A stretch of DNA of 52,626 bases from an uncultured Spirochaetota bacterium (GTDB taxonomy: Bacteria; Spirochaetota; Brachyspiria; Brachyspirales; Brachyspiraceae). The notes beneath the pieces were generated by a model, which saw only the letters and a program-made list of their open reading frames with translations, had not been told where the DNA came from and made no database searches. Shown piece after piece: positions 1-52,626 of this stretch; position 1 is the first letter of the stretch; the number at the start of each line of letters is the position of its first letter. Both the position numbers and the translations under genes were made by a program. The stretch covers positions 1 through 52,626 of the forward strand of contig CALXQJ010000018.1 in the NCBI GenBank assembly GCA_944390575.1. The letters run 5' to 3'.

Positions 1-77
<77 letters not shown>

Positions 78-106
78 TAATATTGTATTTTTAGGAATAT
101 TATATT

Positions 107-2527
107 ATGAAGATTGGATCTTTTCAAAAAATATATTTAGTAATTATATTAATAATAATATCTATAGCATTTATTTTTGGTTTACTTGGTAAAAAAAGCA
201 GGTTAGGTTATTTTCAAGATATAGAGCTAAAAGTAGAGGATACTCTAAATTTAAATGGTTTTGATATTATAAGATTTTATTATAAAGATTATGATTTTGA
301 TAATGTTAATTATCCTAATTTTAATTTAAAAAGCTTAAGAAGAACTAGGATTCCATATACTTGGGTTGAAAAAATATTAATTTATAATACTAATATTTTT
401 AATTTTACAAATAGTATTGAATATTATAAGAAAGAATTTTTCTACTTAAAAGAAGTTAGTAATTATGTTTTTACTAATACATTTTTTGATACTAAAACTT
501 TAAAAAAAATAATATCTAATTCTATAAAGAATAGTCTATTTTACTCAGATTTAAATTTTTTTATAGAAGATAATAATATTATTTATATTACTTCAACTAA
601 TGATATTAATAATTATATATATACTAATAGTGAGATAACGAATTATTTGTATAGTATGAAATTGGGATATTATTCTAAGATTTTTAGGAATAGTGACTTA
701 TATCGAGTATATATAGATACAAATAAAGTTGTATCTGAGTTTGATAATATACTAAAAGTAAGGATGAATGGTTATGGTAGTCCTTTTGGTGTTATTGTTT
801 CAGATAAAGTTATTTCTAATAAAATAGATGGTATTTTATATACTCTAAAATTGAAACTTCATATCATTTATTTAATTTCTTTTTTTGTATTACTTTATTT
901 AATTAGCTATTTTATTTGTAGAAATAATATTGATATTTTTAAATACAGAAGTACTATATATATAACATTATTTTTAATAGTATTTATACTTTCTATTATT
1001 CTGAATGTTTTTTATATTGGACTTTTATTATTATCTATACTATTTATATATTTATTATTTAACTTTTTTATTTATATTAAGAAATTAAGTAATGAAGAAT
1101 ATTTATTTATAGTATTTACTGTATTTATAATATCTATATTATTTTTATTTAATTTTGAATTATTAGAGCCAGGATTTTTTCATTATACAGATCCAACTAG
1201 TTCAATGCTTGAAGGATTTTTATTAAAAGGTAATAATTCTCATCCTCGTATAATAGGTTATTTACTAGGTGTTTTATATAATATTTTTGGTTATCATAGT
1301 TATTATATATTTTTTATTAATTTGTTTTTATGGTACTTTTCGCTATTTATAATAATAGTTTCTTTATATTTAAAATATAAAAATAAATATGTTATTTTAC
1401 TAGTGTTTTTAACATTTTTATCAGAAATATTTTTTGCGCTAATATGGCATGTAAGAGATATTACAGCAACTTTATTTATATTTGCATCATACTCTATTAT
1501 ATTTGCATTAATATTACTCGATTTAAAAAATATAAATATAAAGTCATATATTTACTTATTATTTTTTATACTTTTGATAACAGGAATGTTATGGAGACAT
1601 AATTTTATAGTTACTATATATCCTATTTTTATTTATATATTTATAGATTTTTTAAGTAATTTAAATATAAAGAGTATAAAAAAATATATTATAAATTTTT
1701 CTATTTTAATGATTTCTGTTGCTATTATTTTATTATTTATTTATAAACTTTTTCCTATAATCACTAAGTCGGATACTAGTGATAATTATTCTACAACGCA
1801 TTTATTTTTACTTCAAATAGTAGCTTGTGCAGTTCCAAATAATGATGATTCATTAATACCAGATGAGTGGTATGAGAAAGGAAAAAAATTTGATAATGTA
1901 ATTGATATATATAATTATGATAAGTTAAATGCAGACAATTTAAGTGCCCCATGGATTGAAAATAGACCTTTTAGAACTCATAATTTAGAAGGATTAGAGA
2001 AAGTATGGATACGTTATATTTTTAAATATCCTTTAAGTTATATTAATCATATTATTAATGTTGTTAAGAATTATATTATTAGAGCTAATTTTAATTTTAG
2101 GCTTTCTGTTTATAGTTTAGAGATGGATAGTTCAGAGTATTTAAAAATGTTTTTAAATGATACAAAATTATTTGAAAATTTAATTGAAAAAAAAGTAACT
2201 TTATCTCCAATAGAATCAAAAATATATAGCCTTTTATATAAAATACTTCCTGCAATAAAGTATACAGTTATTTTTGTTTTTATATCATTTTTATTATTAT
2301 TTTTAAGCTTATTTATTATTATTAAAAATAAATACTATACTAATAGACTATTATTATTTACTTTTTCTACTTCATTATCTTCTGTTGCTACTATTTGTAT
2401 AGTAATACTATTTACACCTGTTATTACATATAGGTATATATATCCTATAATACTTATTAGTATTATTTCTTTAATATCATTTATAACTTTTATTTTTGAT
2501 AATAAGAAAATAAATAAAGGTAATTAA
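107..2527 (+). CDS. Large polytopic membrane protein, GT-C glycosyltransferase-like
   Basis: 806 residues. A first membrane helix (about residues 9-30) is followed by a roughly 220-residue soluble, Asn- and Tyr-rich domain, probably extracytoplasmic. After it come about ten to twelve hydrophobic segments (about 250-580 and 700-800) with another soluble loop at about 590-700. The segment around residues 350-400 has acidic residues and a HPR motif just before a membrane helix, which resembles the first periplasmic loop of GT-C (ArnT/PMT-like) lipid-linked sugar transferases. This is only a family-level guess. The start is the ATG at 107, preceded by AGGA at 93-96 and an in-frame TAG at 92. The AATC repeat lies directly upstream and could vary expression. 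aroE follows after 31 bases on the same strand. Confidence 0.6.
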   Translation: MKIGSFQKIYLVIILIIISIAFIFGLLGKKSRLGYFQDIELKVEDTLNLNGFDIIRFYYKDYDFDNVNYPNFNLKSLRRTRIPYTWVEKILIYNTNIFNFTNSIEYYKKEFFYLKEVSNYVFTNTFFDTKTLKKIISNSIKNSLFYSDLNFFIEDNNIIYITSTNDINNYIYTNSEITNYLYSMKLGYYSKIFRNSDLYRVYIDTNKVVSEFDNILKVRMNGYGSPFGVIVSDKVISNKIDGILYTLKLKLHIIYLISFFVLLYLISYFICRNNIDIFKYRSTIYITLFLIVFILSIILNVFYIGLLLLSILFIYLLFNFFIYIKKLSNEEYLFIVFTVFIISILFLFNFELLEPGFFHYTDPTSSMLEGFLLKGNNSHPRIIGYLLGVLYNIFGYHSYYIFFINLFLWYFSLFIIIVSLYLKYKNKYVILLVFLTFLSEIFFALIWHVRDITATLFIFASYSIIFALILLDLKNINIKSYIYLLFFILLITGMLWRHNFIVTIYPIFIYIFIDFLSNLNIKSIKKYIINFSILMISVAIILLFIYKLFPIITKSDTSDNYSTTHLFLLQIVACAVPNNDDSLIPDEWYEKGKKFDNVIDIYNYDKLNADNLSAPWIENRPFRTHNLEGLEKVWIRYIFKYPLSYINHIINVVKNYIIRANFNFRLSVYSLEMDSSEYLKMFLNDTKLFENLIEKKVTLSPIESKIYSLLYKILPAIKYTVIFVFISFLLLFLSLFIIIKNKYYTNRLLLFTFSTSLSSVATICIVILFTPVITYRYIYPIILISIISLISFITFIFDNKKINKGN

Positions 2528-2558
2528 TTATATTTGTTTTTTATTGTATAATAATATA

Positions 2559-3446
2559 ATGATAATTAATTCCAAAACAATATTAACAGGTCTTTTTGCA
2601 AACCCTGCAAGGTATAGTTTATCTCCTATTATTCATAATTCATCTTTTAAAAAGCTTGGTTTAAATTATACTTATTTATCTTTTGAAGTAGAAAATAATA
2701 ATTTAGAAAATGCTATAAACTCTATTAGAGCATTATCTATGAGAGGGGTTAATATATCTATGCCTTATAAGAGTGAGGTTATTAAGTATTTAGATTTTGT
2801 AGATGAGACTGCTAATTTAATACAAAGTGTTAATACTATTGTAAATGATAATGGATATTTAAAAGGATATAGCTCTGATGGTTATGGATTTATTAAGTCT
2901 TTAGAAGATGAAAATATATTTTTAAATAGTAAAAAAGCCACTATATTAGGACTTGGAGGGGCTAGTTATTCTATTATTTTAGCTATGTGTTTTGAGAATA
3001 TAAAAGAGATTAATATTTTTAGTAGAAGTGGTAAATCTTTTACTATTATATTAGATAATATTAAAAATAAATATAATAAAGAAATATTAGTTCATTCTTT
3101 ATATGATAGAGAGTTATTAAAGAAAAGTGTTTTATCATCTGATATTTTAATTAACACTACACCTGTAGGTATGATAAAAGGTGTAAATAAAGATAATTTA
3201 GAATATAGTTTAATAGAAGATAAAAGTTTTTTTAGAGAAGAACTTATAGTATATGATTGCATTTATAATCCTATAGAGACAAAATTACTTCGTATAGCTA
3301 AAGAGTGTAATTGTAAGACTATAAATGGTCTTGGAATGCTTATTCATCAAGGTGCATTATCTTTTAATATGTGGACTAATTATGATATGCCTACTGACTA
3401 CATTAAGGATATATTAAAAAATAATATTTATGAAAAAAATTGTTAA
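2559..3446 (+). CDS. aroE: Shikimate dehydrogenase
   Basis: Reduces 3-dehydroshikimate to shikimate with NADPH, step four of the shikimate pathway, in the cytoplasm. 295 residues, normal for AroE. The N-terminal substrate domain has SLSP at 20-23, NISMPYK with the catalytic lysine K71, VNT at 91-93 and the paired aspartate D107 in SDGYGF. The nucleotide-binding loop GLGGAS is at 131-136. The C-terminal helix has the NGLGMLIHQ motif expected near the active site. I chose the ATG at 2559, because a TTG five codons earlier adds residues the family lacks. No strong ribosome site is visible before either start. The 3' end overlaps aroD by 17 bases, so the two are translationally linked and form a small aro operon. 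Confidence 0.93.
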   Translation: MIINSKTILTGLFANPARYSLSPIIHNSSFKKLGLNYTYLSFEVENNNLENAINSIRALSMRGVNISMPYKSEVIKYLDFVDETANLIQSVNTIVNDNGYLKGYSSDGYGFIKSLEDENIFLNSKKATILGLGGASYSIILAMCFENIKEINIFSRSGKSFTIILDNIKNKYNKEILVHSLYDRELLKKSVLSSDILINTTPVGMIKGVNKDNLEYSLIEDKSFFREELIVYDCIYNPIETKLLRIAKECNCKTINGLGMLIHQGALSFNMWTNYDMPTDYIKDILKNNIYEKNC

Positions 3447-4191
3447 GGTTAGAAATATTACTATAGGAGATACTACTAAAATATGTGTATCTATTACAGA
3501 TAATAATATTAAAGACATAATAAAGTCATTTAATGATTTTCAAAAATTACCTATTGATATTATAGAGTGGCGATTTGATTATTTTTTATACAGTTTGACA
3601 GAGAATATAGATACTATATTAGATGATATTAATTTTATTTTATCTGATATAAAAAAAATTAATAATAAGCCTATAATATTTACTCTTCGTAGCAAAGATG
3701 AGGGAGGGGATTTTTTATTAAATAAAGATAATTATAGATATTTAATTTTATTTTATAAAATTATAATAGAGAGTAAATATTTTGATATTATAGATTTTGA
3801 GTTTTTTAATATTAAGTATAAAGATTTAAAAAGTTTAGTTTTATTAACTCAATATAATAATATTAAAACAATTTTTTCTAATCATAACTTTAATAAAACA
3901 CCAAGAGAAAAAGAAATAATTTCTATAATAAAAAAAATGATTAGCTTAAATTGTGATATAGTAAAAATAGCATATATGGCAAAAACAAAAAAAGATGTTA
4001 TTAATGTATTAAATGCTTATTATCGTTTTAGTGATAATATACCTATTATTGCTATATCTATGGGACAATTAGGTACTATTACTCGTATTTTTAGTTGTGC
4101 TATTAGTTTTGCAAAAGTAGAAAATTCATTATCTAATAACTTAGGTCAAATAGATGTTATAAAACTTAAATTTATTTTAGATAGTATTTAA
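3430..4191 (+). CDS. aroD: 3-dehydroquinate dehydratase, type I
   Basis: Dehydrates 3-dehydroquinate to 3-dehydroshikimate through a Schiff base, step three of the shikimate pathway. 253 residues, the usual length for the type I TIM-barrel enzyme. Visible motifs are EWR at 46-48, the catalytic histidine H152 in SNHNF, the Schiff-base lysine K179 in VKIAYMA, and the phosphate-binding stretch ISMGQLG followed by TR near residue 215. The gene begins inside the end of aroE in another frame (17-base overlap). Its product makes the AroE substrate, so the pair catalyses consecutive steps. No following gene is close enough to be clearly in the same operon. Confidence 0.93.
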   Translation: MKKIVKVRNITIGDTTKICVSITDNNIKDIIKSFNDFQKLPIDIIEWRFDYFLYSLTENIDTILDDINFILSDIKKINNKPIIFTLRSKDEGGDFLLNKDNYRYLILFYKIIIESKYFDIIDFEFFNIKYKDLKSLVLLTQYNNIKTIFSNHNFNKTPREKEIISIIKKMISLNCDIVKIAYMAKTKKDVINVLNAYYRFSDNIPIIAISMGQLGTITRIFSCAISFAKVENSLSNNLGQIDVIKLKFILDSI

Positions 4192-4221
4192 AACATATTT
4201 TTTATATAATATTTTAACTAA

Positions 4222-4250
4222 TTGACTTTTTTATAGTTATATATTAGCAT
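4222..4250 (+). promoter_or_regulatory. Candidate sigma-70 promoter for the YugP-like protease gene
   Basis: TTGACT at 4222-4227, a 17-base spacer, then TAGCAT at 4245-4250. It lies in the only gap between aroD and the next gene, 48 bases before the ATG at 4298. The -35 is near consensus and the -10 matches four of six positions. In DNA this AT-rich the -35 and the spacing carry most of the weight. Confidence 0.5.
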
Positions 4251-4297
4251 AATAATTATTTATATATTAACATAATTTTTATAAGGAGTTTGTGTAT

Positions 4298-5011
4298 ATG
4301 CTAGGCGGTTATTTAGAATATACTTTTTCCTATATTTGGATATTAATACCTGGTTTATTATTAGGTTTTTGGGCTCAGCTAAAAGTTCAGGGTGCGTACT
4401 CAAAATATAGTAGAATGCAAAATAGAAGAGGAATAACAGGGGCACAGGCTGCTCGTTATATTTTAGAAGCTTATAATTTGAATCATATACCTATAGAGAG
4501 AGTTTCTGGACATTTAACAGATCATTATGATCCTTCTAATAAAGTATTAAGACTTTCTGATAGCGTTTATAATGGAACTGATGTTGCTGCTTTAGGAGTA
4601 GCTGCTCATGAAGTAGGTCATGCTATACAACATGATAGAGGATATGTACCTTTAACTTTAAGAAATAGTTTTTATCCTATTTGTGCTATTGGTAGTCAAT
4701 TTGGTCCTTATATGGTATTAATTGGAATCATGATTGGTGGTGCTGGATATTTTTCATCACTTGTTATGTATGGGGGGATTATACTTTTTTCTTTTGCTGT
4801 ATTTTTCTCACTTATTACGCTTCCCGTAGAATTTGATGCTTCTAATAGGGCTATTAAGATTTTAAATAAGGGTGGTTTTTTGGATAGTGAAGAGTTGTAT
4901 GGGGCTAAGAAAGTATTGGATGCTGCTGCTTTAACTTATGTTGCTGCTGCTGTTTCTTCTATACTATCACTTTTAAGACTTATACTAATTGCAAATAGAA
5001 ATAGAGAATAA
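4298..5011 (+). CDS. Membrane zinc metallopeptidase, YugP family
   Basis: 237 residues. It resembles the YugP/Zn_peptidase_2 family: an N-terminal membrane helix (about 8-26), a cytoplasmic stretch with a conserved GITGAQAAR-type sequence, the zinc motif HEVGH at 104-108, then three or four membrane helices. An acidic stretch after the third helix (LPVEFDASNRA) is the usual place for the third zinc ligand. The cellular role of the family is not established; membrane protein quality control is a reasonable inference. I chose the ATG at 4298 because AAGGAG at 4283-4288 is nine bases upstream. A GTG at 4292 would be only three bases from it. A terminator follows at 5038-5078. Confidence 0.85.
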   Translation: MLGGYLEYTFSYIWILIPGLLLGFWAQLKVQGAYSKYSRMQNRRGITGAQAARYILEAYNLNHIPIERVSGHLTDHYDPSNKVLRLSDSVYNGTDVAALGVAAHEVGHAIQHDRGYVPLTLRNSFYPICAIGSQFGPYMVLIGIMIGGAGYFSSLVMYGGIILFSFAVFFSLITLPVEFDASNRAIKILNKGGFLDSEELYGAKKVLDAAALTYVAAAVSSILSLLRLILIANRNRE

Positions 5012-5037
5012 ATAATATTATTGTTTAATAAATATTA

Positions 5038-5078
5038 AATAAGCTTATATAGTTTTTGCTGTATAGGCTTATTTTTTT
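5038..5078 (+). terminator. Rho-independent terminator between convergent genes
   Basis: A 15-base-pair stem with two G-T pairs (5038-5052 with 5059-5073), a six-base TTTTTG loop, and a run of T to 5078. It ends the YugP-like gene. Its right edge overlaps the 3' end of the converging gene on the minus strand. Confidence 0.85.
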
Positions 5079-6660
5079 ATATAAAAATTTTAATTTCTTC
5101 ATACCACTTTTTAATAAAGTTTTGAAGTTCTTCTTTTGATATTTTATTATTATTATATTCATTAAGATGCCAAGGAGAAATTAAACTAATAATTTTAGTA
5201 TTTTCTATACTATCTATATTTTCTATTAATTTATTAATTTCATTTTTTAAATATTCTTTATTTATATTTTCTTTTATATAGTTATTTATTTTTATATTTT
5301 TTTGTTTTAGATTATTATTTATATTATTAAATATTTTTATATTATCTATTTTTGCAGATTTTTCTGTTAATGAATAAATATCTGTATATTTTATTATTTC
5401 TTGTATTAAGCTTTCAAAGTGTGATTTATAGCTTATTAGTGCGTTTGAAGTATTTCTATATTCATTATCATAGCATAATATTTTATTATTAATATTTAAT
5501 CTTTTATACTTAGCTGTTTCATAAGTATTTATTTTATTACTATTTATTAAATCATAAGCTGTGGCACTTGAGTATTTAGAGTGGGTTTTATCATTTATAT
5601 AACAAAAATCACACCCTGCTATTATTATATATTTAGGATTTAATAGATATGCTATTCTTAATGCTGGCATAATAACACTTCCTTCCATTGGTATGTATAT
5701 ATTATTTTCTTCTGAAGTGTTGTATATATATTGTTCAAGACTTTCATTATGAGTAAATAAAAATATTTTTTTTGTATTTATATTTATCATAGGGTATGCT
5801 GTGTGAGTTGTAAATAAGAACATATCATTTTTATTATTTATTAAAGAGTGTAGATGTATTGAAGAATAGAATCCTCCATCTGTAGATATGACAGCATCTG
5901 GATTTATATTATTTTCTATTAGTGTGTTTAGTGAATGAGATAATGCTAATACAAAATGAGTTTTTGATAATTCTTTTATTTGTTCTTGTTTTTCATCTAT
6001 ACTTGCACCTGCTGATACGAGTAGTAGAGGCGTTTTTTTATTTAGAATATTATAAAAAGTTTTTATTGAGTATGATTCTTTATTGAAGTATAAATTATAT
6101 AATATATTTTTAGACCATATAGGAGCAAAGTAGTAGTTGGAAGTTAAGCTCATTATTTTTTCTTTTATTATATTTATAATTGATATATTTATATTGTCAT
6201 AATAGCTTTTTATATCTTCATTTATATTTGATGCTCTTATATGTCTTATAAAAGTTATATATTTTGCATTTTCTTCTGTTATAAAGTTGTAGAAGAATTT
6301 TGTTATATATTCTAAGTTTTCATCTACTATGAATGATATATTTTCTATTGTTTTATTATTATTACTTTCTAAAATATTTTTTACTAATAAAGCATCTTTT
6401 TCTATTATAATTGCTTTATTATTTTTGTTTAGAGATAAAAAATATTCTATATGATAGAAATTTGCTATAGAAAAAAATATTGCTATATTTTCTTTTATAT
6501 TTTGACTATCTATGAATCTTTTTGCTTCTTCTATAGGAGCATATACTGATGTTAATGCTTTATTATTATAGAAAATATTTAATAAGTTATTTTTATTTAA
6601 TCTAATTTCATATATAGCTGTATTATTTTTTATTTTACTCTCTATGTATTTATTAATCAT
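5077..6660 (-). CDS. DUF115 (MptE-like) motility-associated glycosyltransferase-like protein
   Basis: 527 residues, cytoplasmic, Asn- and Ile-rich. The middle part (about residues 210-350) matches the DUF115/MptE-like fold: a beta strand followed by SAGASID (the family has GPSLD-like), then ALSHSL, then a second strand ending STDGG, and later IIIAGCDFCY. Proteins of this family include the flagellin glycosyltransferases called Maf in Campylobacter, Helicobacter and Aeromonas, and spirochaetes encode several. Transfer of a sugar to flagellin is therefore the best guess, but the acceptor cannot be read from sequence. The gene ends in the terminator shared with the YugP-like gene and is divergent from cheX. 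Confidence 0.75.
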   Translation of the reverse strand: MINKYIESKIKNNTAIYEIRLNKNNLLNIFYNNKALTSVYAPIEEAKRFIDSQNIKENIAIFFSIANFYHIEYFLSLNKNNKAIIIEKDALLVKNILESNNNKTIENISFIVDENLEYITKFFYNFITEENAKYITFIRHIRASNINEDIKSYYDNINISIINIIKEKIMSLTSNYYFAPIWSKNILYNLYFNKESYSIKTFYNILNKKTPLLLVSAGASIDEKQEQIKELSKTHFVLALSHSLNTLIENNINPDAVISTDGGFYSSIHLHSLINNKNDMFLFTTHTAYPMININTKKIFLFTHNESLEQYIYNTSEENNIYIPMEGSVIMPALRIAYLLNPKYIIIAGCDFCYINDKTHSKYSSATAYDLINSNKINTYETAKYKRLNINNKILCYDNEYRNTSNALISYKSHFESLIQEIIKYTDIYSLTEKSAKIDNIKIFNNINNNLKQKNIKINNYIKENINKEYLKNEINKLIENIDSIENTKIISLISPWHLNEYNNNKISKEELQNFIKKWYEEIKIFI

Positions 6661-6813
6661 AATATAATATGCACGAATCCCATAATATTTTATTGATTTA
6701 TTATAATTAATAGTATAAAAAATACAAAATATTTTTTTATTTATATAAAAAAGATTGTTTTTTACGATAGTGTATATAATCGATTAATAAAAAAGGATTG
6801 TGAGTAATATTTT

Positions 6814-7281
6814 ATGTTTGATTTAGATATTGTAAACTCTTTTAGTAAAGCTACAGTTAGTATTATCAAAAATTATTCAGATACTAAAATTTCTAAAGGA
6901 GATATAAAAATACATAAAAATTCTAATCATATAGCAGGTGTTATAGTATTTTTAGGCATAACAGGTGACTTAAATGGTAGACTTATGTTTAATATGTCTA
7001 AAGAAACTTCTTTGAAACTTGTATCTATATTAAATAAAGAAGCTCTTAACACTATTGATGATTTATTTATTTCTACTATTAAAGAATTTTCTAATATGGT
7101 TGGCGGAAAAGCTATTAGTGATTTATCAAAAAGGCATATAGACTTGGATATTACGGTTCCTGCTATATTAATGAGCGATCAAGTATTTATGTTAGAGAAG
7201 GGTGGAGATGAGATTTTATCTGTTGAATATAAAACAGATTTTGGTAGTATCTTTATGAGTTTGACTTTATTTCAAGATTAA
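6814..7281 (+). CDS. cheX: Chemotaxis protein CheX (CheY-P phosphatase)
   Basis: 155 residues, normal CheX length. CheX dephosphorylates CheY-P to end the chemotactic signal and replaces CheZ in spirochaetes and many other bacteria. The active-site pair is visible as E91 and N94 in the sequence EFSNMVGGKA, followed by the typical glycine-rich turn and helix. The C-terminal half (ITVPAILM...) continues the CheC/CheX fold. The start is the ATG at 6814 with AAGGA about 16 bases upstream, rather far. TATAAT at 6775-6780 could be a -10, but I see no convincing -35. No other chemotaxis gene is nearby. The next gene begins ten bases after the stop. Confidence 0.88.
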   Translation: MFDLDIVNSFSKATVSIIKNYSDTKISKGDIKIHKNSNHIAGVIVFLGITGDLNGRLMFNMSKETSLKLVSILNKEALNTIDDLFISTIKEFSNMVGGKAISDLSKRHIDLDITVPAILMSDQVFMLEKGGDEILSVEYKTDFGSIFMSLTLFQD

Positions 7282-7290
7282 TTCTTTTTT

Positions 7291-7602
7291 GTGTACTATT
7301 TATTATTATTTTTAATATTAGCTTATATTATAAAATATTCTATTACTTCTTATAATAGAAAAAAGAAAAGTGATATTTTTTTTAATAAGTATTTCTCAGA
7401 GGATAGGCTCTACACATTAGAAGAAGTTTCTAATGCTTTTAAGCTTGATAGAGAACATTTTTTAACTTTAATAAATACTTTAGAAAAGCATAATTATTTT
7501 ATTTTCTTTAATAAAAGGGGTGTTAGTTTAGTAAAGGATTTCTACTCACAATATGAACTTAAGTATTTAGTAAAAATATTAAGTAAAAAAAATAAATTAT
7601 AG
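7291..7602 (+). CDS. Small membrane-anchored protein with a possible winged-helix domain
   Basis: 103 residues from a GTG start ten bases after cheX. Residues 2-17 form one membrane helix, followed by a basic KKK patch and a soluble part rich in helices. The stretch from about residue 43 (LEEVSNAFKLDREHFLTLI then a hairpin FIFFNKRGVSL) looks like a helix-turn-helix with a wing, but I cannot name a family. There is no clear ribosome-binding site, so translation may be coupled to cheX. The last six bases overlap the converging HD gene. It is probably real because the frame is tight against cheX and runs to a natural end, but the function is unknown. Confidence 0.55.
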   Translation: MYYLLLFLILAYIIKYSITSYNRKKKSDIFFNKYFSEDRLYTLEEVSNAFKLDREHFLTLINTLEKHNYFIFFNKRGVSLVKDFYSQYELKYLVKILSKKNKL

Positions 7603-9054
7603 CTTAGCATACATTAAATCTTTTTCTACAGCATTACTTAAAAACTCTACAAATACATCATATAATATAGGGTCTAATTTTACATGTTTTTCTATAAAGT
7701 CTTCTTTTATAATATTTAATGCTTCTTCAGGAGTAAATATCTTACCACCTCTATATTTACGAGCAGGATCAATTAAAGCATCATATACATCTATAATTTC
7801 AAGCATCTTAGCAGGGAAGTATGCAAAAGCCTCACAATCATCAATAGACTTTGCATCATAAGACATAATTCTTGAAATATGAAAACTATTATTATACTTT
7901 TGAGCCTTTAACTTATATAAATCTATATAAGGTCCATATCCAAGCCCATAATATTCATGATGTAATGCTACAGTTAATATTACTTCAAGTGGATACTCTG
8001 AAGTTTGACTTACTAATTTATAACTATTAAATAAGTGTTTTTTTATTCTTTCATAGTCACGACCAGCTTCACCTTCAAAATAATCTAAATCTTTTACCTT
8101 ACCAATATCATGTAATAAAGCCCCAACAGAATATAAATACATCTCCTCAGCTTCTATACTCTTTATTCCCTTATCTATACAATCTTCTACAGATGCAAGC
8201 CCACCATATATTCTATAGTTATTAGCATTATCATCTACTATCTTTTCATAATATTTTTTATAAGTCTCTTTAAACTTACTTCTTACTGTAGGTACTAAAT
8301 GTCTTCTTTTGATAAGATTATTATAGAAAGCTAAAAAATTTACATAAGAAACAAATACTCTATTACAGTGCGACATAACACCACCATCAGAGAAGTTTTT
8401 AAGCTCTGTAAATACTTTTTGAGTTTCAGTATTAACAGATAACATATTAACAATAGTAGATACAAGTTCTGTAGTAGTTTCTGTAATTTCTTGATTTTCT
8501 ATTTTAGCTTGATCTTTTGTAATTTTTTCTTCTTTTATTTTTTGCATACTCTCAAACATTGTAACCTTGGCAATAAGCCCCATATCATTACCAACATCCA
8601 CAATTTGTTGAGCGGCATTTTTAGACATAACATCTTTTTCATCTAATTTAACTTCTTTTAATTCTTTATTATATGTCTCTAAGATGCCTACTTTTTCCTT
8701 ATAAGTCATTTTAGAAATTTCAGCTATTCTTTTGCTCATTTCTTTTTCAGCTTCTTTTGGCGTTTTAAATCCATTGCTTGTTTTTTCATTATTATTTGTT
8801 TGTATAGAACTCATCTCTTTAAACTCTTTAATAAAAAGAGAAAAGTTCTTAGGAGTATATAATATCATAGAACTATACTTAGGGTTTTCTACAATTAAAC
8901 TTAATTGCTCAGTTGGAAATTCTTTTAGACTACCATCTTTATTATCTACTCTAAACAATGGTATATTATGAGATATTAGATTGTCTTTAATTTGTTTTAT
9001 ATCTTCTATTGTTAAAGGTTCAAACTTAGCTTTTAATTCTTGTATTTTATCCAT
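7597..9054 (-). CDS. HD-GYP-like phosphohydrolase with variant GYP motif
   Basis: 485 residues. The N-terminal 200 are a charged, helical, unrecognised region. The C-terminal half is an HD domain with HDIGK at 315-319, a later HHE, and EIIDVYDAL near residue 430, all in the order seen in HD-GYP cyclic-di-GMP phosphodiesterases. The signature that should read HHE..DG.GYP reads HHEYYGLGYG here, so the GYP proline is missing, and substrate binding may differ. I chose the ATG at 9054 because GAGGAA lies nine bases before it. A start at 9099 would add 15 residues without a ribosome site. It is convergent with the gene after cheX. Cyclic-di-GMP or another nucleotide is the likely substrate, by family. 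Confidence 0.75.
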   Translation of the reverse strand: MDKIQELKAKFEPLTIEDIKQIKDNLISHNIPLFRVDNKDGSLKEFPTEQLSLIVENPKYSSMILYTPKNFSLFIKEFKEMSSIQTNNNEKTSNGFKTPKEAEKEMSKRIAEISKMTYKEKVGILETYNKELKEVKLDEKDVMSKNAAQQIVDVGNDMGLIAKVTMFESMQKIKEEKITKDQAKIENQEITETTTELVSTIVNMLSVNTETQKVFTELKNFSDGGVMSHCNRVFVSYVNFLAFYNNLIKRRHLVPTVRSKFKETYKKYYEKIVDDNANNYRIYGGLASVEDCIDKGIKSIEAEEMYLYSVGALLHDIGKVKDLDYFEGEAGRDYERIKKHLFNSYKLVSQTSEYPLEVILTVALHHEYYGLGYGPYIDLYKLKAQKYNNSFHISRIMSYDAKSIDDCEAFAYFPAKMLEIIDVYDALIDPARKYRGGKIFTPEEALNIIKEDFIEKHVKLDPILYDVFVEFLSNAVEKDLMYAKL

Positions 9055-9178
9055 AGTAATATATTCCTCAAATAAATAATTGAAAAAACACTTTATCACT
9101 TTATAGTATATATCACTTTGTAAAAAAAATAAACTATTGTAGTCAAAATAATTTGTTTAATAAAAAAAAGAAATAGTA

Positions 9179-9207
9179 TTGACAAAATATTAAAATAGCT
9201 ATATAAT
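9179..9207 (+). promoter_or_regulatory. Perfect consensus promoter of the tRNA cluster
   Basis: TTGACA at 9179-9184, a 17-base spacer and TATAAT at 9202-9207 match the sigma-70 consensus at all twelve positions. The first tRNA starts 21 bases after the -10. A stable RNA operon is where such a strong promoter is expected. Confidence 0.9.
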
Positions 9208-9227
9208 TTATTCAAGTTTTTATTATA

Positions 9228-9301
9228 CGGGATGTGGCGCAATTGGTTAGCGTACCTGCTTTGGGAGCAGGGGGTTATGAGTTCGAGTCTCGTCATCCCG
9301 A
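9228..9301 (+). tRNA. tRNA-Pro (anticodon TGG)
   Basis: Full cloverleaf: acceptor CGGGATG pairs with CATCCCG, anticodon loop TTTGGGA within the TGCT/AGCA stem, and T arm with GTTCGAGTC. The 3' CCA is not encoded. First of four tRNAs behind the promoter at 9179. Confidence 0.93.
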
Positions 9302-9306
9302 CTTAT

Positions 9307-9380
9307 GCGCTAGTAGCTCAATTGGATAGAGCAACAGCCTTCTAAGCTGTGGGTTACAGGTTCGACTCCTGTCTGGCGCG
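9307..9380 (+). tRNA. tRNA-Arg (anticodon TCT)
   Basis: Acceptor GCGCTAG pairs with CTGGCGC (one G-T pair). Anticodon stem ACAGC/GCTGT encloses loop CTTCTAA, giving TCT, which reads AGA, a heavily used arginine codon in this AT-rich DNA. No encoded CCA. Five bases after tRNA-Pro. Confidence 0.93.
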
Positions 9381-9409
9381 TTTTTTTATTTCTTTATAAT
9401 AATATATAT

Positions 9410-9484
9410 GGCGAATGTAGCTCAGTTGGTTAGAGCGCTAGATTGTGGTTCTAGATGTCGCGGGTTCAAATCCCGTCATTCGCC
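9410..9484 (+). tRNA. tRNA-His (anticodon GTG)
   Basis: Acceptor GCGAATG pairs with CATTCGC. The extra G at 9410 pairs with C at 9484 and is the G-1 that identifies tRNA-His. The anticodon loop TTGTGGT gives GTG. Confidence 0.93.
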
Positions 9485-9524
9485 CATGTCTTAATATTTA
9501 AGCTATTAATTATATTTACTTTAC

Positions 9525-9598
9525 GCGTCTGTGGCTCAATTGGATAGAGCAACGGATTTCGGTTCCGTCGGTTGGAGGTTCGAGTCCTCTCAGACGCA
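9525..9598 (+). tRNA. tRNA-Arg (anticodon TCG)
   Basis: Acceptor GCGTCTG pairs with CAGACGC. Stem ACGGA/TCCGT encloses loop TTTCGGT, giving TCG, which reads CGN arginine codons. Last of the four clustered tRNAs. No clear terminator follows, so the transcript may continue into the gene at 9670. Confidence 0.92.
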
Positions 9599-9669
9599 TA
9601 AAAAATATGTGATATTTTGTAGATTTATAGTCGATAATGTGATAGCATTGTTAAATATTTTTAAATAAA

Positions 9670-10899
9670 ATGGAAAATAAAAAAATTAACTTTATTAAAA
9701 TTATGCTGTTTCCATTAATAGCATTAGTATTTTTGCTAATATATGGTGTGTATAATATTTATATATCGAATCAAATTATAAGTGAGATTTCTACTTTAAA
9801 AACAAGTGTTACAAATAATATAGAGAATTTTTATATTCAAACTATAAATAATTTTGCAAAAGATCAAAATACTAATATAACAAAAGATCAAGCTCTTTCA
9901 ATTATAAATAAGAACTTTAATTTTTTTACAACTACTATTGTAGATAGTTTAAGTCGTAAATTTTATCATACTATATATATTTCTATATTTTTAGTGATAG
10001 TAATGTTTTTATGGGCTATATTTGTTATATATACTACTAATATTTCTGCTTCAAGAAGGAGTAATGTAGTTTTAAAGCCTGTAGAAGAAAACAATGATAA
10101 AGATATTATAAATAATAAAAATACAATAATAGAAGATAATAATGATACAACATTTAATGAGAATAAAGTTGTTGAGCATAAAAATATAGAAGTTGTAAAA
10201 AAACCTTTACCTGTACCTGAAGAGTTTAAAGAGATAATTGTTAATAATAAAGATATTGAAAAGATAGAGAGTTTATATCAAGAGCTTATAGGAGTTATTA
10301 AATCTTCTGAAGATAATAGAGCTTTGGATATATTAGAAAGTATTTTTTCTATAGATGATAGAAATTATTTAGCATTAAATGGTGCTGGTATACTTTATAG
10401 TAATATGTATAGTAGAAATAATAAGGATTTATATTTTACTAAGGCTGATAAGTTTTATGATTCTGCTATTTCTATTTATAATAATAAAGATGTTTTAAAT
10501 AATAAGGCTATTCTTTATTCGCTTCGTTATGGTATTGATAAATCTGATAATGATTATAGTAAGGCTTTAACTGTATATGATAATATGATATATTCTCATA
10601 AGAATGATATAGAGTTGCTAAATAATAGGGCTAATATTTATTCTACTAAGTATGGTGTTACTGGAAATAATGAATTATTTGAAAATGCTCTTAAAAGCTA
10701 TAATGAGTTATTAGAGAGTCATTATAATAATATATTCTTACTTAATAATAGAAGTGTTTTATTCTTTAATAAGTATAAAAGAACTAATGATAAGGCATTT
10801 TTCAATAAGTCTATTGAAGATTGTAATTTGGCTTTTAAGCTTAATGATAGTGGTGAAGAACTTAATAATAATAAACCTATTTATATGTATAAGTATTAA
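9670..10899 (+). CDS. Two-helix membrane protein with TPR-like repeats
   Basis: 409 residues. Two membrane helices (about 10-32 and 105-127) bracket a roughly 70-residue extracytoplasmic loop that looks helical. A polar Asn/Glu/Lys-rich linker (about 130-195) leads to a C-terminal domain of helical repeats of about 45 residues. Each repeat has a recurring LNNKA.LYS..YG core (for example near residues 278, 317 and 360), a TPR-like pattern with longer spacers. The role is unknown; repeats of this type usually hold other proteins. No ribosome site is visible, and the gene starts 71 bases after the last tRNA, so it may share the tRNA transcript. Its last four bases overlap the converging M15 peptidase gene. 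Confidence 0.7.
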   Translation: MENKKINFIKIMLFPLIALVFLLIYGVYNIYISNQIISEISTLKTSVTNNIENFYIQTINNFAKDQNTNITKDQALSIINKNFNFFTTTIVDSLSRKFYHTIYISIFLVIVMFLWAIFVIYTTNISASRRSNVVLKPVEENNDKDIINNKNTIIEDNNDTTFNENKVVEHKNIEVVKKPLPVPEEFKEIIVNNKDIEKIESLYQELIGVIKSSEDNRALDILESIFSIDDRNYLALNGAGILYSNMYSRNNKDLYFTKADKFYDSAISIYNNKDVLNNKAILYSLRYGIDKSDNDYSKALTVYDNMIYSHKNDIELLNNRANIYSTKYGVTGNNELFENALKSYNELLESHYNNIFLLNNRSVLFFNKYKRTNDKAFFNKSIEDCNLAFKLNDSGEELNNNKPIYMYKY

Positions 10900-11984
10900 T
10901 AAAGTCCATATTCCTCAATTAATGAGTATGCTTCATTTTCATCTTCCATAAGTCTATTATATATTAATAACTCTGGTCTATATTCAAAGTGAATAGTATC
11001 ATAATTACGCCATTTACCACCCCAAATAAATCCATATTTCTCAAATATATCTATAACTTCTAAAGGTGGATACCATCTTTCTTCGTGAGGAACAGCATAC
11101 CAGTTTTTATTGTTAACACGAGTCCAAGCCCAATATACAGCTTTTCTATTTTTCTTAGGCAGTGTATCAAAAGCAACTCCATAACTATGATAACTTCTGC
11201 TTGCACTTGCTTTTATATTTTTCCATACAAATCCACTTACTGTATGTAGATTTTTTAGATAATTACTTACTTCAGTGTTAGTTTCTGCCATAAGCCTTAT
11301 TTCTGCAGTAGCATTTGTTAGAGGCTCTATTATATATCTGTGAAGTCTTACTCTATATCCTAATACACTTACAGTTACTATATTCTTACTCATACTTCTT
11401 TCAGAGCTTCCATCATATAGTGTATTTAGAAATGTATTATTGATTGTTTTTCTATTGCTTATTCTTTTAATATAATATTCTTCTATCTCTTTAGTTTTTT
11501 CAGGAGTAGCGGTCTCTACTTTTGGTAAACCTTTAAGGGGATAGTCATAGAATTCAAAGTTTATATGATTATTTACATTTTCTCTTTCTTCATCTGTAAG
11601 TATTTTTCCATCAGCCCAGTTAAACCAAATATCATCTAAGAAAAAGCCAACTTCTCTATTTTTTATAGTAGGTTTTGAAATTCTATCAGGATATGCTAAA
11701 TGTAGAGATAGCATCTCTATAGCACCCGGTCTTATTATAATATTTTTTCTGATTCTTTTAACTTTATTTTCTAATTCTTTATTAATAACTATATCAGATA
11801 TATTTTTAGCAACATCCACAGTTTGATTAAAATAAACAGAACCAAGTATTCCAATAGATATAACAAAAACAAGTATTATAGAAGCAATAATAGGAATACG
11901 TCTTGACGCTTTAATAATAGTACTTATAACAAAGAAAACGAAGAGAATGGCTACAATAATAAGTATATATTCTATAAGATTCAT
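10896..11984 (-). CDS. M15-family D-Ala-D-Ala carboxypeptidase-like peptidase
   Basis: 362 residues. Two membrane helices at about 5-22 and 31-53 anchor it, followed by a long linker and a C-terminal peptidase domain. The M15 zinc motif is visible as H266 and D273 in HSYGVAFD, and the last ligand as H332 in NYDTIHFEY, preceded by WGGKW. This arrangement is that of the VanY/M15 group, which trims peptidoglycan stems or cross-links. Peptidoglycan remodelling in the periplasm is the likely job. The gene lies 14 bases downstream of tRNA-Val on the same strand with no ribosome site in the gap, so it appears to be transcribed with the tRNA. Confidence 0.85.
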   Translation of the reverse strand: MNLIEYILIIVAILFVFFVISTIIKASRRIPIIASIILVFVISIGILGSVYFNQTVDVAKNISDIVINKELENKVKRIRKNIIIRPGAIEMLSLHLAYPDRISKPTIKNREVGFFLDDIWFNWADGKILTDEERENVNNHINFEFYDYPLKGLPKVETATPEKTKEIEEYYIKRISNRKTINNTFLNTLYDGSSERSMSKNIVTVSVLGYRVRLHRYIIEPLTNATAEIRLMAETNTEVSNYLKNLHTVSGFVWKNIKASASRSYHSYGVAFDTLPKKNRKAVYWAWTRVNNKNWYAVPHEERWYPPLEVIDIFEKYGFIWGGKWRNYDTIHFEYRPELLIYNRLMEDENEAYSLIEEYGLY

Positions 11985-11998
11985 ATAAATAAAGAGTT

Positions 11999-12071
11999 TG
12001 GGCGATGACGGGCTCGAACCGCCGACCTAGTGCTTGTAAGGCACCCGCTCTCCCAGCTGAGCTAATCGCCC
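11999..12071 (-). tRNA. tRNA-Val (anticodon TAC)
   Basis: On the minus strand the acceptor GGGCGAT pairs with ATCGCCC, the anticodon loop is CTTACAA, and the T arm carries GTTCGAGCC. No encoded CCA. Its own promoter lies at 12094-12121. The M15 peptidase gene follows immediately. Confidence 0.93.
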
Positions 12072-12093
12072 TCTTGATGATTGAATTGTAATT

Positions 12094-12121
12094 ATCATAA
12101 CATTTTTAAGAAAAAAGTCAA
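12094..12121 (-). promoter_or_regulatory. Promoter for tRNA-Val and possibly the M15 peptidase
   Basis: Read on the minus strand: TTGACT (12116-12121), a 16-base spacer, TATGAT (12094-12099), then tRNA-Val 22 bases downstream. It matches ten of twelve consensus positions. Confidence 0.75.
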
Positions 12122-12189
12122 TAGTATTTTATAAGTTTTTTATGAAAATAAATATATTGTTTCTTTTGAATGTTATTTTGTAATAATTA

Positions 12190-12216
12190 TTGACTTTAAA
12201 TGTATAGTTGTATAAT
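12190..12216 (+). promoter_or_regulatory. Candidate promoter in the 305-base gap before the barrel gene
   Basis: The gap 12072-12376 holds no gene. It contains the tRNA-Val promoter on the minus strand and, on the plus strand, TTGACT at 12190-12195 with TATAAT at 12211-12216. The 15-base spacer is short. If used, it gives a leader of about 150 bases before the ATG at 12377. I see no convincing riboswitch or RNA gene in that leader. Confidence 0.4.
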
Positions 12217-12376
12217 ATTTGTATATTAAAAGTGTATTTTAGTTCTTTATATTGATATTGTTTCGTATTTTTATGTGATTATGATAAATTAAAGCTTATA
12301 GTAGAGAATATTCTTATGAAAAACTAATATATCATTTGTATATAATTAATTTTATTTCAATATTTAAGGATTATTT

Positions 12377-13136
12377 ATGAAAAAACTCTTGATTATTACT
12401 TTAATATTTACAAGCTCACTTTATTCACAAATTACTAAGTTTGAATTTGATTCTTCTATTGGTATAGGCTTTCCAATAGAATTTATGAAGCAAAAGGGAG
12501 GGCTCTTTGAGAAAGAAGATCCTAATGTACTAAATTTTGGAAATACTTTTAATATTATACTTTTTATAGGAGCTAATACTTCAATATCTAATGATACATT
12601 AAAAAGTATAAGTAGTATGTTTGAAACTGGATATAATGCTTATTTTAGAAATATGAAAAAATATAATAATGCTACTGATTATGAATTTATTAGTTATATT
12701 TATCATAACATTATACTTGGTTATTCATTAAGACTAAACTTTAAAGATGGGCTTTCTTCTTATATAGGTGCAGGCATATATGTTCCTTATATATTTGGTT
12801 TCTGATAAAGCAGATAATTATTTAGGGAAGTTTGGAGGTAAAACATCATTTAGTCATAAAGATATAGCAACTATGCAAAAATTACCATTTATGCCTTATA
12901 TTAAACTAGGTGTTTCAAGATATATAGAGTATAATGATAAAATAGCAAATAAAATAGATATTAATGTGCTTTATAATTTTGGTATGGAATTAGATACAGA
13001 TAGAGTATATGATATTCGCACTGTTGATATATATCGCACCTATAAATATTCTTATCTTTCTATTGAGGTTGCTTATGGTATATCTTTTGGTCGTGGTGAT
13101 AATAGTAAAATGGAGAATGGTATTGCCATTAAATAA
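12377..13136 (+). pseudogene. Frameshifted secreted beta-barrel-like protein
   Basis: An N-terminal piece of 142 residues (12377-12805) has a signal peptide (residues 1-18, ending YSQ) and alternating aromatic strands. It stops just after GAGIYVPY. The sense continues in another frame from about 12790 (SDKADNYLGKFGG...) to 13136 and ends in strand-like sequence with a glycine-rich turn. One extra base, or loss of two, near the TATATATTTGG stretch around 12790-12800 explains the break. The product would be about 250 residues, probably an outer-membrane barrel. AAGGA six bases before the ATG is intact. This may be a true pseudogene, slippage-controlled, or a sequencing error in a TA repeat. Confidence 0.7.
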
Positions 13137-13159
13137 TTGTTAATTTTTTATTTTTACTA

Positions 13160-13187
13160 TTGACTTTATTCATATTTGTTGTATAAT
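13160..13187 (+). promoter_or_regulatory. Promoter of the CAT-anticodon tRNA
   Basis: TTGACT at 13160-13165, a 16-base spacer and TATAAT at 13182-13187. The tRNA starts 25 bases after the -10. Eleven of twelve consensus positions match. Confidence 0.85.
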
Positions 13188-13211
13188 TTACACATCATAA
13201 AATCTTTTAAG

Positions 13212-13285
13212 GGGCCAGTAGCTCAGTCGGTTAGAGCAGATGACTCATAATCATCGGGTCCGGGGTTCAAGTCCCTGCTGGCCCA
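13212..13285 (+). tRNA. tRNA with CAT anticodon (elongator Met, or Ile2)
   Basis: Acceptor GGGCCAG pairs with CTGGCCC. Stem GATGA/TCATC encloses loop CTCATAA. A paired first acceptor position and lack of the three G-C pairs of the anticodon stem argue against initiator tRNA. Elongator Met and lysidine-modified Ile2 both read CAT, and I cannot separate them with certainty by eye. The 176 bases after it, up to the next gene end at 13462, show no further feature. Confidence 0.9.
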
Positions 13286-13461
13286 CTTCTCCTTAATCTT
13301 CGTATAAATATCATATACTCTTTTTAATTACTAAGAATAAAATTACTATTAAGATATTCAAAACTCAGATAAAAATCTAATATATACTATTATTTGATAT
13401 ATAAGAATTATAAGTTTTTTATAAATAATATAATTGCTAAATGTTTAATAGGTTTTTAATT

Positions 13462-15174
13462 TTAAACTTTTTGATATATACACTCAAATGTATCACCAAG
13501 ATTTTTCTTTATGGCAATTTTATTATAAATAGGTCTAAGAATAAAATTATTCTTTAAATACTTCAAATTAAATATATCGCAAAATCTATTATAATACACA
13601 CTGTTATTTGATAAATATAAACGCTTAAGATTATATTTAAGAAGCAATTTGTCTAAAGCATCAGGATTAGTCTCAAAAGCATGATCAGTAGGCACTATTT
13701 TTCTATAGTTTTTATTATACCTTCCGCTAAGTCCATATCCATTAGGTGTAGCAAAACTAAGTATACCATCATCTTTTAATGAATATAAAATCTTATCTAA
13801 AACTTTTTCAAAATTATAAATATGCTCAACAACATACCAAGCAGTTATTATATCATACTCTTTTTCTTTGTATTCAAAATCAAGTAAAGATACATTATGT
13901 ACATTTAGTTTTAATGTATTAACAGAATAATCATAAGCATATTTGCTAATTTCAATACCTTCAGTCTCATAACCTTGTTTTTTAGCCTCATTTAGAAAAA
14001 ATCCCATAGCAGAGCCTATATCTAATATTTTCCCTTTAGGCTTAACTTGTCTTAATTTATCTAATCTTCTTCTTGCAAGTTTACTTAAATTATCAATATC
14101 CTCTTCATAAGTTTTGCCATATTGATTTTTATAATTCTCTACAAAGTATCTTGAAGAATAATCAGTAAATGGGGGTAGAAAATATTTTCTAAATAGAGTT
14201 TTACAACTATTACATCTATAAAGGTTTGATTCTATATTTCTATTTATTCTTATATAGTTATCACTATCACAGAAAGGACATTTAATATTTTTAAAATCTT
14301 TTATATTTTCTATGATAGTTTCAAATCTTTCTATAGATTTAAATGTATCTATTTTTATAGTATTGTCTAAGTATTTACTTTGTATATTATAATCTTCCAA
14401 GAAGTTTTTTAAGTTTTTAATAGCATTTTCAATATTTATTTCTTTATAGAAGCCCAAATTAAAAAATATATCATTTTCTATATTTGCAAGTTTATTATGA
14501 TACTCAGTTGGAGATAATAATATAGTAGGTATTTTAGCGTCTAAACATTCAAAAGCAGTAAGCCCAAAATAAGTTATTATAGCAGAGTATGGAGTTTTAA
14601 AAATATCACTTGAAAAACTCTTATATTTTACATTTGAGTATTTGCTTTCTTTTTCTATATCTATAATAATAAACTCTTTTTCTTTTATATTAGAAATAAT
14701 TTCAATACATTTACTTTTAATATCATCATTAAAGCCAAGATATACAAGTATAGGAGCATTTTTATGATATTTAGGTTTTATATTAGAGTTTAATATTGTA
14801 GCTATAAAAGGTTCTATATTAACTTCATCAGAGTTATCTAAGTTTGGAAGCATTTCAATTACAATATCAGCTAATTCCCTCTCGCGTCCGATACTATCTA
14901 TAATGATAACAGAAGTAAAAGTTTTAAGATATTCTATATATTTAGAATCTACTTCACGCGAGTCTACAATAGCTAAGTATATATTTGAATTATTTAATTT
15001 ATCAAAGCTACAAGTCTTTATATCCCTTTGTTTGAATATTTCACTATTGTTATTTATAGAAGAAAATACAAAATTATATTTATTTTGAAGTTTGCTCACA
15101 AGAAATTTCATTCTTGTAAAGTGACCAAAGCCATATATTCCATTTATATCAGTTATAATACATATATTTTTCAT
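13462..15174 (-). CDS. Fusion of PseG-like glycosyltransferase fold and zinc-ribbon methyltransferase
   Basis: 570 residues in two parts. Residues 1-290 look like a GT-B fold of the PseG type: an N-terminal strand with GFGHFTRM (PseG has GH..RC) and, near residue 205, YFGLTAFECLDAKIPTI, like the nucleotide-sugar pocket of PseG and MurG. Residues 299-302 (CPFC) and a second CNSC about 20 residues later form a zinc ribbon. A class I SAM methyltransferase follows with ILDIGSAMGFF (motif I), an acidic end of strand two (EGIEIS) and DIITAWYVVEHI. Zinc-ribbon methyltransferases of this kind often modify sugars, so a combined sugar-nucleotide and methylation role in surface or flagellin glycans is inferred. 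It is divergent from the SDR gene. Confidence 0.75.
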   Translation of the reverse strand: MKNICIITDINGIYGFGHFTRMKFLVSKLQNKYNFVFSSINNNSEIFKQRDIKTCSFDKLNNSNIYLAIVDSREVDSKYIEYLKTFTSVIIIDSIGRERELADIVIEMLPNLDNSDEVNIEPFIATILNSNIKPKYHKNAPILVYLGFNDDIKSKCIEIISNIKEKEFIIIDIEKESKYSNVKYKSFSSDIFKTPYSAIITYFGLTAFECLDAKIPTILLSPTEYHNKLANIENDIFFNLGFYKEINIENAIKNLKNFLEDYNIQSKYLDNTIKIDTFKSIERFETIIENIKDFKNIKCPFCDSDNYIRINRNIESNLYRCNSCKTLFRKYFLPPFTDYSSRYFVENYKNQYGKTYEEDIDNLSKLARRRLDKLRQVKPKGKILDIGSAMGFFLNEAKKQGYETEGIEISKYAYDYSVNTLKLNVHNVSLLDFEYKEKEYDIITAWYVVEHIYNFEKVLDKILYSLKDDGILSFATPNGYGLSGRYNKNYRKIVPTDHAFETNPDALDKLLLKYNLKRLYLSNNSVYYNRFCDIFNLKYLKNNFILRPIYNKIAIKKNLGDTFECIYQKV

Positions 15175-15292
15175 AATGAAAATTATTATAATCTATAATA
15201 TAAATTTTTTCAAAAAGTATTTTATATAGTTTTTGTTATTATATTTTCTGTATATACTACTATTATATATAATATAAATATTGGAGGAAGGT

Positions 15293-16093
15293 ATGAAGCT
15301 TTTAGAGAAAAAAATAGCAGTAATAACATCATCTACAAGAGGTATTGGTCTTTCTTGTGCCAATAGGCTTTCAGAGAATGGAGTTAAGGTTTATTTGGCT
15401 GTTCGCAATTTAGAAAATGGAAAAAAGGTTGCTGATGAAATTATATCAAAAGGGGGAAGTGCTGATGTAGTATATTTTGATGCTACTAAGGAAGAGACTT
15501 TTACTTCTTTTGTATCTGATGTTGTAAAAAAAGAGGGGAGAATTGATATACTTGTTAATAATTTTGGTACTACAGATGTTAGTAAAGATTTAGACTTAGT
15601 TAATGGTGATACTGATACATTTTTTAAGATAGTAAATGAAAATTTAAAAAGTGTTTATCTTCCTTCTAAAGAAGCAGTTAAGAGTATGAAGAAAACAGGA
15701 GGCGGTTGTATAATTAATATATCTTCAGTTGGTGGTATATATCCAGATATGTCTCGATTAGCTTATGGTATATCTAAGAGTGCTATTAATTTTCTAACAA
15801 AAAATATAGCAGTTCAATATGCTCGTGATAATATTCGTTGTAATGCTGTTTTACCTGGCTTTGTTGCTACTGATGCTGCTATGGAGAATATGTCTGAAGA
15901 TTTTCTTAAATCTTTTTTGAAGAATGTACCATTAAATCGCTCTGCTGAAGCTATTGATATTGCTAATGCAGTTTTATTTTTTGCTAGTGATTTATCTTCT
16001 TATATTACAGGAGAGACTATGCCTGTAGGAGGTGGTTTTGGACTTCCTTCTCCTATGTATGCTCAATATTTTGATATGATGAAAAAAGGTTAA
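15293..16093 (+). CDS. Short-chain dehydrogenase/reductase (SDR)
   Basis: 266 residues, classical SDR size. The cofactor loop reads TSSTRGIG (usual TGxxxGIG), followed by the strand ending VYLAVRN, where the arginine after the second strand suggests NADP. NNFG takes the place of NNAG. The catalytic set is S in INISSVGG, and Y and K in YGISK. The C-terminus GETMPVGGG is the normal dimer end. The substrate cannot be told; the family includes 3-oxoacyl-ACP reductases and hydroxysteroid dehydrogenases. I chose the ATG at 15293 because GGAGG at 15283-15287 precedes it by five bases. A TTG at 15281 would lie in the ribosome site itself. Confidence 0.88.
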   Translation: MKLLEKKIAVITSSTRGIGLSCANRLSENGVKVYLAVRNLENGKKVADEIISKGGSADVVYFDATKEETFTSFVSDVVKKEGRIDILVNNFGTTDVSKDLDLVNGDTDTFFKIVNENLKSVYLPSKEAVKSMKKTGGGCIINISSVGGIYPDMSRLAYGISKSAINFLTKNIAVQYARDNIRCNAVLPGFVATDAAMENMSEDFLKSFLKNVPLNRSAEAIDIANAVLFFASDLSSYITGETMPVGGGFGLPSPMYAQYFDMMKKG

Positions 16094-16201
16094 TAAAAAA
16101 GTATAAATATATTATGATAACTGTTGATATTTTATACTAAAAAAATTATACTCTTTATTAAAAATTACATAAATTTTATTAGTTAAGAGGATGTCAAAAT
16201 T

Positions 16202-16585
16202 ATGGAAAAAACAATTATAAAAACATCAAAAGCCCCATCGGCAATAGGTCCTTATTCTCAAGCTGTAAAATCTGGAAATTTTATTTTTGCATCAGGACAA
16301 ATACCATTAGATCCTATAAGTGGTGAAATGGTTGGAAGTGACATTAAGACACAAACAGAAAGAGTAATGGAAAATATTAAAGGTGTTTTAGAGTCAGAGG
16401 GATTAGATTTTGCAAATGTTATTAAAACTACTTGCTTTTTAAGTGATATGTCTAATTTTGCTTCTTTTAATGAAGTATATTCTAAGTATTTTGTAGAAAA
16501 TCCTCCTGCAAGAAGTTGTGTTGCTGTGAAGCAATTACCTAAAGATGCTTTAGTTGAAGTTGAAATTATTGCTGTATTAAATTAA
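16202..16585 (+). CDS. ridA: RidA family enamine/imine deaminase
   Basis: 127 residues, exact family length. RidA hydrolyses reactive 2-aminoacrylate formed by PLP enzymes. The family pattern is clear: APSAIGPYSQAV at the start, FASGQIP, and the substrate-carboxylate arginine in PARSCVAV followed by LPKDALVEVE. It forms a trimer in the cytoplasm. GAGG with the ATG at 16202 gives a plausible start. A 13-base-pair hairpin follows at 16592-16631. It lies between the SDR and DUF368 genes without obvious functional linkage. Confidence 0.93.
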   Translation: MEKTIIKTSKAPSAIGPYSQAVKSGNFIFASGQIPLDPISGEMVGSDIKTQTERVMENIKGVLESEGLDFANVIKTTCFLSDMSNFASFNEVYSKYFVENPPARSCVAVKQLPKDALVEVEIIAVLN

Positions 16586-16591
16586 AGTATT

Positions 16592-16631
16592 ATAATAGCT
16601 ATGTGTTTTTTTATATATACATAGCTATTAT
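16592..16631. repeat. Perfect 13-bp inverted repeat after ridA
   Basis: ATAATAGCTATGT at 16592-16604 and its exact complement at 16619-16631, with a 14-base AT loop. There is no T run after it on the plus strand, so it is not a standard intrinsic terminator. It may still stop transcription weakly, protect the 3' end, or act as a binding site. Confidence 0.7.
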
Positions 16632-16660
16632 TATATAAAAATAAAAAGATAGGTTTTATT

Positions 16661-17497
16661 ATGAGAAATTATATATCGTATATTATTAAAGGTATGGCTA
16701 TAGGAGTTGCTAATGCTATACCTGGTGTTAGTGGTGGTACTATTGCTTTTGTACTTGGTATTTATGAAAATTTAACACATTCTATTTCTATACTTCCAAG
16801 TGCTTTATTAAAGTTTAAGTGGGATGAAATTAAAGAGAGTTTGAAAGTATTAGTTCCTGTTGGTATTGGAGCTGTTCTTTCTATTATATTATTTTTAAAA
16901 TTAATAAATTATTTATTTACTAATTATCCTATTCCTACTCAAATATTTTTTGTTGGTTTGATATTAGGTTCTTTTCCTTTTATTACAAAGACTGTGGAGA
17001 AATTTGATTTTAAGGTTTTAATATCATTTTTCTTTGGAGCTTTTGTTATGGCTATATTTGTATATTTTGATATTAATCAGCCTGTTGGAGAAGCTAATTA
17101 TAGTGGTGATTTTTCTGTAGTTTATGCTATAAAATTATTTTTATGTGGTATTGCAGCTGCTGTTGCTATGGTTATACCTGGTATATCTGGTTCTTTACTT
17201 TTGCTTATACTTGGTGAGTATGAAAATATATCTTACTTTGTTTCTACATTAAATGTTTTACCACTTATATTTGTGGCACTTGGAGTTGGTATTGGAATAT
17301 TTACTATTTCAAAAGTTGTTACAGTTCTTATAGAAAAACATAAGTCTATTTTATTTGGTTTTGTACTTGGTATTATAGTTGTTTCTTTTTTGAGTCTTTG
17401 GCCTAATATTACTACTTTAAGTTTACCATTACTTACAGCTACTGTTTTATCTATGTGTGTTGGCTTTTTAGTTGCTATAGTTATGGAGAAAATTTGA
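16661..17497 (+). CDS. DUF368 membrane protein, putative undecaprenyl-phosphate translocase
   Basis: 278 residues with about eight membrane helices. The family signature ANAIPGVSGGT is at about residues 17-27 and a second inverted copy, AMVIPGISGS, near residue 170. This shows the internal duplication typical of DUF368. Members of this family were recently shown to return undecaprenyl phosphate across the inner membrane for peptidoglycan and polymer synthesis (the PopT group). That role is inferred for this copy. It sits near glycosyltransferase genes but has no clear operon partner, with ridA upstream and a secreted TPR protein downstream. Confidence 0.88.
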   Translation: MRNYISYIIKGMAIGVANAIPGVSGGTIAFVLGIYENLTHSISILPSALLKFKWDEIKESLKVLVPVGIGAVLSIILFLKLINYLFTNYPIPTQIFFVGLILGSFPFITKTVEKFDFKVLISFFFGAFVMAIFVYFDINQPVGEANYSGDFSVVYAIKLFLCGIAAAVAMVIPGISGSLLLLILGEYENISYFVSTLNVLPLIFVALGVGIGIFTISKVVTVLIEKHKSILFGFVLGIIVVSFLSLWPNITTLSLPLLTATVLSMCVGFLVAIVMEKI

Positions 17498-17560
17498 TAG
17501 TATAAATTCAATTTTTTGTTATCATTTCCGACATTAGTAACAGCGTAAAAGGATTATAAT

Positions 17561-18538
17561 ATGATACATAAGTTGAAATATATGCTAATACTAATGTCTG
17601 CCTTTTTATTTGCGCAGTTTAATAATAGTGAGCTTGATAATTTAGGTACTTTGCCTAATTCTCGCAGACTTGCGAATAATATAGACGCTAAGTTTCGTAA
17701 TCAAGGCTCTTTATTTATAGAATGGAAAGGTGTTTATAATCCTAATTTAATTTATTATATATATAGAAGTGATACCCCTATACTTTCTAAATCTTTATTA
17801 ACTAAGGCTACAGTTGTAGGTAATATTGCTTCAGTTGAAAATACGGATATGTATTCTATAGTAGATTCTCCACCTAATTATGGTAGATACTATTATGCTA
17901 TAGTTTCATATATAGATAATATAGGTTTTTATACAGGTATTCCAAATGTTGATGCCATTGCAGTAGACTTTACAGCAACAAGTGTAACAAAACAGTCATT
18001 AAGTACAACAGATAGATTTGCTACTAATAGTTATTATAATGATATAGTAAATGATATACTTAATAATACAAATTATAATACACCACCACCTCCAGTAGTG
18101 GAGCAGAGAGAGGCTACTAATACAGACCCTAACTCATATCCATCAGATTTGGAGGCTAATACAAATGGCTACTCAAATTATAATGTGACTACTTTGTATT
18201 TTGTTGCGAAAACTAATGATGTAAATACAAATACACAGCAACCTGCTAAGAAACAAGAAAATACAGTAGTAAGAGATTATGCTAAATACTCAAGCGATTA
18301 TAATAGAGCTTTAATTGAGTTTAAAAAGGGTAATTTTTCTAATGTAGTAAAAATATTAGAGCCTATTTCAAGAAGAAATATTAATAAGCAATTATACTAT
18401 AATATAAATTTATTACTTGGTAAATCTTATAAGAACTTAAAACAAAAAAAGAATGCGATAACAGTATTAAAACGTATTCAACCTATTAATAATACAGAAG
18501 TAAATTTCTGGATAAATCAAGTTCTATCAGATTTATAA
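17561..18538 (+). CDS. Secreted protein with fibronectin-like N-terminus and TPR C-terminus
   Basis: 325 residues. A signal peptide (residues 1-19, ending FAQ) is followed by about 110 residues of strands resembling a fibronectin type III repeat (LFIEWKGV...YYIYRSD, then YYYAIVSY). A flexible linker rich in Thr/Asn with a PPPPVVEQ stretch leads to a C-terminal helical pair at about 245-325 with A/L/G spacing of TPR motifs. A periplasmic or outer-envelope scaffold is likely. AAAGGAT precedes the ATG. The gene at 18577 follows after 38 bases, and both carry TPRs, so they probably form an operon. Confidence 0.7.
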   Translation: MIHKLKYMLILMSAFLFAQFNNSELDNLGTLPNSRRLANNIDAKFRNQGSLFIEWKGVYNPNLIYYIYRSDTPILSKSLLTKATVVGNIASVENTDMYSIVDSPPNYGRYYYAIVSYIDNIGFYTGIPNVDAIAVDFTATSVTKQSLSTTDRFATNSYYNDIVNDILNNTNYNTPPPPVVEQREATNTDPNSYPSDLEANTNGYSNYNVTTLYFVAKTNDVNTNTQQPAKKQENTVVRDYAKYSSDYNRALIEFKKGNFSNVVKILEPISRRNINKQLYYNINLLLGKSYKNLKQKKNAITVLKRIQPINNTEVNFWINQVLSDL

Positions 18539-18576
18539 AAAAGGATAAGCGAGGGAGTTTTTAAGAGAGATATTTT

Positions 18577-19629
18577 ATGAGAACGTATGCGGTTGTATTG
18601 GCATCAGTTATCACAACAGTCGCTATCCTTTTTGGCGTATTTATAACAAGAGTAGCAGCATATTCTTCCCCAGAAAGATATTTTCAAAAGGGTAAAAGAA
18701 ACTACGAAGTTCAAAATTATGAGGATGCTATTAATAACTTTAATGAGTATTTATCTATAAGATCTCGTAGAAAAACAGAGGAGAATATTGCTGAGGCTAA
18801 TTTCTTGGTTGCAGATTCTCTTAAGAATTTGAAGAAGTATACTTTAGCAAAGCAAAAACTTTCAGATATTATAAATGATCCTAAGTATATTTCTTATTAT
18901 ACTAATGCTATTTTGGCTTATGCTGATATTGCTCGATTAGAAAATACTCCAGATGCTTATTTGATGGTTAAGTTGCAAAACAACTTGAATACTTCTGATA
19001 AGTCTGTAGCTTCTACTATTAATATGCAGTATGGATATCAGCTATTGTTTTCTAAGAGATATGGTGAGGCTTTGAGTTATTTTTTACGTTCTGACGGAGA
19101 ATTAGCACTTCTTGGTCGTGCTCGTGCTTATTTTGAGATGGGTGAATTTGATAGAGCTTTTGAGATATATAAAGACTTTTTAGTTTATTATAAAAATAGT
19201 GCATACTACTCTGAGGTAATGCGTACATACTTAATACAAGTTCCTGCAAGAGCTCATAGATATTTTGTAGATAAAAATTATTCTAAAGCAAGAATGTATT
19301 ATAATAATATAGCAATGCTATTTCCAACAACAGAACACGGTGAAGAGGCTTTATTTAGAATTGCTCAATCATATTATACAGAGCAAAATTATAATAAGGC
19401 AGTAGAATATTATACTAAAGTGAGACAGAATAATGTACCACTATTAGATGCTGAAGCACTTCTTTATATAGGGCTTTCATACTTTAAGGTTAATAGATAC
19501 TCTGATTCTTATAAAGTATTAGATCAATTTATCTCTGATTATCCAAGTAATGCAAATGTACCAAGAGCTAAAGAATACTTAGCTTCTTTAGAAAATACTT
19601 TACTTATGATTAATAATGTAAGCTATTAA
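18577..19629 (+). CDS. Membrane-anchored TPR protein
   Basis: 350 residues. One N-terminal membrane helix (about residues 5-28) is followed almost wholly by TPR units. Typical pairs begin near residue 32 (YFQKGKRNYEVQNYEDAINNF) and recur to the end, the last as LLYIGLSYFKVNRYSDSYKVL. The overall look is that of YbgF/BamD-type periplasmic TPR proteins, but no specific partner can be named. It follows the secreted TPR gene in the same direction and meets the GT26-like gene tail to tail with only six bases between, leaving no room for a separate terminator. Confidence 0.75.
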   Translation: MRTYAVVLASVITTVAILFGVFITRVAAYSSPERYFQKGKRNYEVQNYEDAINNFNEYLSIRSRRKTEENIAEANFLVADSLKNLKKYTLAKQKLSDIINDPKYISYYTNAILAYADIARLENTPDAYLMVKLQNNLNTSDKSVASTINMQYGYQLLFSKRYGEALSYFLRSDGELALLGRARAYFEMGEFDRAFEIYKDFLVYYKNSAYYSEVMRTYLIQVPARAHRYFVDKNYSKARMYYNNIAMLFPTTEHGEEALFRIAQSYYTEQNYNKAVEYYTKVRQNNVPLLDAEALLYIGLSYFKVNRYSDSYKVLDQFISDYPSNANVPRAKEYLASLENTLLMINNVSY

Positions 19630-19635
19630 TAATTA

Positions 19636-20529
19636 TTATATATTTTCTTTATTATTATTTTCTTCATTAATATTATTAGTTTCGCTAATATTATTATTTA
19701 CTTCATTAGTATTATTAGCTTCACTATTATTAGTTTCATTAACTATAATATTGTTATTAATATCTTGATTATTGTCTTTAACTTTCTTTTCTTTTTTCTC
19801 TTTCTTTGGAAATAATTTTTGAAATAGTATTAATATCCAAAATTTAATATAATTAAGTTTTAAAAATACTCTAAATATATTTCTTTTGATATAGAATAGT
19901 TCTTCTTTATTTTCTTCTAAAGTTTTTAAATTTGGCGACTTAATCTTTCCAGCAAAAGAATCTAAAGGACGAGAAACAGGAATACAAAAACGCATAGATA
20001 GTTTATCTTTATGCTCATAAATCCAATGCAAAGACTTTTTAAAAGGCATATGAATAAGAAACATATCAGGTTCTATTTTTTTAAATCCTAAAAATGCTTT
20101 TTCTAATTCTTGTTTATCTTTTGTATCTTGAAAAGATCCTAATATTTGAATGTCTGGATATATTTTTTTTATTTTATTTTGTATTGTAAAGAAGTATTTT
20201 TCTTCATTTCCAAATAAAAACATAGTCATTTTTTTCTGTTCTATGTATGAAAGAATATTAGAGAAAAAAAGAAAATCTTTAATACAAACTAATTTTTCTT
20301 TATATAGAAAATGATATGCTTTAGCTATAGAAGGATGTGCAGCAATTACTAAAGATGCATTATTAATAACTTCTCTAAGTTTTTTATTTCTATTAACCTT
20401 TAATAATTGATGAACATCCAAAGTTACAACAAGTACATTCTTTTGACTTCTAATTTTTTCCAGTATTTCTTCTAATGAAGAGTCAAAATTATGTATTTTT
20501 ACATTTAAAATAGATTTACTTTCTATCAT
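19636..20529 (-). CDS. Divergent WecG/TagA/CpsF (GT26)-like protein with Asn-rich tail
   Basis: 297 residues. The layout of GT26 enzymes can be followed: LVVTLDVHQLL (family: TxNxxH), a middle MFLFGNEEKYFFTIQNKI (family: lfGG...), YPDIQILGSF, and EPDMFLIHMPFKKSLHWI (family: PkQE.W). Several key residues are changed, including the catalytic aspartate region (ASLVIAAHPSI instead of a DG motif), so activity is doubtful. A hydrophobic or amphipathic helix at about 228-245 is followed by a lysine patch (KKEKKEKK) and about 45 residues of imperfect Asn-Glu-Thr-rich repeats. The tail is encoded by an AT-only-like repeat at 19640-19740. Transfer of an N-acetyl amino sugar to a lipid carrier is the family function. 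Confidence 0.6.
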   Translation of the reverse strand: MIESKSILNVKIHNFDSSLEEILEKIRSQKNVLVVTLDVHQLLKVNRNKKLREVINNASLVIAAHPSIAKAYHFLYKEKLVCIKDFLFFSNILSYIEQKKMTMFLFGNEEKYFFTIQNKIKKIYPDIQILGSFQDTKDKQELEKAFLGFKKIEPDMFLIHMPFKKSLHWIYEHKDKLSMRFCIPVSRPLDSFAGKIKSPNLKTLEENKEELFYIKRNIFRVFLKLNYIKFWILILFQKLFPKKEKKEKKVKDNNQDINNNIIVNETNNSEANNTNEVNNNISETNNINEENNNKENI

Positions 20530-20559
20530 AACAAACTATAGCCTTTATATTTTATAAGA

Positions 20560-21540
20560 TTATATAGCAAGAGTTCCACATAACTCTAAGTCTATAGGAT
20601 CTATTTTCACTTCTTTTTTCACAGCATCAGCTAAAGGAGTAAATGTATATTCACCTTTCCACACACCAACAGCAACATTCTTTTTACCGTCTAATAATCC
20701 CTTAACAGCAATATATCCAAAACGAGCAGCCATCAAACGTTCACGAGAAGTAGGAGAACCTCCTCTTTGCATATGTCCTAAAATAGTAACGCGTGTATCA
20801 AAACCTGTTTTACCTTCTATATGTTTTGCAGTCTCTAAAGCTCCACCAGAATCATCACCTTCAGCTACTACTACTATAGATGATTTTTTTCCTCTTTGTT
20901 TTGCATTTTGTAATTTTGTTATAATACTTTCTAAGTCTGTAGGAGTTTCTGGTATAAGAACATCTTCAGCTCCAGAAGCAATACCAACTTCTAATGCAAT
21001 ATATCCAGCATGTCTACCCATAACCTCTACAACAAAACATCTACCATGACTAGTAGCAGTATCTCTTAATTTATCAATAGCCTCCATAGCAACATTAACA
21101 GCAGTATCATATCCAATAGTATAATCAGTACCAGCAATATCATTATCAATAGTTCCAGGAATACCTATAACTGATATATCAGGATATTTCTTTGAGAAAT
21201 TTAAAGCTCCAGTATAAGTACCATCACCACCTATAACAACTAAAGCATCTATATTATTTGCTTTTAAGTTATTATAAGCCTGTTGCATACCTTCTTCTGT
21301 TTGCATTCTTGGCTCTCTTGCTGAGTAAAGAATTGTACCACCCTGATTAATAATACCTCCAACACTACCTGCATCCATTTTTATCATATTATTATTGATA
21401 AGTCCGTGATAACCTTCTTTAATACCAAATACCTCTAAACCGCTCGCAATAGCAGTACGAACAACACTTCTGATAGCAGGATTCATTCCAGAAGCATCTC
21501 CACCACTTGTTAATACTCCTATTCTTTTAATATTAGACAT
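20560..21540 (-). CDS. pfkA: 6-phosphofructokinase, ATP-type
   Basis: 326 residues, typical bacterial PfkA. It phosphorylates fructose 6-phosphate in glycolysis. Seen are LTSGGDASGMNPAIR at the N-terminus, GGDGTYTG with glycine after GGD as in ATP-using enzymes, the catalytic PGTIDNDIAGTD, VEVMGRHAG, and the allosteric/active arginine HMQRGGSPTSRER. AGGAG ten bases before the ATG fixes the start. It is divergent from mgtE with an 86-base gap and lies downstream of nothing on its strand, so it is probably transcribed alone or with the GT26-like gene 30 bases further on. Confidence 0.96.
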   Translation of the reverse strand: MSNIKRIGVLTSGGDASGMNPAIRSVVRTAIASGLEVFGIKEGYHGLINNNMIKMDAGSVGGIINQGGTILYSAREPRMQTEEGMQQAYNNLKANNIDALVVIGGDGTYTGALNFSKKYPDISVIGIPGTIDNDIAGTDYTIGYDTAVNVAMEAIDKLRDTATSHGRCFVVEVMGRHAGYIALEVGIASGAEDVLIPETPTDLESIITKLQNAKQRGKKSSIVVVAEGDDSGGALETAKHIEGKTGFDTRVTILGHMQRGGSPTSRERLMAARFGYIAVKGLLDGKKNVAVGVWKGEYTFTPLADAVKKEVKIDPIDLELCGTLAI

Positions 21541-21626
21541 ATTGAAATTACTCCTTATAATATATATAATTTTAGATTGTATTATATACTAATTATGAAA
21601 GAATTGATAGTTTTAAGAAAAAAATT

Positions 21627-22976
21627 ATGAATGAGAATTTAGAAGTTATTAATACTATAAAAAATAAAAATTGGGATAAGCTTAAAAGTTTATTAGCAAA
21701 TATGCTTGAAGCGGAAATAGTTGATATTATAGACTATGTAGATGATGATGATACTAAATATAGAATATTTTCGCTTATAGATAGTATAGATATAAAAGCT
21801 TATGTTTTTTCTGAGCTTAATTTGCATATAAAAGAATATTTAATTATGCAGATGAAAGATTATGATTTAAAGATTCTTATTCATAGTATGTCGCCTGATG
21901 ATAGAACTGCATTATTTGAAGAAATTAGCTTTAATATAAAAAATAGAATATCTGCTCTTATTTATAAAAGTGATTTAAAGGAAATTAATAAGTTATTATC
22001 ATATCCAGAAGATAGTATAGGTAGGATAATGACTACTGAATACTTATCTATAAAACTGCATTATACTGTAGAAGATACTATTAATCAAATTAGAAAGTTT
22101 GGAAAAGATTCTGAAGCTTTTGAGGTTATTTATGTTATTAATGATGATGGTGTTTTATTTGGATATGTTTTACTTAAAGACTTACTTATAGCAAAACTTT
22201 CTTCTTCTATAGATGAAATTATGTATACTGATATTATTTCTTTATCTGTTTATTCTGATAAGGAGGAGGCTGTTTTAATTGGTAAGAAGTATGATTTACT
22301 TTATATACCTGTTGTTGATGATGATAATATTTTAATTGGTATTGTTACTATTGATGATATTTTTGATATTGCTGAAGAGGAGGATACTGAAGATTTTCAT
22401 AAACTTGGGGCTGTTGGGGTTTCTGATGATTTTGATAGTAGTATAAAAAATGCTTCTGTACTTAATTTATATCATAGACGTATTACTTGGCTTTTTATTT
22501 TAATTTTTATTAATATAATTTCTGGATACTTTATCAATTTTTTTGAGGGTATTATTTCAAAATATATTTCTTTAATTTTATTTTTACCACTTTTAATAGA
22601 TAGTGCTGGAAATGCAGGGGCTCAATCTTCTACTTTGATAATTAGAAGTTTATCTGTGGGGGATGTAAAAAAGAGTGATTGGTTTTTTATGTTTTTTAAG
22701 GAGATTTTTATTTCTCTTTTACTTGGTGCTACTATGAGTATTGCTGTTGCATTACTTGCTATATTTAGGGGTGGTATTAAAATTGCTATTGTTGTTGCTA
22801 TATCTATGACTTTAGTTGTCACTATTGGTAGTTTGATTGGACTTTCTTTACCATTTTTATTTGTTATGCTTAAAAAAGATCCTACTACAAGTAGTGTTCC
22901 TTTGGTTACTTCTATTTGTGATATATGTGGAACTGCTATTTATTTGCTTCTTGCTACTATTTTACTTTCTTCTTAA
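21627..22976 (+). CDS. mgtE: Magnesium transporter MgtE
   Basis: 449 residues, usual MgtE length. Order of parts: the helical N domain (about 1-130), two CBS domains (about 135-260; EDSIGRIMTTEYLSI marks the start), a linker helix, and five membrane helices (about 285-449). The conserved pore sequence DSAGNAGAQSSTLIIRSL and the final GLSLPF...TSSVPLVTSICD segment with its ion-binding aspartate are present. It is a Mg2+ channel gated by cytoplasmic Mg2+ through the acidic N and CBS domains. No Mg2+ riboswitch fits in the short leader. The VWA gene follows 34 bases later. Confidence 0.95.
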   Translation: MNENLEVINTIKNKNWDKLKSLLANMLEAEIVDIIDYVDDDDTKYRIFSLIDSIDIKAYVFSELNLHIKEYLIMQMKDYDLKILIHSMSPDDRTALFEEISFNIKNRISALIYKSDLKEINKLLSYPEDSIGRIMTTEYLSIKLHYTVEDTINQIRKFGKDSEAFEVIYVINDDGVLFGYVLLKDLLIAKLSSSIDEIMYTDIISLSVYSDKEEAVLIGKKYDLLYIPVVDDDNILIGIVTIDDIFDIAEEEDTEDFHKLGAVGVSDDFDSSIKNASVLNLYHRRITWLFILIFINIISGYFINFFEGIISKYISLILFLPLLIDSAGNAGAQSSTLIIRSLSVGDVKKSDWFFMFFKEIFISLLLGATMSIAVALLAIFRGGIKIAIVVAISMTLVVTIGSLIGLSLPFLFVMLKKDPTTSSVPLVTSICDICGTAIYLLLATILLSS

Positions 22977-23010
22977 TTTTTTAGTATAATAAGGTTATAT
23001 ATATAAAATA

Positions 23011-24144
23011 ATGAAAAAAGATATTGATAATGGGCTTGATAGGTGGAGACTTATATTAGGACCTTCTTCTGATATTAAAATTGATCATAACTATAGTGAT
23101 ATAGATGATACATTAAATTTTTTATATAATAGAGAGCATAATAATAACTATGTGGATGATATAGAAAATAGTTATTCTGATGATTTTTATACTTCTTCTG
23201 GTTATGATGATAGTATACTTACTATACCTACTTGGATTGAAAAAGTAAAAATATTATTTCCAAAAGAAGCTTATGAGATAATGCAGAGAGATGCTTTAGA
23301 GAAGTATCATATTACTGAGTTATTAGAAGATGAAGAGATTATATCTAATCTTGAGCCTAATTTTGAATTACTTAAAAGTATATTATCTTTTAAAGATATG
23401 ATGAGTGATAATGTCAAAAGGGTCGCTATTGGTATAGTTTCTAAGGTGGTATATGAACTTAAAAAGAAATTAGAAATTAATATACAAAAAAGTTTTTCTG
23501 GAGCTAAATTATTAAATAGTAATTCTAAAAATAAGTCTTTAAATAATTTAGATATAAAAAAAACTATAAAGCATAACTTAAAAAATTATGACTTTAATAA
23601 TAAAAAAATATTAATAGATAAAATATATTTTAATGACAGAATTAAAAAGTATAATAAAAATCATATAATTATACTTATAGATCAAAGTGCTTCTATGACA
23701 GATAGTGTTATATATAGTGCTATTATGGCTTCTATTTTTGCTAATTTATCTTTTTTATCTATAAAGGTGGTATTGTTTGATATTAATATAGTTGATATTA
23801 GTAATTATATAGATGATACTATTTCTATGCTTATGAAGGTACAACTTGGAGGAGGTACTGATATTACTAAAGCTTTGGAATATACTAAAACTATTATTAC
23901 AGAGCCACAAAAGAGTATTGTATTTTTAATTAGTGATTTAGAAGATACTAATAAATACTTATTTAAGAGTGCAAAAGATATTATAGACTCTCAGTCTAAG
24001 TTAGTAGTATTACCTGCACTTGATTATAAAGCTAAATATTTTTACAACAAGGAAGTCGCTTCTATTCTAAAATCTCTTGGGGCAAGAATAGAGTTTTTAA
24101 CTCCAGATAATATATCTGATTATATAGTTGATATTATTTTTTAA
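23011..24144 (+). CDS. YehP-like VWA-domain protein
   Basis: 377 residues. The N-terminus has DRWRLILG, then FLYNRE and PTWIEKVKILFP. This pattern agrees, from memory, with E. coli YehP (378 residues), the von Willebrand A component of the YehL (MoxR ATPase)/YehM/YehP/YehQ group. A C-terminal VWA domain starts at about residue 218. Its metal site is complete: D224-S226-S228 (DQSAS), T283 in GGGTD, and aspartate in ISDLED. VWA proteins of this kind work with a MoxR AAA+ ATPase and often a SWIM-type protein, and related ternary systems have been proposed to act in biological conflict. No such partners are in the window, so this copy is alone here. Confidence 0.75.
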   Translation: MKKDIDNGLDRWRLILGPSSDIKIDHNYSDIDDTLNFLYNREHNNNYVDDIENSYSDDFYTSSGYDDSILTIPTWIEKVKILFPKEAYEIMQRDALEKYHITELLEDEEIISNLEPNFELLKSILSFKDMMSDNVKRVAIGIVSKVVYELKKKLEINIQKSFSGAKLLNSNSKNKSLNNLDIKKTIKHNLKNYDFNNKKILIDKIYFNDRIKKYNKNHIIILIDQSASMTDSVIYSAIMASIFANLSFLSIKVVLFDINIVDISNYIDDTISMLMKVQLGGGTDITKALEYTKTIITEPQKSIVFLISDLEDTNKYLFKSAKDIIDSQSKLVVLPALDYKAKYFYNKEVASILKSLGARIEFLTPDNISDYIVDIIF

Positions 24145-24166
24145 TTTTTTAGGAGAAATTATTTTT

Positions 24167-25027
24167 ATGTCTATAATAATTAAAACACCTTGTAAGATAA
24201 ATTTATTTTTAGATATAACTAAAAAAAGAGAAGATGGTTATCATTTAATAGAATCTTTATTTCATACTGTAGATTTATATGATATTTTATTTATAGAAGA
24301 GAGTGATTTATTTTGTGTATCTACAAATGGAAAATATAAATTAGATGATAGTAATGAGATTAATATATTAGAAAAGGTATATAATTATTTTGTGGATAAT
24401 TATAATCTTAAAAAAAAATATAATATATCAATATCAAAAAATATTCCTACAGGAGCAGGGCTTGGTGGCGGTTCTTCTAATGCTGCTTATTTTATCAAGT
24501 TTTTATTATCAGAGCTTAATATTATAGTTGATAATAGTATGATAGAATCTTTTTCTCGTTTTGGTGCTGATATTCCTTTTTTTATTAATGGTGGTTGCAC
24601 TTGGAGTAGTGGAATTGGGGAGAAATTATTTAATTATAATTTTACTCTTCCATATAAGATTATATTAATATATCCAAATATTCATATATCCACAAAATTA
24701 GCTTATGGTAATTTTAAAAGTGATGACTTTGATAAGGGATCTTTTAATAGCTTTAAGAGTTTATTAGAAAATAATATTAATTTTGATGATTTTTATAGTA
24801 GGCTATACAATGTTTTTGAGAATAATGTTTTTAATTTGGAGCCTAAGATTAGAGAATATAAAGAGAATATTGAGAATATTCTTAATAGAAAAGTATGTAT
24901 GAGTGGTTCTGGATCATCATTATTTGCTTTATATAAAAATGATGATATTTCTATAGATAATGATTTTGATTCTTTAGTGAAGTTATATAATAATACTTTG
25001 GATATTTATAAGCTTAATTTAATATAA
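24167..25027 (+). CDS. ispE: 4-diphosphocytidyl-2-C-methyl-D-erythritol kinase
   Basis: 286 residues, a GHMP kinase of the MEP isoprenoid pathway that phosphorylates CDP-methylerythritol. Seen are PCKINLFLDI..KREDGYH at the start (catalytic lysine), the ATP loop GAGLGGGSS at residues 96-104, FGADIPFF with the catalytic aspartate, and the C-terminal MSGSGSSLFALY. The ATG at 24167 is preceded by AGGAG at 24151-24155. An in-frame ATG at 24128 would overlap the VWA gene and add 13 residues foreign to the family. The gap to the VWA stop is 22 bases, so the two are probably cotranscribed with mgtE. Confidence 0.94.
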   Translation: MSIIIKTPCKINLFLDITKKREDGYHLIESLFHTVDLYDILFIEESDLFCVSTNGKYKLDDSNEINILEKVYNYFVDNYNLKKKYNISISKNIPTGAGLGGGSSNAAYFIKFLLSELNIIVDNSMIESFSRFGADIPFFINGGCTWSSGIGEKLFNYNFTLPYKIILIYPNIHISTKLAYGNFKSDDFDKGSFNSFKSLLENNINFDDFYSRLYNVFENNVFNLEPKIREYKENIENILNRKVCMSGSGSSLFALYKNDDISIDNDFDSLVKLYNNTLDIYKLNLI

Positions 25028-25091
25028 TTAAGATATATAGTAGCTTTTACTTTTCTTCTATAATTATGTTTATAAATTGAAGTAGTTTATT

Positions 25092-27287
25092 ATGATTAAT
25101 AAAGTTAATATTAAATATTTTTTTATATATTTTATAATTCTTATTATAGTATCATTTCTTTTTATTTTTACTACAACTGTTTTAGGAAATAAAGTTAGAT
25201 TAGTGTATTTGTCTAATTTTCTAATACTGTAGAAAATAAGTATACATTTTCTTTAAGATATAATTCAAATATATTTAAAAATAATAAAATATATATGCAA
25301 TTCCAAATACAAATATAATGCCATAAAATGTAAAAAGTATATATTGGAGTGCAAATACTTATGGCACTTTAATTAGTGATAAAAAGTTAGATAATAAAGA
25401 TAGTATTGAAAATATAGAGTACATATTAAAGGTTCGTAAAAGCGTTTATTATTTCTTTATATATATAATACTATTATTCCCATTTTTTATTTTTTTATAA
25501 TAGACAATATAAAGCTTAATTATAAACACTATACATTATTATTTTTTATAGATTTATTTTTATATTTTATAATAATTTATTTTATTATGCCTTTATCATC
25601 TATGATAAAGATTAATTATAGTATATATGATATTATTTATTTTTATTTATTTACTTTATTAGCATTTAATTTATTTGAATATATTCCTACTTTTATTAAT
25701 ATAAAAAATTATAAAATTATATTATCTATTTTATTTTCTATTTTTATTTCTTTTTCATTTTTTGTAATAGAGACAATATCACTTACAGTATTAAATATAC
25801 TACTACTACCAATTGATATATTTCATTTGTATTCATCATTAATAACAGTATTATCTCCATTATTAAGAGTTATAACAATATTTGTTACATTTATATTATT
25901 TATTTTATTATTTTTATTTAATATATATAAAAGATTAAAATTTGAGAATTATGTTTTATTTTTTAAGTCTATAGTTATTTTTGTACTATTTTTTATTCTT
26001 TTTTTTAGAAAAGAGGATGTAGATAGTTGGAGTGTTGATTTTTTAAGAGTAGTAAATAAGAGTGGTATAATAAATACTATAAATTATAGAATAAATTATG
26101 ATAGAGTTAATAATATCACCCCAAGTAGAGAAGAGGTATATAATTCTATTGAAGTTTTAAAGGAGTATCAAAAAAATAGAAATATAGATAATTTATTATT
26201 AGAAACAACCAAAAAATATTTAAATACTCATTCTACAACAAAAGGTTTACAAAGAGATATATTTGTAATATTTTTAGAATCTTTTTATGATTATTCTCAT
26301 TTTTTAAGTTTATTTTCAGAAGACCCTTTTAATAAAGAATATAGAAATTGGGCTAATAATTCTTCTCATATATCGCCAAATTATAATAATGGTAGTTTTT
26401 ATGCAAGACTATCAGGTTTATCAGGAGCTTCACCATTATATCCTAAAACACAATCATCAAAAATAGAAAATGTATTATCAGACTTATTAAATAAAAAAGG
26501 CTATTATACACTTGCTTTAGAAGAGGCACTAAATACCTACAACTTAAAAACATTCTATCCATCAGTAGGTTTTGATGAAACAGTTTTTGGTCTTGGTATA
26601 ACTAATATAAAAGAGTATATAAGAACTAATTTAATAATTTCTCAAAATGATAAACCTTTATTTGTATATGGTTTTACAGTAATGGGGCATACAGATTCTC
26701 ACTTAGATAATGATTTGAACTTAGCACAAAAGAATAAAGATTTTTTAAATTACTTTAATGAAAATGATAAATTACACTTCATAAAAACATTAGACAATTC
26801 AGTTATGACAGCAGATGAAATTATTAAGATTAGAGATATAATATTGAGTAAATACACAAATGCACTAATTATTTTTAAGCATGATCATTTATATCTTTAT
26901 TTAAAATCTATTATTAAGCGTTCTACTATAGATGATAGTATTAAGGAAAAATTTTTAACAGATTATAGTCCAAGTCCAATATTAGTTTGGGATGGTACTA
27001 ATGGCTCATTTAAGCTACCTTCTAACTTTGTGGCAGAGAATATCCCATTTTTTATATCAGTAAATACAGATATAGATTATGCTAATAGTATATCTTCTTT
27101 ATTATATAAGGATGTAGTTGATGATATAATTAGTACATATCATAGTTTTTATTATACTAAAGATGGCTTAGAGGTTGATGGTTCTATAATTTCTAATCTT
27201 AATGCTTTTAAAGTTGAGGAGAGTCGTAAAATACTATCACAAGATATTTTTCAAGGTAAAAAGTATTATTATGATATAATCAAATAA
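25092..27287 (+). pseudogene. LtaS/sulfatase-family membrane phosphotransferase with decayed N-terminus
   Basis: Translation from the ATG at 25092 gives a signal-anchor-like start and stops at 25230. The sense continues in a second frame (ENKYTFSLRYNSN...) to a stop at 25316, then in a third frame from about 25330 (SIYWSANTYGTLISDKK...) to a stop near 25497 next to T7, and resumes in the frame that stays open to 27287. At least three frame changes are needed. The intact 566-residue end (from 25587) has four or five helices and an alkaline-phosphatase-type domain with VIFLESF, SGLSGASPLYP around the nucleophile position, GHTDSH and KHDH. This is the layout of lipoteichoic-acid synthase or phosphoglycerol/phosphoethanolamine transferases. 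A shortened protein may still be made, but the gene is probably dead. Confidence 0.8.
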
Positions 27288-27403
27288 ATAAAAGTATATT
27301 TTTATTAAAGTTTTCTATTTAAGTTTAAGATAAAGTAATAAGTTGATAGTTTTTTAAGAGATTAATAACGTATTGTAAATTTTTTTTATATAGTCCGATT
27401 TAC

Positions 27404-27432
27404 TTGATTTTTTATATTTATAATGTTATTAT
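27404..27432 (+). promoter_or_regulatory. Candidate promoter of the V-ATPase operon
   Basis: TTGATT at 27404-27409, a 17-base spacer and TATTAT at 27427-27432, about 64 bases before the first ATG of the operon. A TATAAT at 27419 lacks a correctly spaced -35. The rest of the 208-base gap shows no other feature. Confidence 0.5.
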
Positions 27433-27495
27433 TTTTCTGTATGTTTTTTGATTTTTAAATTATTTTATAATTCTATTAAATATAAAGGAGTTAAT

Positions 27496-28110
27496 ATGGC
27501 TGAGGAGAAAAACTTTAATGCCCTTCTTGAGCGTATTTGCAAAGATGGTGTAGACAAAGCAAATAAGGAAAAAGATGAAATACTTTCAACTGCTAAAAAA
27601 GAAGCAGAAGATATAGTTTCAAAAGCTAAAGAAGAAGCACAGAGAATAGTAAGTGAAGCAGAAAAAAAGGCTAAAGATTTTGAATCTAATGCAAAGTCAG
27701 AAGTTGCAAGAGGTGGAGAACAAGCTATCTCAGTAATTAAGCAAAGAATTAAAGATTTAGTAACAGCTTCAGTATTAGACGAAGGCTTAAAAGGAGCTTT
27801 TGCAGATACTAATTTTTTAAAAGATCTAATTTTAGAAGTAGTAAAGAAGTGGGATGTAAACAACACATCATCAGATGTTTCTATTTATTTCCCAGAGTCT
27901 AAAAAGAGTGAAATTAATTCAGCATTTGAAAGCTCAATTAAATCTTCTATTAAGAATGCAACTATTAATTTTGATAAAAAACTTTCTAATGGATTCAAAA
28001 TAGTTCCAGAGGGTGGTAATTATCAATTACAATTTACAGATGAGGATTTTGTAGCATTCTTTAGTGATTATATAAAATCTACTACAGAAGAAATTATTTT
28101 TAAGAAGTAA
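27496..28110 (+). CDS. atpE: V-type ATP synthase subunit E
   Basis: 204 residues. It forms the peripheral stalk that holds the catalytic head of the V-type ATPase against rotation. The first 90 residues are a long Lys/Glu/Ala coiled coil (KKEAEDIVSKAKEEAQRIV), followed by a compact alpha/beta C-terminal domain that binds the head, as in archaeal and spirochaete E subunits. The ATG at 27496 with AAAGGAG five bases upstream sets the start. An earlier in-frame ATG at 27448 has no ribosome site. It is the first gene of the operon, 21 bases before the DUF2764 gene. Confidence 0.9.
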   Translation: MAEEKNFNALLERICKDGVDKANKEKDEILSTAKKEAEDIVSKAKEEAQRIVSEAEKKAKDFESNAKSEVARGGEQAISVIKQRIKDLVTASVLDEGLKGAFADTNFLKDLILEVVKKWDVNNTSSDVSIYFPESKKSEINSAFESSIKSSIKNATINFDKKLSNGFKIVPEGGNYQLQFTDEDFVAFFSDYIKSTTEEIIFKK

Positions 28111-28131
28111 AATTAAGAGGAACGAATTAGT

Positions 28132-28968
28132 ATGGGATCATATTACTATCTTATATCAAGTCTTCCTGAGGTAAAACTTTCAGATACTAAATCTAAGTAT
28201 GATATTAATGCTATAATAGATAGTATATCATCTTGTTTAAGTTCTAAGGATTTAAGTTTTTTTAATTACTTTCTTTATCAAAATGATAATAAGAATTTAG
28301 TTGGAAAAATAGCTACTTCTAAAGGTTTATTTAATCCTTATCCACATCATTTAGAGCCATCAATATTTTCTAAAGAAGAGATTGATAAGTATAGTACATT
28401 GTCTAATTTGCCAATTTATATGTCTAAGTTTATAGAGGACAGTAAGGGTATAGAATGGGAAAGTGTTAGACAAATAGAAAATACATTATTAAACTTATAT
28501 TATGAAGAAATGCTAAGCAGTAGTAATTCTTTTATCAGAGAGTATGCTTCATTTATGCGTAATTTAAAAAATGTACTAGCAGCTTTAAATGGTAGAGCTT
28601 TAGGCTATAGTAGTGAAGAGATATCTAAAGAATTAGTAGGTGATTATTCATTAATATCAGCTCTAACAAAATCTACAGCATCTGATTTTGGTGTAGGTAA
28701 AGAGCTACCATATATTAATAGTATTATAGAGTTATTTAATTCATCAGATAAAGCAGATCCATATAATATGGAAAACATAGAATGTTCTTTAGTAAAAGAG
28801 TTTTTAGATAAACAAACATCTATCAAATCTTTTACAATAGATAATGTTTTTGCTTATTATATTAATTTAACTTATGCGATTAGTATTAATGGAAGAAATG
28901 AAGAGGAAGGTAAAAAACATTTAGACACATTGATAACTACTCTAAAAAATGAAGTATTTTCAATGTAA
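28132..28968 (+). CDS. DUF2764 protein of the V-ATPase operon
   Basis: 278 residues, helical and soluble. The MGSYYYLISSLPEV start and the operon place between E and A match the DUF2764 proteins found in V-ATPase operons of spirochaetes, chlamydiae and Bacteroidetes. The place is that of the C (d-like) subunit in archaeal operons, and no other C subunit gene is present, so it may act as the coupling between central stalk and membrane ring. That is inference from position. GAGGAACG precedes the ATG, and subunit A follows after 31 bases. Confidence 0.85.
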   Translation: MGSYYYLISSLPEVKLSDTKSKYDINAIIDSISSCLSSKDLSFFNYFLYQNDNKNLVGKIATSKGLFNPYPHHLEPSIFSKEEIDKYSTLSNLPIYMSKFIEDSKGIEWESVRQIENTLLNLYYEEMLSSSNSFIREYASFMRNLKNVLAALNGRALGYSSEEISKELVGDYSLISALTKSTASDFGVGKELPYINSIIELFNSSDKADPYNMENIECSLVKEFLDKQTSIKSFTIDNVFAYYINLTYAISINGRNEEEGKKHLDTLITTLKNEVFSM

Positions 28969-28999
28969 GAGTTTTTGTATATTTAATTAGGAGACCAAA

Positions 29000-30769
29000 A
29001 TGACTAAAGGTAATGTAACTGCGATTATATCAAACCTAATTTCCATAGAGGTTGACGGTCCTGTTGCTCAAAATGAGATTTGTTATGTATCTTGTAATGA
29101 TGGTGCAGCAAAGCTTATGGCAGAGGTAATTAAAATATCAGGTACTAGTGCTAGTGCTCAGGTATTTGAGTCTACTCGTGGTGTAAAATTAGGTGATGCC
29201 GTAGAGTTTACTGGTTCGATGTTGGAAATTGAATTAGGACCTGGACTTTTAGGTAAAAACTTTGACGGTTTACAAAATGACCTTGATAAATTAGAAGGTG
29301 TATTTTTAGAGAGAGGTAAATATAATAATCTTTCTGAAGAAAATAAAAATAAGTATGATTTCACTCCTATAGTAAAAGTTGGAGATGAGGTTCAGGCTGG
29401 AGATTGGCTTGGTGCTGTAAAAGAAGGTTGGATAGATCATAAGATAATGGTACCTTTTAAGTTTGAAGGTAAGGGTACGGTAGAGAGCATTGCTTCTGCT
29501 GGTTCTTATGGTGTAAAAGATAAAATAGCTACTATTAAGAGTTCTAATGGTGAATTAGTAGAAGTAACTATGATTCAAAGATGGCCAGTAAAATTAACAG
29601 TAAAAGCTTTCAAAGAAAAGCCAAGACCATTTAGACTATTAGAAACAGGTGTTAGAACTATAGATACATTCAACCCAATCACAGAAGGTGGTACAGGATT
29701 TATTCCAGGACCATTCGGAGCAGGTAAAACAGTTCTACAGCACGCCCTTGCTACAAACGCAAATGCTGACTTAATCATAGTAACAGCTTGTGGAGAGAGA
29801 GCAAATGAGGTAGTAGAAATATTCACAGAGTTCCCAGAGCTTATAGACCCAAGAACAGGTAGAAGCTTAATGGAAAGAACTACTATTATTTGTAACACTT
29901 CAAACATGCCAGTAGCAGCACGTGAAGCTTCAGTTTATGTAGGTATGACTATGGCTGAGTATTATAGAGCTATGGGACTTAAAGTATTATTATTAGCAGA
30001 CTCAACATCTCGTTGGGCACAGGCTTTAAGAGAGATGTCAAACAGACTTGAAGAATTACCAGGTCCAGACGCATTCCCAATTGACTTACCAGCTATCATT
30101 TCAAGCTTCTATGCAAGAGCAGGTTTCGTTTACTTAAATAATGGTGAAACAGGTTCTATTACATTTATTGGTACAGTATCTCCTGCTGGTGGTAACTTAA
30201 AAGAGCCAGTAACAGAATCTACTCGTAAGGCTGCAAGATGTTTCTATGCGTTAGCTCAGAAGCGTGCAGATTCTAAGAGATATCCTTCTGTAGAACCACT
30301 TGATTCTTATTCTAAATACTTAGAATATCCAGAATTCATTAATTATGCTAATGAAAATATTGAAAAAGGTTGGGTAGAGAAAATCGTAAAAATTAAGGAC
30401 ATTGTTCGTAGAGGAACAGAAGCTAATGACCAAATTAGTATCCTTGGTGACGACGCAGTACCACTTGAGTATCATCAGAGATATTGGAAAGCTGAATTAG
30501 TAGACTTTGTTATTCTACAACAAGATGCTTTTGATAAGGTAGATAAAAACTGCCCTATAGAAAGACAAAGAGAATTAGTAAATCAAGTAATTAAGATTTT
30601 AGATTCAGATTATAAGTTTGAAGACTATACAGAGGTAGGTACTTACTTTAAGAGACTTATTAACTCTTTCAAACAGATGAACTATTCTGTATATCAGTCT
30701 GAAGAACATAAAAAATATACAGCTGAGATGGAATCAATATTTGCTGAAAGGAGTATAACTCATGCCTAA
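29000..30769 (+). CDS. atpA: V-type ATP synthase subunit A (catalytic)
   Basis: 589 residues, usual length. It is the catalytic subunit of the hexameric head. The Walker A loop GPFGAGKT is at 237-244 (K243), followed by the catalytic GERANEV region, Walker B LLLADSTSRWA and the P-loop partner SPAGGN. The roughly 90-residue non-homologous bulge special to V/A-type A subunits lies between about 110 and 200. AGGAG precedes the ATG. Its last eight bases overlap subunit B, so the two are translationally coupled, giving the equal amounts the A3B3 head needs. Confidence 0.97.
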   Translation: MTKGNVTAIISNLISIEVDGPVAQNEICYVSCNDGAAKLMAEVIKISGTSASAQVFESTRGVKLGDAVEFTGSMLEIELGPGLLGKNFDGLQNDLDKLEGVFLERGKYNNLSEENKNKYDFTPIVKVGDEVQAGDWLGAVKEGWIDHKIMVPFKFEGKGTVESIASAGSYGVKDKIATIKSSNGELVEVTMIQRWPVKLTVKAFKEKPRPFRLLETGVRTIDTFNPITEGGTGFIPGPFGAGKTVLQHALATNANADLIIVTACGERANEVVEIFTEFPELIDPRTGRSLMERTTIICNTSNMPVAAREASVYVGMTMAEYYRAMGLKVLLLADSTSRWAQALREMSNRLEELPGPDAFPIDLPAIISSFYARAGFVYLNNGETGSITFIGTVSPAGGNLKEPVTESTRKAARCFYALAQKRADSKRYPSVEPLDSYSKYLEYPEFINYANENIEKGWVEKIVKIKDIVRRGTEANDQISILGDDAVPLEYHQRYWKAELVDFVILQQDAFDKVDKNCPIERQRELVNQVIKILDSDYKFEDYTEVGTYFKRLINSFKQMNYSVYQSEEHKKYTAEMESIFAERSITHA

Positions 30770-32087
30770 AGCATTTCAAAAAGTATATACAAAATTAGTA
30801 CAAATTACTAAAGCTACTGTATCTTTAAGAGCAGAGAATGTTGGTAATGAAGAGATGGCACTTGTAAATGGTCGCCCTGCTCAGGTAGTAAAAATGATAG
30901 GAGATGTTGTAACACTTCAGGTTTTCCAAGGTACTGAAGGTATTCCTACTAATGCTGAAGTTGTATTCTTAGGACGTCCTCCAAGATTAAAAGTTTCTGA
31001 GCTATTAGCTGGAAGATTCTTTAATGCTTATGGTGATCCTATAGATGGTGGTGCTGAGATAGAGGGTAAGGAAGTAGAAATTGGTGGTCCTTCTGTAAAC
31101 CCTGTAAGAAGAAAACAGCCTTCAGAGCTTATTGCTACTGGTATTGCTGGTATTGACCTTAACAATACTCTTGTAACAGGTCAGAAAATTCCTTTCTTTG
31201 CAGACCCAGATCAGCCATATAACGCTACTTTAGCACAAGTTGCTTTAAGAGCAGAAGCTGATAAAATCATCTTAGGTGGTATGGGACTTTCAAATGATGA
31301 CTATTTATCATTTAAAAATACATTCACAGAAGCAGGTGCTTTAGATAAGATTATATGTTTTATTAATACTACAGATGATCCTCCAGTAGAGAGATTATTA
31401 GTTCCTGATATGGCTTGTACTGCTGCTGAGTATTTTGCTGTTGAGAAAAAAGAGAAAGTTCTTGTATTATTAACAGACATGACTCTTTATGCAGATGCTT
31501 TAGCTATAGTATCAAACAAAATGGATCAGATCCCTTCTAAAGACTCTATGCCAGGTTCATTATATTCTGACTTAGCGAAGATTTATGAAAAGGCAGCTCA
31601 GTTTCCTGATGGTGGTTCTATTACTATTATTGCGGTAACTACTCTTAACGAAGGTGATATTACTCACGCTGTACCTGATAACACTGGTTATATTACAGAA
31701 GGTCAGTTATACTTAAGACGTGACTCTGATATTGGTAAGGTTATTATTGACCCATTTAGAAGTTTATCTCGTCTTAAACAGCTTGTTATTGGTAAGAAAA
31801 CAAGAGAAGATCACCCTGCTGTTATGAACACTTTAGTTCGTCTTTATTCAGATGCTGCTAATGCTAAAATGAAAAAAGAAAACGGTTTCGATCTTACTGA
31901 GTATGATGAAAGAACTTTAAAATTCTCTTCTGAATATTCTGAGAAATTACTTGCTATTGACATTAACATCAAGATTGAAGAAATGCTTGAAACTGGTTGG
32001 GAGCTTATGGGTAAATACTTTACTCCTGCTGAGGTTGGTGTTAAAGAAGATTTAGTTAATAAGTATGGTAAGTGGGCTAATAAATAA
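30762..32087 (+). CDS. atpB: V-type ATP synthase subunit B
   Basis: 441 residues. It alternates with A in the head and carries a non-catalytic nucleotide site without a Walker A loop (the region reads GQKIPFFADPDQPYNA). The B-subunit hallmarks NPVRRKQPSELIATGIAGID, IPSKDSMPGSLYSDL and LRRDSDIGKVIIDPF are present. It starts inside the end of subunit A, with AAGGAG just ahead of the ATG. Subunit D follows after 20 bases. Confidence 0.96.
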   Translation: MPKAFQKVYTKLVQITKATVSLRAENVGNEEMALVNGRPAQVVKMIGDVVTLQVFQGTEGIPTNAEVVFLGRPPRLKVSELLAGRFFNAYGDPIDGGAEIEGKEVEIGGPSVNPVRRKQPSELIATGIAGIDLNNTLVTGQKIPFFADPDQPYNATLAQVALRAEADKIILGGMGLSNDDYLSFKNTFTEAGALDKIICFINTTDDPPVERLLVPDMACTAAEYFAVEKKEKVLVLLTDMTLYADALAIVSNKMDQIPSKDSMPGSLYSDLAKIYEKAAQFPDGGSITIIAVTTLNEGDITHAVPDNTGYITEGQLYLRRDSDIGKVIIDPFRSLSRLKQLVIGKKTREDHPAVMNTLVRLYSDAANAKMKKENGFDLTEYDERTLKFSSEYSEKLLAIDINIKIEEMLETGWELMGKYFTPAEVGVKEDLVNKYGKWANK

Positions 32088-32107
32088 TATAAAAGTAGGT
32101 AAAAAAT

Positions 32108-32707
32108 ATGGCTTTAAAGTTTCAATACAATAAAACGGCTTTACAAAACCTAAGACGCCAACTTGCTATTCGTGAAAAAGCACTTCCTACTTTAAAAAGT
32201 AAAGAGGCTGCTTTACGTCTTGAGGTGCGTAAAATTACCGCTGAGATTGAATTACTTAAAGAAGAATATGATAAATTAGTAAAGCAAAATCAGAATTTTA
32301 ATGGTTTTTGGACTGAGTTCCCTAATATTGTTAAAATTAAAAAGATTAACTCTACTTTGAAAAACATTGCAGGTGTTAAAGTTCAGATATTGTCTGATAT
32401 TGATTTTGCTATTGAGAATATTAGTCTTTTTAATATGCCTTCTTGGATTAGACTTGCTATTAGTATGTTTGAGCGTCTTATGACTATTCAAGTAAAAATT
32501 GAAATGACAGAAGAAAGACTCAATGCTTTAGCTTATGCTCGTAAAAAAACTACTCAGAAAGTAAATCTTTATGAGAAAGTGCAAATACCTGAGTATAAGG
32601 CTGCTACGCTAAAAATTAAAAGGTATATGGAAGATGAAGAAAATTTAAGTAAATCTTCTCAAAAGATAGTAAAAGAAAGAAACAGAGTTAAGGAGGCGTC
32701 TTTATGA
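32108..32707 (+). CDS. atpD: V-type ATP synthase subunit D
   Basis: 199 residues forming the rotating central shaft. The two ends are long coiled coils (about 1-75 and 125-199) with a short middle (NISLFNMPSWIRLAISMFE), the layout of D subunits. The start KFQYNKTALQNLRRQLAIREKA... is typical of the family. The last four bases ATGA are shared with the start of subunit I, a stop-start overlap. No separate F subunit gene is seen next to it. Confidence 0.93.
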   Translation: MALKFQYNKTALQNLRRQLAIREKALPTLKSKEAALRLEVRKITAEIELLKEEYDKLVKQNQNFNGFWTEFPNIVKIKKINSTLKNIAGVKVQILSDIDFAIENISLFNMPSWIRLAISMFERLMTIQVKIEMTEERLNALAYARKKTTQKVNLYEKVQIPEYKAATLKIKRYMEDEENLSKSSQKIVKERNRVKEASL

Positions 32708-34569
32708 TTAGAAAAATGAAGAAACTTTCTCTCTTTGTCTTTCATGAGGATAGAGAAAAAACTTTAAGTGACTTAGCTTCTCTTGGAGTTGTACATATTG
32801 AAATAGCTGATAATGTTCAGAGTGAGAGTATTGATAGTATTTCTGCTCAGAGAAATGATGCTATTAAAGCTAAAAGTATTATTAATAATATGATAGCTGA
32901 TTATAAAAAAGCTAAAAAAGATGTATCAAATCTTAAGGCTAATACTACAAAAGATACAGCTGATATTATTGATGATGTATTATCTCTTTCTCAACATAAT
33001 GATAAGCTAAAAGCTGAAAGAGAGAATCTTAAAAAAGATTTAGCTATTTTAGAGCCTTTTGGTAGATTTAGTTTTGATACTATTAAACTTGTAGAAGAAA
33101 ATACTGATTATAATATTGCTTTTTATAATGCTGGTATTAAAGAATATAATGATTTTGATTTTGCAAGTTTGAATGATATATTTACTGCTTCTATTAAAGA
33201 AGAGGCTGGTAAATTATATTTTGTAGCTTTCAAAAAGAAAAATACTGATGAGAGCTTAGCTTTTGATGTTATTCATATGCCAAGTAAGAGCTATGATCAA
33301 ATATCTAAAGAGATAGAAGCTATTACTTCTGAGATAGATAAAAATGAAGCTGATATTATTAAATATCAAGTTGCACTTGATTCTATTGATAAAGAAATAG
33401 AAAAATTAAATACTTCTAATCACTTTGAGTATGCTAAGGAAAGCTTTATTGCTTCTGAGGTAACAGAAGGTAGAATATTATATGTAGAAGCTTTTGTTCC
33501 TGCTGATAGAGAAGCTGATACTGTGAGCTTTTTAGATTCTAATAATATAGCATATATATTAGAAGAACCTAAAAGAGGTGAAGCAGTACCAGTTGAACTT
33601 AAAAATAATACTTATTCAAGTGCTTATGAGCTTATTACAAAATTATTCCAATTACCAAATTATTTTGAGATAGATCTTACACCTATGATTGCTGTATTCT
33701 ATCCTTTATTCTTTGCATACTGTTTTGGTGATGCTGGTTATGGAGTAGTTTTGACTATAATATCACTTATAGGTCTTTTTACTGTGCTAAAAGGAAAGGC
33801 AAGAGGTGTTGGAATACTTGCTTTAACTCTTGGTGTTTGTACTACTATAATGGGTATTATAAATGGTGGTAGCGTATTTGGAGTTAGTGTATTACAAAAT
33901 ACAGATATTCCTTTATTTGCTACTTTAAGTAAGTATATTATTATTACAGATACTAAGAAAGATTGGTTCTTAACTCCATTTAATACAGCACTTCTAATAG
34001 GTGTATTACATATTTGTTTTGCACTTGTTGTTGGTGTTATTGATAGAATTAAGACTAGTGGTATTGGTGATATATTTGCTGCTATTGGTAAATTATTATT
34101 TATCCCTGGACTTGTTTTATGGTTCTTGGGCGATATGCAGAAAATGGAAGCTATTATGCCATTAAAAGGTATTTATTATGCTTTAATAGCTGTAGGTTTA
34201 GTATTCTTAGTTATTCTTTCTAATGTTGGAAAGAAGCCTGATGTATTAAACTCTATACTTGGTGTTTATTTTGCAGCTACTGGTATAATGGGAGATACTC
34301 TTTCTTATATACGTTTGTTTGCATTAGGTGCTTCAGGTTCGATACTTGCACTTGTTATCAATCAGATAGGTTTAAGCTTTAAGGCTATACCTGGTGTGGG
34401 TGTTGTTATTATGGTTTGTTTCTTGGTATTTGGTCATATTGCGATTTTTGCCTTGAACATACTTGGTGCTTTGGTGCATCCTTTAAGACTTACTTTTGTA
34501 GAATTCTATAATAATGTTGGTTTTGAAGGTGGTGGTAAAGAGTATAAACCTCTTAAAAAGACAGCTTAA
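32704..34569 (+). CDS. atpI: V-type ATP synthase subunit I (a-subunit, ion channel stator)
   Basis: 621 residues. The soluble N-terminal half (about 1-330) has two coiled-coil arms. The C-terminal half has seven or eight membrane helices starting with TPMIAVFYPLFFAYCFGDAGYG, the standard marker of the family. The conserved arginine of the ion path is in GDTLSYIRLFALGASG near residue 540. It forms the half-channels against the K ring. Start ATGA overlaps the stop of subunit D. The next gene, K, lies 71 bases on, after a small AT-rich gap with its own AAGGAG. Confidence 0.95.
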   Translation: MIRKMKKLSLFVFHEDREKTLSDLASLGVVHIEIADNVQSESIDSISAQRNDAIKAKSIINNMIADYKKAKKDVSNLKANTTKDTADIIDDVLSLSQHNDKLKAERENLKKDLAILEPFGRFSFDTIKLVEENTDYNIAFYNAGIKEYNDFDFASLNDIFTASIKEEAGKLYFVAFKKKNTDESLAFDVIHMPSKSYDQISKEIEAITSEIDKNEADIIKYQVALDSIDKEIEKLNTSNHFEYAKESFIASEVTEGRILYVEAFVPADREADTVSFLDSNNIAYILEEPKRGEAVPVELKNNTYSSAYELITKLFQLPNYFEIDLTPMIAVFYPLFFAYCFGDAGYGVVLTIISLIGLFTVLKGKARGVGILALTLGVCTTIMGIINGGSVFGVSVLQNTDIPLFATLSKYIIITDTKKDWFLTPFNTALLIGVLHICFALVVGVIDRIKTSGIGDIFAAIGKLLFIPGLVLWFLGDMQKMEAIMPLKGIYYALIAVGLVFLVILSNVGKKPDVLNSILGVYFAATGIMGDTLSYIRLFALGASGSILALVINQIGLSFKAIPGVGVVIMVCFLVFGHIAIFALNILGALVHPLRLTFVEFYNNVGFEGGGKEYKPLKKTA

Positions 34570-34628
34570 TTAATTTTAAGTATAAATTATTTTAATAATA
34601 AAAAGAAAATTAATAATCTATTTAATAA

Positions 34629-35105
<477 letters not shown>

Positions 35106-35129
35106 GTAAAATAAAAAAAATAGTATAAT

Positions 35130-35178
35130 AAAATCTATAGTTGTATAATTTGTATAAATATACTTCTATAGATTTTTT
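35130..35178 (+). terminator. Terminator of the V-ATPase operon
   Basis: AAAATCTATAG at 35130-35140 pairs with CTATAGATTTT at 35166-35176 across a 25-base loop, which contains a smaller GTATA/TATAC pair. A long T-rich run follows from 35173 to 35187. Confidence 0.8.
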
Positions 35179-35245
35179 ATTTTTTTATCTTAAAAATAAA
35201 AAATATTTATATAATTTTATTTTTCATAAAATATTTTTTTACATA

Positions 35246-35274
35246 TTGCATATTTTTCATAATTTATGTATAAT
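35246..35274 (+). promoter_or_regulatory. Promoter of the envelope protein cluster
   Basis: TTGCAT at 35246-35251, a 17-base spacer, TATAAT at 35269-35274, and the first ATG 24 bases later behind AGGAGG. It lies between the V-ATPase terminator and the first lipoprotein gene, where a new transcript must begin. Confidence 0.75.
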
Positions 35275-35297
35275 AAAGGTTCCTTTAGGAGGTTATT

Positions 35298-35843
35298 ATG
35301 AGAAAAATCTCTTTATATATTATATCTGCTATTATAATCATATTTTCTATTTTATCTTGTACTAAAGATTTTGGAGTGCAAGTGACTCAGCCTAGTAGTG
35401 ATTTCTTTTTAAGTAAAATGCAAAGTGGAAATTGGAGTGGTGCTTCTGTTAATGGTAATACATTAACTATTACAGTAGGAAATGGACTTAATGGAAATTA
35501 TACTTTTGATAGCCCTGTATTAGGTGTTGGAGGAATTTATAAGGGAGAGAATGGAGATATTATTCTTGCTGTTCCTGGTCCTGATGGTTTAGTTGTATCT
35601 AAGACAGACGAAAAAGGGAAAGAAGCTTTAGATGCTATTCTTGAAGTTGTTGGTGAAGAAGGTGGTGAGAAAGTTATTTCTAATCTTGTTGGACAAGTTT
35701 CTAGTAGTGGTGGAAATATAGATTTGAGTAATCCTGATAAAATATTAGCTGGTACAGATTTACCTCCAGATAAACGTGCGGAAGTCGAGGCTATTTTACA
35801 AAACTCTAATGGTAGTTTCAAAGGCGGGCAGACTATTAAGTAA
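35298..35843 (+). CDS. Gly-rich lipoprotein
   Basis: 181 residues. A signal peptide ends in a lipobox (FSILSC) with acylated C21. The mature part is rich in Gly, Asn and Ser, with strand-like repeats in the first half (NGNTLTITVGNGLNGNYTF) and an acidic helical second half. I recognise no family. AGGAGG lies seven bases before the ATG, a strong site. It heads a run of seven same-strand envelope genes, and the next starts two bases after its stop. The lgt gene needed for its acylation ends the run. Confidence 0.8.
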   Translation: MRKISLYIISAIIIIFSILSCTKDFGVQVTQPSSDFFLSKMQSGNWSGASVNGNTLTITVGNGLNGNYTFDSPVLGVGGIYKGENGDIILAVPGPDGLVVSKTDEKGKEALDAILEVVGEEGGEKVISNLVGQVSSSGGNIDLSNPDKILAGTDLPPDKRAEVEAILQNSNGSFKGGQTIK

Positions 35844-35845
35844 TT

Positions 35846-36751
35846 ATGAAAGCTAAAAATATAATATTAACTTCTATATTATTTGTATTTATTAATATAT
35901 CATTATTATATACTCAATCATCAAATAGTAATGATTCTTGGATTACTGGTAGACAGATGGTTAGCGTAAACCTTAATCCTGGTTATGCTATTTGGGGTGG
36001 AATGTTATTAAATACCGTTGTTAATAATGGTGTAGATATTAGTAAACTTGTAGGTGTAAACTTTGGTGAAGTAGCTAATTATTTTAATTATATGAATGCT
36101 AAAACTACTTCTTGGTATATACCTTCTGTTTCATACTCCTTATTTGTTCATGATAGAATTGCTGTAGAAGCAGGTCTTGGTTTCTATTCTAGTACATTTG
36201 ATTTAGTTATTTCAAAAGAAAATACTATTAAACTTTTGGAGTCTATGAGTAGTGTTCCTGCTGGTGCTGAATCTTTAATAGGAATAGATACAACTTTTAA
36301 ATCTTCATTTTATTATTTGCCACTTACTTTTGGAGTTAAATTTTATACAGAAGATAGAAAATTTTATAATATTTTTAAGTTTGGACTTGATTCAGTTTTT
36401 TATACTATAGATACACTAAATGGTGTTACAGGTGTTAAAACTTCTCATACTATATATGATGGTGCTGTTTATGTTTCTTATGAGTTCGGATGGAGTATAG
36501 AGTTGTTTCCTACAAGAAATTGGGATGTAAAACCAACTATTGATATTTCTTTATTAGAAATAGGATATTACTTTAGACCTTGGCATCAAACAGCTTATAA
36601 TGCTATATACGATAACTTAGGTCTATTAACTTCAGGGCTTTTAGATAATTTACCTATTCCTTCTTGGGATAAATTACCTGAGTTTGTTAGAACTTATTCT
36701 AGAATAAGATTTGCATTATTCCCAAGAATAGGGTTTAGTTTGAGATTTTAA
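35846..36751 (+). CDS. Outer-membrane beta-barrel-like protein
   Basis: 301 residues with a signal peptide (about 1-24, ending LLYTQS). The mature part shows alternating aromatic/polar strands and ends in FPRIGFSLRF, a C-terminal aromatic residue as in barrels inserted by BamA. The segment NWDVKPTIDISLLEIGYYF is shared with the next gene (NWPVAPFIDISLLDIGYSF), so the two are paralogs. Only two bases separate it from the lipoprotein gene, with coupling likely. The function of the barrel is unknown. Confidence 0.75.
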   Translation: MKAKNIILTSILFVFINISLLYTQSSNSNDSWITGRQMVSVNLNPGYAIWGGMLLNTVVNNGVDISKLVGVNFGEVANYFNYMNAKTTSWYIPSVSYSLFVHDRIAVEAGLGFYSSTFDLVISKENTIKLLESMSSVPAGAESLIGIDTTFKSSFYYLPLTFGVKFYTEDRKFYNIFKFGLDSVFYTIDTLNGVTGVKTSHTIYDGAVYVSYEFGWSIELFPTRNWDVKPTIDISLLEIGYYFRPWHQTAYNAIYDNLGLLTSGLLDNLPIPSWDKLPEFVRTYSRIRFALFPRIGFSLRF

Positions 36752-36769
36752 GTAGGGTTTATAGATTTT

Positions 36770-37459
36770 ATGAGAAATAAATTAATTATCTTAATAATAA
36801 TGATTAGTTCATTATGTTTATATACGCAAGATTATCCAAAACACTCTACAGGTATAGATTTTGGTACTACTTTATTTTCTACTGTTACATTACCTTTAAT
36901 AAGTGATACTGTATTTAAACCTAAAGAAGGAGCAGCAGGAAAAGTATTAGATGGAAAATATGGTATTCGATTAACATATAATTATGCTTATTTACCAACT
37001 CAAGCTTTGGATCTTTCTATAGGTGTTTATGGTTTTGATACTCATTATGGTGATAATGAACCTGTAAAAAATGATATTGGAGAAATTATTGCTTCTGGTA
37101 TATCTAAAGAAATGCATAATGGTTCTATATTTGCAATTCCTGCTTCTATTGGTGTGAGATTTTATTTTAATAAAGAAAATAAACCTAATGGTTTCTTTCT
37201 GCTCCCAAAGCTTGGATTTACTGCTATGATTATAAATGCTAAAAATTTAGATGAAAATAATAATGCTTCGTATAAAACTACATCAGTTACCGATTTTTAC
37301 ATAGCAGGAGAACTTGGTTGGAAAATAGACTTATTTCATGAGAATAATTGGCCTGTTGCACCTTTTATAGATATTTCTTTACTTGATATAGGGTATTCAT
37401 TTACTCACTTTATAAGGTTTGTTCCCTTACCAAGAATTGCTGTTGGACTTTATTTTTAA
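36770..37459 (+). CDS. Outer-membrane beta-barrel-like protein, paralog of the preceding gene
   Basis: 229 residues with a signal peptide (about 1-19, ending LYTQD). Shorter than its neighbour but with the same C-terminal block: ELGWKIDLFHENNWPV, then FIDISLLDIGY and PRIAVGLYF at the end. It lacks part of the middle strands of the longer paralog. It starts 18 bases after the previous stop and is followed after 21 bases by the next barrel gene, all on one strand. Confidence 0.75.
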   Translation: MRNKLIILIIMISSLCLYTQDYPKHSTGIDFGTTLFSTVTLPLISDTVFKPKEGAAGKVLDGKYGIRLTYNYAYLPTQALDLSIGVYGFDTHYGDNEPVKNDIGEIIASGISKEMHNGSIFAIPASIGVRFYFNKENKPNGFFLLPKLGFTAMIINAKNLDENNNASYKTTSVTDFYIAGELGWKIDLFHENNWPVAPFIDISLLDIGYSFTHFIRFVPLPRIAVGLYF

Positions 37460-37480
37460 TATTATTAAGGTTTATGTTTT

Positions 37481-38164
37481 ATGAAGAGATGCTTTTTTAT
37501 TATATCATTAATTATTGCTGTTAGTTTTAATACTTTATTTTCTTTTGATAATGGACTATATTTAGCTCCTAAATTTATTTTTAATATGGATGATACTCGT
37601 AAGAAAAATGATAAAAATGAGAATATTATAAATAAATATATAGGTGGTGGTCTTTCTTTTGGATATGATTTTTATAAATCTCCATTATTAGTACCTGTGA
37701 GATTGGATCTTGAGTATGTATATAGAGAGGGTATGGCTGGAAACTACTATACAGATTCTTCTTTGGTTAGAATTAATACGCATACTCTTTTGGCTTCTGT
37801 GTATTATAGTTTTCATATTTTCTATATTGATAAAAATAATTTATCTACTTTAACTGCTGATGATATTTATACTATGAGACCTGTTACTTCTTTCTATCTT
37901 GGACTACTTCTTGGTGGAAAGTTTAATGATCATGTTTCTGATAGATGGTATGAAGATGGAGGTAATATTTCTGTTACAAAAGTTGAGACTAAACCTACTT
38001 TTTCTATAGGGCTTGGTACTGGATTTGATTTTCAATTATCTAGTTATCTTAATTTAGATATAGGATATAGGCTTTTATATGGTCTTGATAATGTATTATC
38101 TCATGAAATAGCTGTTGCCTTTAGAGTAAAATTTCCAAAGTTATGGGATCAAGAGAATCTATGA
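37481..38164 (+). CDS. Outer-membrane beta-barrel-like protein, second paralog pair
   Basis: 227 residues with a signal peptide (about 1-21, ending LFSFDN). Block GGGLSFGYDFYKSPLLVPVR is matched by GAGFALGYDFFRVTRLVPLR in the gene at 38375, and both share DIGYR near the end, so they are paralogs. The arrangement of strands (about eight) suggests a small barrel of the OmpW/OmpA-like size. The ATG of the next gene overlaps its stop (ATGA), a translational coupling. Confidence 0.75.
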   Translation: MKRCFFIISLIIAVSFNTLFSFDNGLYLAPKFIFNMDDTRKKNDKNENIINKYIGGGLSFGYDFYKSPLLVPVRLDLEYVYREGMAGNYYTDSSLVRINTHTLLASVYYSFHIFYIDKNNLSTLTADDIYTMRPVTSFYLGLLLGGKFNDHVSDRWYEDGGNISVTKVETKPTFSIGLGTGFDFQLSSYLNLDIGYRLLYGLDNVLSHEIAVAFRVKFPKLWDQENL

Positions 38165-38382
38165 ATAAGTTATTGATATTACTATTTACTATTTTTGTAC
38201 TATTTCTTATATCGTGTAAAACTACAACTATAGTGGTTGTTCCTATTCCAAATGTGAATATTCCTATATATCCACCACAGGAAGTTAGTAGTAATAAAAT
38301 GAGTTATAATACTAATTATCATAATTATTTTGCTTATTCTCATTTTATAGAAATAAGTAATGGGAGGAAGAATTATGAATAA
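38161..38382 (+). CDS. Small lipoprotein
   Basis: 73 residues. The signal peptide ends in a lipobox (LFLISC) with C19. The mature part is only 55 residues: TTTIVVVPIPNVNIPIYPP, then an Asn/Tyr-rich stretch. Its start overlaps the stop of the barrel gene before it, and its stop overlaps the start of the barrel gene after it by eight bases. It may therefore be made in fixed ratio with them and could be a lipoprotein partner of the barrels. No family recognised. Confidence 0.75.
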   Translation: MNKLLILLFTIFVLFLISCKTTTIVVVPIPNVNIPIYPPQEVSSNKMSYNTNYHNYFAYSHFIEISNGRKNYE

Positions 38383-38998
38383 GCGTTATATTATAATTTG
38401 TTTTTTATTATTAATCTCTTCTATTAATTTTTTATTTGCTGGACCTTTTTCTGGTGCTTATATTACTCCTAAATTAAATTATAAAAATGAAGTATTAAAT
38501 AAAACTAATAATGTTGAGCTTGGTAAGTTGCCTGATCTTGATAAGAATAATTATGTGGGAGCTGGTTTTGCTTTAGGGTATGATTTCTTTAGGGTGACTA
38601 GACTTGTTCCACTTAGAATAGATTTTGAGTATATGTTTGATTATAATTTATCTAAAAATCAATCTTTTATGCAAAGCTTTCTTGGAAATATTTATTATGA
38701 TATTAATATATTTTTTCTCAATAATGATGAGCTTGATGTTGTAACTTCTAAGAGTTTATTTAATAGAAATCCTAATATGACTATTTATATTGGCCTTGCA
38801 TTTGGTAATAGACTTTATCAGAGTATTGAGAATAAATATTTACTTAATAGAAGCTCTATTATGTATGGTGTTAATACTGGTATTACTTATAATGTTAATG
38901 ACTGGTTTGCTATAGATATAGGATATAGATATTTAAAAGGTTTTGGATTTAGAGAATCTCATGATGTTTTATTTGGTACGAGATTTACTTTATTATAA
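38375..38998 (+). CDS. Outer-membrane beta-barrel-like protein, paralog of the gene at 37481
   Basis: 207 residues from the ATG at 38375, which has GGGAGG nine bases upstream. An in-frame start at 38360 would have none. The signal peptide is about 1-21 (ending LFAGP). Strand pattern and blocks match the paralog at 37481 (YITPKLNY, GYDFF, LVPLRIDFEY, DIGYRYLKG), and it ends in FGTRFTLL. It overlaps the small lipoprotein gene before it and is followed after 26 bases by an OmpA-type lipoprotein. Confidence 0.75.
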   Translation: MNKRYIIICFLLLISSINFLFAGPFSGAYITPKLNYKNEVLNKTNNVELGKLPDLDKNNYVGAGFALGYDFFRVTRLVPLRIDFEYMFDYNLSKNQSFMQSFLGNIYYDINIFFLNNDELDVVTSKSLFNRNPNMTIYIGLAFGNRLYQSIENKYLLNRSSIMYGVNTGITYNVNDWFAIDIGYRYLKGFGFRESHDVLFGTRFTLL

Positions 38999-39024
38999 TA
39001 TCTTGAAGGATGATATATTTTCTT

Positions 39025-39657
39025 ATGAAGAAGTTAATAATATTTTCTATTTTTTCTTTTGTTCTATTATCTTGTAGCACTACAGATGATTATATTGTTG
39101 TACTGACATTCTCAAAGCAATTACATACTACTATTTATGATAGTAATCCATCATCTGCTAAAAACTCTAAAGAAGATAATACAAAAAATAATAGAAATAA
39201 CAACAATAATAATAATAGACCTTCTTCTTCTTCTAGAGTTGTAAATGAAGGTAGAGAGAAGGTATTAAATATAAATAGCAGAATATACTTTGACTTTAAT
39301 TCATATGAACTTAGAGATGATAGTAAGCCTGCTCTTGATGATGTTTATAATTATTTAGTTAGAAATAAGAATCATATTCTCATTATAGAGGGAGATGCTG
39401 ATTCTTCTGGTGATTATTATTATAATATTTATTTATCAGAAATGCGTGCTCGTGCTATAGCATCATATCTAAACTCTAAAAATATAGAGAAAAATAGATT
39501 AAAATATATTGGATTTGGTTCTACAAAAGTAGAAGGTAGATCTCGTAGAGACTCTCGATCTGCTCGTTTTGTTGTTGTAAATAACAATGAGGATTTAAAT
39601 AGATATAGAGCAAAAAATGAGAGTGGGGACTTTATTAAAGTTCGAGGTTTATATTAA
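39025..39657 (+). CDS. OmpA/Pal-type peptidoglycan-binding lipoprotein
   Basis: 210 residues. The signal peptide ends in a lipobox (FVLLSC) with C17, then an Asn/Ser linker of about 50 residues. The C-terminal OmpA-like domain has IYFDFNSYELRDDS, the GDADSSG loop and LSEMRARAIASYL, where D and R residues bind the peptidoglycan stem peptide. It should tie the outer membrane to the wall. I prefer the ATG at 39025, giving a normal MKK signal start. The ATG at 39010 lies inside the ribosome site GAAGGA, but both are possible. It is the last lipoprotein before lgt. Confidence 0.82.
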   Translation: MKKLIIFSIFSFVLLSCSTTDDYIVVLTFSKQLHTTIYDSNPSSAKNSKEDNTKNNRNNNNNNNRPSSSSRVVNEGREKVLNINSRIYFDFNSYELRDDSKPALDDVYNYLVRNKNHILIIEGDADSSGDYYYNIYLSEMRARAIASYLNSKNIEKNRLKYIGFGSTKVEGRSRRDSRSARFVVVNNNEDLNRYRAKNESGDFIKVRGLY

Positions 39658-39737
39658 TTATTTTAACTGTTTGCTTTTTTTATAGTTTTAGTTAGATAAA
39701 ATAATAATTTTTACAAATAAAAAGGAATAATATAATT

Positions 39738-40643
39738 ATGAAGTATCCTGAGTTTTTAACACCTTTTGTATTTCCAAGAGATATACCTTTACTTGGTTCT
39801 ATAAGATGGTATGGACTTATGTATATAGTTGGTATATTACTTGGATGTGTTATTTTATACTTTGTGAAGCAAAAGGGGTATATAAAATATAATGAAGATA
39901 GTAATGGCAATGGTGGTGTTAATGATATGGTATTTTATGCTGCTGTTGGTGCTATAGTTGGTGGAAGACTTGGGTATTTTTTATTTTATTCACCTATGAC
40001 ATTTTTAACTCCTTGGGAAATATTAGGCTTTTACTTTGATAATGGTATTAAGTTTATAGGCTTTTCTGGTATGTCATTTCATGGTGGTTTTATAGGAATG
40101 ATTATATCTTTATTTATATTTAGTAAGAAATTTCACTATGAGTTTTATGATATAGCAGATCATATAACTTTGCCTGCTTCTATAGCATTGTTTTTTGGAA
40201 GAATTGGAAACTTTATGAATGCTGAGCTTTATGGTAGAATTACTGATTCTTTTATAGGGTTACAATTTCCTTTGTATGATTCTGTTGGTGGATATGATGC
40301 TTGGGTTAGTATGTTTCCTGCTATTAGACCATATACTGAGAGTAGACATCCTTCACAGTTATATGAGGCTTTTTTAGAAGGACTTGTTCTTGCATTAGTG
40401 TCTTATTTGATAATGGTAATTTCTAAGAATAATAAAAATATTAGAAAGGGTACTCGTTTATGGGTATGGGTTATTCTTTATGGTGTGTTTAGAGCATTGA
40501 TAGAGCAGTTTGCAAGAGATGTTACTGAGTGGAATATTGGTGTTATTACTTCTGGGGCTATATATTCTATGTGTATGATTATATTAGGTAGTGTAATGCT
40601 TACTATTATTTATAATAAAAAAGATTCTAACAAGAAGGCTTGA
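39738..40643 (+). CDS. lgt: Prolipoprotein diacylglyceryl transferase
   Basis: 301 residues with seven membrane helices. Lgt moves diacylglycerol from phosphatidylglycerol to the lipobox cysteine. Signature GRIGNFMNAELYGRITD is present near residues 155-171, FHGG with the conserved histidine is near 115, and SRHPSQLYEA is in the C-terminal third. The ATG at 39738 follows AAAGGA. Its stop TGA shares bases with the ATG of the next gene. It directly follows three lipoprotein genes that need it, although it must serve the whole cell. Confidence 0.96.
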   Translation: MKYPEFLTPFVFPRDIPLLGSIRWYGLMYIVGILLGCVILYFVKQKGYIKYNEDSNGNGGVNDMVFYAAVGAIVGGRLGYFLFYSPMTFLTPWEILGFYFDNGIKFIGFSGMSFHGGFIGMIISLFIFSKKFHYEFYDIADHITLPASIALFFGRIGNFMNAELYGRITDSFIGLQFPLYDSVGGYDAWVSMFPAIRPYTESRHPSQLYEAFLEGLVLALVSYLIMVISKNNKNIRKGTRLWVWVILYGVFRALIEQFARDVTEWNIGVITSGAIYSMCMIILGSVMLTIIYNKKDSNKKA

Positions 40644-41380
40644 TGGTTAATACTATATTTCAAAGTAAATTATTAATAGGAATAATTTCTTATGTTGTTT
40701 TTATAATATCTGCAAGCACTCATGAATACTCGCATGCAAGAGCTTCTTATGAGCTTGGTGATAAGACAGCAAGAGATTTAGGTAGATTAACATTAAATCC
40801 ATTAGCTCACATAGATATTTTTGGTACTGTTATTTTACCTATTATAGCTATATTTACTGGTATACCTTTAATAGGATTTATGAAAGCAGTGCCTGTAAAC
40901 TCGTATAATTTAAAAAATAGAGAAAGAGATCAAGCTATAATTGCATTTGCAGGACCTTTTTCAAATCTTATAATTGCAATTATTGCTTTTATAATTATTA
41001 AAGTCGCTACATTAAAAATAGATGGTACTTTTTTGATTTATAAATTTATTATTCTTCTACAAGAAAATAATAATATTATTACAAGCATTTTATTAAATTT
41101 TATTCCTGTTTTATTATCATTTTTAATTATGTTTTATATTATTAATATAATGCTTATGTTTTTTAACTTGCTACCTTTTACACCACTTGATGGAGGTTGG
41201 ATACTTAGATTTTTACTTTCAGATAGTAAAAGAGTAATATACGATAAAATATACCCTTATGGTTTTTTAATTCTTTATGCTTTATTATTTGCGGGTATAC
41301 TTGGAACTATTTTTGATTTTATCTATAGTATAGCTAATAGTTTTTTAGGCGATTCATTTAAGGTTATACTTTCTCTCTAA
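40643..41380 (+). CDS. Site-2-type membrane zinc protease (M50 family)
   Basis: 245 residues with about five or six membrane helices. HEYSH at 27-31 gives the two histidine ligands and the catalytic glutamate. The third ligand is D in FNLLPFTPLDGG, the family motif. There is no PDZ domain, so it belongs to the short group of bacterial S2P homologs. Substrates are unknown; intramembrane cutting of membrane or signal proteins is the family function. The start ATG at 40643 overlaps the lgt stop (TGATG). It meets the barrel gene on the other strand with a four-base overlap of ends. Confidence 0.88.
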   Translation: MVNTIFQSKLLIGIISYVVFIISASTHEYSHARASYELGDKTARDLGRLTLNPLAHIDIFGTVILPIIAIFTGIPLIGFMKAVPVNSYNLKNRERDQAIIAFAGPFSNLIIAIIAFIIIKVATLKIDGTFLIYKFIILLQENNNIITSILLNFIPVLLSFLIMFYIINIMLMFFNLLPFTPLDGGWILRFLLSDSKRVIYDKIYPYGFLILYALLFAGILGTIFDFIYSIANSFLGDSFKVILSL

Positions 41381-42306
41381 TTATTATTATTATCTTGATT
41401 ATTAGTTTTTGGTGCTATCTTAAAACTCCAAAACTCCCAGCTTGGTGTATAGAAATTGTATTCTATAGAAAATGTAAATGTTGCCGTGTTTGGAGCGTTA
41501 CCACTACCAAGTACTATTTTCTTAAATGATGTAGTCATAGTGAGGAAATTACCAACTTCAGCTTTGAATTTAACAAAAGGTTCTAAGTATGTCATATCAT
41601 CAACTTGAGGATTATAAGGAAATACATAACTTACACCTGTATATAGGTTTATAAATGGAGATGTAATAAATTCTAAAGCTCCAATAATTTCTCCATACTT
41701 TAATATATCTTGAGGATTAGTTCTTGTATCAAATTTATAGTTAAAGATAAAGTTTATAGGAATAACTTTAGGAATACCAGCAAGCATTATAGTAGTATAA
41801 AAATTAAAAGGTACAGTCTCATTTGTAATTGTATTATACTGAATAACATCCTTTTTAAAAGAATAATTAAATCCAGTTTTTACAGCAATAGCTAAATACC
41901 AATCTAAAAGATTTACCTTTGCATCTACACTAATAGAGTCAAATGAAAAACCGTCATTTTTATTTGTAGCTCTTGTAATATCATTTCTATATTCTTCAAG
42001 CTGATATATAAAACTAGTGGCAGTTTTTACTTCTATAAACCTTAAAGGTCTTATAGTAAAATATGGTGCAAATCTAAAAATAGTATCTCTTTTATTAATA
42101 TTTTCATTATATGGATATAGTGTATAAAGCTTATCATCTCTAAACCAAGCATTATATTCATTTAATACCCCTTCAAGTCCTACAGAAAAAGCTGTATCTT
42201 TTTCTATAAGAGGAGAAATATCAAGGCTATAATCATTTAATGTTGTAGCAAGAGATACTCTCTGTATTATTATTAGTAGTAGTATAACTATAATATACTT
42301 ATTCAT
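41377..42306 (-). CDS. Outer-membrane beta-barrel-like protein
   Basis: 309 residues with a signal peptide (about 1-20, ending VSLAT). The mature protein has repeated amphipathic strands (FRFAPYFTIRP, FIEVKTATSFIY, LAIAVKTGFNYSF) as in an outer-membrane barrel. The last 15 residues are Asn-rich, which hides the usual aromatic end. It lies nine bases after the SurA-like chaperone gene in the same transcript, so it may be a client or partner. No family recognised. Confidence 0.68.
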   Translation of the reverse strand: MNKYIIVILLLIIIQRVSLATTLNDYSLDISPLIEKDTAFSVGLEGVLNEYNAWFRDDKLYTLYPYNENINKRDTIFRFAPYFTIRPLRFIEVKTATSFIYQLEEYRNDITRATNKNDGFSFDSISVDAKVNLLDWYLAIAVKTGFNYSFKKDVIQYNTITNETVPFNFYTTIMLAGIPKVIPINFIFNYKFDTRTNPQDILKYGEIIGALEFITSPFINLYTGVSYVFPYNPQVDDMTYLEPFVKFKAEVGNFLTMTTSFKKIVLGSGNAPNTATFTFSIEYNFYTPSWEFWSFKIAPKTNNQDNNNN

Positions 42307-42314
42307 AAAATTTA

Positions 42315-43397
42315 TTATTTATTTGTTGTTGCAATATTTGTTATAGAAGAAAAATTTTTTTCTATACTATTTTCATATCTAAGTTTATTCATCAATATTT
42401 GATATTGTTGCTGAGCTTTTGCCTCTATTACCAAAGTTTCTAATGCTTTTTGAGCTTGTTCGTATGGTAGAGAGTCTATTTTGTATAATTGTCCATATTC
42501 TTCATATACTCTATTTATTTCTTCATTTGTAGGCTTTGGTAATTTTGCTCTTATTTCTTTATCTATATAATTTGCAGTTACTGCATTTCTTGTAATAAAT
42601 TTATCTATAGTTTTAGCCTCTGCAGTATCATAGAAATTATTTTTCTTAGCTTCATATATCATTATTTCTCTAGCTAAAAAAGCTGTAAATAAATTATCAC
42701 GTGCTTGAACTTTGAGAGCAGCAGGTATATTTCCCCCAGCTTGTTTTAATGACTCATTAAATGTATCATTAAACTCAGCTAAAGAGATACTTTTATCTTC
42801 TATAATGATACAAGGATCTTTTGTAGCAGAATACTCTAATTTATATTTCTTTTTAGCATCATCTATAATTTTATTATATTCCAGACGCATACGTTCTTGT
42901 AGTATTGTATATTCTATTTCTCTTGATAATTGCTGATAAGTAACATTTGGTCCTGCTATTGATTGTAGTCTTTGTTTATTATTATTAAAGAAACGTATTT
43001 TTTCTTCTTCAGATACATTTGCAAAATTTGTGAGAACTAACTGTTGCATATATAGTTGCGATATTTGATTGTCTCTTTCTTTTTCTATAAGTTTTACAAC
43101 ATTATCATCTTTATCATAACCAAGTCTCACAGCCTCTTCAAATAATAATTCTTGTTCTATTAACTGAGTTGTAAATTGCCATAATTGAATATCATTTGTT
43201 ATTAGTAGATTAATAGTTTCAGAAGAAGCACCTCTTAATTTAGTTATATTAGTTAATTCTGATAAAAAATCTGTAGTAGTTATTAATTTTTTTACTTCTC
43301 CATTTTTATTTTTGATTCTTATAACCCAATTAGTGTCTTGAGAAAATAGGTTAAAAGAAAAAATAAATAATGATATTATAATTATTTTTCTTATCAT
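42315..43397 (-). CDS. SurA-like periplasmic chaperone without PPIase domain
   Basis: 360 residues with a signal peptide (about 1-19, ending LFSQD). Helical throughout. Residues 75-150 (QLIEQELLFEEAVRLGYDKDDNVVKLIEKERDNQ...) resemble the SurA N-terminal chaperone module, and a second copy of the pattern (FLAREIMIYEAKKNNFYDT) follows near 240. No parvulin domain with its GGDLG-type motifs is seen. A holdase for outer-membrane proteins is the likely role, and the barrel gene directly downstream supports it. It follows a DUF948-like gene after 30 bases on the same strand. Confidence 0.7.
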   Translation of the reverse strand: MIRKIIIISLFIFSFNLFSQDTNWVIRIKNKNGEVKKLITTTDFLSELTNITKLRGASSETINLLITNDIQLWQFTTQLIEQELLFEEAVRLGYDKDDNVVKLIEKERDNQISQLYMQQLVLTNFANVSEEEKIRFFNNNKQRLQSIAGPNVTYQQLSREIEYTILQERMRLEYNKIIDDAKKKYKLEYSATKDPCIIIEDKSISLAEFNDTFNESLKQAGGNIPAALKVQARDNLFTAFLAREIMIYEAKKNNFYDTAEAKTIDKFITRNAVTANYIDKEIRAKLPKPTNEEINRVYEEYGQLYKIDSLPYEQAQKALETLVIEAKAQQQYQILMNKLRYENSIEKNFSSITNIATTNK

Positions 43398-43427
43398 AAA
43401 ACAATTCCTATTAATATGAAATAGATT

Positions 43428-43826
43428 TTAAAATTCTAAATCTTTATTTCTTTTAATTTTATTTTTTTTATTTGTAAATCGAGAAAATAAAGACTTAGTA
43501 AAGTTTGCTAAATTTAGATTATTAATTAGTATTTTAGTAACATCGCTTAAAGTATTTAGAGTATAAGATATAGTTGTAAAAGCATTATGAACACCATTTA
43601 GAGTGTCTTTAGCTCTATCAACTTCATCAGTAAGAAAGTCTGAAATATGATGTACATTGTCACTAATAGCCTTGATATTTTCTAATACTTCATCAATTTT
43701 TTTTGAAAATTTAAAATAGTATGTTACAATAACGAACAATACACTAACAGCTAATATAACTATAGCAATAGATATAAAAATTAAACAAGCTGCTATAATA
43801 TTTAATTGTACTTCTATATTACCCAT
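43428..43826 (-). CDS. DUF948-like membrane protein
   Basis: 132 residues. A membrane helix (about 10-35) is followed by an amphipathic helical region with regular VLENIKAISDNVHHISDFL and VHNAFTTISYTLNTLSDV spacing, then a basic tail. This resembles DUF948 proteins, which are often next to YtxH genes, as here. Function unknown. It starts eight bases after the YtxH-like stop. Confidence 0.7.
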   Translation of the reverse strand: MGNIEVQLNIIAACLIFISIAIVILAVSVLFVIVTYYFKFSKKIDEVLENIKAISDNVHHISDFLTDEVDRAKDTLNGVHNAFTTISYTLNTLSDVTKILINNLNLANFTKSLFSRFTNKKNKIKRNKDLEF

Positions 43827-43834
43827 TATTAAAA

Positions 43835-44149
43835 TTATTCTTCTACTTCTTTAGATCTTTTATTTTTTTTATTAATAAAATCTACAGTAGTTTCTTTTCC
43901 TTTTTCATAATACTCATTAGCTTTTTCTTTTATTTCACTTGCTTTTACTTTACTTTTATCATAAATCTCAGTAGACTTGATAATTCCTCTATGATAAAGA
44001 TCATCAACTTTGTATTTAAGATTATCTATAGTCTCTTTAAGATCTTCTCTTGTTTCTTCACCTGTTTTAGGGGCAAATAGCATACCTATTGCAATTCCTG
44101 TAGCTGCTCCTATTAAGAATGATAAGAAGTTATTTCCATCTCTATTCAT
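43835..44149 (-). CDS. YtxH-domain protein
   Basis: 104 residues. A glycine-rich helix (FLIGAATGIAIGMLFAPKTGEETR) is the YtxH signature, followed by a charged coiled coil. Members are linked to envelope stress, but a molecular role is not known. GGAGGG ten bases before the ATG fixes the start. It heads the transcript YtxH, DUF948-like, SurA-like, barrel from the promoter at 44193-44221. Confidence 0.82.
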   Translation of the reverse strand: MNRDGNNFLSFLIGAATGIAIGMLFAPKTGEETREDLKETIDNLKYKVDDLYHRGIIKSTEIYDKSKVKASEIKEKANEYYEKGKETTVDFINKKNKRSKEVEE

Positions 44150-44192
44150 AGTTATAGAACCCTCCGAAATATTATGATAATTATTTATTTAG

Positions 44193-44221
44193 ATATTAAA
44201 TTTAATTTTTGTTTTTGTCAA
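44193..44221 (-). promoter_or_regulatory. Promoter of the YtxH-chaperone-barrel operon
   Basis: On the minus strand, TTGACA (44216-44221), a 17-base spacer and TAATAT (44193-44198), 43 bases before the YtxH start. The -35 is perfect. It lies in the gap after the chromate transporter gene. Confidence 0.7.
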
Positions 44222-44228
44222 TATAAAC

Positions 44229-44810
44229 TTAGTATAATAAAATACCTAATATACTTGATATTAATATTATTTTTATAATAGACATCTTTTTGTAGTGTAG
44301 TATTAATGATATTATAAAAATAAATACTCCTATTATATTAAAATGCTTAAATGTATTTTTTATAAAATCTATATTTTTTAAAACCCAAGATGTATTATGA
44401 ACTTCTATAAAAAGAGCATCTTTTGTAAATATTATAAGAGCAGAACACATTAAAGCTAATGCCGATATTCTTAGAGAGTTTGTCACATTTTTAAAGTTTT
44501 CATTTTCTTTTAGTTTAGAATAAAAATTATACATTATCATAGTAAGAAAAAAAGCTGGAACACTAATTCCAAAAGTAGCAAAGAATGCACCAAAAAATTT
44601 TGCAACTTTATATCCTACAAATGTTGCTGCATTTATAGCTATAGGTCCTGGTGTAATTTGAGATATAGTTATAAGATTTGAAAATTCACTAGTTGTTATC
44701 CAATCATTTTCTTTTAGAACATCTAATATTACTGCAATAATAGCATATCCCCCACCATATGTAAGAAGTCCTATTCTTGCAAATATTATAAATAATTTAA
44801 AGTATATCAT
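44229..44810 (-). CDS. Chromate transporter, half-length subunit
   Basis: 193 residues with about six membrane helices, one CHR domain. Motifs LLTYGGGYAIIAVI and ITISQITPGPIAINAATFVGY are those of the CHR family. The half-length pair (this and the gene upstream) works together with opposite topology in the membrane. Chromate export is the named function, but in such pairs the natural substrate is often unknown. It starts 21 bases after the partner gene. Confidence 0.88.
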   Translation of the reverse strand: MIYFKLFIIFARIGLLTYGGGYAIIAVILDVLKENDWITTSEFSNLITISQITPGPIAINAATFVGYKVAKFFGAFFATFGISVPAFFLTMIMYNFYSKLKENENFKNVTNSLRISALALMCSALIIFTKDALFIEVHNTSWVLKNIDFIKNTFKHFNIIGVFIFIISLILHYKKMSIIKIILISSILGILLY

Positions 44811-44831
44811 TTATTTCTCTTTTTTATACTA

Positions 44832-45410
44832 CTAATTATTTTTATAAAGCTTATTAGCTGTTATTAGGAAATATAGCACATTTATAAAAATAGATCCTAA
44901 AAGTACATACACAACATTAATTTTTATAAATATAATAAATATTATGTTTAAGATAAAAAGAGTTATATTAAATCTATTTATTAAAACTCCCTTTCCCATA
45001 CCATAAATAGTTGCAAGTATTATAGCAAGTAATGCACTTTTTACACCTAAAAAAGCTTTATTTATTATTTCAACTTCTTGAATTTTATCAAAAAAAGGAG
45101 CTATTATCAGTATAGCAATAAAAGAAGGAAGTATAACAGCAATACAAGCTATAATACCGCCTATTATACCACTTACTTTAAATCCCACTATAAGAGAAGT
45201 ATTAACAGCTATAACTCCAGGTAGAGAATTAGAAATAGCAAATGCATCTAATAATTCTTCTTTGGTTAAAAATTTCTTTTTATTTACAAACTCATCTTCT
45301 ATAATAGGAAGCATAGCAATACCGCCTCCTATAGTGACAGCACCTATATAGAAGAAAGATATAAACATAGTTATATACTTTGATACTTCTTTATTTTTCT
45401 TTATTTTCAT
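44832..45410 (-). CDS. Chromate transporter, partner subunit
   Basis: 192 residues with about six membrane helices. Motifs GAVTIGGGIAMLPII, ELLDAFAISNSLPGVIAVNTSLIVGF show the CHR domain. In this copy the usual PGP is SLPGV, which is normal for one of the two halves. It is the first gene of the pair and is divergent from aroF with only 63 bases between. TTGAAT-17-TATAAT lies just before its ATG, but the start would then be almost leaderless. Confidence 0.85.
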   Translation of the reverse strand: MKIKKNKEVSKYITMFISFFYIGAVTIGGGIAMLPIIEDEFVNKKKFLTKEELLDAFAISNSLPGVIAVNTSLIVGFKVSGIIGGIIACIAVILPSFIAILIIAPFFDKIQEVEIINKAFLGVKSALLAIILATIYGMGKGVLINRFNITLFILNIIFIIFIKINVVYVLLGSIFINVLYFLITANKLYKNN

Positions 45411-45473
45411 TATAATATATTATATAATTTTAATTATAATAATTCAAATAAAATTAATTTATGTATTTTGTTT

Positions 45474-46454
45474 ATGTTGATAATATTGAAAGATAATGCT
45501 TCTTATGAAGAAGTTTGTAGTTTAGAGAAATTATTAATAGATTTTTATAGAATTAGATTATACGGCTTTGATATTATATTATCTGATTATTATGATATAA
45601 ATAGTATTAATAGTTTTAATTGTGTGTCTAATATAATAAAAATTAAAGAACCTTTTAAGCTTTCTAATAGAGCTTTTAAAAGTGACAATACTGTCATACG
45701 TATAGATGATAATACTGCTATTGGTGAAAATAAAAAAATAGTAATAGCAGGTCCTTGTTCTGTTGAGAGTGAAAAGCAGATTATAAGTATAGCAAAAAGT
45801 GTAAAATCATCTGGAGCTTCTATTTTAAGAGGAGGAGCTTTTAAACCAAGAACTTCCCCTTATACTTTTCAGGGTATGGGATTAGATGGTCTTAAATTAT
45901 TAAAACTAGCAAGAGATGAGGTTGGTATACCTATAATATCTGAGATGCTTAATATTAGAGATTTGGATATATTTGCTAATACTGTAGATATTATTCAAAT
46001 TGGTGCTCGTAATATGCAGAACTTTGAGCTTTTAAAAGAGGTTGGAAAATTAAAAAAGCCTATAATGCTTAAGAGAGGGTTTGCAAATACTATAGAAGAA
46101 TGGCTTTTAAGTGCTGAGTATATTCTTTCTCAAGGAAATGAGAATGTAATATTATGTGAGCGAGGTATTAGAAGTTTCGACAAGTATAGTAGAAACAATT
46201 TAGATATTACAGCTATTGTTCTTTTAAAACAATTAAGTCATTTACCTGTTATATCAGATCCTTCTCACGCAAGTGGTAAGTCTTCTTTAGTTTATTCTTT
46301 GTCTTTATCATCACTTGCGGGTGGTGCCGATGGAGTTATGGTAGAAGTTCATAATGATCCTCTTAATGCTTTATGTGATGGAGAGCAGGCTTTAAACTTA
46401 GAAGAGTTTAATACTTTAATGAATAGTATTAATAGACTTTGTTCTGTTTTATAA
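45474..46454 (+). CDS. aroF: 3-deoxy-7-phosphoheptulonate synthase (type I-beta)
   Basis: 326 residues. It joins phosphoenolpyruvate and erythrose 4-phosphate, the first shikimate-pathway step. The N-terminal 70 residues form a ferredoxin-like regulatory domain (MLIILKDNASYEEV...), as in Thermotoga DAHP synthase, so feedback by Tyr or Phe is likely. The barrel shows IAGPCSVES, RGGAFKPRTSPYTFQG, VLKR-type IMLKRGF, CERGIRSF and DPSHASG with the metal histidine. I chose the ATG at 45474. A TTG two codons before has no support. A strong palindrome follows its stop. Confidence 0.95.
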   Translation: MLIILKDNASYEEVCSLEKLLIDFYRIRLYGFDIILSDYYDINSINSFNCVSNIIKIKEPFKLSNRAFKSDNTVIRIDDNTAIGENKKIVIAGPCSVESEKQIISIAKSVKSSGASILRGGAFKPRTSPYTFQGMGLDGLKLLKLARDEVGIPIISEMLNIRDLDIFANTVDIIQIGARNMQNFELLKEVGKLKKPIMLKRGFANTIEEWLLSAEYILSQGNENVILCERGIRSFDKYSRNNLDITAIVLLKQLSHLPVISDPSHASGKSSLVYSLSLSSLAGGADGVMVEVHNDPLNALCDGEQALNLEEFNTLMNSINRLCSVL

Positions 46455-46489
46455 AAATAAGCCTTAAATTTAATATTAAATTTAAGGCT
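46452..46489 (-). terminator. 30-bp palindromic terminator between aroF and the flavin reductase gene
   Basis: AGCCTTAAATTTAAT at 46460-46474 is followed directly by its exact complement at 46475-46489. On the minus strand the stem is followed by TATTTTTAT, a terminator tail for the gene 46507-48322. On the plus strand the tail is poor in T, so it serves aroF less well. Confidence 0.8.
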
Positions 46490-46506
46490 ATATTAGGAGT
46501 TTTATA

Positions 46507-48322
46507 CTATATATCTAATGCAGCGTAAAGCCCACCATATACCGCATTTGTTATAGTAGATACTTTTAAAGCATCTCCAATTACTCTAACAAAAGGCACA
46601 CTATCCAATAATTGCTCTGCTATATGAGAATTAGATTTTTGTCCTAATGCACATATAACACTTGTACCTTTTATTAATACTTCATTTCCATCTTTATCAA
46701 TACATACTATACCATCTTTTCTAACTTCTATTCCCTTATGTGAAGTATGAACAGTAACATACTTTTCTACTTCTTTTAGTAAAAGAGGTCTATGTCGTAC
46801 ATTAGCATCAATAGCAAGTTCATCTCTCATTTCTATAAGATGTACTCTTTTCCCTTCCATTCCTAAGTGTATAGCACATTCACATCCAGCTAAACCACCA
46901 CCAAATACAATAACATCATCAGTGACTTTTTCTTTTTCTATATATTCTTTATTTACTTCTGTATTTAATCTTATTTCTACTCCTTCTATTCTAGCCATAC
47001 GCTCATAAGTATGAGAAAGTTCATACATTTCTTTTTTGAAAGGTAATGCCTGTTCACTAACTAATATACCACCAAGCTCAGCTTCTTTTTCGCATAATAC
47101 TACATTATGTCCTCTTTTAGCAGCAGTTAATGAAGCATATAGTCCACCAGGACCACCACCTACTACTAATACATTTTTTTTGTAATTCGATTTTATAACT
47201 TCTACACCATCTAATTCTCTTCCAATAATAGGATTTACAGTACATCTTCTAGTAGCAGTATTTGCTCTTTCTGCCATACAAGTAAAACATCTTAAACAAT
47301 AAACTATTTCATCATCTTTATTTTGCATTACTTTTTTTGGTAATTCATTATCTGCAAGAAGTGCACGTGCCATATAAACTATATCAGCTTTTCCAGATGC
47401 TATTATTTCTTCCATTTGATCTGGACTATTTAAAGCTCCTATTGTAGCTACTGGTATAGAAATATGCTTTTTGATTTCTTCAGCTAAATAAACATTGCAA
47501 CCATGTTCTTTAAACATTGAAGGGTGAGTATCGCCAAATCCTCTTTGATATGTTCCAGCTGATACGTGTAATAAGTCTATATATGGTTCTATTTGTTTTG
47601 CTATTTGAATGCCTTCATCTAATTCATATCCTCCTTCAAATAGCTCACTACCACTAAGTCTAAATTCTATAGGGAAATTGCTACCAACTGCATTACGAAC
47701 AGATTGTAGAACTTCTATCGCTAATCTACATCTATTTTCTAAATTTCCACCATACTCATCTGTTCTTTTGTTAAAATAAGGAGATAAGAATTGATTAATA
47801 AGCCATCCATGTCCTCCATGTATTAAAATCATTCCAAATCCAGCTCTTTTTGCTAAAGCTGCAACATTGCCATAAGCTTCTACAATTTCTTTTATCATAT
47901 CTTTAGTTAATTGTTTAACTTCAATGCCATCATTTCTAATAGTATCAGAAGGTCCCCATATTTTTATCTGTCATATATGTACCTGCATACATACCAGAAT
48001 GCGATAGTTCTAAGCTTGCTACAGAACCGTGTCTACTAATTGCATCTGCAGTATATGCAGCAGCTGCTAATGAATTTAATATTTTTGTATCTAAATGATA
48101 TGCATGTGAACCATCTGTTTCTGGATGTACCATACACTCACTTACAGTAACAGCTCCAGCTCCTCCTCTTGCTCTTAGTTCATAAAAAGCTGTAGATTTT
48201 ACTCCAATACATCCATCATTTGTTATATCAGTACCACCCATAGGTGCAGAAAACATTCTGTTTTGAAATACTGTTCCTGCTATTTTTATAGGGCTACATA
48301 AGTGCGGATATTTTCTTTTCAT
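46507..48322 (-). pseudogene. Frameshifted NADH:flavin oxidoreductase (dienoyl-CoA reductase/BaiCD-like)
   Basis: The first 125 residues (48322-47945) form the start of an old-yellow-enzyme barrel (SAPMGG..., SLELSHSGMYAG) and stop at TGA after a frameshift. From about 47965 the sense continues in the next frame (WGPSDTIRNDGIEV...) and stays open to 46507. One extra A in the A5 run at 47961-47965 (T5 on the plus strand) explains it. The rest has HGGHGWLINQFLSP..RTDEYGG, the iron-sulphur cysteines C..C..C in CLRCFTCM plus a later C, and an FAD loop VVGGGPGGLYA, about 604 residues in all. Related enzymes reduce enoyl or bile-acid double bonds. AAGGAG before the ATG is intact. It may be a true pseudogene, phase variation or a base-calling error. 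Confidence 0.85.
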
Positions 48323-48352
48323 ATATTTACTCCTTTTTTTATTAGTTCTTTT

Positions 48353-49593
48353 TTATACTTCTTTTGTTTTTTTATTTACAAGAAGATGATATATAAATGC
48401 AAAAGCTATACCAGCTATATTTAAAATAGATGCTATTATAAATGCACTGTGATAACTACCATTTTTATTAAATATTGTAGTCATTATTGTAGGACCAAAA
48501 TATCCTGCTAATGCAAAACCTATAAACATTATTCCATAATTTACACTATTATTTTTACTTCCAAATTGTTCTCGGTAAATCCTGGAAATATACCCATAAA
48601 TGCTCCAAAACAAAATCCTACTATAGATGTTCCTAAATAGAATATATATACATTTTCTATGCTCGATTTGTATATCAGTAAAAGTCCTATTATTGATAAT
48701 ACACAAGATAATGATAGTGTTCTTACTTTTCCTATTTTGTCAGATATATAACCTGCTAATATTCTTCCTAAAACATTAAATAATTATAATACCGATATAA
48801 CACTGCTTGCAGCTATTGCACTCATACCAACCATATTTCTTGCAACAGCTGATGCTTGAGAAATTATCATCATTCCAGAAAAAGCACCACAAGTAAGTAG
48901 TATTAACATTATATAGAATATAGGACTTGATAACATTTCTTTCCAATTCTTATTTGTAGTATTATTATTTGATTTGATGTTTGGAGGAGTCCATCCATCT
49001 GGAACAAAATTATCAGGACATTTTTCCATAAAGAAAGATGAACCTACAATTATAACTGTAAATACTATTCCTACTATTTTAAAAGTAGTGCTAACATCAA
49101 ACTTATTTACAAGAACTATAATAATAGGAGGTAGTATAACAGAACCAAGACCATATACTGCTGTTGTAATTCCTCCTATTAATCCTCTTTTATCTGGAAA
49201 AAATTTTTGACAAGTGTTTATTAATGCTCCATATCCCATTCCAAGTCCAAGCCCACCTATTAGACCATAAGATATGATTAAAAATGTTACACTATTTGCA
49301 AATCCAGATATAAACATGCCAAGTCCCCACATAATACCACTTATAAATATGATGCTTTTAGACCCAAACTTATCATTAAACCAACCCCCACTTATCATAG
49401 TTATAGGTCCTACACTGTTTGCTATTGTGTATACTATTGCTAAATCTGCTGTTGTTAATAAAGTACCCTTAATTGCTGATAGATGTTCAGCCATAGATGA
49501 TGCAAATATACTCCATGTATAAATAGAGCCAAAACAAAGATTTGCTATACAAGATACTATTAAAATTAACCATCTCTTTTTTGTTAAATTCAT
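48353..49593 (-). pseudogene. Broken MFS transporter (oxalate/formate antiporter family)
   Basis: The first 269 residues (49593-48784) are the N-terminal half of an OFA-type major facilitator: GSIYTWSIF, GGWFNDKFGSKSI, then GGLGLGMGYGA. TAA at 48784-48786 interrupts the frame, which continues unchanged with LFNVLGRILAGYISDKIGK. A second break comes near 48577: TENNLEV should read T-A-EQFGSKNNSVNYG, and loss of one base in ACCG(C)AGAA explains it. The final piece runs to 48353 with GIMFIGFALAGYFGP. Two independent lesions make a true pseudogene very likely. It stood first in an operon with the flavin reductase, divergent from the PadR gene. Confidence 0.88.
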
Positions 49594-49669
49594 AATAATA
49601 TTCTCATTTTTGTTTTATTTGTTTATATTTTAATTTTTTATATTTGAGAATTTTATTATTATATGCTAA

Positions 49670-49703
49670 ACATATATGAATAAACATATTGTAATATATA
49701 TGT
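49670..49703. promoter_or_regulatory. Possible operator dyad between MFS and PadR genes
   Basis: ACATATAT at 49670-49677 and ATATATGT at 49696-49703 are inverted copies with an 18-base spacer. They lie in the gap between the divergent transporter and PadR genes. PadR proteins bind ATGT/ACAT-type dyads with closer spacing, so this is only a candidate. Confidence 0.3.
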
Positions 49704-49792
49704 CGAAAATAGTACAGTATATTTTTAGTAAAATTGAAACAAAAAATAAATGTGATATAATTTTTTTAATTATAGAAAAGGAAATTAAACAA

Positions 49793-50329
49793 ATGGGTGT
49801 ATTAAAGTATGCTATTTTAGGGCTTTTGAATCAGCGTAGTATGACTGGATATGAAATTACTAAACAATTTAATTTAGCATTATGCGAATTTTGGAATGCT
49901 AATCATAGTCAAATATATCCTGAGTTAAAATTATTACATAAGCAAAAGAAAATAGAGTATGAAGTTGAGATTTCTGGAAATATTTTAGAGAAGAAAGTAT
50001 ATACTATTACTGATACTGGAAAAGAGGATTTTATTTCTTGGCTTAGAGGAAAATATTCTATTCCACCAACATCTAAGGATGAGTTTAAATTACAACTATT
50101 TTTTGCAAATGAATTGGATTTGGATTCTCGTATAGAGTTGATAGAACATCATTTGCAACAACATAGAGATAGATTAAATCATTTAATTAATAATAGAAAA
50201 AGGTTTGAGGTTATACCAAGTAAGAATAGTGATGATTTTTGTGATTATTTAGTTTTGATGGGGGCTATTATGAGAGAAGAGAATATATGTAGTTGGCTTG
50301 AAGAGTGTATTAGATTATATAGAGAATGA
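49793..50329 (+). CDS. PadR family transcriptional regulator
   Basis: 178 residues. The N-terminal winged helix begins GVLKYAILGLLNQRSMTGYEITKQF and continues with HSQIYPELKLLHKQKKIEYE and the wing KVYTITDTGKEDF. The C-terminal Vir_C-like part (about 95-178) is a helical dimer module. The ATG at 49793 follows AAAAGG. An upstream in-frame extension has no family match. It is divergent from the broken transporter/reductase operon, so it probably repressed that operon in response to a small molecule. aroB follows 18 bases later, possibly cotranscribed by chance. Confidence 0.88.
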   Translation: MGVLKYAILGLLNQRSMTGYEITKQFNLALCEFWNANHSQIYPELKLLHKQKKIEYEVEISGNILEKKVYTITDTGKEDFISWLRGKYSIPPTSKDEFKLQLFFANELDLDSRIELIEHHLQQHRDRLNHLINNRKRFEVIPSKNSDDFCDYLVLMGAIMREENICSWLEECIRLYRE

Positions 50330-50347
50330 TTTTTTATAGGTTTTATT

Positions 50348-51436
50348 ATGCAAAGAGTAAGTGTAAATATAAGAGAAGAAAATATTGACTATGATATTTT
50401 TATTGGAAATAATATTTTAAAAGATGATATTATTATTTCTACTATAAGAGATATATTAAGAGGAAATAGAGTTTTTATTATTTCTGATAATATAGTATCT
50501 ACTTTTTATCTTGATGATTTAAAGCAGAAATTAGAAAGTATTGATATAAAAGTTTTTAGTTTTATTTTAAATAAAGGGGAGAAAAGTAAAAATATAGAGA
50601 ATGTATATTCTATTTATTCTCATTTGGCAGAATGTGAAATTAGTAGAGATGATCTTATAATTGCTTTTGGTGGTGGCGTTGTTGGTGACATTAGTGGGTT
50701 TGTATCTGCTACTTGGATGAGGGGTATTGATTATATTCAGATACCTACTACTTTGCTTGCTATGGTTGATTCTTCTATTGGTGGAAAAACGGCTATTAAT
50801 ATCAAGGAAGGTAAAAATTTAGTAGGGGCTTTTAAAAGTCCAAAACTTGTTATAATAGACACTCACACTTTATCATCATTAGAAAAAAGAGAATATAATA
50901 CTGGTATGGTTGAGATTATTAAACATGCATTACTATTTGATATTAGTCTTTTTAAAAAAATAGAAAATATTTATTCTAATAAAAAAAGATGTACAGAAAA
51001 TACTATATCAGAAGATATAGAATATATTATAAAAAGAAATTGTGAATTAAAAGCTCATATTGTAGAAATAGACTATAAAGAAAAAAAAGAGAGAATGCTA
51101 TTAAACTTTGGTCATACAATAGGGCATTCTATAGAAAATGCAGTTGGATATGGAAATATACTTCATGGAGAGGCTGTTGCTATTGGCATAGTTTATGCTA
51201 TTAAGCTTGGTTTGGAATTGAATATCACAAAAGATTTTTATTTACTTAATAGAGTTATAAATATATTTAATAATCTTTCTATTAATACTAATATACCTAA
51301 AAATATAAATTTAATAGACTCTATTAAACTTGATAAGAAAAGAAGCTTTGAATATATTAATTTTATATTTTTAGAGGAAATTGAAAAACCTATTATAAAG
51401 AAAATAAATATATCTGATTTTAATTTTTTAGTATAA
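50348..51436 (+). CDS. aroB: 3-dehydroquinate synthase
   Basis: 362 residues. It turns DAHP into 3-dehydroquinate with NAD and Zn2+, step two of the shikimate pathway. Seen are the NAD loop FGGGVVGDISGFVSATW(M), PTTLLAMVDSSIGGKTAIN, and the zinc ligands E in GMVEIIKH, H in NFGHTIGHSIE and H in ILHGEAVAIG. Length is normal. It starts 18 bases after the PadR stop, with weak AGG-type ribosome pairing. The other aro genes of the window lie 5 and 47 kb away. Confidence 0.95.
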   Translation: MQRVSVNIREENIDYDIFIGNNILKDDIIISTIRDILRGNRVFIISDNIVSTFYLDDLKQKLESIDIKVFSFILNKGEKSKNIENVYSIYSHLAECEISRDDLIIAFGGGVVGDISGFVSATWMRGIDYIQIPTTLLAMVDSSIGGKTAINIKEGKNLVGAFKSPKLVIIDTHTLSSLEKREYNTGMVEIIKHALLFDISLFKKIENIYSNKKRCTENTISEDIEYIIKRNCELKAHIVEIDYKEKKERMLLNFGHTIGHSIENAVGYGNILHGEAVAIGIVYAIKLGLELNITKDFYLLNRVINIFNNLSINTNIPKNINLIDSIKLDKKRSFEYINFIFLEEIEKPIIKKINISDFNFLV

Positions 51437-51459
51437 ACTATACTATATTATTTAGGGTT

Positions 51460-52359
51460 TCATAATTCTTTAATTTCTTTTTTGTATGTATCTTTTTTTA
51501 ATTCTTGCATTTCTATTATATTTTTATAGTGTCCATACTTTATAATATCATCTTTTTTGTAGAATGGAGTTTTTTTATAATAGTATAACCAAAAAGATTG
51601 CATTTCATCATTAAGACAAAACTTTATCCAAGGCTTTGAATACCCAAAGTAGTGATATATAATAGGATTAAAAAGTAAATCATTAAGCTCTTCTTTAGTA
51701 TAGTATTCTTTATTTAGAAATAAATAATTGATATTATATTTTGGGTTTAAGTATAGTATTTTTCCGTAGCATACTTTATTTAGTATACATTGATCTGGAA
51801 ACTTATATTCATTATATGATTCTTCTATAAACTTTTCTATTAGATTATCCTCTCTCATTTTTTTACAATTTATTAATAATACACCCGAGTTTATATAATT
51901 ATTTGGATCTAATTTTAAATTATTTTTTATATATTCTTTTTCATATAAATTACAATATTGATCTTTTACAGCACCTATATAAAAATTATTAATATCTATA
52001 TTATAAAGTTCATTAAGATCATCATTAACAATAATATCAGAGTCTAAGTATATTACTTTATCTACATCTTTTAATAATCTTGGTATTAATAGCCTATAAT
52101 AAATACTTTTAGTAAAGTATGCCTTTAATTTTGTTGTATCGAATGAATAATCTACTTTAATGTATTTTATTATTGTATTATATTCTTTTTCTAATTCTCT
52201 TATATATTTTTTATTTTCATTTGATAGTTCTTTATCTTCTAAAATATATATTTCATAAAAAGTATTTTTTTTAGCATTAACTAGTAATGAAGTTATAGCA
52301 GTGTATCCAGCTATTAAATAATTATCATCAAATGAAAATACTATTTTTATATTATTCAT
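51460..52359 (-). CDS. Family 8 glycosyltransferase
   Basis: 299 residues. A GT-A fold of the GT8 (LgtC/glycogenin) type: INIV-like start (IKIVFSFDDNYLIAGYTAITSLL), the DxD metal motif in IYLDSDIIVNDDL near residue 100, YINSGVLLINC near 135, and PDQCILNKVC and the HYFGYSKPW histidine near 240-250. It transfers a galactose or glucose, probably in outer-membrane lipo-oligosaccharide. It is divergent from the family 2 glycosyltransferase gene at the window edge, both fitting a surface glycan region. Confidence 0.88.
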   Translation of the reverse strand: MNNIKIVFSFDDNYLIAGYTAITSLLVNAKKNTFYEIYILEDKELSNENKKYIRELEKEYNTIIKYIKVDYSFDTTKLKAYFTKSIYYRLLIPRLLKDVDKVIYLDSDIIVNDDLNELYNIDINNFYIGAVKDQYCNLYEKEYIKNNLKLDPNNYINSGVLLINCKKMREDNLIEKFIEESYNEYKFPDQCILNKVCYGKILYLNPKYNINYLFLNKEYYTKEELNDLLFNPIIYHYFGYSKPWIKFCLNDEMQSFWLYYYKKTPFYKKDDIIKYGHYKNIIEMQELKKDTYKKEIKEL

Positions 52360-52431
52360 AGTAATTCTATCCTTGAAATATTATTTAATAGATTATAATA
52401 TATATTATTATTTTTTACTAAGGTAGTTTTA

Positions 52432-52626
52432 ATGATTAAAGTAAGTGTAATAGTTCCAGTATATAATGTAGATCCTTATTTAGTTGAATGTTTAGATAAT
52501 ATAATTAATCAAACTTTAAAAGAAATAGAGATAATTTGTGTAGATGATTGTTCTACAGATAATAGCTATATGATTTTAGAAGAATATTCTAAAAAAGATA
52601 GTAGAATAAAATTAATTAAACATAAA
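52432..52626 (+). CDS. Family 2 glycosyltransferase, 5' part
   Basis: 65 codons are seen from the ATG at 52432, cut by the window end. The start IKVSVIVPVYNVDPYLVECL, then IINQTLKEIEIICVDDCSTDNS is the nucleotide-sugar binding start of a GT2 (GT-A) enzyme with its first aspartate pair. AAGG at 52420 is the likely ribosome site. It is divergent from the family 8 gene. Confidence 0.9.
   Translation, partial: MIKVSVIVPVYNVDPYLVECLDNIINQTLKEIEIICVDDCSTDNSYMILEEYSKKDSRIKLIKHK

Follow-up and report, generated by a model that had tools for sequence, protein, structure and literature searches.

The outer membrane of spirochetes is thought to be loosely held. Given this, and given that Treponema pallidum lacks a bipartite OmpA according to the available part of one study (PMC8407342), it is fair to ask how this membrane is fixed to the wall. 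An operon that many Brachyspira species share, found here in a deep-branching member of the genus, pairs small barrels with a predicted lipoprotein whose peptidoglycan-binding motif is intact. It thereby supplies candidate proteins for membrane-to-wall fixation, down to residues in two turns. Its barrels also form a predicted surface family, in a genus that includes gut pathogens affecting pigs and people.

Organization of the gene cluster

The window, meaning the whole 52,626-nt stretch of DNA that was analysed, carries nine genes at 35298-41380, all on the + strand. They are listed below with a candidate promoter.

35246..35274, +, candidate promoter TTGCAT-17 nt-TATAAT, picked by eye, with AGGAGG downstream at 35287-35292
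35298..35843, +, O1, predicted lipoprotein of 181 aa, with the lipobox ILSC as read from the sequence
35846..36751, +, O2, 301-aa barrel of the outer membrane with a C-terminal Phe, from an AlphaFold model
36770..37459, +, O3, paralogue of O2 by paralogy score and tree, 229 aa, C-terminal Phe
37481..38164, +, O4, putative outer-membrane barrel of 227 aa, by homology to O6 and the family tree
38161..38382, +, O5, predicted lipoprotein of 73 aa, whose lipid-proximal motif TTTIVVVPIPNVNIPIYPPQ resembles that of relatives
38375..38998, +, O6, NspA/OmpA-like outer-membrane barrel of 207 aa, from an AlphaFold model
39025..39657, +, O7, predicted lipoprotein with an OmpA-type C-terminal domain (PF00691) and an intact D(x)7NxxLSxxR motif
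39738..40643, +, lgt, prolipoprotein diacylglyceryl transferase (TIGR00544 and Pfam), a neighbour outside the seven-gene unit
40643..41380, +, M50-family (S2P-type) membrane protease (PF02163), starting with ATG, also a neighbour outside the unit

As the first-pass annotation had described, four barrels in two paralogous pairs, together with three lipoproteins, are followed by lgt and the M50 gene, and the seven envelope genes are co-directional and tightly packed, with spacings from -8 to 26 nt. From O1 through the M50 gene, the intergenic spacings are 2, 18, 21, -4, -8, 26, 80 and -1 nt. Additional in-frame ATG codons lie 15 nt upstream of the O6 and O7 starts, and the chosen starts agree with those of relatives. 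The single promoter that had been proposed for the cluster was not borne out. A consensus scan for promoters and terminators called no site at 35106-35297, a segment that includes the by-eye candidate, and over the region it gave 53 sites versus 58.6 in shuffles, which is no excess.

Conservation in Brachyspira

The seven-gene order O1-O7, called cluster A, is kept in 15 of 26 Brachyspira genomes, in differing chromosomal contexts, which supports the view that these envelope genes form a unit under conservation. Cultured species that carry cluster A include B. hampsonii and B. alvinipulli. Homologues of O1, which has no match in Pfam or NCBIfam, were found in 25 of the 26 genomes by a search within the genus. 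A paralogous four-barrel operon, cluster B, occurs in 26/26 genomes; it has neither the small lipoprotein nor the OmpA lipoprotein, and in 20 of the 26 it comes with a BspA-type leucine-rich-repeat lipoprotein. Two further genomes carry cluster D, an O6-O7 pair without O1-O5 there, in deeply diverged copies. Operon copies are multiplied in places and missing in others. The species tree covers 23 of the 26 genomes (G003, G011 and G023 are left out for partial genes). The operon is not named in the titles or abstract openings of the literature surveyed, which did not include subscription papers.

Barrel families and folds

The paralogy of each barrel pair is far above that of shuffles (z 18 for O2/O3 and z 30 for O4/O6), and in a tree built without fragments of 150 aa or less, a branch labelled 100* separates the O2 family from the O3 family. 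In the AlphaFold models of O2 (pLDDT 76.9, pTM 0.66) and O6 (pLDDT 85.2, pTM 0.75), eight antiparallel strands follow the signal sequence, as in a single-domain outer-membrane barrel. The O2 model is structurally similar to the barrels of OprF, CarO, OmpA and OmpW. The best structural match of the O6 model is NspA (1p4t; Z 20.3, rmsd 2.2, 147 aligned), and OmpA is also matched (1qjp; Z 18.4, rmsd 2.1, 133 aligned). The models match OmpW, CarO, Ail and Opa as well. O3 and O4 are taken as barrels by homology only.

The Pfam family OmpA_membrane scores 21.4 bits on O6 against a cut-off of 21, with a match that covers part of the profile, and matches 5/32 members of the barrel family. PF13505 (OMP_b-brl) scores below its cut-off of 28.7 on the O6 (18.4 bits) and O4 (13.7) of the window, and matches 23/32 members at E 0.01 or better. 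A profile of alignment A3, which uses 8 O4 rows and leaves out L154 (internal stop in O6), weakly matches the sequences of Opa60 and NspA (E 0.002-0.005); alignment A1 excludes ten of the 26 cluster B copies, along with L096, whose O6 has an internal stop. Homologues of O2 occur in all 26 Brachyspira genomes, and beyond the genus its profile finds partial matches in two genomes from two other genera of the same family (E 7e-16 and 9e-13). The O6 profile likewise matches in 26/26 Brachyspira genomes; in 270 other genomes of the phylum it gives 2 matches within long open frames, both weak and partial (E 1e-4 and 8e-4). A scan of a wider collection with O6 returned one Desulfuromonadales match, at 25% identity.

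Lipoproteins of the operon

The N-termini of O1, O5 and O7 read as lipobox-type with a Cys, from which we infer that these proteins are lipidated. The Cys is invariant in the 15 rows examined for O5 and in the 15 for O7, and the O7 frame of G009 has no signal peptide.

O7 matches PF00691 with an E-value of 1.6e-17 (64.1 bits versus a cut-off of 27.2). The peptidoglycan-binding motif of OmpA domains is given as TD(x)7NxxLSxxRA, with D, N and R critical, in the available text of PMC5104382. These Asp, Asn and Arg residues are invariant in 15/15 rows of alignment A5, from which L102, with its O7 N-terminus in another frame, and L107, truncated at a contig end, were left out; the opening T of the motif can also be S or A, and its final A is replaced by S in the two D-type rows. 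The best NCBIfam match of O7 is the YiaD family (NF053611; 75 bits versus a cut-off of 175), the match to Pal (TIGR02802) is also below cut-off (60.2 versus 125.35), and the same holds for each of the best 25 of the 33 NCBIfam families matched. Six OmpA-domain proteins were found in the genome of the window; by reading, none of them combines a barrel and an OmpA domain in a single chain. Since four of the six read as lipoproteins, O7 is one of several candidate tethers. In the portion of PMC2897892 that is available, a PAL gene, BHWA1_02111, is described in B. hyodysenteriae and is missing from B. pilosicoli; this distribution would fit that of O7, and the identity of the two genes is hypothetical. 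The available portion of PMC11444514 reports a B. pilosicoli Pal with an OmpA-like domain, and also states that it has not been possible to manipulate Brachyspira genetically.

The possibility that O5 is a stripped copy of the lipid-proximal segment of O7 was considered and is not supported. With whole alignments, hhalign gives a probability of 62%; without signal peptides, 36 of 100 column shuffles score equally high. Pairwise z values for O5 are 1.6-3.7 versus two D-type O7 proteins and below 0.5 versus the two A-type O7 proteins tried.

A possible split OmpA and its alternatives

The operon may encode a split OmpA, with a barrel from O6 (with O4) and a peptidoglycan-binding half from O7 on separate genes, that tethers the outer membrane; this reading is tentative, at somewhat below an even chance. 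The O2/O3 and O4/O6 proteins would insert into the outer membrane as small single-domain barrels, and O7 would be anchored in the same membrane by its lipid. The OmpA-type domain of O7 would grip peptidoglycan while O7 binds the barrels at their periplasmic turns, such that barrel and lipoprotein tether the membrane to the cell wall, with O5 as a possible accessory lipoprotein of the same assembly. Such a complex, its docking site and its tethering role are inferred. Besides the conserved gene order, this reading is favored by the match of the O6 model to NspA and OmpA barrels, by the intact motif of O7 and by the lack, among the six OmpA-domain proteins, of a chain that reads as barrel plus OmpA domain. 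It is disfavored by the marginal and partial OmpA_membrane match of O6, by the other OmpA-domain proteins that read as lipoproteins and by the O7 frame of G009 with no signal peptide. A link between barrels and lipoproteins is suggested by the presence of O5 and O7 with O4/O6 in each of the 15 cluster A copies, together with the retention of O6-O7 alone in two genomes. Because the latter pair lacks O5, O7 is the likelier barrel partner of the two lipoproteins.

The same observations argue against a competing explanation, in which the barrels are host-facing or small-molecule-transporting surface proteins of the OmpW/OprG/Opa kind, maintained in tandem by duplication, and the lipoproteins are merely co-transcribed and form no complex with them. 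This explanation is a real, if doubtful, possibility. It is favored by the structural matches to NspA, OmpW, CarO, Ail and Opa, by the weak profile matches to Opa60 and NspA, by predicted external loops that rank with the regions least conserved from one paralogue group to another, and by the multiplication and local absence of operon copies. It is less probable still that O5 is the key subunit, held in a fixed ratio with its flanking barrels via translational coupling at overlapping ends. O5 is a real gene, as the first-pass annotation supposed: it is present only in the 15 of 26 genomes that carry cluster A barrels, always between O4 and O6, and is under purifying selection (median dN/dS 0.38 for 78 pairs of relatives, from 91). 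Its profile finds one weak match outside the genus (E 6e-4). In 14/14 relatives O5 has the C-terminus FVYLK and a 12-nt gap to O6. In the window, however, the FVYLK tail is replaced, the frame runs beyond the stop of the relatives and overlaps O6 by 8 nt, so that the tail of this copy looks frameshifted. O4 and O5 lie 3 to 6 nt apart in relatives; an upstream start, if taken, gives -4 in six of them. Although O5 does overlap both neighbors in the window (-4 and -8 nt), its overlap with O6 is seen in this genome alone and is rejected as a conserved coupling device, and the two overlaps together are not supported as a sign of a fixed ratio. Barrels are also kept without O5 in clusters B and D.

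A lipoprotein-biogenesis neighborhood, with lgt and the S2P-type protease serving the adjoining lipoproteins, is very improbable. Both genes are confidently assigned (lgt by TIGR00544, 2.5e-51, 174.7 versus a cut-off of 118.9; the protease by PF02163, 9.8e-16, and an HEYSH motif), and both directly follow O7, so the run does end beside lgt as had been noted. As a functional link this fails, and the genus-wide form of the explanation is already contradicted: the other 14 cluster A genomes have no lgt within 1.5 kb of the cluster. The M50 gene, present in 26/26 genomes, adjoins cluster A in three; two genomes carry it upstream of O1, on the opposite side. The two genes adjoin each other in just 3/26 genomes. 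Because lgt adjoins the cluster in the genome of the window alone, it seems to be there by chance, and lgt and the protease seem to be unrelated neighbors.

The predicted periplasmic turns T1 and T2, the proposed docking site in the split-OmpA reading, are alike among the O4 and O6 barrels of cluster A and the O6 of cluster D, the last represented by two genomes, with a T2/strand identity ratio of 0.94-1.09; the ratio is 0.24-0.55 in all seven other barrel-group pairings, and the turns of cluster B differ. The top 20-residue segment of the barrel is 116-135, and the T1+T2 mean is reached by 3/177 rotations. For O4/O6 in the genome of the window, T2 identity is 0.18 versus 0.29 for the strands, with 0.44 for T1. 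In AU tests, which left out four long rows from this genome, a clade of these three groups is not rejected after removal of the T1/T2 columns (p-AU 0.47), so the turn similarity may reflect plain ancestry. This result and the poor pattern in the genome of the window weaken the turns as a sign of O7 docking. An unlikely further interpretation is that the four-barrel operon is a chassis with an exchanged terminal lipoprotein, OmpA in cluster A and BspA-type in cluster B, the turns having changed with the partner. If so, a single spirochete would have two barrel scaffolds side by side, of which one is attached to the cell wall and the other displays a surface lipoprotein.

Comparison with known systems

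The proposed split OmpA resembles OmpA in that the barrel fold of O6 is near that of OmpA and O7 has an OmpA-type domain with an intact motif. In contrast to bipartite OmpA, which has its barrel and its peptidoglycan-binding domain on a single chain, O6 stops after the barrel and the OmpA domain is on a separate gene, that of the predicted lipoprotein O7; the Brachyspira operon also has four barrels in all and two more lipoproteins. The eight-stranded NspA/Opa surface proteins of Neisseria include the top structural match of O6 and give weak profile matches, but identity with O6 is about 20%, and no operon with lipoproteins is known to belong to this family. O7 is like the Pal/YiaD-type OmpA lipoproteins in its PF00691 domain and its YiaD match, but is below the family cut-offs and is located in a barrel operon.

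Within the genus, the Vsp/Bhmp39 proteins are likewise an outer-membrane protein gene family (PMC2897892 and PMC5415613, available parts), but are described as about 39 kDa (PMC2897892), whereas the operon barrels have 207-301 residues. In the spirochete T. pallidum, barrels and OmpA-like proteins are also on separate chains: the available part of PMC8407342 describes single-domain eight-stranded barrels (TP0126, TP0479, TP0698 and TP0733) and stand-alone OmpA-like TP0624/TP0292, but no operon that unites both halves. TP0624 lacks the binding Asp, as stated in the accessible section of PMC5104382, whereas O7 keeps it.

Gene arrangement in the window

Seven envelope genes, O1 to O7, run in one direction ahead of the gene for the lipoprotein acylation enzyme, lgt, and a protease gene, as follows:

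35298-39657, plus strand: envelope genes O1-O7
39738-40643, plus strand: lgt
40643-41380, plus strand: M50-family protease

As read from the sequence, O1, O5 and O7 carry a lipobox, and the barrels O2-O4 and O6 have ordinary signal peptides. The barrels form two paralogous pairs, O2/O3 and O4/O6 (z of 18 and 30, respectively, against shuffles). The distances between successive genes from O1 to O7 are 2, 18, 21, -4, -8 and 26 nt, with 80 nt between O7 and lgt. The co-directional, tightly packed cluster of barrels and lipoproteins described in the first-pass annotation is confirmed; its genes form a genuine, conserved set. For the single promoter proposed there, a candidate at 35246-35274 is plausible; a consensus scan of the region against shuffles found no excess of promoter sites. 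The block is flanked by lgt on one side and, on the other, by an apparent V-type ATPase operon.

Elsewhere in the window, a secreted 309-residue protein without a family match (41377-42306, minus strand) adjoins the M50 gene, as it does in genomes G002 and G020. By eye, three pairs of ORFs resemble single broken genes: two overlapping plus-strand ORFs at 12377-13136 (a barrel-like, secreted protein whose frame is interrupted), two adjoining minus-strand ORFs at 46507-48322 (a flavin oxidoreductase of the old-yellow-enzyme kind) and two minus-strand ORFs at 48353-49593 (an MFS transporter split in two).

Conservation across Brachyspira

The seven-gene order, here cluster A, is kept in 15 of 26 Brachyspira genomes with the window counted, including G020, whose contig stops inside O7. 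Orthologues of O5 (E of 2e-8 or better) and close orthologues of O6 (E of 2e-66 or better) occur in the identical 15 genomes, and a profile search with O5 recovers the same set. Cluster A occurs as a block in differing chromosomal settings. Among the ten relatives listed, eight have a hisI-like gene upstream, with rpsL-rpsG-fusA beyond it in six of those eight (genes named by eye); the remaining two, G008 and G016, have O1-O2-O3 only. The M50 gene is on the upstream side of the cluster in G002 and G020. In G009, the O7 frame at L102 (10498-11261) lacks a signal peptide and begins 131 nt past O6, and its N-terminus looks out of frame.

The conservation of the 73-residue lipoprotein O5 bears out its status as a gene, and in relatives it evolves under purifying selection (dN/dS 0.38, from the 78 usable pairs out of 91). 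Its constraint is looser than that on the barrels (0.12-0.13), O1 (0.29) or O7 (0.26). The argument for a fixed-ratio barrel-lipoprotein complex, which relied on O5 overlapping the barrel genes on both sides, fails, since every one of the 14 relatives has an O5 that terminates with FVYLK and a stop, followed by exactly 12 nt and the O6 start. The same spacing holds in G002 (L096), where the O6 orthologue has a single internal TAA and the other six genes are called in full. The window's O5 keeps the lipid-proximal motif, loses the FVYLK end and reads on into O6. A stop in another frame lies 14 nt ahead of O6, as a frame shift in the tail would predict, and the third frame has further stops at 18 and 24 nt. 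The tail thus looks like a frameshift, with an assembly error as a possible source of the altered end.

The gene lgt is present in all 26 genomes, and only in the window's genome does it lie within 1.5 kb of cluster genes; therefore, the lgt link falls away, and proximity to this gene is not a feature of the system. The M50 gene is within 1.5 kb of lgt only in G000 (the window's genome), G001 and G003; some lgt loci are shortened by contig ends, but in the remaining genomes the M50 gene is on other contigs or far off. In the single-contig genome G011, lgt is in two pieces, one with stops (L085/L087). The window's genome has the longest branch, nearest G001, in a tree of lgt and M50 covering 23 of the 26 genomes. 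At 2.0 Mb, versus 2.5-3.4 Mb in relatives, no other genome of the genus set is as small.

Paralogous copies

A second operon, B, carries the barrels O2-O3-O4-O6 without O5 or O7 in 26 of 26 genomes. O1 precedes these barrels in the same direction in 23 genomes; it is divergent in G001, and was not found at the B locus in the window's genome (contig C3) or in G003. Triads of O1-O2-O3 occur in eight genomes (L140-L144, with which L101, L103 and L104 cluster in the tree), and G004 has fragments of a decayed copy (L145, 4938-5818). A solitary O6-O7 pair, D, is found in G001 and G003. A fully supported branch separates the O2 and O3 families with A and B copies on each side, and therefore the O2/O3 duplication predates that of A and B. 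The O4/O6 split has a support of only 89, and loses resolution once the turn columns are removed.

In 20 of 26 genomes, a count that includes a 51-residue fragment (L132), a homologue of an LRR_5 protein of BspA type lies at most 1.8 kb downstream of the last B barrel and on its strand. Pfam confirmed the identity in two of these homologues; L114 (4798-5616) is one example of such a leucine-rich-repeat protein after the operon. Five of the six genomes without it are B. pilosicoli or group with B. pilosicoli in trees, one of them with 400 nt visible downstream (L127), and the sixth stops at the contig end (L117).

Barrel folds and a possible peptidoglycan tether

The most likely reading of its function, put tentatively at somewhat less than even odds, is that cluster A makes an outer-membrane module tethered to peptidoglycan. 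The main rival is that these are plain surface or transport barrels. O2 and O6 are modelled as eight-stranded barrels (pLDDT 76.9 and pTM 0.66; pLDDT 85.2 and pTM 0.75). The O6 model matches NspA (Z 20.3, rmsd 2.2, 147 aligned), OmpA (18.4, 2.1, 133), OprF (18.4, 2.2, 132) and OmpW (17.4, 2.5, 148), and the O2 model matches OprF (14.8, 2.4, 130), with CarO and OmpA matching less well. The O4/O6 sequence profile gives weak matches to NspA and Opa60 in the PDB. These matches of O2 and O4/O6 are evidence of fold, not of function.

The tether is suggested by O7, which has a PF00691 domain. O6 has two turns of interest, T1 (71-79) and T2 (113-134, window O6 numbering). We take these to be periplasmic, presuming a periplasmic N-terminus as in NspA and OmpA, with the register from the structural match. 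When O4 and O6 of cluster A and O6 of D, the last represented by two genomes, are paired with one another, the three ratios of T2 to strand identity span 0.94-1.09; in the seven pairings involving B they span 0.24-0.55. Among 20-residue segments of the barrel, 116-135 ranks first, and the T1+T2 mean is reached by 3 of 177 rotations. An AU test does not reject the three groups as one clade (p 0.47), T2 identity between O4 and O6 is 0.18 in the window's own genome, and the turns were chosen after the alignment had been viewed; therefore, the turn similarity is a lead to a putative docking site, not proof.

Asp, Asn and Arg of the binding motif are kept in 15 of 15 aligned O7 rows (13 A-type, 2 D-type), and are described as critical for peptidoglycan binding in one report (PMC5104382). 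Another candidate tether pair in the window's genome consists of two adjacent OmpA-domain lipoprotein genes (contig C10, 62469-63296). In Treponema pallidum, according to a second report (PMC8407342), barrels and OmpA-like proteins are separate and there is no bipartite OmpA. In cluster A of Brachyspira the halves of a putative split OmpA, barrel and OmpA domain, adjoin.
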